Positions 1-36,725 of a DNA stretch of 36,725 nt are shown here, in pieces (position 1 is the stretch's first letter; the number at the start of each line of letters is the position of its first letter). The DNA comes from Candidatus Poribacteria bacterium (GTDB lineage Bacteria; Poribacteria; WGA-4E; WGA-3G): assembly GCA_022821965.1 (NCBI GenBank), contig JAJECN010000048.1, positions 1 through 36,725 on the forward strand. Reading direction: 5' to 3'. A program made the position numbers and the translations under genes. The notes beneath the pieces are model-generated. The model saw nothing but the letters and a program-made list of their open reading frames with translations. It searched no databases and was not told the DNA's origin.

Positions 1-120
1 TGGCAAGATACCTATCGAAAACTCGCACTCAGCTACGATAAACTCAAAGAGACGCGTTTAGGGTTTCGATATCTCGCATATTCTATGATTAACTTTCGTA
101 TAACTTTCAACCATTCTTAG
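1..120 (+). CDS. C-terminal fragment of an unidentified protein, possibly a transposase
   Basis: Frame 1 is open from the window edge and ends at TAG (118-120), giving 39 residues of a protein whose start lies outside. The tail is rich in Arg, Tyr and hydrophobic residues (contains YRKLALSYDKLKE and LAYSMINFR). This loosely recalls the C-terminal helix after the last catalytic Glu in DDE transposases such as the IS5 group. No catalytic residue is inside the window, so the family cannot be confirmed. It converges with the narB end at 184. If it is a transposase, an insertion sequence borders the nitrate cluster. Confidence 0.35.
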   Translation, partial: WQDTYRKLALSYDKLKETRLGFRYLAYSMINFRITFNHS

Positions 121-183
121 ACCGTACTCGCTATGAGTTCACTACTAAAAATAAAAGGAGCTGCGGTAATATGAAGATACTCA

Positions 184-2322
184 CTACGAATCTTCAGCCT
201 CAATCCGCACAGCACAGAATTTCAACTCAGGTTGCTTAGACACCGGATCAAACGCTGGATTCGTCACGTAATTCGCATTGGTCTCGGCGTGGAAGAGATC
301 CCCCCAATGGAACGGCGTAAAAAGCAAGCCACGCCGAATTTCTTCCGTGACCCGCGCCCGCGCATAACACCTTCCACGTCGTCCAACAAGATAGACCCAT
401 TCACCATCTTGAACATCGTTTTCCACCGCATCGTCCGGATGGATTTCGACAAAGGGTTCCGGGTCCTTACGGGCAAGCTGCGGCACCCTACCCGTCCGAG
501 TGCGGGTATGCCACTGACTTGCCACACGTCCCGTTGTCAGACCGAGCGGGAACTCCTCATTCGTATCTTCATCGGGTGGCTTATAGACAGGCGTTTTGAA
601 TTGTGCTTTCCCAGATTCCGTGAAAAACTTCCTGCGTGTGTACCGCCGAGGTGTTCCGGGATGCCGTGGATAAGGACAGGGCCAACGCAGAGATGTTTTC
701 GCGAGACGTTCATTCGTCATCCCCATCTGATCACACGGCGTGCCAGCTGTCAAAAGCCGGTATTCATCCCATACCTCCTCAACCGTGTAGAAGTCGAAAT
801 TCCGCTTGTATCCCATCGCCTTTGCGACCTGCGTGAATATCCACCAATCCGGTTTCGCCTCACCGGGAGGTATGAGGAATTGGTCGCTTCGGACGACGAG
901 CCGTTCGCTATTCGTCATTGTGCCTTGCTTTTCACCCCACTGTGCTGCGGGAAGCAGTACATCCGCATATTCCGCGGTCTCTGTCGGGTAATAGCAATCT
1001 TGCACGATGACCAAATCAGCACGGCGGAGTCCCGCCTGCGATACCTTTGTATCGGGCATACTGACCGCTGGATTCGTGCAGGCGATCCAGAGTGCGCGAA
1101 CCTCACCTTTAGCCGCTGCCTCAAACATCGGTACCGCCGTTAAACCGGGTTTAGGGTCAATGCTGCCGGGTGGCACACGCCAAGCACCCTCCAGATAAGC
1201 ACGGTGCATGTCATTGGTGACGACGCGATAACCGGGCAACTGATGCGACAAGTAACCGACCTCTCTACCCCCCATCGCATTCGGTTGTCCCGTCAACGAA
1301 AACGGACCGGCACCCCTTATGCCAACCTCACCCAACTGGAGGTGCAGGTTGATGAGGGCGACATTCTTGTCAACACCGCTCGTGCTCTGATTGGTGCCTT
1401 GGCAGTAAAAACTGAGCAAACGACTCGGCTTAGAAAGGTATTCAACGATCTCATCAATACGCGCGGGGTGAATATCGCACGCAGCGAGAAGCGCATCCTC
1501 GTCCAAACTATCCAAATGGTTTTCGTACGCACTGAAGTCTTCAGTGTTCCTTCGGACGAAACGACTGTTAACCCGTCCTATCGCAAGGAGGCGTTTGGCA
1601 ATGAGTTGGAGGAAGGCAACATCGCTTCCGGGTGCTAACGGCACATGAATATCTGAAAATTCCGCTGTCTTGCTGCGCCGCGGATCTACGGTGATGATCC
1701 GTGTATTCGGCTCTACTGCTCGCCGTTTCCGAATCATCTGGAAAAGAACGGGGTGATTCACCGCCATATTCGCACCGATAATCAGAAAGACATCGGCGTG
1801 CTGGATGTCATCATAGCAGGTCGGCGGACCGTCTGAACCGAACGCCTGCATGTAACCGACCACAGCAGAGGACATACAGAGACGACTATTCGTGTCCACG
1901 TTATTCGTACGGAGGAATCCTTTGAACAATTTGTTGAAAACGTAGGAAGCCTCTGTGTCCAACTGTCCAGAGCCATAAAGCGCGATGGAATCTTTGCCGT
2001 GCTCCAATTGGATTTCGTGAAGTCGGTTCGCAGTGAAAGCGATAGCCTCATCCCATGAAACTTCGCGAGGCGGTTCACCCCGACGATCGCGAATCATAGG
2101 GTATGCCAGTCTTCCATCATGGTTTTGAAAAACTTGTTTGAGATGTGCACCTTTTGGACAGAGCATACCGTAATTTGGGGCGACATCGTCGTCCGCTGAA
2201 ATCCTTGTAATTTTATTCTCTTGGACGGTTGCGCGGATGACGCAACCGACTCCACAATAAGGACATACCGCTTTTCCTGTTTTTTTATCTTTCCTGGCGG
2301 TTCGGTCAGGTAGGTTGTGCAT
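184..2322 (-). CDS. narB: Assimilatory nitrate reductase catalytic subunit (molybdopterin, 4Fe-4S)
   Basis: Reduces nitrate to nitrite in the cytoplasm using Mo-bis-MGD and one 4Fe-4S cluster, with electrons probably from ferredoxin. Near the N-terminus is CPYCGVGC, and a fourth Cys lies in LCPKG 29 residues after the last of these; together they ligate the cluster. The Mo-ligating Cys is in NSRLCMSS. A C-terminal molydop-binding domain follows (FPLGLTTGR, HPDDA). The ATG at 2320-2322 (712 aa) is preferred, with AAGGA about 11 nt upstream. A GTG at 2397 would add 25 residues encoded by two copies of an intergenic repeat and has no ribosome site. It is last in the order nasT-nirA-narK-narB, close behind narK. 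Length and motifs fit NarB/NasA; no NasB-like FAD subunit is present. Confidence 0.93.
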   Translation of the reverse strand: MHNLPDRTARKDKKTGKAVCPYCGVGCVIRATVQENKITRISADDDVAPNYGMLCPKGAHLKQVFQNHDGRLAYPMIRDRRGEPPREVSWDEAIAFTANRLHEIQLEHGKDSIALYGSGQLDTEASYVFNKLFKGFLRTNNVDTNSRLCMSSAVVGYMQAFGSDGPPTCYDDIQHADVFLIIGANMAVNHPVLFQMIRKRRAVEPNTRIITVDPRRSKTAEFSDIHVPLAPGSDVAFLQLIAKRLLAIGRVNSRFVRRNTEDFSAYENHLDSLDEDALLAACDIHPARIDEIVEYLSKPSRLLSFYCQGTNQSTSGVDKNVALINLHLQLGEVGIRGAGPFSLTGQPNAMGGREVGYLSHQLPGYRVVTNDMHRAYLEGAWRVPPGSIDPKPGLTAVPMFEAAAKGEVRALWIACTNPAVSMPDTKVSQAGLRRADLVIVQDCYYPTETAEYADVLLPAAQWGEKQGTMTNSERLVVRSDQFLIPPGEAKPDWWIFTQVAKAMGYKRNFDFYTVEEVWDEYRLLTAGTPCDQMGMTNERLAKTSLRWPCPYPRHPGTPRRYTRRKFFTESGKAQFKTPVYKPPDEDTNEEFPLGLTTGRVASQWHTRTRTGRVPQLARKDPEPFVEIHPDDAVENDVQDGEWVYLVGRRGRCYARARVTEEIRRGLLFTPFHWGDLFHAETNANYVTNPAFDPVSKQPELKFCAVRIEAEDS

Positions 2323-2361
2323 TTTTTTTAATTTTCCTTGCGGTTCGGTCAGGTGGGTTAG
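2281..2361 (-). repeat. Two tandem copies of a short dispersed repeat upstream of narB
   Basis: Two related units (2281-2317 and 2324-2361) share GCGGTTCGGTCAGGT followed by a GGTT core, each preceded by a T-rich tract. A third, slightly diverged copy lies at 14893-14921. In the narB frame the repeat reads as LTEPQGK and LPDRTARK, so it either supplies the 5-prime end of the gene or forms its leader. The units are too short to be an insertion sequence. No function is evident. Confidence 0.6.
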
Positions 2362-2408
2362 GTATTTAGCGTGCTTGTCCGTAGAACTGTTCTCCACTTC
2401 GTTACGGA

Positions 2409-3761
2409 CTACGCGCTTTGTATAACATCCGCTTTCAGACGTTGTCTCTCTGCAAGTGCTGCATCAAACGCCCTTCTCTCCTCGGCTTGGACTGCAGGTG
2501 AGAACCTGACTAACACCGTAGCAAACGAAGCGACTGTAACCATTATACCGAGATATAACAAGCCTTGCTGCATCGTGATACTCTCGGAACGGAACAGGAA
2601 ACCAGCAGCAACAGCACCCGCGTTTCCACCCGCACCAATAATACCGGCAACAGCCCCTAACGCCTTTCTGTTGATAAAAGGAACAATTCCATAAGTCGCC
2701 CCTTCAGACATCTGCACGAAAAGGCTGAAAACAATCATCGTTCCAACAGCAAGCACGAGAACTGCCATCTGTGAAAATAGCACAAGCATGACTCCTTCAC
2801 CTAACAGAACGACGAAGAGAAACATGACGCGTCCACGGAGTCCCATCCTTTTTGCAAAGAAATCGGAGAAAAACCCACCGAGGGTCCGCGCAAAGATATT
2901 CATTAACCCGAACAACCCTGCGATGAGTCCCGCGGTTTTGACATCTAATCCAAACCTGTCATGATAGTAGAGTGCCGCGACATTGTTAATAGTGAGTTCC
3001 ACGCCAAAACAGACGGCATAAATAACAAAGAGTGCCCATACACGGTAATCTTTAATCGCCAGCATAAAGGACTCCATCCCCTTACCTTTTGCAGGTTCAA
3101 GGTCACCTCGCTCCCGAAGTTCTTTATAGTTTCCATCCGGGGCGTCTTGCGTAAAGAAGTAATACGCAAAACCGGTGATAAATAGGGCAACCCCAGGAAT
3201 AATCATCGCCAGTCGCCATCCAAGGAATTCGTTCACACCGAAACTGAGAATAGCTGTAAAGATAAGAGGCATCACCATCTGTGTAACACCGCCGCCGAGA
3301 TTGCCCCATCCTGCCGTCGTCGCATTCGCTGTGCCGACACAATTGGGGGCGAACATTACCGACGTGTGATACTGCGTGATGACGAACGAAGCACCAATAG
3401 CACCGATCGCTAATCGAAAAAGGAGAAATGTTTCATAATTTTGGGCGAGTCCGATACCCATGACAGGCAGTGAACCGAGAATCAGAAGCCATGTATACGC
3501 CTTTCGGGAACCGACTTTGTCGCAGAGTGGTCCGATTAAGACACGAACCAGTACCGTAATCGCTACGGAAGCGATAATCGTATTACCAATCTGCGCTTTC
3601 GTTAACATCAGGTCTTCACGGACAATCGCCATAAGAGGGGCAATGCCGAACCACCCGAAAAAGGCTAAAAAGAACGCAAACCATGTCGTATGAAAGGTTC
3701 GCATCTGGATTGTTTTTAAACTAAAGAGATTTATATGTGTTGCTTTATTTTTAATATCCAT
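2409..3761 (-). CDS. narK: MFS nitrate/nitrite transporter (NNP family)
   Basis: A 450-residue major facilitator with about 12 hydrophobic segments, predicted to carry nitrate (and perhaps nitrite) across the inner membrane. The nitrate signature AGWGNLGGG is in the fifth helix region and a second Gly-rich motif, GAGGNAGA, near helix 11; both mark the NRT2/NarK-NasA family. The ATG at 3759-3761 has GGAG six bases upstream. It sits between nirA and narB, so it supplies substrate to the assimilatory enzymes; with no respiratory narGHJI in view, a respiratory role is unlikely. The N-terminus has a short hydrophilic extension of about 20 residues before helix 1. Confidence 0.93.
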   Translation of the reverse strand: MDIKNKATHINLFSLKTIQMRTFHTTWFAFFLAFFGWFGIAPLMAIVREDLMLTKAQIGNTIIASVAITVLVRVLIGPLCDKVGSRKAYTWLLILGSLPVMGIGLAQNYETFLLFRLAIGAIGASFVITQYHTSVMFAPNCVGTANATTAGWGNLGGGVTQMVMPLIFTAILSFGVNEFLGWRLAMIIPGVALFITGFAYYFFTQDAPDGNYKELRERGDLEPAKGKGMESFMLAIKDYRVWALFVIYAVCFGVELTINNVAALYYHDRFGLDVKTAGLIAGLFGLMNIFARTLGGFFSDFFAKRMGLRGRVMFLFVVLLGEGVMLVLFSQMAVLVLAVGTMIVFSLFVQMSEGATYGIVPFINRKALGAVAGIIGAGGNAGAVAAGFLFRSESITMQQGLLYLGIMVTVASFATVLVRFSPAVQAEERRAFDAALAERQRLKADVIQSA

Positions 3762-3823
3762 AAACTTCTCCGACTTTTGAATAGCCGTTTGAGACCATTT
3801 CCAAGTCGAAATTTTCCTTTCTT

Positions 3824-3865
3824 ATTATAAATGTTAATTTTACTTGTGCGCACTAATAGCGCGCA
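3824..3865 (-). promoter_or_regulatory. Possible narK promoter with an upstream inverted repeat
   Basis: On the minus strand a perfect TATAAT (3824-3829) lies about 60 bases before the narK ATG. An inverted repeat, TGCGC-9-GCGCA (3847-3865), overlaps the place expected for the -35 box, which itself matches the consensus poorly. This suggests an activator- or repressor-controlled promoter separate from the nirA leader. The evidence is the -10 box and the palindrome only. Confidence 0.35.
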
Positions 3866-3887
3866 GGTTTACGTTCACCCGCCCGCT

Positions 3888-5465
3888 TTACCTCCGTGAA
3901 AGGTAAGGAACGAGTCCTTCAAGTACCTGCGGTAAATCGTCGCAGGGTACATTTTCCAATAGCTTCGGAGCGACTTTAGGGTCTGCCCCAGCATTCCCCT
4001 TGAAAAATACGTCCACCGCATCCGTAACAACCCCATCAATCTTAATCTTCTTGCCGAGCAGTCCGATGTCCGCGGCAGCGTGGTTGCCGCATCCATTAGG
4101 ACACCCAGACCAATGGATCGTCAGGGGTTTTGTATTGCCGAGTTTTGCTTCCAAATGCCGAATCGCTTCCATCGCCCGTTCTTTCGTTTCAATAAGCGAG
4201 AAGTGACAGTAGTCGATCCCCGTGCAACTCACCATCCCGCGCATGATCTCTGACGGGTCATAGCGGAGTTCCTGTAGGAGCGGTTCGGCGGTTAAGTCGC
4301 CTATTTTTGTGTCCGGCACGTTGGTAATAATCAGATTCTGCCCTTGGGTGAGGCGAATGTCGCCGTTCCCGTATTCATCCGCGAGTCGGGCGACCTCAAA
4401 AAGTTGTGCCGTCGTGATACGTCCGACCGGTACAACAAGCCCGATGTAGTTGAGGTGTGGTTGTTTCTGTGAGAAAATACCTGTGTGGTCGGTCTTGCGC
4501 TTACCACGCACATCTTTACCCGCTGTCAGGAGCGGTTGTTTTCGGTGCCGCCGCCTTTCTAATTCTTCCCGGAAGTTTCCTACACCCCAATCCGCAATTA
4601 GAAAAGCAAGGCGAGATTTATTGCGAGCTGTTCGAGGCCCGTGATCTCGAAAAATTAGCGTAATGTCTGCACACAAAACTGCTGCTTCTTCAGGGGTAAT
4701 AAACACATCAAGCGGTTGCGCGAGTGTGTAACCACCAGATCCCATCTTTCCACCAACAGCAACGTTAAAGCCGTTCGTCTCTTGACCTTCAATTTCCTTT
4801 ACAGCCGGCGTAAGGGCAATGTCCTGTGAGGCTGTATGCGTACAGTTATCCAAACATGCCGTGATACCGACATTAAACTTACGCGGAATATCGGTAAATT
4901 CCTTGTTGCCGACAATGAGACTTGTGAACTCCCTGGCAACGTGTGAAGCATCAAAGAGTTCATTGGGTGTTAATCCCGCAACCGGACATCCAATCACACC
5001 ACGAATGTTGTCAAAACCTGTTTGGAGTGAACCTAAACCGACCTCTTCAAGCCGATTCCAGATGTGCTGAACGTTCTCGATTGCGAAACCTCGGAGTTGA
5101 ATCTGCTGACGCGTCGTAAGATCCACGAATCCCGGTCCGTGTGCCTCACTTATTTCGGCAATGGTGCGGAACTGCTCGGAGTTACTAAAACCACTGGACA
5201 TACGGAGCCGCATCATGAATGCGCCAGGGGTCTGCTTTCGGTAAAAGACACCTACCCACTTGAGTCGGTCGCGTTCGTTGGCTGGAATCGATTCCCATCC
5301 ATCCCGAATGTAGTTCGGAATGTCATTGATTACCTCAAGTCCGTTTTTCTGCTGCTTGAGGAGTTCTGCAGCATTTATCTTGGACTTTCGTTTTTTCCCA
5401 GCCGCTGTTGGTGCCGAACGCACCTTTCTGTTTGACAGAACAGTCTTCTTTTTTAATTCGTTCAC
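3888..5465 (-). CDS. nirA: Ferredoxin-nitrite reductase (siroheme, 4Fe-4S)
   Basis: Catalyses the six-electron reduction of nitrite to ammonium with ferredoxin as donor. The 525-residue protein has the usual duplicated ferredoxin-like plus siroheme half-domains. The cluster and siroheme ligands are visible as C414 and C420 (SCTGIDYC) and C455 and C459 (SGCPNGC). The first half carries GVIGCPVAG and the matching fold. The Lys/Arg-rich first 30 residues are extra relative to the family core. The start is GTG at 5463-5465, supported by a strong AAGGAGG seven bases upstream. It follows a 360-base leader with a terminator, so expression is probably gated by NasT. A sulfite reductase is the closest alternative; linkage to narK and narB favours nitrite. 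Confidence 0.93.
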   Translation of the reverse strand: MNELKKKTVLSNRKVRSAPTAAGKKRKSKINAAELLKQQKNGLEVINDIPNYIRDGWESIPANERDRLKWVGVFYRKQTPGAFMMRLRMSSGFSNSEQFRTIAEISEAHGPGFVDLTTRQQIQLRGFAIENVQHIWNRLEEVGLGSLQTGFDNIRGVIGCPVAGLTPNELFDASHVAREFTSLIVGNKEFTDIPRKFNVGITACLDNCTHTASQDIALTPAVKEIEGQETNGFNVAVGGKMGSGGYTLAQPLDVFITPEEAAVLCADITLIFRDHGPRTARNKSRLAFLIADWGVGNFREELERRRHRKQPLLTAGKDVRGKRKTDHTGIFSQKQPHLNYIGLVVPVGRITTAQLFEVARLADEYGNGDIRLTQGQNLIITNVPDTKIGDLTAEPLLQELRYDPSEIMRGMVSCTGIDYCHFSLIETKERAMEAIRHLEAKLGNTKPLTIHWSGCPNGCGNHAAADIGLLGKKIKIDGVVTDAVDVFFKGNAGADPKVAPKLLENVPCDDLPQVLEGLVPYLSRR

Positions 5466-5578
5466 CTTTGAACCTCCTTAGCATGGCTGTTGGTCATCGG
5501 TCATCAGTTTTCGGTTAATATCCTATGGCAGTCAATTTTTGGGTTGCTATCACCCATGGTCTCTGACTGACAACTCAT

Positions 5579-5626
5579 AAAAAAAGGCATCTATCAGCGA
5601 GTATAAAACTCAGCCAGATAGACACC
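5579..5626 (-). terminator. Intrinsic terminator inside the nirA leader (attenuator)
   Basis: On the minus strand a stem pairs GGTGTCTATC with GATAGATGCC (10 bp including two G-U pairs), with an internal loop and a GAG/CTC top. It is followed directly by seven T residues. It lies about 115 bases upstream of the nirA start and downstream of two other hairpins, so it would stop transcription before nirA unless antiterminated. No gene lies between it and nasT, and nasT ends 200 bases earlier, so it is not simply the nasT terminator. Confidence 0.8.
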
Positions 5627-5636
5627 TGTGTCCAGT

Positions 5637-5718
5637 CCCAAACCACCATTGGTTGGGTATCGTCAATATAACCTGCCCGTAGAGCCGAGGGGATTTGGTC
5701 TTTAAATAGACCAAATCC
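5637..5718 (-). promoter_or_regulatory. Tandem hairpins in the nirA leader, probable ANTAR (NasT) RNA target
   Basis: Read on the minus strand, the first hairpin (5691-5718) has a perfect stem GGATTTGGTC/GACCAAATCC that can extend one pair to leave hexaloop ATTTAA. The second (5637-5657) has a stem CCCAACC/GGTTTGGG with one bulge and hexaloop AATGGT. Known ANTAR targets are two stem-loops with hexaloops carrying A at position 1 and G at position 4. The second loop fits fully; the first has A1 but U at position 4. The attenuator terminator begins 10 bases further on, and nasT is the adjacent gene. Confidence 0.7.
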
Positions 5719-5827
5719 GTTCCTTGTATTACATTCCTTGCCCCTACTGAGCAAAATAAGCAATTCTAATGTGCCCGCGCTGTTCCCCCTTGAACACACG
5801 CAGTTTCAGTGAGAATGGATATCCCAC

Positions 5828-6457
5828 CTATAATTTATTCGTCAATACTTCCGCAACCGATAGTATGTCTTCCGAGATTTCTGCCAGACGTTTCCTACGG
5901 TTCATCGCCATCTTTCGCAAAATTTGATACGCCTGCGCTTCGTTACAGCCGCGTTGCTGTGCTACCAGTTCCTTTGCGCGTTCGATGATTTTGCGTTCGG
6001 CAAGGCTTGTCTTTGTCTTCTCAAGTTCCTGTTGTAACGCTCGGAATTCATAAAATCGAGCGACAGCTGCTTCAATAATGGTTTTAACTCGGGCACCAGT
6101 AAGTTTTCCGACAGCATACGCGGACACACCGGCGCGCGTCGCGGCTTGGATCGTTTCCGATCGCTCATCTCGTGAAAACATGACTGTCGGGCATGGATAA
6201 CTTTCGTGGAGAGACGCGACCCAACTGAGTATCGCGTGCCCCGGAAAATCGACACCAACCAGTATAATGTCTGGCTTTACCAGTGCAACTTGTTCAGCCA
6301 CACCTTCCTGTAGACGCACAGGCACAGCAACTTTGTAACGACTGGCTTTCAGAATATCGATTAAAGAATTCGCCCGCTCCGGATTGTTATCAATGATTAA
6401 GACTCGCCCCTTCCCAGTAACAGGTGGGGATTCCGGTGTTGAGGTGACCGTTTCCAT
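5828..6457 (-). CDS. nasT: NasT-like ANTAR-domain transcription antiterminator
   Basis: A 209-residue protein with an N-terminal receiver-like domain (about 17-125), a helical linker (130-155) and a C-terminal ANTAR RNA-binding domain (about 145-203, with SLAERKIIERAK and AYQILRKMAM). Proteins of this family bind paired RNA hairpins and block a terminator ahead of nitrate-assimilation genes. The position expected for the phosphoacceptor Asp is Gly68 (ILVGVDFPG), so control by phosphorylation is unlikely. In known cases a nitrate-binding NasS protein sequesters NasT; no NasS is in this window. The ATG start has AAAGGGTAGAGG just upstream. It lies directly upstream of the structured nirA leader, on the same strand. 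Confidence 0.88.
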   Translation of the reverse strand: METVTSTPESPPVTGKGRVLIIDNNPERANSLIDILKASRYKVAVPVRLQEGVAEQVALVKPDIILVGVDFPGHAILSWVASLHESYPCPTVMFSRDERSETIQAATRAGVSAYAVGKLTGARVKTIIEAAVARFYEFRALQQELEKTKTSLAERKIIERAKELVAQQRGCNEAQAYQILRKMAMNRRKRLAEISEDILSVAEVLTNKL

Positions 6458-6522
6458 CCTCTACCCTTTCCCAAGTTAATTCAACGCAATGTGCTGAAAA
6501 CAACAAGGAATGTTAACCTTAC

Positions 6523-6550
6523 ACAATAGCATTAGCAAAAACCTTGCCAA
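6523..6550 (-). promoter_or_regulatory. Possible nasT promoter
   Basis: On the minus strand TTGGCA and TATTGT are separated by 16 bases, 66 bases before the nasT ATG and downstream of the terminator at 6597-6623. Each box matches four of six consensus positions, so the call is tentative. Confidence 0.3.
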
Positions 6551-6596
6551 AAACGCTGAACACTGATTTTTCTAAGGCGCGCAAGACTTCTGCAAA

Positions 6597-6623
6597 ACAA
6601 AAACCCCACGGAGTGCCCGCGGG
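6597..6623 (-). terminator. Intrinsic terminator after the methyltransferase gene
   Basis: On the minus strand CCCGCGG-GCACT-CCGTGGG forms a 7-bp stem with one G-U pair and a five-base loop, followed by GTTTTTGTTTTG. It lies about 110 bases past the methyltransferase stop and ahead of nasT, separating the two transcription units. Between it and the stop is a direct repeat of CCTATTTTTTTAGCA (6637-6651 and 6669-6683). Confidence 0.7.
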
Positions 6624-6729
6624 ATGTAAATTTTTGCCTATTTTTTTAGCAGAAAACAGGCGTTTTTTCCTATTTTTTTAGCAATAAGGAGTTTATGAGA
6701 ACGTCATCACGCTGCGCCTTACATGAACG

Positions 6730-7395
6730 TTATGCCTCGCGACGCACGGTGTAAATACAAACTTCGCAGATTTGCCCATCTAATGTGACAGGACAGATAG
6801 ATTTTTGATGGACAAAACCGTTATCGCAGAGTTGTTTGAAAAATCCAATCGCGTTACTTCGGCTCGGTTCGGAGAAGAGGGCAACCCCGTTAGGCGCGAG
6901 ATACCCTTGAAGTAAATTCACGATCGGTGTCCAGTGATGTTCTTCGTAAATAACATCGGCAGCGAGAATATACGGAAATTTGTGATTGAAGCAGGGCGCG
7001 TTCCAATCCATCTGGACGAAATCGGCATGCTGGTGAACACCGTTCTGATCTGCGTTATGTTGTGCGAAACGGAGTGCCTCCCGTTCTGCGTCCGTGAAAA
7101 TCACCCGCGCCCCCATCTGACAGGCGACAATTCCTGTCAATCCAAACCCACATCCAATTTCCAAGATATGTGAACCTTTTAGCCGCTCACCTATCTTCTC
7201 TATGTGGTGCGCAAGACCAATCGAAGATTCCCAGAGGTAGGTCCAGTAGGGGAGATAGAGTTTTCCTTCCTTGTCCTCTCGACCGAGTTGTTCGAGAAAC
7301 CAATCGGGTTCTTCTATAAGTGTGAGCTGGACCCGACCGGTTTTCAACTTAATGATGGTACTTGTTAGTGGGTAGTCTCGCAGTTGGATTTTCAT
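6730..7395 (-). CDS. Class I SAM-dependent methyltransferase (Methyltransf_16-like)
   Basis: A 221-residue soluble methyltransferase. The SAM-binding motif I is ILEIGCGFGLTG, followed by an acidic residue at the end of strand 2 (FTDAE) and motif IV LAADVIYEEHHW. The pre-motif YWTYLWESSIGLA resembles the METTL21/ETF-beta lysine methyltransferase group, which methylates protein lysines; the actual substrate is unknown. The ATG at 7393-7395 is chosen because the longer frame (to 7656) would run through the end of the neighbouring PurM-like gene. It is last in the cluster with the PurM-like and DUF6785-type genes, 82 bases after the former, with a terminator downstream. Confidence 0.82.
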   Translation of the reverse strand: MKIQLRDYPLTSTIIKLKTGRVQLTLIEEPDWFLEQLGREDKEGKLYLPYWTYLWESSIGLAHHIEKIGERLKGSHILEIGCGFGLTGIVACQMGARVIFTDAEREALRFAQHNADQNGVHQHADFVQMDWNAPCFNHKFPYILAADVIYEEHHWTPIVNLLQGYLAPNGVALFSEPSRSNAIGFFKQLCDNGFVHQKSICPVTLDGQICEVCIYTVRREA

Positions 7396-7451
7396 TTCCG
7401 TTATGACTTTCCAAACCAGATGCGATGCAAAGATACGCTGTCCGACGTAGG

Positions 7452-7478
7452 GTAGGGGTTGGGTTACCCAACCCCTAC
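7452..7478. repeat. 27-base perfect palindrome between the PurM-like and methyltransferase genes
   Basis: GTAGGGGTTGGG and its exact reverse complement are separated by only TTA, giving a 12-13 bp snapback stem. It begins at the stop codon of the PurM-like gene. It is not followed by a T tract on the minus strand, so it is not a standard terminator. It has the same near-loopless design as the palindrome at 35109-35135 but a different sequence, and looks like a REP-type intergenic element. Confidence 0.75.
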
Positions 7479-8497
7479 TACAAAAGCTTAGCGATCTCGT
7501 CCGTCTCAAAAATAGGTAGCGGTTGTCGTGTACCAATGGTATCTTCCAACCACAGTCCATGCTCAACTGGCAAAAACTCTCCGATAATGTCGGCGTTGAT
7601 ACCAGCCGCGCCGAGGGCTTGGCAGATTGTTTCGCCTTTTTCAGGTTCCGATGCAATTAACATAGCACCAGACGAAATAACACCGAGCGGATTGAGTCCA
7701 AACATATCACACAACGTCCGTGTTATATCGCCATACAATAGGGGCGAACCCAACAGTTTATCTGAATAGACAATCACTCCTAACTCAGATGCAGTTGCCA
7801 ACTCATACACGGCAGTTGCAACACCGCCCTCTGTGACATCGTGCATAGCGTGTACACCGCCGGTGGCGATCGCAATTTGTGCATCTTTTAGGACGGAAAT
7901 TCCGGGATCCATGAGATAATTCTTCGCTTGTTCCAAGAATAGGGCATCGCACTTTTCACGCAACGGCTTTTCACACTCACGCGCGATGATCGCAGTGGCT
8001 TCAATGCCAAGTCCTTTTGTGAGAATCAGGACATCCCCTACGCAGGCATCCGTCGAAGTGAACAAGGCGTTTTTGTGGGTAACCCCCATCATCTGTCCTA
8101 TAACAACGGGTTGTGTTACGGCTGGCGTAACTTCGGTATGTCCACCACACAGCGCAATGTCGAACGCCGCACACGCCTGCGTGAGTTGTGCCATAATATC
8201 GCGTACCATTGCAGGTGTCGTTGCGTCTTCGGGTAACAGCAAGGTTACCAACAACCATTTCGGTACAGCCCCCATCGCTGCAATGTCGTTGCTATTGACG
8301 CATACCACATACCATCCAATATCTTCAGTCGCAAAGGTAATCGGATCACTGGTGGCAACGAGGTAGTTGTCCCCTAACGCAATGACAGCGGCATCTTCAC
8401 CAAGTTGTGGACCGACAACAACATCTGCGTTTCTATTGTACGTGGGTAGAAGTTCTTTTAAAAAATCGTGTTTCAGTTTCCCAACAGGCAGATTCAT
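7478..8497 (-). CDS. AIR synthase-related (PurM/HypE-like) ATP-binding protein
   Basis: A 339-residue member of the PurM/HypE/ThiL/SelD fold. Near residue 30 is GEDAAVI, then DPITFATEDIGW and NSNDIAAMGA, which match the metal/ATP-binding N-terminal strand and loop of HypE and PurM; CGGHTEVTP and HDVTEGGVA are further family motifs. Such proteins bind ATP and activate a carboxamide or similar substrate. HypE itself ends in a Cys that carries the cyanide ligand; this protein ends EIAKLL, so it is not a functional HypE by that test. The ATG at 8495-8497 starts 11 bases after the membrane-protein stop, which implies cotranscription. The longer open frame overlaps that gene and was discarded. The substrate is unknown. 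Confidence 0.8.
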   Translation of the reverse strand: MNLPVGKLKHDFLKELLPTYNRNADVVVGPQLGEDAAVIALGDNYLVATSDPITFATEDIGWYVVCVNSNDIAAMGAVPKWLLVTLLLPEDATTPAMVRDIMAQLTQACAAFDIALCGGHTEVTPAVTQPVVIGQMMGVTHKNALFTSTDACVGDVLILTKGLGIEATAIIARECEKPLREKCDALFLEQAKNYLMDPGISVLKDAQIAIATGGVHAMHDVTEGGVATAVYELATASELGVIVYSDKLLGSPLLYGDITRTLCDMFGLNPLGVISSGAMLIASEPEKGETICQALGAAGINADIIGEFLPVEHGLWLEDTIGTRQPLPIFETDEIAKLL

Positions 8498-8508
8498 ATT
8501 TCTCGCTT

Positions 8509-10437
8509 TCAAATAAAAATCTTGTAGGTCCGCAAGCCGAGTGTAGGTCCAATGATCGCCCAAATACTCCCAATGACGTAATCGCCTAAGATTAGTCCTA
8601 AAAAGAGTGGCGCGACCTGACGATGCAGCTTCAAACCTCCGTGTCGTAAAATCATTAACTTCAAAAACCACGCCACAAAGAAGGCAAACCAGAAGTAGTC
8701 CATCGCGAAACTGATTGCCAGCGCGTAGCCCGCCGGGTGGAAGGGCCACCACAAGAAATGCATCCGCATATACATCATCACAAACGTCAGAAGCGCGCCG
8801 ATGCCCATAAAACCGATGCCGACCATATTCGGCTCGGTTGGATTATGTAACCACCGCTGGAGCCGACCGAACGACTCTCTGCCGACCCATCCCTTGAATC
8901 CACCCGCCTTCGCCACGGCACCATTTCGGAAGGTGATGTCAAGATTTGCCCAAAAAGTCGCTAAAATACCGATAACAATAGCGATCAGCATCGCTACCCA
9001 TAAACGTCGGTTGCCCATTCCGGTCGATTCCGCCAACTTGAACGCCTCAATTTGATTCGGCATCGGGTGATTGCGGTAACCACGATTAAACCAATAGAAC
9101 AGCGACATAATGGTGAGGCTACTCGTATCAAACTGTCGAGTCCCACTCACCGTCGCCAACATATCGTGCGGGTTGACATAGTAAATCTCATGCGGTGTGC
9201 CGAGTTCCGCCCGGACACGAGTGATAGCAAAGGAGAGGAGAAAATAAACACCAAAGAAGACCCCCGCAACCCATAACGCCATTCCCGCTATAGAGGAAAA
9301 GATACCGAGCGCGACAAGCGATCCGAGAATTCCTAAGAATGCGGCACGATACGGCATCGGTTCGTCCGAATCATCAAGACGCGATTTGAACCCGAACACC
9401 TTTTTCAATACCTCACTCAAGTGCCGCCGCGTGACCCAAACTGCAAGTAAGAAGAGCGCAACCCACGCGCCATACGCCTGTTCGTTCAACGCCGGAAAAT
9501 AACGGGTCCCAAGCGCAGCGGCGATCACAAATTCTGCTAAACGCACAACAAAGAAAAACCAACACGAGAAGGAAAGGTCCAAGGGCAGGAAAAATGCTAA
9601 CCCGACAGCAAATGGATAGACAGAGATACGGGTTCCACGAATAGCACTCCACGGACGATCAGTGAAAATATCTCGGAATACGGCGGTCCGTTTGATATAA
9701 GGAATCTCTGGAAACTGCGGGAAAAGGTAGTGAATCCCGTTAATCACGCCGATGGTTACAGCAATGCTGAAGCCAACCCACATCATCCGATTCTTCAGCA
9801 AGAGGATTCCGCCATCTTCTGAAAGTCGAAGCGGGAGTTGGATAATCGGATACGCCAGTTTCTCCTGTTCCGCCCACCGTTTCCTCACAAGTGTATTGAT
9901 GCAAAGCATCATAAACATCATAATGAGGAAAAAAAGCCCCCAGAATACCAACGGTTTTGCCCAAATAGAAAAGTTGCGCTTTGTATAGAAGGTGGCTTCG
10001 CCCTCATAAAAGCCTTGTAGACTCTGTGCGTCGGAAACGGTGAGCCACGTCGGTAGATACCGAAAAAAGAGTGCCTGCCACTCATTCTCTTCTGTCGCAA
10101 ATCGGAACGGATGCGCGATACTACCGAACATATTTTGCATCGTGTCGTGTCCGGCAAATGTGCAGGAGATTGCCACCATGATGTAGATAGCAAGCAACTC
10201 ACCCTGCTGTAGCATCTGTCGAGGGGCAAGACGTTTCAACACGCAGTTAGCGACAACACAAACGAACATAATAAAAACGGGCTGAATAAAAAGGGGTAGG
10301 CACGAACCATCAAGGGAGTAGTACTTTACCTCAACAATCGTCATCCAGTAGACATTGATCGGAATAAATAAAATACCTAAGAGAAGCGAACGTCCAGTAA
10401 TGCGCGCTGATAGGATTGAAGTTTTTTGTTCATTCAT
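8509..10437 (-). CDS. Polytopic membrane protein, DUF6785/DUF6784 type
   Basis: A 642-residue membrane protein with roughly 14 hydrophobic segments spread from residue 15 to the C-terminus. A soluble loop lies between about 430 and 480 (contains GTPHEIYYVNPHD and GTRQFD). Tryptophan-rich stretches and RAELGTPHE recall the DUF6784/DUF6785 proteins common in Planctomycetes and Poribacteria, whose function is unknown; an oligopeptide-transporter-like role is only a guess. The ATG at 10435-10437 is preferred over an upstream TTG at 10446; AGGGG lies 12 bases before it, which is long spacing. It is the first gene of the three-gene cluster ending at 6730. Confidence 0.75.
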   Translation of the reverse strand: MNEQKTSILSARITGRSLLLGILFIPINVYWMTIVEVKYYSLDGSCLPLFIQPVFIMFVCVVANCVLKRLAPRQMLQQGELLAIYIMVAISCTFAGHDTMQNMFGSIAHPFRFATEENEWQALFFRYLPTWLTVSDAQSLQGFYEGEATFYTKRNFSIWAKPLVFWGLFFLIMMFMMLCINTLVRKRWAEQEKLAYPIIQLPLRLSEDGGILLLKNRMMWVGFSIAVTIGVINGIHYLFPQFPEIPYIKRTAVFRDIFTDRPWSAIRGTRISVYPFAVGLAFFLPLDLSFSCWFFFVVRLAEFVIAAALGTRYFPALNEQAYGAWVALFLLAVWVTRRHLSEVLKKVFGFKSRLDDSDEPMPYRAAFLGILGSLVALGIFSSIAGMALWVAGVFFGVYFLLSFAITRVRAELGTPHEIYYVNPHDMLATVSGTRQFDTSSLTIMSLFYWFNRGYRNHPMPNQIEAFKLAESTGMGNRRLWVAMLIAIVIGILATFWANLDITFRNGAVAKAGGFKGWVGRESFGRLQRWLHNPTEPNMVGIGFMGIGALLTFVMMYMRMHFLWWPFHPAGYALAISFAMDYFWFAFFVAWFLKLMILRHGGLKLHRQVAPLFLGLILGDYVIGSIWAIIGPTLGLRTYKIFI

Positions 10438-10506
10438 CGAGTGCAATTACCCCTGAGACTTACTGACATCATCAGAGATCAGCGATTGACCGCTCTTAAA
10501 ACATTG

Positions 10507-12342
10507 CTAACGGTAGGTTCTAACGATCTCTGAAATAACACCCGCTCTATTTTTCCAATTCATGCGGGCAGGTGGGATGAGATAAATGCCGTCAATCGCG
10601 CATTCATCTTGATTGCGGATGTCCCGAACCAATTCTAAGCACAATTGCATACCGAGTTCGTGTCCAGCGGTATCACCAAGGTCTCGGAATTTGTCAACGA
10701 TAAACTGAGGGATGTAAAGCCCCAAATTATCGCGTAAGTAGGATGCACTACGAAAACTTGTGAGTGGCAAAATACCGTAAAGGATCTTTATACCGAGATG
10801 TTCTGTCGCTCGCTGTGCTCTCACGATGTCCTGATAGGTCCAAACGGGCTGGGTATAGGCGAACTTCGCCCCTTGTGCCACTTTGTTTGCCAGATGCTTG
10901 ACGTGCGGCTGCAGATTCTCAGCAATCGTGAAGCCTCCACCGTAATAGAAACCGCACGGTTCACCAATCGACGAACCGTCGGCGAGTTCCCCTTGATTCA
11001 ACCGAGAGATGAGTCTCATCAGTTGAACCGCCCCGCGAACATCGGGAACAAGGCTTGCTGTCTCATAAGGACCGACTTTCGGATGATCACCGGATAAGGC
11101 AACAACACCGCGAATACCCAATGCTTCCGCCTCAAGTAGATGTGATTGCATACTGATGAGATTACGAGATCGGGTTGTCCAATGGATGAGCGTCGGAATT
11201 TGGGTTGCCTGTTGAAGGCGATACGCTGTGGCAATAGCCCCGATGTTCACTGCCGCACCGGAATTATCAGTCACATCAAATAGGTCTACCCCTATTGCGG
11301 CAAGACCTTTTGCCTCCTTCAACATTGCCCGCAACTGTGGAAATGTATTGGCGCGCATCTCTACACTTACGATACACTCGCGTGTTTCAAATACCTGCTG
11401 CACAGGGTTATCAGTGGGCACTTTGGACGTTGACCGAATCTTTGGGAGAACAAAGATGCGTTGTTCACGCTTTACAGGTTTGCGTTCTGCGACAGCCTGT
11501 CGAATTTTCGCAGTATATGCCGGTGTCGTGCCGCAACAACCACCAATCATGTTCGCGCCGAGTTCAATTAATTTTCCGACGTAGTCCCTGAAGACCTCAG
11601 CCTCAACTGTGTAGGAGAGCGCAATTTCCCCTTGCTCTACTCTCGGATTACCAGCATTGGGCTGCACCACAATAGGGGCTTTGATAACGGGGGCAAGGAG
11701 TTCCATCGCCTCAACGAGATCATGTGGACCTCTACAGTTGATACCGACTGCATGTGCACCGAACTGTTCCAATTCTTGTGCAAAGACGCGTACATCCAAT
11801 CCAGCACCCACAGTGCCGCCTGAAACACCACTGATTTCAACGATGACCGGAACATCGTAAGTGAGTGCCTGTTTTGTCGCAATTTCCGCTTGCTTGGGAG
11901 AAACGAAGGTCTCAAGTACAAGAAGATCAACGCCTCCCTCAACAAGCACGTCCATCTGTTCCTTGAATAGCCGTCGGATTGTCTTGCTGGAAGGGACTGG
12001 CGTATCTAAGGTTTGGAACGGAATTTGCCCTACGGAACCAGCCACATAACAGGTGTCTTGGGCAGCCTCGCGCGCCAGCAATACGCCTGCCCTGTTAATT
12101 TCCTCAACCTGATCAGCCAAGTCGTGGATAGCCAATGCCTCCCTATTTGCCTGATAGGTGTTCGTTTGGATGACCTCGGCACCTGCTTCGATGTAGGCAC
12201 GGTGAACCGCTACGATCTTATCAACATACTCTGCAGAAATATTGCATGCATCAACACATTGTAAATATGCTGGAATCCGTTTGCGGAGTTCGGTTCCAAT
12301 AGCACCATCACACACTAAGACTCGGCGCGCGAGGGCTTCCAT
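10507..12342 (-). CDS. Bifunctional homocysteine S-methyltransferase / 5,10-methylenetetrahydrofolate reductase
   Basis: A 611-residue fusion. The N-terminal half (about 1-290) is a Pfam S-methyl_trans barrel with DGAIGTEL at the start and zinc ligands C203 (GINCRG) and C269, C270 (GGCCGTTP). The C-terminal half (about 310-600) is a MetF-like barrel with VSVEMRA, LSGDHP and FAYTQPVW. The architecture matches B. subtilis YitJ: it makes 5-methyl-THF and can methylate homocysteine to methionine. There is no cobalamin-binding module. The ATG at 12340-12342 is chosen; an in-frame GTG at 12402 would add 20 residues encoded by the repeats at 12375-12417. It stands alone between 61- and 169-base gaps. 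Confidence 0.9.
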   Translation of the reverse strand: MEALARRVLVCDGAIGTELRKRIPAYLQCVDACNISAEYVDKIVAVHRAYIEAGAEVIQTNTYQANREALAIHDLADQVEEINRAGVLLAREAAQDTCYVAGSVGQIPFQTLDTPVPSSKTIRRLFKEQMDVLVEGGVDLLVLETFVSPKQAEIATKQALTYDVPVIVEISGVSGGTVGAGLDVRVFAQELEQFGAHAVGINCRGPHDLVEAMELLAPVIKAPIVVQPNAGNPRVEQGEIALSYTVEAEVFRDYVGKLIELGANMIGGCCGTTPAYTAKIRQAVAERKPVKREQRIFVLPKIRSTSKVPTDNPVQQVFETRECIVSVEMRANTFPQLRAMLKEAKGLAAIGVDLFDVTDNSGAAVNIGAIATAYRLQQATQIPTLIHWTTRSRNLISMQSHLLEAEALGIRGVVALSGDHPKVGPYETASLVPDVRGAVQLMRLISRLNQGELADGSSIGEPCGFYYGGGFTIAENLQPHVKHLANKVAQGAKFAYTQPVWTYQDIVRAQRATEHLGIKILYGILPLTSFRSASYLRDNLGLYIPQFIVDKFRDLGDTAGHELGMQLCLELVRDIRNQDECAIDGIYLIPPARMNWKNRAGVISEIVRTYR

Positions 12343-12374
12343 GAAGTTATCTTTTTTTGAAATAGAATAGTTGT

Positions 12375-12417
12375 CAGTTATCAGTTCGTTCACTTCGTTC
12401 ACTTTCAGTTATCAGTT
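12375..12417. repeat. Short direct repeats upstream of the methionine-synthesis fusion gene
   Basis: CAGTTATCAGTT occurs at 12375-12386 and again at 12406-12417, with two copies of CGTTCACTT between them. Similar low-complexity wording (GGTCATCGGTCATCAG) occurs at 5491-5506 ahead of nirA. These are probably related intergenic repeat debris. They explain why the long GTG start of the adjacent gene is unlikely. Confidence 0.55.
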
Positions 12418-12511
12418 AAGAGAATATGTGGTTGTGCAAAACAATTGCGGCTGCCACACGCTTAACTGACCACTGGCAACTCTCACTGCGAGGCAAACCG
12501 ACAACTATTCC

Positions 12512-14125
12512 TTACTTGATTATATCCCCAGCACTTTCAGTCGGGATATAATAATAACCGAAGATAATGCACATCTCATCCTCAGACGTAAGGCCGAATA
12601 TGAGTGGTTCATTTGTATCGTAGTTGTTGTGGACACATTGGAACTTGATTGTATCATCCGAATCTAAGCGGAGGACTGGATCAAAAAGGTCAATGGGGGC
12701 ATCGTCGTAAGCGACACTCCGATGCAGTAAATCGCCTGTTGAGCCCTGAAAAATTTCAAACAGTTCGCCGTGCCGATGCATGTGAGATGTTAATAAAAAG
12801 ATGTTTAACGCTGTCGTCGGGTCGTGCCCTCTGCGCTCCAACTCATCTTCAATATACCATGTCATTTTAGCGACACGCGTTGTTCCAGGTGGCACGTTAA
12901 TTTGACGATTAGAAACGAAAATTTCAACTGCCTCGTATTGGACTTCTTCCTCTGGAATCGTATAGATGTTAACGTAGGTTTCGCCAATCAGCGTCTCGTC
13001 ACCGAGCAGATTGATGTAGTGCGAATTGAGGTCGTAAAGAGTGTCGCCGGGCAGTCGTAAGCCTACACCTTCAGGGAACTCAAAGAGGGTATCATCGGTT
13101 TGCGTTCCAACAACGAAAAGCCTATCAACACCAAAATTGCCGAGTACCAGCGGATCATCTGTGTCAAGTTCACGGAAAGCATCTGCTGGATCAACACCAA
13201 TTCCAGGTGTGATACCCCTCCCTGGAACACCGTTCGCCAAACCTTCTTCGGTAAACCGATATAGAATGAAGTGATGGCTACCAGCAGGATAGAAAATCTC
13301 TACTCTATTAATAAAGATGTCTCCCTGTACCGGATCTCCGTTTTCATCAGTGATTTGGGTGGCGTAGTAAATTTCCCGTTCAGTCCCGGGTTCAATCTTG
13401 AACTGCGGTAAACGAAGTTGATACCCTTCTCCAAGTGGTGGTGGCGCGGGCGGTTCAAACTTTTCGTCAGGATCGCGTAGGACACCGAGGTCCCCGATCC
13501 CTGCTATTTTACCGGTCTGTGGCGCGCCTGCCTCAATCCATGTACGAACCGCATCTATTTTCCCAGTGTGGAGTACACCGCCACCAAATGGCATTCTGGC
13601 ACCCTGTTCCGGTGCTGCGGGTCCCATCAGTTTCGTTAACAGAAAACTGTTCTCTGGATTGCCCGGGTCAACGAGTTTCATACCTGCTGCCGCTGCCGCT
13701 GGGTTGTTTGGGACAGCCCCAACCAAATTTTCGTAAGAAAATCCGTAGGTGAGATTCAAACCAAAAGAATTTGAAGGTGGCGCGTGGCAGGCACTGTTCG
13801 CACAACTCCTATCAAATACGTACTCCTGAATATCGTGATACGCTGAGTTTTCATCGGGGGCAGTTTGTCCAAAACTATTGCTCACCCGAACGAGGTCCAG
13901 GATATTGATGATCCCATCGCGATTTACATCAGGATCCTGCTCCGCATTGCGATCCCTCGGTTGTCCAAAGGACGCAGAGACAAGCACTAAGTCTTGGATA
14001 TTCACGATCCCATCTTTGTTAACATCCTCCAGCAGCGTCGGAAGATTACCGTGCCCAAGTGCAGAAAAGGACACACCACCTACCAGCAGAAGAATGAGCA
14101 TAGAATAAACGATTTTTTTAAACAT
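12512..14125 (-). CDS. Secreted dockerin + cytochrome c + copper type II monooxygenase-like protein
   Basis: A 537-residue exported protein. In order: signal peptide (1-24); two dockerin-like calcium loops (DVNKDGIVNIQDL, DVNRDGIINILDL); a heme c site CANSACH (C108, C113, H114; CX4CH spacing) in a cytochrome-like domain with a late MPFGGG; then a domain resembling peptidylglycine and dopamine beta-monooxygenase. All six expected copper ligands are in order: H284-H285 (SHHF), H369 (NSHYI), H448 and H450 (SHMHRHG), M518 (DEMCI). It probably hydroxylates or otherwise oxidises an organic substrate outside the cytoplasm, with the heme domain as a built-in electron relay; the substrate is unknown. 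The ATG at 14123-14125 is used; an upstream TTG lies inside the GGAGG motif. Confidence 0.8.
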   Translation of the reverse strand: MFKKIVYSMLILLLVGGVSFSALGHGNLPTLLEDVNKDGIVNIQDLVLVSASFGQPRDRNAEQDPDVNRDGIINILDLVRVSNSFGQTAPDENSAYHDIQEYVFDRSCANSACHAPPSNSFGLNLTYGFSYENLVGAVPNNPAAAAAGMKLVDPGNPENSFLLTKLMGPAAPEQGARMPFGGGVLHTGKIDAVRTWIEAGAPQTGKIAGIGDLGVLRDPDEKFEPPAPPPLGEGYQLRLPQFKIEPGTEREIYYATQITDENGDPVQGDIFINRVEIFYPAGSHHFILYRFTEEGLANGVPGRGITPGIGVDPADAFRELDTDDPLVLGNFGVDRLFVVGTQTDDTLFEFPEGVGLRLPGDTLYDLNSHYINLLGDETLIGETYVNIYTIPEEEVQYEAVEIFVSNRQINVPPGTTRVAKMTWYIEDELERRGHDPTTALNIFLLTSHMHRHGELFEIFQGSTGDLLHRSVAYDDAPIDLFDPVLRLDSDDTIKFQCVHNNYDTNEPLIFGLTSEDEMCIIFGYYYIPTESAGDIIK

Positions 14126-14156
14126 AACTATTAATTTAACCTCCAAATGTTCGACG

Positions 14157-14882
14157 TTAACGCAATTCTTTTTGCGTCGTATCTTTGAAAAGTTCTGTTT
14201 TTGAAATGAATCGATATTTTAAGAGTGTCCACGCGGCAAAGAATCCGTCCGACCAAAATCGGAGTTTCTTGCCTTCCTTCTTCGTACGCGGGAAATAGGA
14301 AACTGGCACCTCATCAATGTGATAGCCAGCGCGCAAAATTTTGGCTGTGACCTCCGGACAGAATTCAAATCCTTCACACGTTAAATTTAACCGCGTTATC
14401 AGTTCCGTTGAAAAGGCTTTATAACCAGTAGACTCATCAGTAATTCGACACCCATAGAGAAAATTCGTGTAAGCAGCAAGAATACGATTCGCTATGAAGT
14501 TATGAAGGCTGGCGTTCCCTCGTCCATTTAGAAATCTTGAGCCGTAAACCACCTGAACGTTCTCCTTTTGCAGCGAATTCAATAGTTCAGGGAGATCCGC
14601 TGGTACCAATTCCATGTCCGCATCTTGAATAACTACCACTTCTCCGTTTACGTATGGAAGCCCACTCCGAATCGCGAAACCCTTACCCCTATTTTCTTTA
14701 CAATGCACGATTGTCAATTCATAAGTCGCACGCAGCTCCTCAAGCACTTCGTAAGTCCCATCAGTCGAACCATCATTAACAACAATAAGCTGTTTCTCAA
14801 ATGGCAGGGCACATAGTGCCTCCAGCACCTGTCCGATTGTCTGCTCTTCGTTAAACGCAGGAATGATCACAGATACCAACAT
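14157..14882 (-). CDS. Family 2 glycosyltransferase (dolichol-phosphate mannose synthase-like)
   Basis: A 241-residue GT2 enzyme. The N-terminus shows the GT-A fold motifs SVIIPAFNEE, VNDGSTDGT, KENRGKGFAI and the metal-binding IQDADMELVP (DXD-type). The later DESTGYKAF matches polyprenyl-phosphate sugar synthases. It probably moves a sugar from a nucleotide donor to a lipid phosphate on the cytoplasmic face. No C-terminal membrane helices are present, so it is the soluble DPM1 type. Its stop is 31 bases before the copper-monooxygenase ATG, so they may share a transcript. The ATG has no clear ribosome site; a degenerate copy of the narB repeat sits immediately upstream. Confidence 0.85.
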   Translation of the reverse strand: MLVSVIIPAFNEEQTIGQVLEALCALPFEKQLIVVNDGSTDGTYEVLEELRATYELTIVHCKENRGKGFAIRSGLPYVNGEVVVIQDADMELVPADLPELLNSLQKENVQVVYGSRFLNGRGNASLHNFIANRILAAYTNFLYGCRITDESTGYKAFSTELITRLNLTCEGFEFCPEVTAKILRAGYHIDEVPVSYFPRTKKEGKKLRFWSDGFFAAWTLLKYRFISKTELFKDTTQKELR

Positions 14883-14892
14883 TTTCTAATTT

Positions 14893-14921
14893 ACTTTGCA
14901 GTTCGGTGAGGTGGGTTAGAG
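14893..14921 (-). repeat. Third copy of the narB-upstream dispersed repeat
   Basis: The stretch containing GCAGTTCGGTGAGGTGGGTT matches the repeat at 2324-2361 with two substitutions in the core, and has the same orientation relative to the downstream minus-strand gene. It lies between the SDR and glycosyltransferase genes; the rest of that 184-base gap shows nothing else clear. Confidence 0.55.
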
Positions 14922-15066
14922 GCTTCAAGTGCCTCTCCGTATATCCGCGGGCAACGTCGTTGCCTGCTGCATTCCTTGTCTAAAGATTTTAGCACACAAC
15001 AACGGCGGGTGCAGAACCGACAAGAAAACCTTCTTACGAGATCACCTTGACCGTGTGCAAACTAAA

Positions 15067-15858
15067 TTAGAGAAGCGATTTCACCATGCCGCCATCCACC
15101 TGAATCGTCGTTCCAGTGATGTAACTTGCACGTTCCGAAGCGAGGAATACAACTAAATTTGCGAACTCATCGGGGTCACCAATTCTACCGAGCGGGATGT
15201 CCGCTGTCATATTGGCAAGTGCCTCATCAAATGTGATGCCTGCCTCTTCCGCACGTACCGTTGCGAGCTGCTGGATGCGATCCGTAAAGATAATGCCCGG
15301 ACAGACGTTGTTAACGAGGATTTTGTCTGGCGCTAACTCCGTGGCGAGCGTCTTCGCAAAACCGATTACACCTGTCCGTGCCATATTCGATAACATGAGA
15401 TTATCCACAGGTTGCTTAACAGAAACAGAGGTAAGATTGATAATTCGTCCACCCCCACGCGCCTGCATCGTCGGGACAACAGCACGACAGAGATTTATCG
15501 TACTCATCAAATTCAACTGGACCGCGTCCTGATAATCCTGTGCTTCCAAGTCATCAAACCGTCCGGCTCTGGGTCCACCGGCGTTGTTAACTAAGATATC
15601 AATACCACCAAAGTGATCAATCGCTGTATGAATGAGGCTTTCAACCTGTTCCGGCTGACTAACATCGGTCGGCACCGCTAAAACTTCAGTGCCAGTCTGT
15701 TTGCGAATGTCATCTGCTGTTGCTTCTAATATGTCGCCATCTCTCGCGCAGATGGTGACTTTTGCTCCCTCCTGTGCCAAACCGAGAGCAATTGCGCGTC
15801 CAAGCCCCTTGCTTGAGGCACCTACGACTGCTATCTTATCCGTAAGTCCAAGATTCAT
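15067..15858 (-). CDS. SDR-family oxidoreductase with altered catalytic residues
   Basis: A 263-residue short-chain dehydrogenase/reductase-like protein. The Rossmann motif is GASSKGLG, followed by NNAGG (normally NNAG) and a Ser in LTSVSVK at the usual catalytic position. By alignment to the helix IGFAKTLATELA, the catalytic Tyr-x-x-x-Lys is replaced by Ser-x-x-x-Arg (SNMAR). This is seen in a divergent FabG-like subgroup, so classical carbonyl reduction may be lost or altered. The C-terminus GTTIQVDGG is typical. The ATG at 15856-15858 has only an A-rich stretch before it. A near-consensus promoter lies about 200 bases upstream. NAD(P)H-linked redox activity is likely but the substrate is unknown. 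Confidence 0.85.
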   Translation of the reverse strand: MNLGLTDKIAVVGASSKGLGRAIALGLAQEGAKVTICARDGDILEATADDIRKQTGTEVLAVPTDVSQPEQVESLIHTAIDHFGGIDILVNNAGGPRAGRFDDLEAQDYQDAVQLNLMSTINLCRAVVPTMQARGGGRIINLTSVSVKQPVDNLMLSNMARTGVIGFAKTLATELAPDKILVNNVCPGIIFTDRIQQLATVRAEEAGITFDEALANMTADIPLGRIGDPDEFANLVVFLASERASYITGTTIQVDGGMVKSLL

Positions 15859-16221
15859 CTTTTTATTTTAACTGTGGGCTCTTGGGCATCGCTCCACTCC
15901 GTTTCGCGATGGTGTCTGGTGAATTGAGAGGCAACCGAGGATATATGCGGTTTTAATGTTTTTCTCTCTGCTCCCCTTTTGACTCATTTCCATAATTTTA
16001 CGAACCACTGCCACAACGCCCTACATCCTTTCAAAAAACGGAATTGATTTTACCAGATTAAGTATAACACTACGGCAGTGTAATGTCAAGCATAATTTCT
16101 ATTATCCCGAAAACGGCAGGTGTGGTCTCATGAAGGTTTAAGGATATAAATAATGAGGCACTTAGGGGGTTCATTGTCTAAATTAGGATTTGCAGGATGA
16201 TGGTCCCCAGCGGTGCCGTTT
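15859..16221. other. Noncoding gap with small inverted repeats and a promoter
   Basis: No gene is visible in these 363 bases. It holds a CATCGC/GCGATG hairpin (15887-15911), the promoter at 16061-16089, and a 10-base inverted repeat GAAAACGGCA (16109-16118) / TGCCGTTTTC (16214-16223) whose distal arm overlaps the stop of the upstream WD40 gene. No T-run terminator for that gene is apparent. Confidence 0.5.
16061..16089 (-). promoter_or_regulatory. Near-consensus sigma-70 promoter of the SDR gene
   Basis: On the minus strand a perfect TTGACA (16084-16089) and TATACT (16061-16066) are separated by 17 bases. The spacer contains an inverted repeat ACACT-5-AGTGT, a possible operator. Transcription would start near 16054 and give a leader of about 195 bases before the SDR gene. 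Confidence 0.7.
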
Positions 16222-18462
16222 TCACTTCTGAATCAACATTTTCTTGGTGGCGGTGAATTCGCCTGCTGTGAGGGTATAGAAGTAGACACCGCTCGCAACA
16301 GGTTCGCCTATCTCATTTTTACCATCCCAATATGCTGCACGGTTCCGAGATTGATATGTCCCTATGGCTTGCTGTCCTAATGCTAATGTCCTGACTAATT
16401 TTCCATCGGCTGCGTAGATAGATATGGTGACCTTTGCAGGTTCTACCAATTGATAAGGTATCCATGTTTCCGGATTAAACGGGTTTGGATAATTCTGCGA
16501 CACGGACGTTTCTGCATTGGGCAACAACTGCATAGGTGCCGCCCCAGTTTGCTGTGGTTGTGGGTATTCCCAGAGTAATATTGTGCCGTCGCGACTTGCA
16601 CTGGCGAGCGTGGTGCCGTCCAGATTGAAAGCGACACTTGAGACACCTTCCGTGTGTCCGATGAGCGCTGCATGCGGAGTGAAAGTCGTGATATCCCATA
16701 AACGGACTGTTTTATCCCTATACCCACCACTACTCGCGAGAATCCTACCATCAAGACTAAAAGCAACACTGCGGACACCAGCACCACGCCCGCCTATATG
16801 TCCTGTAAAAGTCACCACCTTTGCTCCGTTGATAGCATTCCACAGCGTCAATGTGCCATCTCTTTTTCCGCTGGCGATTGTTTTTCCATCCGGACTGAAC
16901 GCGATGCTGTCAATGGATTGCGTATCTATTTCACCAATTTTGTAAGGTCTGGTAGAGATGTCCCACAACCGTATCCCTAACCAATCTCCGATTGCGAGCG
17001 TATTTCCATCTGGATTGAACGCGACACTTGAAACCTCGCTTGCCCCTCCAATAAATGTAGTTTTGTGGTTGCCAGTGTCAACATCCCAGAGGCAGACTTT
17101 TTGGTCGCGCCCTGCACTTGCGATTGTTTTTCCATCCGGACTGAACGCGACGGTATAAATAGTGCTCCAATGCCCAAAGAGGGTATTTTTAAGTGTGCCA
17201 GTGGTAGCGTCCCAGAGTTTCACAGTATGATCGTCGAAACCTCCAGCCGTTGCGATTGTCTTTCCATCCGGACTGAACGCGGTAGATTCGATATAACTAA
17301 TATGTCCAACGAGGGTAAGACTGTTGTTGCCGGTGGCAATGTCCCATAATCTAAGTTTTAGATCCGAACTACCGGTTGCAAGCGTGTGCCCATCAGGACT
17401 AAAGGCGATACAAGAAACATTTGACAGATGTCCATTAATCGTGATTCTTGAGTCCAAACTAACGGTGTCCCAGAGTCGCACGGTGCCGTCGAAACTACCA
17501 GTTGCGAGTTGGTATCCATCCGAACTAAAGGCAACACTCCCAACGGCATCCGTATGCGCAACGAGCGTTGTTTTGTAAGTTCCGGTTGAAACATCCCACA
17601 GACAGACCGTGCCATCATCACTTGCACTTGCGAGCGTTCTGCCATCCCGACTGAAGACAACGTGGTTGATGCCCTCTGTATGTCCGGTGAGCTTTGCTTT
17701 CAGTTCACCGGTATTAACATCCCAAAGTCGGATCGTTTCATCTATCCATCTGCAACCCGCTGCGAGTGTCTTACCGTCTGGACTAAAGGCGACAGTACTG
17801 ATATCCTCTGTATGTCCAGTGAGCGTAATTATGTGTTCGCCAGTGGCGACATCCCACAATTGTAATGAATTGTCTAATTGTGGTGAATCGTAATCATAAT
17901 CTCCACCGCTTGCGAGCATTTTTCCGTCTGGACTGAAGGCAATACTATTGACATGGTATATGTGTCCCATGACTGTTATTTTGTGTCTTCCGGTGTTAAC
18001 ATCCCAGAGTCGAACAGTGTTGTCGCTGCTTGCACTTGCGAGGTATCTTCCATCCGGACTAAATGTAACAGCGTTAACCCACCGTGTATGCCCTGAGAGC
18101 GTAGCTTTATGTGTTCCGGTGTTGACATCCCAGAGCCGTATTGTATTATCTTCGCTACCACTTGCGATTGTATTTCCGTCTGGACTGAAGGCGAAGCTCC
18201 AGATGAGATCCGTGTGTCCCGTGAGCAGATTCTGTTCTTTACCTGTTTGCGCATCGTAGATCCAAATCCCGATGGAACTCGCGACAGCAAGCAGGTTGTT
18301 ATCTGGAGAAAATGCGATGTTTCCAGATATCCAACCTTTCCCAATACGGGCTTTAGCACCTGTCGGTAACCCCCATTTTCTGTAATCTTGGGCGGAGGTA
18401 TTTGGTAAAAATAGGACTGAAACCATAAGTAGCGTTATGATCGGCAATAGTTTGGCTTTCAT
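16222..18462 (-). CDS. Secreted WD40 protein with two predicted seven-bladed propellers and an FlgD-like C-terminal module
   Basis: A 746-residue exported protein. The signal peptide ends near NTSA (residue 24). I count 14 WD40 units (repeated AFSPDGKT...A.G...D.T..LWD), enough for two seven-bladed propellers. The last 90 residues carry NYPNPFNPETWIPYQL, then VRTL and GVYFYTL, the FlgD-Ig/T9SS-type module found on many Poribacteria-like surface proteins. Propellers of this kind usually serve as interaction platforms; no enzyme motif is present. The ATG has AGGAG eight bases upstream. It follows a longer paralog by 75 bases and probably shares its sigma-54 promoter. Unlike the paralog it lacks a dockerin. 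Confidence 0.88.
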   Translation of the reverse strand: MKAKLLPIITLLMVSVLFLPNTSAQDYRKWGLPTGAKARIGKGWISGNIAFSPDNNLLAVASSIGIWIYDAQTGKEQNLLTGHTDLIWSFAFSPDGNTIASGSEDNTIRLWDVNTGTHKATLSGHTRWVNAVTFSPDGRYLASASSDNTVRLWDVNTGRHKITVMGHIYHVNSIAFSPDGKMLASGGDYDYDSPQLDNSLQLWDVATGEHIITLTGHTEDISTVAFSPDGKTLAAGCRWIDETIRLWDVNTGELKAKLTGHTEGINHVVFSRDGRTLASASDDGTVCLWDVSTGTYKTTLVAHTDAVGSVAFSSDGYQLATGSFDGTVRLWDTVSLDSRITINGHLSNVSCIAFSPDGHTLATGSSDLKLRLWDIATGNNSLTLVGHISYIESTAFSPDGKTIATAGGFDDHTVKLWDATTGTLKNTLFGHWSTIYTVAFSPDGKTIASAGRDQKVCLWDVDTGNHKTTFIGGASEVSSVAFNPDGNTLAIGDWLGIRLWDISTRPYKIGEIDTQSIDSIAFSPDGKTIASGKRDGTLTLWNAINGAKVVTFTGHIGGRGAGVRSVAFSLDGRILASSGGYRDKTVRLWDITTFTPHAALIGHTEGVSSVAFNLDGTTLASASRDGTILLWEYPQPQQTGAAPMQLLPNAETSVSQNYPNPFNPETWIPYQLVEPAKVTISIYAADGKLVRTLALGQQAIGTYQSRNRAAYWDGKNEIGEPVASGVYFYTLTAGEFTATKKMLIQK

Positions 18463-18537
18463 GGGTTCTACTCCTGTTTTAATAGTTATCGCTTGTCGGT
18501 TAAGAGATAGGTTGGGTAATTAAAACCTCTTAACCGA

Positions 18538-21084
18538 TTACTTCCGTATGACCATTCTCCGAGTCATTGAAGTCTGTCCAGCGGACAGCGTGTAGAGATA
18601 GACACCGCTTGCGACAGGCTCGCCGAAAGAATTTTTTCCATCCCAATACGCTGCGGCTTTTCTGTCCTGGTATTCACCCGCAGACTTGTATCCCAATCTG
18701 AGGGTCCGTACCAGTGTTCCGTTTGCCGTATAGATATGCACGGTGACTTCTGCAGGCTTTGAAAGCTGATACGGTATCCACGTTTCTGGATTGAACGGAT
18801 TTGGATAGTTGGGCAGCAGCGCAGTCTTTTTTGGTGACAGGGCTCCTAAAAGACGTTCAAGGATAGCGATTCCTTTCTGGAAGGTAGGTGTTGTGTTACC
18901 AACTTGCTGCGCATGGGTTAGCCATAACTGCACGTCCGCTATGGTGAACATCTCTCTCATCTTGGAATGCGCGGCAGGTGCACTATCGCCGGCACCGAGT
19001 GAACCGGCAACCAGAACGAGGTCCACGATGTTGACGGTGCCGTCAACGTTCACATCCGCGTTATTCGCACCCAATTGCCCGAAACGCGAAGCAACAAAAG
19101 TTAAATCGTGGTGGTTCACCACACCATCCGAATTTACATCCTCACGTCTTACGGTTATGTCTGTTGTTGGTGTGAAATCCCAGAGTAGCACTGTGCCGTC
19201 GGAGTTCCCAGTTAGGAGTGTAGTGCCATCGGGACTGAAGATAACACCTGAGATCACATAGGTTTGTATGGGGAGCGTTGCTTTGTGTATACCGGTATCA
19301 ACGTCCCATAGCCGGACCGTTCCGTCATTCCAACTGCCGCCACTTGCGAGAGTTCTCCCGTCTGGACTGAACGCAACACTTGTAATCCAACCTGTATGTC
19401 CGACAAGCGTTCGTATGTGTCCACCACTCATTGTATCCCAGAGTCTTATTGTTTGATCCCAACCAGCACTGGCGAGGATTTTCCCATTCGGGCTAAATGC
19501 GACGGACAGAATCTTGTCCGTGTGTCCGGTTAGTGTCATTATGTGCGTTTTAGTGTTAACATCCCATAGCCGGACAGAATCATCGTCACTACCGCTGGCA
19601 AGGGTCTGACTATCCGGACTGAAAGCGATTGCGGTGATACCCGATACATGCCCAGAAAGTGTGGCTATGTGTGTGCGCCCGTCAGCGAGCCATAACTGTA
19701 TTGTCTTTTGATCACTTCCACTTGCAAAGAAACGTCCGTCGGGACTGAAGGCGATTGCACGACTGCCTGATCCGCTGGCACCTCTTCCGATATACGCTTT
19801 AAGGATTGACTTGTGTGTTCCAGTCGCAACATCCCAGAACCGTATATTCCAACCAATCTCACTTGCGAGTGTGCGTCCGTCCGGACTGAAGGCTAATTTC
19901 GTATTACCCCATCTACTCTCAAAGAGCATTGCTTTTTGGGATAGCGTAACGGTGTCCCATAGGTAGATCTTCTCTCTGCTTCCAGTCGCAACTGTTCGAC
20001 CGTCGGGACTCAATGCGAACCCAGAATAGCCGATTGTATGTCCGGTAATCGTTCCTTTTTGTGCACCGGTGGCACTGTCCCAGAGATATAACTCGTCGTA
20101 ACCGCCACTTGCAATTGTACGACCATCAGGACTGAAGACAATTGAAGAGATTCTTTCTACATGTCTGGTGAGTACGGCTTTTTGTGTGCCACTGGCAAGG
20201 TCCCATAGACGTAAATCTGCCCCGGCACTCATCGCGAGCGTACGGCTATCAGGACTAAATGCTAAACGAGAGATTCCTGAGCTTGATTTGAGTGTCTGTT
20301 TATGTGCTCCTGTGACGGCATCCCACAACTCCACATTGTTTTCCTGAGAGCTCACACTTGCGAGTGTTTTCCCATCTGCGCTGAATGCGAGTGCTGAGAT
20401 ACTTTGGATATGGTCTTCGAGGGTCGCTTTGAGTTTTCCGGTGTTGACATCCCACAAACGGACTGTGCCGCTCAAACTACCTGTTGCGAGCGTTTTCCCA
20501 TCAGGGCTGAAGGTAACAGGTCTAACGGCATCTCTATTTTCAGCGGCATCTGTATGTCCGTCGAAGGTAACTAAGTGTTGACCAGTGTCAACGTCCCACA
20601 ACCGCGCTGTTTTGCCCCTGCTGCTGGTTGCGAATGTTTTACCATCCGGGCTGAATGCCATACTATAAACATTACCCGTATGTCCTATTAGATTTGATTT
20701 CTGTTGGCGAGTGGTGAGATCCCATAGTGCCATGGTGTGATCTCTACTTCCGATTGCAGCCATACTGCCATCCGGACTCAAGCCGGAGATGTTACCCGTT
20801 AGCGGATAAGCGTTGAACAGCTCGAGTGCCGCTCCAGTGTGTGCATCGTAAGTCCAAGTACCGAGGGAACTTAATACGATAAGGTGGTTCCCGTCTTTCG
20901 AGTACGCGATGGCACTAACAATTCCTTTTCCAAGACGCGCACGTGCGCCCTCTGGTAAGGAGAGTTGATCATTGTTTCGCGCTACTGTTTCGGCATTCAA
21001 ATACTGTATTGGCGTGAAGGAGATTGATATATATAGAATCGAAACGATAGATAATGTGTGTGTGAAAAAAAGAGAATGCTTCAT
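18538..21084 (-). CDS. Secreted WD40 protein with dockerin pair and FlgD-like C-terminal module
   Basis: An 848-residue exported paralog of the next gene. It has a signal peptide (about 1-30), 14 recognisable WD40 units (about 50-650) suggesting two seven-bladed propellers, two dockerin-like calcium loops (DVNSDGVVNHHDL and DVNVDGTVNIVDL), a helical stretch with VQLWLTHAQQ, then the NYPNPFNPETWIPYQL FlgD-Ig module ending RRMVIRK. Dockerins normally bind cohesins, but none is in this window, so the partner is unknown. The ATG has a strong GGGAGG upstream. An exact sigma-54 promoter match lies 45 bases before it. The pair probably arose by tandem duplication. Confidence 0.88.
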   Translation of the reverse strand: MKHSLFFTHTLSIVSILYISISFTPIQYLNAETVARNNDQLSLPEGARARLGKGIVSAIAYSKDGNHLIVLSSLGTWTYDAHTGAALELFNAYPLTGNISGLSPDGSMAAIGSRDHTMALWDLTTRQQKSNLIGHTGNVYSMAFSPDGKTFATSSRGKTARLWDVDTGQHLVTFDGHTDAAENRDAVRPVTFSPDGKTLATGSLSGTVRLWDVNTGKLKATLEDHIQSISALAFSADGKTLASVSSQENNVELWDAVTGAHKQTLKSSSGISRLAFSPDSRTLAMSAGADLRLWDLASGTQKAVLTRHVERISSIVFSPDGRTIASGGYDELYLWDSATGAQKGTITGHTIGYSGFALSPDGRTVATGSREKIYLWDTVTLSQKAMLFESRWGNTKLAFSPDGRTLASEIGWNIRFWDVATGTHKSILKAYIGRGASGSGSRAIAFSPDGRFFASGSDQKTIQLWLADGRTHIATLSGHVSGITAIAFSPDSQTLASGSDDDSVRLWDVNTKTHIMTLTGHTDKILSVAFSPNGKILASAGWDQTIRLWDTMSGGHIRTLVGHTGWITSVAFSPDGRTLASGGSWNDGTVRLWDVDTGIHKATLPIQTYVISGVIFSPDGTTLLTGNSDGTVLLWDFTPTTDITVRREDVNSDGVVNHHDLTFVASRFGQLGANNADVNVDGTVNIVDLVLVAGSLGAGDSAPAAHSKMREMFTIADVQLWLTHAQQVGNTTPTFQKGIAILERLLGALSPKKTALLPNYPNPFNPETWIPYQLSKPAEVTVHIYTANGTLVRTLRLGYKSAGEYQDRKAAAYWDGKNSFGEPVASGVYLYTLSAGQTSMTRRMVIRK

Positions 21085-21128
21085 CGGTTCATCCTCCCGT
21101 TTGTGCGTTTCGCTTTTGCAAAGGATGT

Positions 21129-21145
21129 AGCAAATATCGTGCCAA
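21129..21145 (-). promoter_or_regulatory. Sigma-54 (RpoN) promoter of the tandem WD40 genes
   Basis: On the minus strand the sequence TTGGCACG-ATAT-TTGCT matches the -24/-12 consensus YTGGCACGRNNNTTGCW at every defined position, with GG and GC exactly 12 bases apart. Transcription would start near 21118, leaving about 33 bases before the WD40 ATG. Sigma-54 promoters need an upstream AAA+ activator; none is encoded in this window. Confidence 0.75.
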
Positions 21146-21387
21146 ATTTTTCATGAATGCTCCTCGGCTGTCTCAGTGGTGTTGAAAACCGCACCTACCG
21201 GTGGACGCGGGTTGCGTAGGTACTATTTTTTTTTACGAGGGGTGCTGTTCGGAGTGGCGAGGGAATTTTAAAGAATGCCCCGAATTGTGCATGGTGTGCC
21301 CGAAAATGTTCAGAATTTGGACGCATGGCATCAATTATCTGTAGGGAGATAGGTATGGTGAAATCTATAATTACCTGAAAATACTAA

Positions 21388-21415
21388 AGGGCTGGTTTTA
21401 CCAGCCCCTTTTTTT
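21388..21415 (+). terminator. Plus-strand intrinsic terminator without a plus-strand gene
   Basis: GGGCTGGT and ACCAGCCC flank a TTT loop and are followed by a run of seven T on the plus strand. Read on the minus strand only TTT follows, so it would be a weak terminator for the 2OG oxygenase gene ending at 21480. A plus-strand small RNA ending here is possible. Confidence 0.7.
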
Positions 21416-21479
21416 GTTCCGATTCCGATTCAGTTCCATCTTGTGCTTTCCGATTCTGCCGTCAATAACCCAATGAGAT

Positions 21480-22316
21480 TTACGACCAGACGAATACTTC
21501 ACCATCGTCCGGAGAATATCCGATAAAGACTGCCAAGACGATTCGGGCGCGTGTGCCTTGAACGGGTGGCACTTCGTGGATACACCGCGTGTTGAAAAAG
21601 TAAAGATCGCCCTGCTGCAGATCAACCTGATAGTTCTCTACCCCATTTTCAGCGGCATACTTGTCAAAGGTTTCTTCAGCGATATGGGGCTGAATCTCCT
21701 CCGACCAGAGACACCGATGCAAGATGGCTTGCGTGCCTTTTCCGTTTTCGTCCGCGTTTTGGACACACAGCACGCCTGCAAACTGGTGCTCGAAACGATA
21801 AACTTCATAATCGGTGCGTTGCTCACGATATTTGACATGATCGATGTGTGGCTTGTAGCTATGGGTTTCGTAGTGGACGCGGAAAATGGCAGGCCCGTAG
21901 CGTGAGCCGTCCGATTCACGGGCAACCTTAACCTCTTTTCCAGGGGAAAGCGCGTCAAGGGAGTCATAGATAAGGTTGACTGGATTCGTAAACCCGTCAA
22001 ATAGGAATTTAAAGAGATGCTCTGTCTCCTTGGCGTGTGCCAAAAATTTCGCTTTATCACTGCCACGATTGCCAAGACTGGTACCGATGTCAATACGGGT
22101 GCGTCTGTCAGCGGAGTTGATGTCGGCTTCGTCGCGCATCAAGCCCATATTTGTGAACCGATGAATGAGTCCTTGGCATTGGGCGGGTGAATAGGCATTC
22201 CGAAGAATGATGGCGGGTACTTCGGCTTGGGAGAGGGAATAGATTGGGTCGCTGTACGTTTTACAAACTGTCTTGAGATCAGGCTCTGCGGGGAGCCAGT
22301 TGTTTCTGGCACTCAT
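21480..22316 (-). CDS. 2OG-Fe(II) oxygenase (prolyl-4-hydroxylase-like fold)
   Basis: A 278-residue putative dioxygenase. The iron triad is visible as H157-x-D159 (PHIDH) and H247 (RCIHEVPP), with R256 or R258 (GTRARIV) to bind the 2-oxoglutarate carboxylate. It therefore probably hydroxylates an unknown substrate with O2 and 2-oxoglutarate. It differs from the two PhyH-family genes nearby and looks closer to 2OG-FeII_Oxy proteins. The ATG at 22314-22316 has GGAGG six bases upstream; the longer frame to 22397 would overlap the ATPase gene and was rejected. It lies 40 bases after the ATPase/nuclease gene, so they may be cotranscribed. Confidence 0.82.
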   Translation of the reverse strand: MSARNNWLPAEPDLKTVCKTYSDPIYSLSQAEVPAIILRNAYSPAQCQGLIHRFTNMGLMRDEADINSADRRTRIDIGTSLGNRGSDKAKFLAHAKETEHLFKFLFDGFTNPVNLIYDSLDALSPGKEVKVARESDGSRYGPAIFRVHYETHSYKPHIDHVKYREQRTDYEVYRFEHQFAGVLCVQNADENGKGTQAILHRCLWSEEIQPHIAEETFDKYAAENGVENYQVDLQQGDLYFFNTRCIHEVPPVQGTRARIVLAVFIGYSPDDGEVFVWS

Positions 22317-22356
22317 GGTAACCTCCGTCGCTCTATTAAGAGGACCGCGATTCAGA

Positions 22357-23973
22357 CTAAACCTCTGAAGGGCGTTTTTGCATAACAGGAATAACATAAC
22401 TCCGAATGGTCAGTCCATCCAAGGTGTCTGTTTCCAATTGCGGCTTGGGATTTTCTCGATGATCGAAAACGATATAGTAGCCTTCCGTTGCCCCTTCGGA
22501 CTTCAGGTATGCAGCGAGCTGCTGCTTTCCTACCTGATAATGTCGTTCGCTTCGCCATACCTTTGTTTCGATGATGTATTGCTGTCTGTTGTGTGAGATA
22601 ATAATATCTGCTCTGCCTCTACCAGTTGGAACTTCTAACCGCATTGTAGCGTGTACAATTTTGACGAACTCATCAAGATAGGCGAAAAGAAGGTATTGTC
22701 CGACGAATTCTTTCGGTGTATCGGGGACCTGTAATATTCTGAAGCCAGCGCGTGCAATGAAATTGTTGAAGTTGTTGATAAGTGTATGCATCTGAATCCG
22801 TCCGGTTGATGTGATGTATCCTGTAAAGTCAATGGGGTCCTCTTCTGGGAGGTATTGGTCTTCAAGTCCATTGATGAGAGGTCTAAGTGCCTGGATGATG
22901 CAATGGAGATAGATAGGATTGAGGATCTGGCACATTCCGTCTTCTCCTCTTGCAATGATACCGTAAGTGGCGAGTTCACTAACAACTTCGTCATATAGAG
23001 TGAAGTTAATGCTGCTGCCATAAAAAGCGATTCGCATAAGCATTTTTTCAAAGCGCGGGTTTCTGCGGATGTTTGTAATAAGATGCTCAATGTTGGTATT
23101 TCTTTCTGCGATCAGCGCGGTATATGCTTGTGAGAAGTGGTGCATCTGAATGGTGTCGGTTTTGGGTATGTTAAGTTCTGCTGTAAGAATCTGGGCACAC
23201 CTACTAACAAGAAAGGGTTGCCCTGCGGTCTGTTTATGAAGTAAGTCAATTACTTCCGGTGCGAAGGCTTGTCCGACTTCTTCGGTATACTGTGAGAGTA
23301 GTTCGCGCACTTGCGCCGCGGTGAAGTTTGGTAATGTGAATTCATCTTGTATGTTGAAAGGTGAGATTGAGGAATCATAGTTTAATTGCGTAATGTTCTT
23401 AACGCCGACAATGCCGACACTGTACGGGGAGCGGACCTCGCGACCTGTAAGATATATCCGGCGGAGTGTATGGAGAAAATCACTGACAATGGTTTGTGGG
23501 ATACCGTCAAATTCGTCGATAAGCAGAGCAAGGCGCGGCGGTACGCGTGTGGAGAGTTCGTCCATAAGCATACGTGGCAATTGCCGAAAGAAACGCCGCA
23601 TTGCGGCGTGGCTGGTCATTTGTGTATGCTCCAAAAATTGGAGGAGTTCCGGGGAAGGTATGAGGTTGCGGGATGCAAACCCTTCCTCAATTTCCTCGCG
23701 AATATCTTCAAGGAGATCTGCGTAAAAAACCTCAGGCGTATAATTTTTACACATCTCAAAATTAAGTTGGATCGAGAAATAGACATTGGCATCGTCTGCA
23801 AGCGTCTTGAGAACTTCTTGGAAGAACGTGGTTTTGCCGCTCTGTCGGGGGGCGAAGAGCACGATGTATCGTCCCTTTTTAACGCGGTTAATGTAATCAG
23901 CAAGTTCCTCGCCGCGCGAAACGACATAGTGTTCCTTGGAATTGACGGGACCTTGCGTTCCAAATTCTCTCAC
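22357..23973 (-). CDS. AAA-like ATPase with C-terminal PD-(D/E)XK nuclease-like domain
   Basis: A 538-residue protein. An N-terminal STAND/AAA-type ATPase has Walker A APRQSGKTT (41-49) and Walker B LALLIDEFD (D153, E154), followed by a helical winged-helix-like region (about 200-370). The C-terminus has the nuclease pattern D456...E469-x-K471 (ADIIIS, IIETKVW). The family is common in Poribacteria-like and cyanobacterial genomes and its role is unknown; a defence or mobile-DNA function is only a suggestion. The GTG at 23971-23973 is chosen because AGGAG lies seven bases upstream and the protein then begins REFGTQGPV, as is usual for the family. An upstream ATG at 24018 lacks a ribosome site. 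Confidence 0.8.
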   Translation of the reverse strand: MREFGTQGPVNSKEHYVVSRGEELADYINRVKKGRYIVLFAPRQSGKTTFFQEVLKTLADDANVYFSIQLNFEMCKNYTPEVFYADLLEDIREEIEEGFASRNLIPSPELLQFLEHTQMTSHAAMRRFFRQLPRMLMDELSTRVPPRLALLIDEFDGIPQTIVSDFLHTLRRIYLTGREVRSPYSVGIVGVKNITQLNYDSSISPFNIQDEFTLPNFTAAQVRELLSQYTEEVGQAFAPEVIDLLHKQTAGQPFLVSRCAQILTAELNIPKTDTIQMHHFSQAYTALIAERNTNIEHLITNIRRNPRFEKMLMRIAFYGSSINFTLYDEVVSELATYGIIARGEDGMCQILNPIYLHCIIQALRPLINGLEDQYLPEEDPIDFTGYITSTGRIQMHTLINNFNNFIARAGFRILQVPDTPKEFVGQYLLFAYLDEFVKIVHATMRLEVPTGRGRADIIISHNRQQYIIETKVWRSERHYQVGKQQLAAYLKSEGATEGYYIVFDHRENPKPQLETDTLDGLTIRSYVIPVMQKRPSEV

Positions 23974-24068
23974 TGTTTTTCTCCTGCTTTTTGGCAGATG
24001 GCGTTCTCTCGAAACCATCAACGAAAAAAGCGGCAACTCTCAAGCTGACGACCGATTCACAGCCGCAA

Positions 24069-24908
24069 TCAGAATCTCGGATTGAAGAGATAATCGTAAT
24101 CGTCTATTTTTTCACCAACGAAGTCAAGGAACTCAGCATTATGGTCAAGATCGCTATCTTCAAAGGCGGCTTCGCAGCCAGTTTTATACTTCAGTTTACG
24201 GTTGGATCCGAGCCAAGAGATACGGTGAATCATTGCTATCATGTGGCGAGGCTTGTCGGAGGGGTTAGGAACGCCACGGTGCCACAGTCGCATGTCTCGA
24301 ATCAGTGCGCTCCCCTTCTTCGCATTTCCACGGATAGGTGGCACGATTTCACGGCGTGCTTCCTCCTCTTCTGCCTCTATTTGCTTCCCACTGACCTCCA
24401 GATGTGAGCCTGGCCAGAGTTCAACACTACCGTTCTCATCTGTTGTATCCTGTGGTGAAATATTAACAACGACTTCTGCCGTTGGGTGTGCTACTTTTTC
24501 GTCTGGCCACAGGTGAGCACCGTCTCTGTGGAGCGGTTGTGTTGTGCTATCGGGGCTGTTTGTGTTGCCGTTGTAAAAGTTATTATAAAGCCCAGGACCG
24601 AGCAGCTCCTTTGTCACTTGGATAACATAGGGGTTCGCGACGACATCTCTGAAGATGTAGGGAGCATAAGGTGGCGGTCCCTGTTGGAGATGCCCTTTGA
24701 GTCTGCCCGCGCCCCCCCATTTCTCGGCTTTAATCAGGATCTGCGAGTCGGCATCCATCCGTTCGCGGAGAATGTCCAAGTGTTCATGGCTAACGACGTT
24801 TTCTAAAACCACATAGCCATCAACGCGGATGGCATCCACAGCTTGCTTCATGTGTGCGTCCGAGAGTTTCCCAGCTGCTAATTCTTTCGGTTGAACGGTT
24901 ATCTCCAT
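24069..24908 (-). CDS. Phytanoyl-CoA dioxygenase (PhyH) family protein
   Basis: A 279-residue non-heme iron, 2-oxoglutarate-dependent dioxygenase. The metal triad is H127-x-D129 (LHRDG) and H210 (LWHRG), with R221 (KPRHM) as the likely 2-oxoglutarate anchor. ENGSVELWPGSH is typical of the family. Substrates in this family range from fatty acyl-CoA to small metabolites, and the target here is unknown. The ATG has AAAGGA seven bases upstream. It begins 11 bases after the aspartate kinase stop, so the two are probably cotranscribed. Confidence 0.88.
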   Translation of the reverse strand: MEITVQPKELAAGKLSDAHMKQAVDAIRVDGYVVLENVVSHEHLDILRERMDADSQILIKAEKWGGAGRLKGHLQQGPPPYAPYIFRDVVANPYVIQVTKELLGPGLYNNFYNGNTNSPDSTTQPLHRDGAHLWPDEKVAHPTAEVVVNISPQDTTDENGSVELWPGSHLEVSGKQIEAEEEEARREIVPPIRGNAKKGSALIRDMRLWHRGVPNPSDKPRHMIAMIHRISWLGSNRKLKYKTGCEAAFEDSDLDHNAEFLDFVGEKIDDYDYLFNPRF

Positions 24909-24919
24909 AATATTTTCCT

Positions 24920-26272
24920 TTAGCGAAAAAATTCGGCATAGAGGGCTTGAACGGCGAGCTCCATGTCTTCGGATTTTATACCGAACATCATACTGACTTC
25001 GTTGGACCCTTGGTTAATCATTTCAATATTGACTTCCGCGCCAGCTAACGCGCTTGTAGCACGCGAGGCGATACCGACAGTGTGGCGCATCCCTTCACCG
25101 ACAACCATGATTAGTGCCAGTCCGCGTTCCACGGAAACATCTTCCGGTGCAAGCGTTTGCCGAATCTGTTCGACAATCCTTTTCTCTTTCTGCACCGATA
25201 GATTTTCTTCGCGAATAATGACTGACATATTGTCAATGCCGGAAGGAACGTGCTCAAAAGAGATTTCTTCCGCTTCTAAAATCTGCAGCAACCGCCGTCC
25301 AAATCCAATCTGACGGTTCATAAGGTATTTGCTGAGGTATATGCAACAGACATCCTCCATTGCAGCGATGCCGACAACTGGCATATCTGTTGACTTACGA
25401 CTTGGCACAATCCGGGTGCCATCTGCTTTCGGATTATTCGTGTTTCGGATGTTAACAGGTACCTGCGCACGGTAGACGGGTTCAAGTGCTTCATCGTGAA
25501 ACACGGAGAACCCCGCGTAAGAGAGTTCGCGCATCTCACGGTAAGTTAGTTCGGTAATCGGTGCTGGATCTTTGACAATAGATGGGTTCGCCGCGAATAC
25601 GGAATCGACATCGGTAAAGTTCTCATAGACCTCTGCCCGTACAGCACCGGCGAGAATAGCACCTGTGATGTCTGAACCACCGCGCGAAAAGGTAACAACG
25701 TTGCCCTGTCTCGAGTAGCCGAAGAAACCGGGAAAGATGGTAATACCGGGGCGTTCATGTAAATCCCGCAGGCGGTTGTATGCTTCCGGTAGCACTTGCG
25801 CGTTGCCGGGTTCATCGGAAAGTAATAAACCTGCGTCCTTCGGATTTACATAGTGGGCATCTACACCGCGTGCTTGTAGGACTTGTGCTATGAGGCGCGC
25901 GCAGTTGTCTTCACCGCCTGCCTTCATTGTGTCCATATAGAGATCCGCGTCAGTTGTACTGTTTTCGAGACGTTCGGTCAGATCGCGAGCAATAGGTTCA
26001 GCACTCTCGTCAGGGAGTCCTAATTCAGAAACAATGCTTCGATAGCGTTCAATCGCTTCAGCACATTCGGAAGCACCCAATTTTCCTGCAAGGCGTTCTG
26101 ATGCGGCTGCGATGAGAAGGTCGGTTACTTTGATGTCTTGGCTGTGTCGTTTTCCGGGTGCAGAGACGACGATAAGGCGGCGTCCCGGGTCAGCAGTGAT
26201 GATGTCACAAACTTGACGCACTTGCTCCGCTGATGCAAGGGAGCTCCCGCCGAACTTTGATACTTTTAACAA
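24920..26272 (-). CDS. lysC: Aspartate kinase
   Basis: A 450-residue enzyme that phosphorylates L-aspartate to open the lysine, threonine and methionine pathway. The kinase domain starts with KFGGSSLA, and FSRGGSDITGA and ENFTDVDSVFAANP are the expected later motifs. Two ACT domains fill the C-terminal third and imply amino-acid feedback. The start is probably TTG at 26270-26272: GGAGG lies seven bases upstream and the protein then reads MLKVSKFGG, typical for the family. An upstream ATG at 26296 has no ribosome site. It leads a compact run with PhyH; no other lysine or threonine gene is near. Confidence 0.92.
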   Translation of the reverse strand: MLKVSKFGGSSLASAEQVRQVCDIITADPGRRLIVVSAPGKRHSQDIKVTDLLIAAASERLAGKLGASECAEAIERYRSIVSELGLPDESAEPIARDLTERLENSTTDADLYMDTMKAGGEDNCARLIAQVLQARGVDAHYVNPKDAGLLLSDEPGNAQVLPEAYNRLRDLHERPGITIFPGFFGYSRQGNVVTFSRGGSDITGAILAGAVRAEVYENFTDVDSVFAANPSIVKDPAPITELTYREMRELSYAGFSVFHDEALEPVYRAQVPVNIRNTNNPKADGTRIVPSRKSTDMPVVGIAAMEDVCCIYLSKYLMNRQIGFGRRLLQILEAEEISFEHVPSGIDNMSVIIREENLSVQKEKRIVEQIRQTLAPEDVSVERGLALIMVVGEGMRHTVGIASRATSALAGAEVNIEMINQGSNEVSMMFGIKSEDMELAVQALYAEFFR

Positions 26273-26308
26273 TCCAGATCCTCCAATTTCTTCCATTCAG
26301 TTTGCATT

Positions 26309-26411
26309 GTTGGGTTTCGCTATACTTCTTTTGACGAACGCGTCATGGAAAAGCAGAATTCCGCGTGTAAACTAACGGTACTGGTTATTTATCGCTCAAC
26401 CCAACCTACGG
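26309..26411. repeat. Intergenic element bounded by GTTGGGTT / AACCCAAC
   Basis: GTTGGGTTTCGCTAT (26309-26323) and ATCGCTCAACCCAAC (26391-26405) form short, imperfect inverted ends about 100 bases apart, just upstream of lysC. The wording resembles small nonautonomous repeats found in many environmental genomes. It contains no gene. Confidence 0.4.
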
Positions 26412-26481
26412 AATACTATATCCTTCAATTTTTTATTTTTTGTAACAACGCGAAGTTGTTTAGAATTTCAGCGTGAACAAA

Positions 26482-27201
26482 CTATTTTTTCAGATGTGAG
26501 ACGTGTGTTCCTTCGGCTGGCTCAAACTGTTGTGAATTCTCGCCCCTATAGTGACATATAAAACTCCGCCGCCACCGATCGTTTGTTTTATTCTTGTAGG
26601 AACCGTGAATAACCTTGCCATCAAAGAAAAGCGTGTCACCAGGAGACATGTCAATTCCCAATTCTTCAGCGTCTTCCGGTTTGACGGCTTGTACGTTAGT
26701 AAACGAAATAGCGGTGTCCGCTGTTTCAACACGAAACAGACCGTTCTGATGGGAACGTGGGATCAGCACCATGCGTCCAACGTCTTCGTCTGATGGGTCC
26801 AATGCAACCCAAACACCAATGAGTGGATCTATGGTGATGTACTGTTCATCTTGGTGTAGAGCCTGACCTCGCGCACCGGGCGGTTTGAAATAGATCATTG
26901 TTTGTAAAAGCACAGGTGTATCATCAATTAGTTGCTCCGTAACGTTAAGCAGGTTGGTGTCCGCTGCCCAGTCTTGGGTTAATTCGTCCCAGTTGTGCAT
27001 ATTAATCATGCGCGGGAATTGATGATTTGGGTCATCGGCGTGGTCGGTTGTGCCACCGCTGTCGCCGGGTTTCGGACCTTCTGCGCGGCGTTTCATATAA
27101 TGTTCTCGCATCAACATTACTGTGGCTGTCCTAAAGAGATTCGGAATTACTACGAAACCCTGCTCTTTATAGTGGTCTCGCTGTTGAGGCGTTAAGGGCA
27201 T
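26482..27201 (-). CDS. Phytanoyl-CoA dioxygenase (PhyH) family protein
   Basis: A 239-residue dioxygenase distinct from the one at 24069. The iron ligands are H116-x-D118 (LHQDE) and H199 (VIHGS), with R211 or R212 (WRRSF) near the 2-oxoglutarate. GRMVLIPRSH and PGDTLFFDG are family motifs. The substrate is unknown. The ATG at 27199-27201 is fixed by AGGAGG eight bases upstream; a 30-residue N-terminal extension in the open frame is basic and lacks a ribosome site. A near-consensus promoter precedes it, and it diverges from the ThuA-like gene. Confidence 0.88.
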   Translation of the reverse strand: MPLTPQQRDHYKEQGFVVIPNLFRTATVMLMREHYMKRRAEGPKPGDSGGTTDHADDPNHQFPRMINMHNWDELTQDWAADTNLLNVTEQLIDDTPVLLQTMIYFKPPGARGQALHQDEQYITIDPLIGVWVALDPSDEDVGRMVLIPRSHQNGLFRVETADTAISFTNVQAVKPEDAEELGIDMSPGDTLFFDGKVIHGSYKNKTNDRWRRSFICHYRGENSQQFEPAEGTHVSHLKK

Positions 27202-27262
27202 GGACGAGTCCTCCTGCGGGTTGCTGGACCGTTTTGTATAACGTTTTTGCGTCTGTCTTTTA

Positions 27263-27291
27263 ATTTTATGGTAATTTCGGGTATTTGTCAA
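27263..27291 (-). promoter_or_regulatory. Sigma-70 promoter of the divergent PhyH gene
   Basis: On the minus strand a perfect TTGACA (27286-27291) and TAAAAT (27263-27268, five of six matches) are 17 bases apart. Transcription would begin about 55 bases before the PhyH ATG. This also argues that the gene does not begin at 27291. Confidence 0.7.
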
Positions 27292-27342
27292 AGTTTTTTC
27301 AATATGCGTACAAAACGTTGATTTTTCGTAAATAGATTCAAC

Positions 27343-27371
27343 GTGACTTTCTCAAGAAACTGTGCTATACT
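27343..27371 (+). promoter_or_regulatory. Sigma-70 promoter of the ThuA-like gene
   Basis: GTGACT (27343-27348) and TATACT (27366-27371) are 17 bases apart on the plus strand. It lies 50 bases from the divergent PhyH promoter, so one regulator could affect both. It places the transcript start near 27378 and excludes the longer open frame starting at 27343. Confidence 0.6.
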
Positions 27372-27405
27372 TATGGAAAATCTTATTTATGGAGTATATC
27401 TTTTG

Positions 27406-28341
27406 ATGAAAAACGAATGGGTTGTTTACGAAGGAAACGAAGGTCCCGGAAAGGGCAAACATATTGTTCTCGTCAGTGGCGATGAAGAGTATCGCTCTGA
27501 AGAGGCATTGCCGATGTTGGGAAAGGTGTTAGCCACACACCATGGATTTACATGCACGGTTCTGTTTGCCATTGATCCGGACACAGGAGAAATTGATCCG
27601 GAGGTCCAGACTAATATTCCGGGACTCCACCACTTAGAATCAGCGGATATGATGGTGCTGTTCACGCGTTTCCGTGAACTACCCGATGAACAGATGAAGT
27701 ACGTCGTTGATTATACGAACGCTGGTAAACCTGTAATGGGACTTCGTACAGCGACACACGCTTTTAGTTATAGTCGCGACCTTGAGAGTCCGTATGCAAA
27801 GTATAGTTTTAACAGCGAGAGTTTTGAGGGCGGATATGGCAGGCAGGTACTCGGTGAGACGTGGGTCAACCACCACGGACATCACGGCAAAGAGAGCGCG
27901 CGCGGTGTGATTGACGAAGCGATGCAGGATCACCCCATTCTCAAAGGGGTTGACGATGTTTGGGGTCCGTCTGATGTCTACGGCATTAATGACTTGACAG
28001 GCGATTCACAAGTACTGGTCCATGGACAGGTGCTGGTCGGTATGGATCCGACAGATGCCCCAAAACCGGATACCGTCACAATGCCGATGGTGTGGATTAA
28101 AACCTATACCGGCGATGAAGGGAACACCTCACGTGTCCTTAACACAACGATGGGTGCCTCTGTCGATTTGGAAAGCGAAGGACTTCGCCGTCTGCTCGTC
28201 AATGGCTGCTACTGGTGTATAGGAATGGAGGATGCGATTCCCGATAAGAGTGTTGTCGATTATGTCGGCGATTATGCACCGACGTTCTTCGGTTTCGGCA
28301 CGTTTACAAAGGGTGTCCGTCCGGAAGACCATGCGGTGTAA
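27406..28341 (+). CDS. ThuA-like domain protein
   Basis: A 311-residue protein with a glutamine-amidotransferase-like fold of the ThuA group (trehalose utilisation). It has HIVLVSGDEEYRSEEALP near the N-terminus, then FTRFRELP and GLRTATHAF. No signal peptide is visible, so it is probably cytoplasmic. Related proteins are abundant in Planctomycetes and Poribacteria beside sugar-catabolism genes, and the biochemical activity is not settled. The ATG at 27406 is preferred: it follows GGAG (11 bases) and lies after the mapped promoter. It is the only complete plus-strand gene in the window. Confidence 0.85.
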   Translation: MKNEWVVYEGNEGPGKGKHIVLVSGDEEYRSEEALPMLGKVLATHHGFTCTVLFAIDPDTGEIDPEVQTNIPGLHHLESADMMVLFTRFRELPDEQMKYVVDYTNAGKPVMGLRTATHAFSYSRDLESPYAKYSFNSESFEGGYGRQVLGETWVNHHGHHGKESARGVIDEAMQDHPILKGVDDVWGPSDVYGINDLTGDSQVLVHGQVLVGMDPTDAPKPDTVTMPMVWIKTYTGDEGNTSRVLNTTMGASVDLESEGLRRLLVNGCYWCIGMEDAIPDKSVVDYVGDYAPTFFGFGTFTKGVRPEDHAV

Positions 28342-28468
28342 GAATTAACAAATTTCTTGTGCCTTGCCTGCGTAGAGGTGAGGCACAGAACCTTGTTCTG
28401 TCAACATTCAATTGAAGCGGATGCTTGGGACGAGTTGGTTGGACTGTTCGGACTTAATGAATAATAAC

Positions 28469-28501
28469 AAAAAAAGCCGTTGACTTGTAGAATCGGACGG
28501 C
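28469..28501 (-). terminator. Intrinsic terminator of the toxin-antitoxin operon
   Basis: On the minus strand GCCGT and ACGGC pair across a 16-base loop and are followed by seven T. It begins seven bases after the toxin stop. The stem is short, so the strength is uncertain. Confidence 0.6.
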
Positions 28502-28508
28502 GTATTTA

Positions 28509-28766
28509 TCAGATCCGCCTATCGTACTCACCATGTTTTCCGATCCAGACCCAAGTTAAAATACCTTCATGTGCAATTGCCAATGCTCGATAGTCATCAT
28601 TAACTCTTGCGGACCAATAATTGCCCTGCTGAGTCTTCTTTAACATGAGCGAAGGATGGTCAGGGTTTTGCTTTAGGAGTTCAAATTGCTTATCTGCGCG
28701 TCTTTGAATATCTCGTGGAAGTCTGCGATAATAATCCCAAAACTTACGGGTTGTCTTATAAATCAA
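28509..28766 (-). CDS. RelE/ParE-superfamily toxin
   Basis: An 85-residue basic protein with the RelE/ParE layout: an N-terminal helical pair (KFWDYYRRLPRDIQRRADKQFELL) with HPSL, then the strands YWSARVNDDYRALAI and a C-terminal VWIGKHGEYDRRI. RelE-type toxins cleave ribosome-bound mRNA; ParE-type toxins poison gyrase. The HxxYDR ending favours the RelE/HigB-like side. The start is TTG at 28764-28766, overlapping the antitoxin stop by 11 bases, with AAGGG just upstream; this suggests translational coupling. A terminator follows. Confidence 0.8.
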   Translation of the reverse strand: MIYKTTRKFWDYYRRLPRDIQRRADKQFELLKQNPDHPSLMLKKTQQGNYWSARVNDDYRALAIAHEGILTWVWIGKHGEYDRRI

Positions 28767-29121
28767 TAACCCTTCCAGCCTTTATCTCTTCGAGTGCTTC
28801 CTCGCGTAGACGATCCAATTTCCCGGCTTTTATATCTTCTTCGAGTTGTTTATCCCAAGCTTCCTCGCGAGCCTCTAAGGCTTCACGGAGTTGTGCTGTG
28901 AGACGCTTTAACAGTTCTGTTTTTGTTTTTCCTTCACACTCGACTTCTGGAACATCTGGAATCCATCCGCGCCATCCAGCAGACTTTTTTGTTACATGGG
29001 CAGTATAGGTTTCCTCAAAGACGGGATCTACTATTTCAATAGACTGAGGTTTCCGAGTGTGTTCAACGGGTCTTTTGGGTCCATCATCGGCGACAATCGG
29101 CTCATTTGTGATACGTGTCAT
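28756..29121 (-). CDS. Antitoxin with HicB-like domain, partner of the RelE-type toxin
   Basis: A 121-residue acidic protein directly upstream of and overlapping the toxin. Residues about 45-85 (GWIPDVPEVECEGKTKTEL followed by a helix) resemble the small HicB fold. The rest is charged helix, ending in two similar units, DIKAGKLD and EIKAGRVID, that recall the toxin-wrapping tails of RelE-type antitoxins. No helix-turn-helix or ribbon-helix-helix motif is obvious. Its partner is RelE/ParE-like rather than HicA-like, which is an unusual combination. The ATG at 29119-29121 has a G-rich ribosome site. A promoter and palindrome lie about 135 bases upstream. Confidence 0.72.
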   Translation of the reverse strand: MTRITNEPIVADDGPKRPVEHTRKPQSIEIVDPVFEETYTAHVTKKSAGWRGWIPDVPEVECEGKTKTELLKRLTAQLREALEAREEAWDKQLEEDIKAGKLDRLREEALEEIKAGRVIDL

Positions 29122-29427
29122 GTGTGTTTACCCCCAACATGGAGCGATCTTTACTTGCTATAAATATGGAATCGCTGGCAACTGATTCACTACCGTCCAA
29201 GGGTAGGAATAGGACTCGACACCTTGTGCGTGCCGAGGTGGAATCGCTACCCTGCAAGTTGTATATAATATACCACTTGTTGTCAGCAAAGTCAAACTTT
29301 TTCTTTTCAGATGCTTTCTGAAAAAAATCAAACGGAAGATGGAAAGCTGACGACCTTGCTACGTTTTTTGTCCGCGCTACTACTGATGTTCGTTCAACGT
29401 TTAGGATGACGCGTGATGTGGTGTTGT
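29122..29427. other. Noncoding gap with toxin-antitoxin promoter and leader
   Basis: Besides the promoter and palindrome at 29255-29295, the 130-base leader holds two copies of TGGAATCGCT (near 29168 and 29239). The stretch 29300-29427 downstream of the sigma-factor gene shows no clear terminator and no gene. Confidence 0.4.
29255..29295 (-). promoter_or_regulatory. Promoter and palindromic operator of the toxin-antitoxin operon
   Basis: On the minus strand TTGACT (29290-29295) and TATATT (29267-29272) are 17 bases apart, close to the sigma-70 consensus. A 25-base near-perfect palindrome, CAAGT-x-GTATAT-A-ATATAC-x-ACTTG (29255-29279), covers the -10 box. This is the layout expected for autorepression by an antitoxin or toxin-antitoxin complex. 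It lies about 135 bases before the antitoxin ATG. Confidence 0.72.
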
Positions 29428-32415
29428 TTATTTTTCTGCAAGCGAAATGTGATATATCCCGCGATCTTTGATAGCACTATAGAGCTTATCGTTAATGACG
29501 GCGAGATCAACAGTTTCACCGAGTGCTTCTGAAGAAATTTGTTTCCATTGATTACCGGTATCCAAGCGATAGACTCCGATATCGCTAATGCCACAGATTG
29601 TAGTACCAGCCACAGCAAATCTGTCTATGATAGGACGCGTACCCGCGCTATTGGTTAGCACGCGCCAGTGCGCGCCAGTTTCTGAGCTTAACACACCTTC
29701 GTCTGTTGCGACATAAACTGTTGAATCTGCAAAGGTTATCTCCTTGAAACGGGTAAAGTGAAGCGGTAGGCTTGGCGTAACATCTCTCCAGCTGTTCCCG
29801 CCATCAAGCGACTGAAACAGCTTACCATCGCGTTTCCCGACATAGATGGTTTCTCCCAAAACCGCTAATTTGAGATCCTGGCTGTCGTTGTCATAAGACT
29901 GTTCGCTTCTGTCTGTTAATCCTGTGTTTGTCCACTCCGGATCACCAAGTTTCCACTTAAAAAGTCTACGGTCCTGCTCAGCATAGAACACATCGTTACA
30001 GACTGCGACCATTCTGGCTTTCGTGTCCTTCCCACGTATAGGAGGTGGAACGATTGGAATGGTTGCGTGATGCACTTTTTCAGAACCTTCAGATAGGTAA
30101 GTCTCTTTCGCTGCCTCGCCACTTGTCTCTAACTTACCGAACAGTGCTTCATCATCAAAAGCGGGCATGCTTTGAATAGGACTTTGTATATTGCCATCTG
30201 TGGATAAGCGGAAAATTCGCAAGTTGTCATCTTTAGGTGAAATAAAATAAAGATTGTTGTTATCAACCACCAATTTTGAATCAAAAGAGGTATAGACACG
30301 AGTCCTATCCGGCCCTAATGATTCAGTACAAGTCACCTTCAGAAAAGGTATCTCGGCAATTGAGAGATCTTTCCAAGACACACCTTCGTCAGTTGATTGA
30401 TACAGCGCGAAGCCATTATGCGCGTATAATCTGTTGTTGCAGGCAACCAAATCCTGTAGCCTTGTTCCCACCATCCCATCTGTAAGTAGGCGCCCCGACT
30501 CCCCACCATCAGTTGTCCGGAAAATACCGAAGGGTCCAGCTTTGTAAAATGTATTCTCATTCACCACCACAGATGGAAGCCTATTAACCATGAGCATATC
30601 CGTATCTCCTACCATTTCTGTCCACGTTTGTCCGTTATCTGTTGAACGATATCGGTACTCGGCAGTCGAAGCTAAGAGGATTTCACGTCCAGCCGAAATC
30701 ATCATGCCCGCTGGTACCACTCGATCATCGGATTTATAATTGGGTGTTATTTCAGTCCATGACGCTCCGAAGTCAGCCGAATGGAAGATCTTAATCGCAT
30801 ACGACTCAATTTTTGGCACTTCTTGTTCTATTCCTATTGGCGTGAATCCCAACAGCTCCGGTCCTGTCCCAATGTAGAGATTCTTCTCAAACACCGCCAA
30901 GGAGTAGATGGCTCTTGACATCTCCACCGGCAATTTTTTCCAAGTGTCTGCATTGAGACGGTAGAGACCGCGCGCTGTACCCGCGAACACTGTTTTTTCA
31001 ACAGCGGCGACTGTAGAAATTGTTTTGCTTGCTAATCCATCGTTAAATGAGTTCCATTGTGTGCCGCCGTCTGTGGATCGAAAAATTCCTTCATCTCTAA
31101 GCGCAAGATACATCGTCCGACGTGCGTGCGAGCTGCGCGCTTGTGCCTCATCAATAATGATGAGTCCAACGGCTTGTCCCTTTGGTCTGGGACCAATCGT
31201 CCGCCATGTTTCACCGCTATTATCTGAAGTAAATATTTCATCGGTGGATACTATGTAAAGGATACCATCATGTTCTGCCATCGGCATTAGCGATTTACCA
31301 ATTGGAATATCCGTGTTGATGCGTGTCCACGTTGTCGCATCTGTTCCTAATCTGTATATTCCTGTCGGGGCAACAGCATAGACGGTCCCTTCAGATGTAG
31401 CGAAAATGTCGCGGACGTGTCCCCCTGGTGGCGCGCCTCCCTGCGTCCACCGCCCGGTAGAAAATTTGGCAGGGTCCTCTACAGATGCTGTCGTAGTTGT
31501 AGAGACTTGTGTGCCGGTGCCACTGCTTTTACCGACAGTAGCAGCCTGTCCAACTCGGTTTCGTACCGCTGGTTTTGCGGTAATATTGAGAATGATAGGT
31601 GTGTCAATGATTTCAATAGTAGGTTCAGATTGTGCTTCAAAACTGTACGGTTTCTGAAAACGCACAAGATATTGGGCACTCGCACCGAGTAGCAACATGA
31701 CCAGGACAGCAGCAGTTCCAAAAGCCGCCCATGGCAGCAAAGGCTTACCAACCGGAGGCGGTGTCGGTTTCATATTAGCGACTTCCTGCATGATACGCTC
31801 AGTTACTCGGGCAGGGAATGGAATACTCCCAAGTGTTTCGCTAACCAAAAATTCTTCCTGCTGTTCCTGTAAACGTTTCCGACCCCGGCGGAGTCGACTC
31901 TTAATCGTATTCACCGACACCCCTAAGTATTTTCCGATCTCCTTCGCGGTCATTTCGCCGAGATAGTGGAGTGTCACCACCGTACGTTCACTCTCCGGGA
32001 GTTTTACCAGAAGTTTTTTGACGAGTTCATGGCGATTTTCGGTGGTCTCTGTCAGCCGTTGTTCCGATACGTGATGTGTGTAAGAAGATTCTTCGATTTC
32101 TTCCACAGGTGTGTCCTCAAATGATTGCATCACAGATTTGTTCTTTATGTTTTTTTCAAGCCATTTAAGGCAAAGCCGATTGGCAATTACGTAAATCCAT
32201 CCGGAGAACTGCTTCGGATTCCTGAGCTGCGCGAGGTTCTTGTATACTTGGAGGAAAGTGTCTTGGGTAATCTCCTCGGCAATGTGGAAGTCACCGACTT
32301 TTCGCCATGCAAGGGCGTGAATACCCTTTTGGTGCTTTCGGACTAAAACATTAAATGCCTCATCATTCCCTGATAAAATTCTACGAATTAGTTGAACATC
32401 GTTTTCTTTTTCCAT
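29428..32415 (-). CDS. Transmembrane ECF sigma factor fused to an extracytoplasmic BNR-repeat propeller
   Basis: A 995-residue fusion. Residues about 9-88 are sigma region 2 (EEITQDTFLQVYKNL, FSGWIYVIANR) and about 130-183 region 4 (LPESERTVV, TAKEIGKYLGVSVNTIKSRL). A short linker leads to one membrane helix (about 227-251), then about 745 residues outside. That part carries at least seven Asp-box/BNR motifs (for example SDNSGETW, STDGGTQW, STDNGQTW, SLDGGNSW), fitting one or two beta-propellers. The helix would place the sigma domains in the cytoplasm and the propeller in the periplasm or outside, so it may sense a surface ligand directly, with or without proteolytic release. The ATG has GGAG seven bases upstream. 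No anti-sigma gene is adjacent. Confidence 0.85.
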   Translation of the reverse strand: MEKENDVQLIRRILSGNDEAFNVLVRKHQKGIHALAWRKVGDFHIAEEITQDTFLQVYKNLAQLRNPKQFSGWIYVIANRLCLKWLEKNIKNKSVMQSFEDTPVEEIEESSYTHHVSEQRLTETTENRHELVKKLLVKLPESERTVVTLHYLGEMTAKEIGKYLGVSVNTIKSRLRRGRKRLQEQQEEFLVSETLGSIPFPARVTERIMQEVANMKPTPPPVGKPLLPWAAFGTAAVLVMLLLGASAQYLVRFQKPYSFEAQSEPTIEIIDTPIILNITAKPAVRNRVGQAATVGKSSGTGTQVSTTTTASVEDPAKFSTGRWTQGGAPPGGHVRDIFATSEGTVYAVAPTGIYRLGTDATTWTRINTDIPIGKSLMPMAEHDGILYIVSTDEIFTSDNSGETWRTIGPRPKGQAVGLIIIDEAQARSSHARRTMYLALRDEGIFRSTDGGTQWNSFNDGLASKTISTVAAVEKTVFAGTARGLYRLNADTWKKLPVEMSRAIYSLAVFEKNLYIGTGPELLGFTPIGIEQEVPKIESYAIKIFHSADFGASWTEITPNYKSDDRVVPAGMMISAGREILLASTAEYRYRSTDNGQTWTEMVGDTDMLMVNRLPSVVVNENTFYKAGPFGIFRTTDGGESGRLLTDGMVGTRLQDLVACNNRLYAHNGFALYQSTDEGVSWKDLSIAEIPFLKVTCTESLGPDRTRVYTSFDSKLVVDNNNLYFISPKDDNLRIFRLSTDGNIQSPIQSMPAFDDEALFGKLETSGEAAKETYLSEGSEKVHHATIPIVPPPIRGKDTKARMVAVCNDVFYAEQDRRLFKWKLGDPEWTNTGLTDRSEQSYDNDSQDLKLAVLGETIYVGKRDGKLFQSLDGGNSWRDVTPSLPLHFTRFKEITFADSTVYVATDEGVLSSETGAHWRVLTNSAGTRPIIDRFAVAGTTICGISDIGVYRLDTGNQWKQISSEALGETVDLAVINDKLYSAIKDRGIYHISLAEK

Positions 32416-32504
32416 TAGAATACTCCGTGATTATGATCCGCCGAATTTAGGTTAACACAGCGGTAAATAGAGAATTTCTCTCAATATTGAGTCACTTTCC
32501 TACT

Positions 32505-32551
32505 GGAGAGTATACCAAACACGATAGTAAAATGAAACCCTTAATATGCCC
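32505..32551 (-). promoter_or_regulatory. Repeated upstream element with extended -10 before the sigma-factor gene
   Basis: On the minus strand the 47-base stretch between LamG-like copy 1 and the sigma gene contains TTTGGTATACTCTCC, an extended -10-like box. Nearly the same stretch (TTTGGTATATTCTCC) lies at 34245-34290, ahead of LamG-like copy 2. The -35 region is poor, which fits an alternative sigma or activator. It is also explained by duplication of the gene ends, so the regulatory reading is tentative. Confidence 0.45.
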
Positions 32552-33274
32552 TTAAAATTGCTTCAAATTTCCCCATGTTGTTGCCAACTTGGTTTGGGGT
32601 GCTACAGACAATCCACCTCTATTTGGAATGCCGGGCCCCGTGATCTTGAGATTATCAAATCTCGCCGTATAATTGGCGAGACCTAACCCTATTCTACCGG
32701 TCGGAAAGTCAGGAAATCCATGTAAGGGTTCTAATATGATGGGATCCAGAACCTGCTTCCCATTTATCCAAAAGATCAAACGCTTTCCATGAACAGCCAG
32801 CTTGAAAGTTGCCCATTTCCGTAACTTCAACAAAGGATGGGGTTTCTCATCGTAGGTTAAAAATACGTCGCCATGCAAGTTACCGGCGAAACATTCTGCC
32901 ACCGGTCCTGCTGCGGGGTCCTCCACTATGCGACATATTACGCCCCATGGTACTTCCCATTTTCTTCTAATCCGTGTAGCAATTGCGATATTCCCACCAG
33001 GACCATGGCTCTCAAGTGGTTTAACATCAAATTCAACGTCATAATCTTGCCACGTCTCTTCCCCAATCGTAAGAAGACGCGTGACACCACCGGTATCATG
33101 TATTGCCTGAAGTTCACCATCAACAATTTCCCAATTGCCGGGAGCATCAATACCAAACATGACTAATTCTTGCCAATTGTCTAATTTTCCGCCATCAAAG
33201 GTTTCGGTGAACGTCCCTGCCAAGGCGGAGAAGGGCAGGAAAAAGATCCCTAATCCGATGAGTGCTAATTTCAC
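32552..33274 (-). CDS. Secreted LamG/DUF1080-like protein, tandem copy 1
   Basis: A 240-residue exported protein. A signal peptide (IGLGIFFLPFSALAG) precedes a concanavalin-like domain with ETFDGGKLDNWQ, YDVEFDVKP and the strand pair RLIFWINGKQVLDP, as in the LamG and DUF1080 (3-keto-disaccharide hydrolase-like) groups. It probably binds or acts on carbohydrate outside the cytoplasm. The C-terminus ends TKLATTWGNLKQF, shared with the next two copies. The start is GTG at 33272-33274 with GGAGG six bases upstream; the longer frame to 33385 overlaps copy 2. This is the most diverged of the three copies and the nearest to the sigma-factor gene. Confidence 0.8.
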   Translation of the reverse strand: MKLALIGLGIFFLPFSALAGTFTETFDGGKLDNWQELVMFGIDAPGNWEIVDGELQAIHDTGGVTRLLTIGEETWQDYDVEFDVKPLESHGPGGNIAIATRIRRKWEVPWGVICRIVEDPAAGPVAECFAGNLHGDVFLTYDEKPHPLLKLRKWATFKLAVHGKRLIFWINGKQVLDPIILEPLHGFPDFPTGRIGLGLANYTARFDNLKITGPGIPNRGGLSVAPQTKLATTWGNLKQF

Positions 33275-33360
33275 TAATTTCCTCCAGTAAAATTGCCAAA
33301 ATTCGGCAAACGCTTGGTTACTTAGTACCTTAATATGAACCAAATATAAAAGATATTTCT

Positions 33361-34119
33361 CTAAAACTGCTTCAAGTTTCCCCAAGTGGTTGCGAGTTTT
33401 GTTCTCGGTGTTACAGATTTTGGAATATCGTCCCCGGTGGTGATGCTAAGGTTATCAAAAAGCACAGAGTAATTTGAGACTCCGAAACCGACTTTACCGT
33501 TCGGATAGTCAGAAAACAGAAACTCGCGCTCCTGTACTAAAAATTGCTTCGCTTCTAAAATTACGGGTCCGAGAACTTGCTCGCCATTAATCCAAAATGT
33601 CAAGAGTTTTCCATGAACGCTCAACTTCAGGTGAGACCAACGCCCCACGCTTAAGGAGCGATAAGGTTTCCTTTCATAGTGCAGAAAAGCATCTCCATCC
33701 AGCAAGCGACCCCCAAAACAGAGAGCCATGGATTTAGGTTCGGGGATCGGCGTGTCCCCAATTGTACAGAGGACTCCCCACGTCCGATCTTCTTGGTTCT
33801 GATGAACCCGCGATGCAATCACAATATGGGCAGGTCCATGTTTTTGGAGCGGCTTAACGTCGACCTCAATATCGTAATCTTCCCACTCTTCATCCCCGAT
33901 CGTAAGTAAACGCGTTACACGGTCATCATCTTTTATTAAAGATTGAAGGTGACCGTCAACAATTTTCCAAGAACGGGGAACAAGAGGCCCGAAACCTAAT
34001 ATTATTAGTTCCTGCCACTGTTCTATAATATCTCCATCATCAAAAGTTTCCAAAAACACCTCTGCCCCTGCGGAACAGGTTAGGATAAATATGCCCAATC
34101 CAATGCTTAAGGCTTTCAT
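33361..34119 (-). CDS. Secreted LamG/DUF1080-like protein, tandem copy 2
   Basis: A 252-residue paralog of the flanking genes, closest to copy 3. The signal peptide is MKALSIGLGIFILTCSAGA, followed by VFLETFDDGD, YDIEVDVKPL and LLTFWINGEQVLGP. It has the same TKLATTWGNLKQF end. Compared with copy 3 it carries a short insertion near residue 205 (FLVQEREFLFSDY). The ATG at 34117-34119 has AAGGA eight bases upstream; an upstream TTG at 34137 is rejected. No catalytic motif is evident, so a carbohydrate-binding role is as likely as an enzyme. Confidence 0.8.
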   Translation of the reverse strand: MKALSIGLGIFILTCSAGAEVFLETFDDGDIIEQWQELIILGFGPLVPRSWKIVDGHLQSLIKDDDRVTRLLTIGDEEWEDYDIEVDVKPLQKHGPAHIVIASRVHQNQEDRTWGVLCTIGDTPIPEPKSMALCFGGRLLDGDAFLHYERKPYRSLSVGRWSHLKLSVHGKLLTFWINGEQVLGPVILEAKQFLVQEREFLFSDYPNGKVGFGVSNYSVLFDNLSITTGDDIPKSVTPRTKLATTWGNLKQF

Positions 34120-34290
34120 GATGTTATTCCTTTCCAATATAATTTCCGTTTTATTTTCAAACTCACGTTACTCGAGCTTTTTTATAATTCTCGAGCTCTT
34201 TTATAATTAAAGATACGATTTTGAGGTAGAAAGGGTGCATAACCGGAGAATATACCAAACACAACAGTAAAATGAACCCTTAATATGCCC
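34120..34290. repeat. Duplicated intergenic segment between LamG-like copies 2 and 3
   Basis: The segment from about 34193 to 34243 (GAGCTCTTTTATAATTAAAG, then a stretch ending GGTGCATAAC) recurs at 35191-35243 upstream of copy 3 with few changes. Two CTCGAG-TTATAA units occur within it (34173-34205). The part at 34245-34290 recurs at 32505-32551. Gene duplication therefore carried its flanks with it. Confidence 0.65.
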
Positions 34291-35040
34291 TTAAAACTGC
34301 TTCAAGTTTCCCCAAGTGGTCGCAAGTTTTGTTCTCGGTGTTACAGATTTTGGAATATCGTCCCCGGTGGTGATGCTAAGGTTATCAAAAAGCACAGAGT
34401 AATTTGAGACTCCGAAACCAACTTTACCCCTCGGATAGTCAGGAAACTCAACCTCCATGTGTTCAAATTTTTTCGCTTCTAAAATTACGGGTCCGAGAAC
34501 TTGCTCGCCATTAATCCAAAAAGTCAAGTGTTTTCCATGAACACTCAACTTCAGGTGAGACCATTTTTTCACGCTTAAGGAAGGATAAGGTTTCTTTTTA
34601 TAATCCAGAATAGCCACTCCATTCGGCAAGCGACGCCCAGAACAGCGAGCCATGGATTTAGGTTCGAGCATCGGCACGTCTCCAATTGTACAGAGGACTC
34701 CCCATGTCTGATCTTTTTTGGTCTGATGAATCCGCGAGGCAATCACAATATGGGCAGGTCCATGTTTTCGGAGCGGTTTAACGTCAACTTCAATATCGTA
34801 ATCTTCCCACTCTTCATCCCCGATCACAAATAAACGCGTCACACGATCAGCACCAATTACTAAAGACTCAAGTTGACCGCCAACAATTTTCCAAGAATGG
34901 ACACCGGGAGGTCCATGGAATATTGTCAGTTCCTGCCACTGTTTTATAATATCTCTATCATCAAAAGTTTCCAGAAACACCTCTGCCCCTGCGGAACAGG
35001 TTAAAATAAATATGCCCAATCCAATGCTTAAGGCTTTCAT
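34291..35040 (-). CDS. Secreted LamG/DUF1080-like protein, tandem copy 3
   Basis: A 249-residue exported paralog, highly similar to copy 2: the first 25 residues are the same signal peptide and the last 60 are nearly identical. It has the concanavalin-like motifs ETFDDRD, YDIEVDVKPL and HLTFWINGEQVLGP and the TKLATTWGNLKQF tail. The middle differs more (residues about 40-60 and 130-150), suggesting diversification of the ligand face. The ATG at 35038-35040 has GGAG upstream. It is the first gene of the tandem set in the direction of transcription toward the sigma-factor gene. Confidence 0.8.
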   Translation of the reverse strand: MKALSIGLGIFILTCSAGAEVFLETFDDRDIIKQWQELTIFHGPPGVHSWKIVGGQLESLVIGADRVTRLFVIGDEEWEDYDIEVDVKPLRKHGPAHIVIASRIHQTKKDQTWGVLCTIGDVPMLEPKSMARCSGRRLPNGVAILDYKKKPYPSLSVKKWSHLKLSVHGKHLTFWINGEQVLGPVILEAKKFEHMEVEFPDYPRGKVGFGVSNYSVLFDNLSITTGDDIPKSVTPRTKLATTWGNLKQF

Positions 35041-35108
35041 AATGCTACTCCATTCTAATATAATTTTCGTTTTATTTTCAACTCATCTGAACTTACGCAG
35101 CCCTCTTT

Positions 35109-35135
35109 GCTGGCGAGGTTTTAAACCTCGCCAGC
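35109..35135. repeat. 27-base perfect palindromic repeat
   Basis: GCTGGCGAGGTTT and its exact reverse complement flank a single T. A shortened relative, GGCGAGGAT-ACA-ATCCTCGCC, followed by AGC, lies at 36152-36175. The copy here sits inside a block missing from the equivalent upstream region of copy 2, which suggests it was inserted as part of a mobile or REP-like element. Confidence 0.75.
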
Positions 35136-35300
35136 AGTGGGCGGACCTTAAGGTTTACCAGAAACTTGTATAAGCCCTACTCATGTTCCTCGAGCTCTTC
35201 TATAATTAAAGATACTATTTTGAGAGGGAAAGGGTGCATAACTTAGAAAAAAATAAAAAAGCACCCGAAATTTTCAATAATTTCTCACATCACCCGCAAA

Positions 35301-35362
35301 GGCTTACGCTAATCTGGTGACTTTGTTGTTCACTGACACAGTCGACCAGAGAAGCATAAGCC
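35301..35362. repeat. Long imperfect hairpin
   Basis: Arms 35301-35328 and 35335-35362 are complementary over about 28 bases with roughly four differences (outer GGCTTACGCT / AGCATAAGCC, inner CTGGTGACT / AGTCGACCAG) around a six-base loop. No T tract follows either side, so it is not a usual terminator. It could be a structured RNA, a REP unit or the folded remains of a small element. Confidence 0.7.
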
Positions 35363-35448
35363 CTGACGGTATAAACGGAATAGAATAATCTAAAAGAGAC
35401 TATCACCTTGTCCTATGGAGACATATAGGGACACCTCTTTCTTGTATT

Positions 35449-36093
35449 CTAATTTGGTTCCTGAGGAGGTGTAGATTCTTCGGGAGGTTCTAAAGCCTCT
35501 TGTGCGCGCTCGATCTGTTTCCTTGCGTGCTCAAGTTGCCCCTTAGCACGTTCAACTGTCTCTTCACTGCTTTCGATGGTGAGTTTAGCGCCCTCTTCAA
35601 TCTGTGCTTTGGCGTGTTCAACTGCTTCAATCTGTTCTGCAGCTTCCCTGAGCGTGGTGTGATCGTTTACCAACTTCTTGATATAGGAGGCTTTATAAGT
35701 TTCCCAATCATCTGTTGGTGGAATATCCAGTATTCCTGACTGTCTCAGATCCTGGTTGTCTTCAAGAAGTGCCAAAGTGTGCCGCTTTGAAAGGTAAGAG
35801 ACATATTCGTGGAAATTTTCTATGATGATGCCTCTATCCAAAAGTATCTGAAGCCATTCCGCCCGCGGATACCTTGCATCTATCTCACTCGTTGTAAAGT
35901 TACTTCTGTAACTTTCAGTTTCTATACCGCTACCCTTACGAGCACTTACTTTGACTTTTGGGCATCCCTTATTGTAACCCTCATCTAACGCTTTCATCAG
36001 TTCCTGTACGTTTTGGGGACCGGTATACTTTTTATCGCTGGCGGGTGTTTTCCAGTTGAATTCAATGCGTTCACGGAACACAGTGCGTTTCAT
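35449..36093 (-). CDS. Hypothetical protein with a C-terminal coiled coil
   Basis: A 214-residue soluble protein that I do not recognise. The N-terminal 130 residues look globular (contains WKTPASDKKYTGPQNVQEL and ARYPRAEWLQILLDRG). Residues about 145-200 are a Glu/Lys/Gln-rich helix with heptad character (AAEQIEAVEHAKAQIEEG, AKGQLEHARKQIERAQ), followed by a Pro/Glu tail. There is no signal peptide or membrane segment. The ATG has AAGGAG nine bases upstream. It stands alone between repeat-rich gaps, and codon use looks like its neighbours. Confidence 0.7.
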   Translation of the reverse strand: MKRTVFRERIEFNWKTPASDKKYTGPQNVQELMKALDEGYNKGCPKVKVSARKGSGIETESYRSNFTTSEIDARYPRAEWLQILLDRGIIIENFHEYVSYLSKRHTLALLEDNQDLRQSGILDIPPTDDWETYKASYIKKLVNDHTTLREAAEQIEAVEHAKAQIEEGAKLTIESSEETVERAKGQLEHARKQIERAQEALEPPEESTPPQEPN

Positions 36094-36369
36094 TTTCTAA
36101 ATCTCCTTTTCATTATAGTAGATCCTGTAATTACTTATACACCAACACAAGGGCGAGGATACAATCCTCGCCAGCGGCAGTGTGGGTTTGTTCCATATCG
36201 AACTGTAAATATATTTTCGGATTCTACTATAATTCAGAGGCGTTATGTTGCCTCGTGTTTGAAGTTTAACCTTTGAACAATATTCGCCAAAAAAGGCGAG
36301 GTATTTGCGTATCTCAATGAACATCGCTGATAATTCGGCTCTCATTAGTATGTCGTGTAGTCCTTCGCG
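36094..36369. repeat. Noncoding gap with a second palindromic repeat copy
   Basis: The palindrome GGCGAGGAT-ACA-ATCCTCGCC (36152-36172) is a diverged relative of 35109-35135. A smaller GAGGC/GCCTC hairpin lies near 36236-36253. The small open frames here have no ribosome site or recognisable sequence. Confidence 0.55.
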
Positions 36370-36725
36370 TCAAATATCGGAACGGAAGAATTTCAGAAAT
36401 GCTACGGTTGTCAGTACCACAGCAAAGAAGCAGAGCAGTAGCACATCCACCGCCGATTGACGGAATGTCTCTCCTAAGGTTGGGGTTTCTAAAGATGATG
36501 GCTGCCTAATTTTGACGATGTCTCTATCTGGGTGGAACATTCTTACGTTAGCATGATCTATAATTTTATTGAACACATCCGTATGAAGCGCATCATAGTA
36601 ACGCTCACCTGCTTGAAAGTAGTCATTTCTCTTTCGTTTTCCAGTCTGTGTTAAATTTGTAGCGAGATAGGTTAGGGAGGATGTCGGTGTGATTCTTGAA
36701 AGCGTTTCACCTACCTGCTCTTGGT
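36370..36725 (-). CDS. C-terminal part of an ABC-2 type transporter permease (partial)
   Basis: The minus-strand frame is open from the window edge to the stop at 36370, giving about 118 residues of a longer protein. The visible part contains PTSSLTYLATNLTQTG, a charged region (KRKRNDYFQAGERYYDALH) and a final membrane helix (AVDVLLLCFFAVVLTTVAFL) ending KFFRSDI. This matches the end of ABC-2/DUF3526-type permeases, where a large extracytoplasmic loop precedes the last helix. A GTG at 36576 is inside the gene and is not the start. The ATPase partner would lie beyond the edge. Confidence 0.7.
   Translation of the reverse strand, partial: QEQVGETLSRITPTSSLTYLATNLTQTGKRKRNDYFQAGERYYDALHTDVFNKIIDHANVRMFHPDRDIVKIRQPSSLETPTLGETFRQSAVDVLLLCFFAVVLTTVAFLKFFRSDI

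Follow-up and report, generated by a model that had tools for sequence, protein, structure and literature searches.

A predicted exported poribacterial protein that joins a dockerin, a c-type cytochrome and a PHM-type two-copper domain

A gene in the window, the 36,725-nucleotide stretch of a 5.69 Mb Candidatus Poribacteria genome analysed here, encodes a predicted exported protein that joins a dockerin, a c-type cytochrome domain and a complete two-copper domain of the peptidylglycine/dopamine monooxygenase (PHM/DBM) type. Metal ligands of both redox domains are conserved among its relatives, the modelled copper domain has the PHM fold, and the gene is present throughout its taxonomic family. 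With moderate confidence, we favour the reading that the protein is an exported copper monooxygenase powered by its own cytochrome, in which heme c would relay electrons to the copper site CuH and then to CuM.

Gene and protein layout

The gene was read from an ATG at 14125 to a stop codon at 12512-12514 on the minus strand; the first-pass annotation had given no strand. Residue numbers in that annotation (C108-C113-H114, H284, H285, H369, H448, H450 and M518) match numbering from this ATG. From the N- to the C-terminus, the protein is composed of a signal region, a dockerin, a cytochrome domain and a PHM-like domain (Table 1). It contains four cysteines in 537 residues, two of them within the CX4CH motif.

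Table 1. Features of the gene and of the protein it encodes, in window positions.
Feature	Positions	Strand	Basis
Whole gene	12512..14125	minus	537 aa plus stop
Predicted signal peptide region, residues 1-25	14051..14125	minus	by eye: hydrophobic core then ALGH; modelled helix 2-21
Dockerin type I, two EF-hand loops, residues 33-84	13874..14029	minus	Pfam 40.2 bits; PDB 2y3n E 3.5e-6; Z 9.0
c-type cytochrome domain, residues about 92-205	13511..13852	minus	TIGR03806 E 4.8e-5, far under its cut-off; FoxE profile E 1e-5; PSCyt1 36/43 members
CX4CH, probable heme c site (C108, C113, H114)	13784..13804	minus	78/78 complete sequences; CXXCH in relatives
M178, proposed distal heme ligand (MP motif)	13592..13594	minus	invariant
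PHM-fold two-copper domain, residues about 231-528	12542..13435	minus	VIA Z 23.1 to PHM 6ala; profile E about 1e-15
H284-H285, predicted CuH ligands (PHM H107/H108)	13271..13276	minus	alignment
H369, predicted CuH ligand (PHM H172)	13019..13021	minus	alignment
H448-M-H450, predicted CuM ligands (PHM H242/H244)	12776..12784	minus	alignment
M518, predicted CuM ligand (PHM M314)	12572..12574	minus	alignment
C519	12569..12571	minus	with C497 (12635-12637) corresponds to PHM C293-C315 disulfide

Copper domain

The Pfam model for the C-terminal half of these enzymes, Cu2_monoox_C (PF03712), matched the protein with 39.3 bits against a cut-off of 23, and the N-terminal PHM model PF01082 gave no match at E<=1. 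A structure model was obtained with AlphaFold2 on 36 sequences (mean pLDDT 82, pTM 0.70). The first 31 Foldseek rows for this model were dopamine beta-hydroxylase (DBH) and PHM, with an E of 9e-17 to DBH 4zel. When residues 231-537 were compared with PHM 6ala by VIA, the superposition extended over 261 residues with an rmsd of 3.1 and the score given in Table 1; comparison with DBH gave Z 22.1. The model thus has the two-domain jelly-roll fold.

A profile built from 15 sequences of two families aligned with PHM over its full length (E 9e-16), and each of the six ligands fell on its PHM counterpart: HH was matched to HH, H369 to the HY, HMH to HTH and DEM to DEM. We take the CuM histidines of PHM to be H242 and H244, and the PDB titles of PHM mutants (H107A, H108A, H172A and M314I) agree with the other ligand numbers given for PHM in Table 1. 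The first-pass annotation had read the ligands HH, H, HxH and M, in that order, as two PHM-type copper sites, and had suggested structure prediction and alignment as checks. Both were run; PHM and DBH were the top fold matches, the ligands aligned to those of PHM, and two sites able to load copper are accordingly predicted from fold and alignment.

Conservation was assessed in the window gene and 78 loci, retained from the best 80 of 212 relatives; most of these loci are close relatives. The heme C/C/H and M178 were found in 78 of the 79 sequences, the exception (L114) being truncated before the cytochrome. All heme and copper ligands were also invariant in a ten-sequence alignment, A1, that reached down to 31% identity. 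When a second, approximately 24%-identical family was included, 18 columns remained invariant, among them all six copper ligands. In shuffled sequences, the six-ligand pattern arose in 2 of 4800 proteins, and an upstream CXXCH or CX4CH in 24 of 9600 stretches. Conservation together with these counts led us to reject a chance motif.

Several features are shared with PHM/DBM: the double jelly-roll fold, the six ligands in register, the DEMC motif and a cysteine pair, C497/C519, that falls on the PHM disulfide we take to be C293-C315. Both cysteines of this pair were present in 67 of 79 sequences. PHM has five disulfides; because the protein has four cysteines in total, the other four cannot form. 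Unlike PHM/DBM as known, the protein is bacterial and carries a fused cytochrome c and a dockerin.

The substrate-binding positions also differ from those of PHM. The anchors of the substrate carboxylate in PHM, presumably R240, N316 and Y318, are replaced in the 79 sequences by T or S, by I or L, and by a variable residue that is mostly F (one Y). The substrate is therefore probably not that of PHM, and a glycine-extended peptide was rejected as substrate. The loss of these anchors, along with a histidine in place of the methionine ligand in some relatives, would also suit a protein that uses the PHM scaffold for copper/heme electron transfer, or as a nitrite/NO or peroxide enzyme, and not for monooxygenation. 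We consider this improbable: the six ligands, including the methionine, were invariant in 79/79 sequences, and the methionine ligand of PHM matters for O2 activation. Monooxygenation by the copper domain is the reading we retain, as a prediction.

Cytochrome domain and probable heme site

The NCBIfam model TIGR03806, for SO2930-type cytochromes, was matched by 35 of 43 members of the family on scanning, and the PSCyt1 model by 36 of 43 (best E 4.7e-4). A profile built from the 43 cytochrome sequences matched FoxE. The region resembles SO2930/HNE_0200-type and PSCyt1-type cytochromes and FoxE in profile and in a C-terminal MP...W-I..GAP pattern, but it has a single heme site, with CX4CH and not CXXCH; FoxE carries two CXXCH hemes according to PMC10654088.

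The conserved C/C/H with a distal methionine, seen in all complete sequences (78/78), is the ligand set of a c-type cytochrome. Relatives of about 31% identity (L031 and L032) have the canonical CXXCH at the alignment position of CX4CH, and for this reason CX4CH is very probably a genuine site of heme attachment. This swap of spacing within the family is the strongest evidence for heme. Among loci of the Latescibacterota group, which kept the six copper ligands in 19/19, CXXCH was found in 13 and CX4CH in 6. A tree of the PHM part, with the heme columns left out, placed the 16 CXXCH rows of the family in one starred group beside the CX4CH rows; the tree was made by a quick method with SH-aLRT support only and carried long-branch warnings. 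Two studies of iron-oxidising organisms include CX4CH among heme motifs (PMC10734462, PMC5566968). The genome encodes three cytochrome c assembly proteins (PF01578).

Structural modelling of this region was less clear. In the full-length model, residues 109-117 around the motif had a pLDDT under 50. A separate model of the cytochrome (pLDDT 84.8) had FoxE as its best Foldseek match at a non-significant E of 1.5, and VIA gave Z 5.7-6.8, only to FoxE and to the C-terminal part of hydrazine synthase. Low model confidence and a weak fold match would fit a reading in which CX4CH is instead a disulfide or another metal site and the protein a dockerin-PHM enzyme. Against this stand the invariance of the histidine and the distal methionine, the CXXCH of relatives at the same position and the match to the FoxE profile, and we regard an absence of heme as very unlikely.

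Dockerin and anchoring

Two dockerin loops had been noted in the first-pass annotation, and both held up: the EF-loops DVNKDGIVNIQDL and DVNRDGIINILDL lie in a region that matched Dockerin_1 well above the cut-off of 22.9 bits and superposed on a solved dockerin (Table 1). The dockerin is not special to this protein, since dockerin matches were found at 48 other places of the genome (51 rows, from which the row of this gene and two that covered only the cytochrome end were subtracted). Fifteen cohesin matches over cut-off were found in the same genome; in a control search, cohesins were over cut-off in 1 of 14 genomes. Comparison of the two tables placed 10 of the 15 cohesin matches in open frames that also hold a dockerin match. 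Because the genome encodes cohesins, it is possible that the dockerin binds one of them and places the putative enzyme on a scaffold.

An EF-loop pattern upstream of the heme site was present in 72 of 81 sequences. The nine others include the truncated L114 and L127, which has EF-hand-like repeats outside the pattern. The remaining seven have no EF-hands; five carry a lipobox (L115, L126, L128, L031 and L032) and two a plain signal (L123 and L124). Two sequences, L106 and L116, combine a dockerin with a lipobox-like stretch. Dockerin and lipid anchor thus look to be mostly alternatives across the family, which suits an attachment role for the dockerin.

Distribution and gene neighbourhood

All 58 genomes examined in the taxonomic family carried the gene, 38 of the genus (including the window's own) and 20 of other genera. 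Across the phylum, 65 of 84 genomes matched the A1 profile at E<=1e-30. Outside the phylum, matches were obtained in 27 of 64 genomes of the Latescibacterota group at E<=1e-20, some by part of the profile, and in 4 of 199 genomes of the Planctomycetes group, one by the cytochrome part only. Members from KSB1 and Armatimonadetes were also recovered (L126 and L128). In one relative, L038, the gene is present as two adjacent copies (3715-7040, minus strand).

Neighbouring genes for a glycosyltransferase, a homocysteine methyltransferase/MTHFR and a DUF6785 protein recurred in 46-51 of 81 stretches compared and were absent from the distant relatives listed. For that reason the neighbours say nothing of function, and we rejected an assignment of substrate from them. 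No conserved redox or substrate partner was found among gene neighbours in the 81 stretches.

Fusion types and split genes

A second type of PHM-domain protein, found in the genus and common in Planctomycetes, combines an AhpC/redoxin domain with a CXXCH cytochrome and a PHM domain. As in the window protein, the cytochrome precedes the PHM domain, with a redoxin where the window protein has its dockerin. The two types are about 24% identical and lie on opposite sides of a starred tree branch, and their profiles align (E 7e-14) through both the heme motif and the positions of the copper ligands. A further type (L162) is a cytochrome-PHM protein without redoxin.

PF03712 occurs once in the window's own genome and in 38 of 294 Planctomycetes genomes. 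CXXCH was found within the PHM-domain ORF in 29 of 30 planctomycete loci, the exception being a 321-aa ORF without a cytochrome part (L203). The pattern scan itself recorded the ligand pattern in 29/30 and CXXCH in 26/30; in L225, L227 and L228, CXXCH was seen by eye. From these counts and the single PF03712 match in the window's own genome, the PHM domain is nearly always accompanied by a cytochrome in the bacteria sampled.

Two genomes of the Latescibacterota group (G433 and G435) have a PHM-like gene followed directly by a CX4CH cytochrome gene on the same strand, both with a lipobox-like start and in the reverse of the fusion's order. The split pair is not an exact stand-in for the fusion because a histidine replaces the methionine ligand: EH stands in place of DEM in the PHM-like L252 and L253, as in the planctomycete L181 and L183. 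This EH site is a variant copper site, in effect a Met-to-His substitution that occurs in nature.

Proposed mechanism

In the mechanism we propose, heme c would be held at CX4CH of the N-terminal cytochrome domain, with His114 and Met178 as axial ligands, and would take electrons singly from an external donor. Electrons would pass to CuH (H284/H285/H369) and on to CuM (H448/H450/M518), where O2 would be activated and a C-H bond hydroxylated on a substrate that is not a glycine-extended peptide. Contact between dockerin and cohesin may keep the enzyme on the cell surface or within a complex, and several relatives would use a lipid anchor instead.

The first-pass annotation had suggested that the cytochrome could replace ascorbate as electron donor. 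Co-conservation of the two domains, the second fusion type and adjacent genes support this role indirectly, and it stays putative. PHM/DBM are driven by ascorbate and need no cytochrome, there is no conserved donor gene nearby, and the direction of electron flow cannot be read from sequence. The protein might then be a genuine PHM-type monooxygenase reduced by a diffusible reductant, with the cytochrome serving redox sensing or electron outflow, as in an oxidase or dehydrogenase. We consider this rather unlikely, as the heme ligands are conserved as strictly as the copper ligands, and the pairing of cytochrome and PHM domain recurs, both in two types of fusion and in adjacent genes. The second fusion type and the neighbouring cytochrome and PHM-like genes lead us to favour a built-in donor. 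An analogy, and an analogy only, may be drawn with cytochrome-fused copper nitrite reductases and CDH-LPMO pairs, in which a heme domain feeds a copper enzyme of unrelated copper fold.

How electrons are delivered one at a time to the two separated coppers of PHM/DBM is a long-studied question. With a covalently tied donor, the electron step could be watched directly because the heme is a coloured reporter. If the proposal is correct, a family studied mainly in animals extends to uncultured bacteria, and Poribacteria, many of which are associated with sponges, gain an exported oxygen-dependent activity encoded in every family genome examined. A wider proposal, for and against which we see about equal weight, is that the two-copper monooxygenases of a large bacterial branch have built-in heme c in place of ascorbate. 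This branch would comprise two or more architectures, one a cytochrome-PHM protein anchored by dockerin or lipid and another a redoxin-cytochrome-PHM protein, and supply this Poribacteria family with a core gene whose product is displayed through cohesin-dockerin contacts.

Searches of 5.39 million open-access papers found no paper on PHM combined with a cytochrome c domain and a dockerin, and none on Poribacteria and dockerins, with or without cohesin. Nor was a cytochrome-fused PHM described among the top-ranked papers of further open-access searches. An excerpt of PMC6081418 includes six Poribacteria proteins with oxidoreductase annotation and makes no mention of dockerin.

Other genes in the window

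Four further features were observed, all on the minus strand. The gene at 21480-22397 encodes a WelO5-type Fe/2OG protein (Pfam E 2.2e-25) with the sequence H-I-D in place of H-x-G, a difference that we take to tell hydroxylase from halogenase; its product is therefore more likely a hydroxylase. A WD40 protein at 18538-21084 also has a dockerin-like match at 18784-19149. At 29428-32415, a 995-aa protein combines an ECF sigma factor with a Vps10/BNR-type propeller, the two being connected by a hydrophobic segment. The region 184-6457 holds a nitrate assimilation-like cluster with a molybdopterin oxidoreductase, an MFS transporter, a nitrite/sulfite reductase and an ANTAR regulator.

Follow-up and report, generated by a model that had tools for sequence, protein, structure and literature searches.

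A one-piece transmembrane ECF sigma factor with an Asp-box propeller, and its many paralogues, in Candidatus Poribacteria

Can a single protein carry a signal from outside the cell to the choice of promoter? This question is raised by a locus of Candidatus Poribacteria, which are major uncultured sponge symbionts. In the Poribacteria papers that were searched in full text, the word sigma was absent and these sigma factors were unmentioned. The window, the whole stretch of 36,725 nucleotides that was analysed, is contig C53 of a 5.7 Mb genome; no RNA elements or tRNAs were found within it. An earlier note had described one open frame that holds a complete ECF sigma factor, a single membrane helix and an outside Asp-box part. 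The frame is indeed unbroken over 995 residues and lies on the minus strand, which had not been given. It has the following parts.

29428 to 32415, minus strand: coding sequence of a 995-residue transmembrane ECF sigma factor with an Asp-box propeller ectodomain (open reading frame, Pfam, AlphaFold2)
32149 to 32346, minus strand: sigma region 2, residues 24-89 (Pfam Sigma70_r2)
31870 to 32028, minus strand: sigma region 4, residues 130-182 (Pfam Sigma70_r4_2)
31741 to 31857, minus strand: conserved cytoplasmic linker, residues 187-225, a predicted helical hairpin (family conservation, AlphaFold2, dN/dS)
31654 to 31740, minus strand: single transmembrane helix, residues about 226-254 (hydropathy and AlphaFold2)
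31531 to 31653, minus strand: conserved extracytoplasmic juxtamembrane stretch, residues 255-295, FQ.PYS..A.SE...EI.DAP (order-wide conservation)
29440 to 31449, minus strand: Asp-box beta-propeller ectodomain, residues 323-992, with a fold nearest to GH74 xyloglucanases (Pfam, AlphaFold2, Foldseek, profile search)

A Pfam domain search identified both the sigma and the outside parts. Sigma70_r2 matches residues 24-89 (5e-12) and Sigma70_r4_2 residues 130-182 (1.4e-16), while TIGR02937 (sigma70-ECF) gives 93.4 bits against a cut-off of 42.9. The N-terminus consists of regions 2 and 4 without a long region 3, as is characteristic of ECF factors, and retains all core motifs of both regions. Only one hydrophobic segment lies above the hydropathy threshold (residues 226-244), and AlphaFold2 places a helix at 233-254; both overlap the membrane helix suggested earlier at 227-251. 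The positive-inside signal at this helix is weak. The AlphaFold2 model, built from 62 aligned family members (mean pLDDT 73, pTM 0.60), has sigma helices at 6-183 and a short helical hairpin at 188-214, followed after the membrane helix by disorder to about residue 320 and beta sheet at 336-991.

Asp-box and propeller families in Pfam match residues 393-990, and the ectodomain holds six complete Asp boxes, compared with 0.02 expected from shuffled versions of it. The Asp-box character of the outside part was thus borne out, but its folded domain begins near residue 323 and not at 260. Among solved folds, Foldseek ranks the GH74 xyloglucanases 2cn2, 2cn3 and 6p2m best, with a TM-score by target of up to 0.56, and a profile of the ectodomain alone retrieves the same GH74 entries by sequence. 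The GH74 fold consists of two seven-bladed propellers. The architecture finds support, as does the idea that one protein could couple an outside signal to the choice of promoter.

The window protein belongs to a large family. Its genome contains 76 matches to sigma region 2, and 53 of these are members of the same sigma family; the linker, helix and juxtamembrane stretch are common to the window protein and 39-40 paralogues. A survey of 85 genomes of the phylum found 2-61 copies in each of 38 genomes of the same genus, 14-41 per genome in a second genus of the same family, and 0-3 per genome in the rest of the order. No copies were found in other classes of the phylum at the sensitivity used. 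The order-level relatives that were read are mostly one-piece sigma-transmembrane proteins whose outside domains are of the Asp-box, WD40 or carboxypeptidase-regulatory-like type, and they retain FQ.PYS..A.....VEI.DAP just outside the helix; a few of these loci are cut short or have no sigma part in the stretch read.

Sensor parts vary widely within the genome of the window. By model scan, the ectodomains of the 53 members include 22 of the Sortilin/DUF6242 (Asp-box) type, 6-7 WD40 and 7 PD40. Further kelch-like, LRR-like, two-component-regulator-propeller and M16-protease-like types were named by reading the sequences, except where a neighbour had been domain-scanned. Thirteen of the 53 members have no helix by the hydropathy threshold and keep the sigma part, and some of them carry the same propeller. 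For example, in C13_9136 and C13_12059 (L030:3757-6567 and 6680-9526), which adjoin a third family member with a helix, the sigma part is joined directly to an Asp-box propeller. Other helix-less members lie at C59_71439 (L029:10921-12645) and on C16 (L011:3432-4628 and 4875-6080), where the sigma frame passes an RBS-like site without a stop into the ATG of the next gene; at C59_71439 this read-through ends in a DnaN-like sliding clamp. The window also encodes a 746-residue sigma-less protein (16222-18462, minus strand) that is 30-41% similar to the WD40-type ectodomains of other members.

Members of the family share a predicted promoter, TTATGCAMCCTTTT-N11/12-GCGTC..TA. ECF-type promoters carry a -35 element with an AAC-like core and a -10 element with a CGTC-like core, and the shape of this element is that of ECF promoters generally. 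It was noticed by reading upstream regions. Since a first search by regular expression missed many members, a bipartite matrix (TTATGCA[AC]CCTTTT, a spacer of 11-12, GCGTC[AT][CT]TA) was trained and scored by leave-one-out; it was applied to selected stretches, and genome-wide scans were made by pattern only. Upstream regions exceeded the 99% quantile of dinucleotide shuffles in 35 of 52 cases and fell below it in 17. In the whole genome, the exact pattern has 17 matches, compared with 0 for the backward pattern; a scan with three mismatches was uninformative by count (251 matches against 280 in the control), and only matches with 0-1 mismatch were used. The matrix, although trained on the genome of the window alone, scored above 20 for 47 of 83 family upstream regions from other Poribacteria and for none in reverse-complement or reversed controls. 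Part of this similarity can be inheritance, as upstream DNA may have been duplicated along with the gene. Variation in the spacer and in the distance to the start, together with the presence of the element before unrelated genes, argues for a functional promoter, and the sigma part is probably active at this cognate, predicted ECF-type promoter.

The predicted -10 variant goes with the clade of the sigma factor: mapped on a tree of 84 sigma domains, the two types (GTCAC and GTCxTT) require 5 changes against a shuffled mean of 16.5, and none of 500 shuffles gave a value as low. Where the element precedes a gene outside the family but close to a sigma gene (22 cases), its -10 is more like that of the nearby sigma gene than expected (6.6 of 8 against 5.5, p = 0.0016). 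An unusual GACATA -10 is found both at the divergent sigma C42_131185 and at its neighbour C42:135561. A cluster of elements on C23 (L213/L159/L160) carries the otherwise rare -10 GTCCTT before genes for a glycosyltransferase, an ABC ATPase and a type IV leader peptidase-like protein. In a tandem array on C61, a small STAS-like protein of the anti-sigma-antagonist type (C61:157205, L031:1001-1339) lies behind several copies of the promoter.

Two rival readings were also weighed. A sigma gene and a separate surface-protein gene might have been joined by an error of sequencing or assembly, as the earlier note had allowed for. This has practically no chance of being correct: about 40 paralogues in the genome have unbroken fused linker-helix frames, the same fused copies occur in the single-contig genomes G005, G009 and G021, and eight orthologues of the window protein are 67-79% identical overall, so that the error would have had to arise in tens of independent copies across many genomes. 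The sigma part might otherwise be a degenerate, non-functional remnant on what is mainly a membrane-anchored surface propeller. The very large copy number and the relaxed ectodomains fit such decay, as do a member that appears truncated (C43_159856) and the run of C59_71439 into its unrelated DnaN-like neighbour. Against the eight orthologues, however, dN/dS rises from 0.05-0.11 in the sigma part through about 0.09-0.16 in the linker to 0.31-0.39 in the ectodomain, which makes the sigma part the most constrained portion of the protein. With the core motifs of regions 2 and 4 all present and the promoters matched to the sigma factors, a remnant is very improbable. When the window gene is paired with L069-L073, synonymous divergence amounts to 0.65-1.25 in the sigma part and drops to 0.37-0.46 in the ectodomain of the same pairs, which suggests that the N-terminal half has been swapped between paralogues.

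The surroundings of the sigma gene point to possible targets. The relevant features of the window are as follows.

34205 to 34242, minus strand: predicted ECF-type promoter, TTATGCACCCTTTC-N12-GTATCTTTAATT, before the secreted gene at 33361-34137 (pattern and matrix)
35204 to 35241, minus strand: second copy of the same predicted ECF-type promoter, before the gene at 34291-35040 (pattern and matrix)
34291 to 35040, minus strand: secreted LamG-like/3-keto-disaccharide hydrolase-like protein, probable target (open reading frame and domain scan)
33361 to 34137, minus strand: secreted LamG-like/3-keto-disaccharide hydrolase-like protein, probable target (open reading frame and domain scan)
32552 to 33385, minus strand: third LamG-like protein, directly upstream of the sigma gene (similarity and the shared C-terminus TKLATTWGNLKQF)
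35449 to 36093, minus strand: gene in the slot between the ABC-2 permease gene and the sigma operon of orthologous loci (locus comparison)

No promoter copy lies directly upstream of the window sigma gene; the nearest (34205-34242) is two genes up. The third LamG-like gene is separated from the sigma gene by 136 bases, and no terminator-like sites were called between the LamG-like genes and the sigma gene. We infer that the sigma gene would be co-transcribed from the 34205-34242 promoter. Six orthologous loci, in six genomes, have the order element, ABC-2 permease, gene, extra genes in some (LamG) and sigma, and in most of them a copy of the element also stands immediately upstream of sigma; in the window locus, the permease would sit past the end of the contig. 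Elsewhere, the element precedes genes for ABC ATPases, ABC-2 permeases, a MacB-like permease and an MsbA-like exporter, as well as for secreted proteins of the LamG, PD40, WD40, C-type lectin and regulator-propeller types. Secreted proteins near family loci, namely at 32552-35040 (minus strand) in the window and at C17_2451, C43_149955 and C57_212721, share the C-terminal tags TKLATTWGNLKQF, TTMWGKLKRK and LYTSWGTLKAQ, which are possibly a sorting signal. Por-type sorting domains without the Por machinery have been noted in Poribacteria by Kamke et al. (PMC3909097).

Many sensors have a sigma-less relative nearby. Within 10 kb, a sigma-less homologue of the C-terminal domain is found for 17 of the 53 members, against a permuted mean of 2.7 (maximum 9 in 5000 permutations), and for 15 of the 30 non-Asp-box members, against 2.0 expected. 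Most of these neighbours begin with a signal-peptide-like sequence, and several (C27:232790, C57:51078 and C42:135561) lie behind the same promoter. In the sigma-less neighbour C42_104225, the signal peptide is recognisable as the family linker and helix by profile search (E = 1.6e-7), a conversion that supports an outside position of the C-terminal part. The start of the C41_38982 propeller had also been considered as such a remnant, but the same search gave no significant match there, and C42_104225 alone passes. No sigma-less homologue of the window propeller was found among the sampled reading frames within 10 kb, and most Asp-box members likewise have none nearby.

On balance, we consider it somewhat probable that the window protein is a membrane-tethered, autoregulated ECF sigma factor with a local regulon, and that it is released by proteolysis; sigma-domain activity, repression while tethered, ligand sensing and proteolytic release are inferred. 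The linker and the single helix would keep the sigma domain (residues 1-186) at the membrane's inner face, with the outside propeller as the sensor or as a partner under regulation. Once a signal reaches the outside domain, a regulated cut near the conserved juxtamembrane stretch, followed by site-2 cleavage within the helix, would set free the sigma domain as a soluble piece of about 25 kDa. Together with RNA polymerase, this fragment would act at promoters of the class TTATGCAMCC..-GTC.. and raise expression of its own operon plus a small number of genes close by; in the window these would be the genes for secreted LamG-type proteins, and at orthologous loci the operon of an ABC-2 exporter. 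About 40-50 such circuits with different sensors may run in parallel in the genome. The single site-2 protease found there (Peptidase_M50), together with the conserved juxtamembrane stretch, suggests release by regulated proteolysis. Against this model are the 13 helix-less members that keep the sigma part, the 17 upstream regions below the promoter cut-off, the position of the nearest promoter two genes away from the window sigma gene, the share of promoter similarity that may reflect duplication, the weak positive-inside signal, and the fact that no anti-sigma domain was recognised in the window protein by Pfam and TIGR search that could explain a tethered off-state.

Another possibility is that the sigma factor works while still tethered. 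An outside signal would then change the conformation of the linker, and RNA polymerase would be recruited at the membrane without cleavage, in parallel with the one-component membrane regulators CadC and ToxR. Consistent with this, the linker hairpin is conserved and predicted to be structured, no specific protease gene adjoins the loci, and the existence of helix-less members with the same sigma type and promoter suggests that release from the membrane is not always needed. However, the short outside segment after the helix is conserved across the families of the order and resembles a processing site more than a sensor, and IutY, a one-piece ECF factor studied experimentally, is activated by Prc/RseP cleavage (PMC8999054); action without cleavage is unlikely. 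A rather better, still minority chance goes to feedback through a tethered copy, where the outside part would be a membrane-held copy of one of the circuit's own export products, whose fate or occupancy, and not a free ligand, would be reported by the sigma factor. The excess of sigma-less homologues near the sensors, strongest for the non-Asp-box members, the signal-peptide-like start of most of these homologues and the shared promoter of several favour such copies. Nevertheless, the window protein and most Asp-box members have no such neighbour, and the pattern could also stem simply from the capture of new sensors from an adjacent gene. In its broadest form, also held tentatively, two Poribacteria genera would run genome-wide, one-protein circuits in which a mobile sigma-linker-helix module is fused to a copy of a secreted or surface protein encoded next door and, by way of its particular promoter subtype, activates its neighbourhood (the exporter, the secreted homologue and itself). 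If this is true, the cell would keep track of the surface proteins that it exports, or of the ligands of these, through tens of parallel, self-contained channels.

In each genome, the family supplies tens of candidate circuits that lead from the outside to a promoter; since a predicted promoter and local targets come with every one of them, signal, sensor and output can be paired from sequence alone. What is new is the shared ECF-type promoter before the family genes, nearby ABC exporter genes and secreted-protein genes; what is unusual is the scale, the possible tethered-copy arrangement and the absence of a recognisable anti-sigma domain. As a natural set in which one sigma-transmembrane module is combined with many sensors, the family is suited to the study of how a tethered sigma factor might be kept inactive without such a domain, and the module may serve as a one-gene sensor scaffold.

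Usual ECF systems split sensing and sigma function between proteins, as the earlier note stated, but one-piece transmembrane ECF factors are already known, such as ECF52 (SCO4117) and IutY (PMC8999054, PMC5826349), together with ECF48 and ECF53 (PMC8999054). In ECF52 factors such as SCO4117 of Streptomyces coelicolor, a zinc-finger anti-sigma domain, a helix, a proline-rich stretch and a carbohydrate-binding module follow the sigma domain (PMC5826349). ECF52 has been described as exclusive to Actinobacteria, with evidence of positive autoregulation and a proposed activation by removal of the C-terminal part (PMC5826349, PMC8999054). The window protein likewise joins a sigma domain, a subsequent helix and a large outside domain on one chain. 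It differs in having an Asp-box propeller in place of the carbohydrate-binding module and proline-rich stretch, in its occurrence in Poribacteria, where the family reaches about 60 copies per genome, and in the absence of a zinc finger (ZAS) between sigma domain and helix. A ZAS domain in the linker was considered and gave no match to zf-HC2; all seven zf-HC2 matches of the genome lie in other frames, and the linkers are not clearly alike.

IutY (ECF243) of Pseudomonas putida is a sigma factor fused to a FecR-type anti-sigma domain; it is activated by Prc and RseP proteolysis, and its partner is an outer-membrane siderophore receptor (PMC8999054). The fusion of a sigma factor to a membrane-bound part is common to both proteins, whereas the window protein has no FecR family match by Pfam and TIGR search, unlike IutY and other FecI-FecR fusions. 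ECF57 of Planctomycetes has WD40-like C-terminal extensions and two conserved cysteines that link sigma2 and sigma4, and a protein-interaction model has been put forward for it (PMC8999054). It shares with the window protein an ECF sigma domain and a C-terminal propeller; residues 1-190 of the latter contain a single cysteine, Cys82. On the zinc finger, the FecR domain and the two cysteines as judged from sequence, the Poribacteria family is filed under none of ECF52, IutY and ECF57. The ectodomain, in turn, resembles GH74 xyloglucanases as an Asp-box propeller with these as its nearest solved folds; the identity is only 13-17%, and no enzyme activity is claimed. Similar in organisation are the SigI/RsgI biomass sensors of Clostridium thermocellum, which form autoregulated paralogous circuits with promoter signatures particular to each sigma factor (PMC4711584), and whose RsgI anti-sigma factors are cleaved by RseP (PMC12203970). 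In both systems, a genome holds several paralogous sigma circuits, and each of these has a binding domain outside the cell. In SigI/RsgI, the sensor is carried by a separate anti-sigma factor and SigI is the sigma factor, whereas in Poribacteria sigma factor and sensor form one chain.
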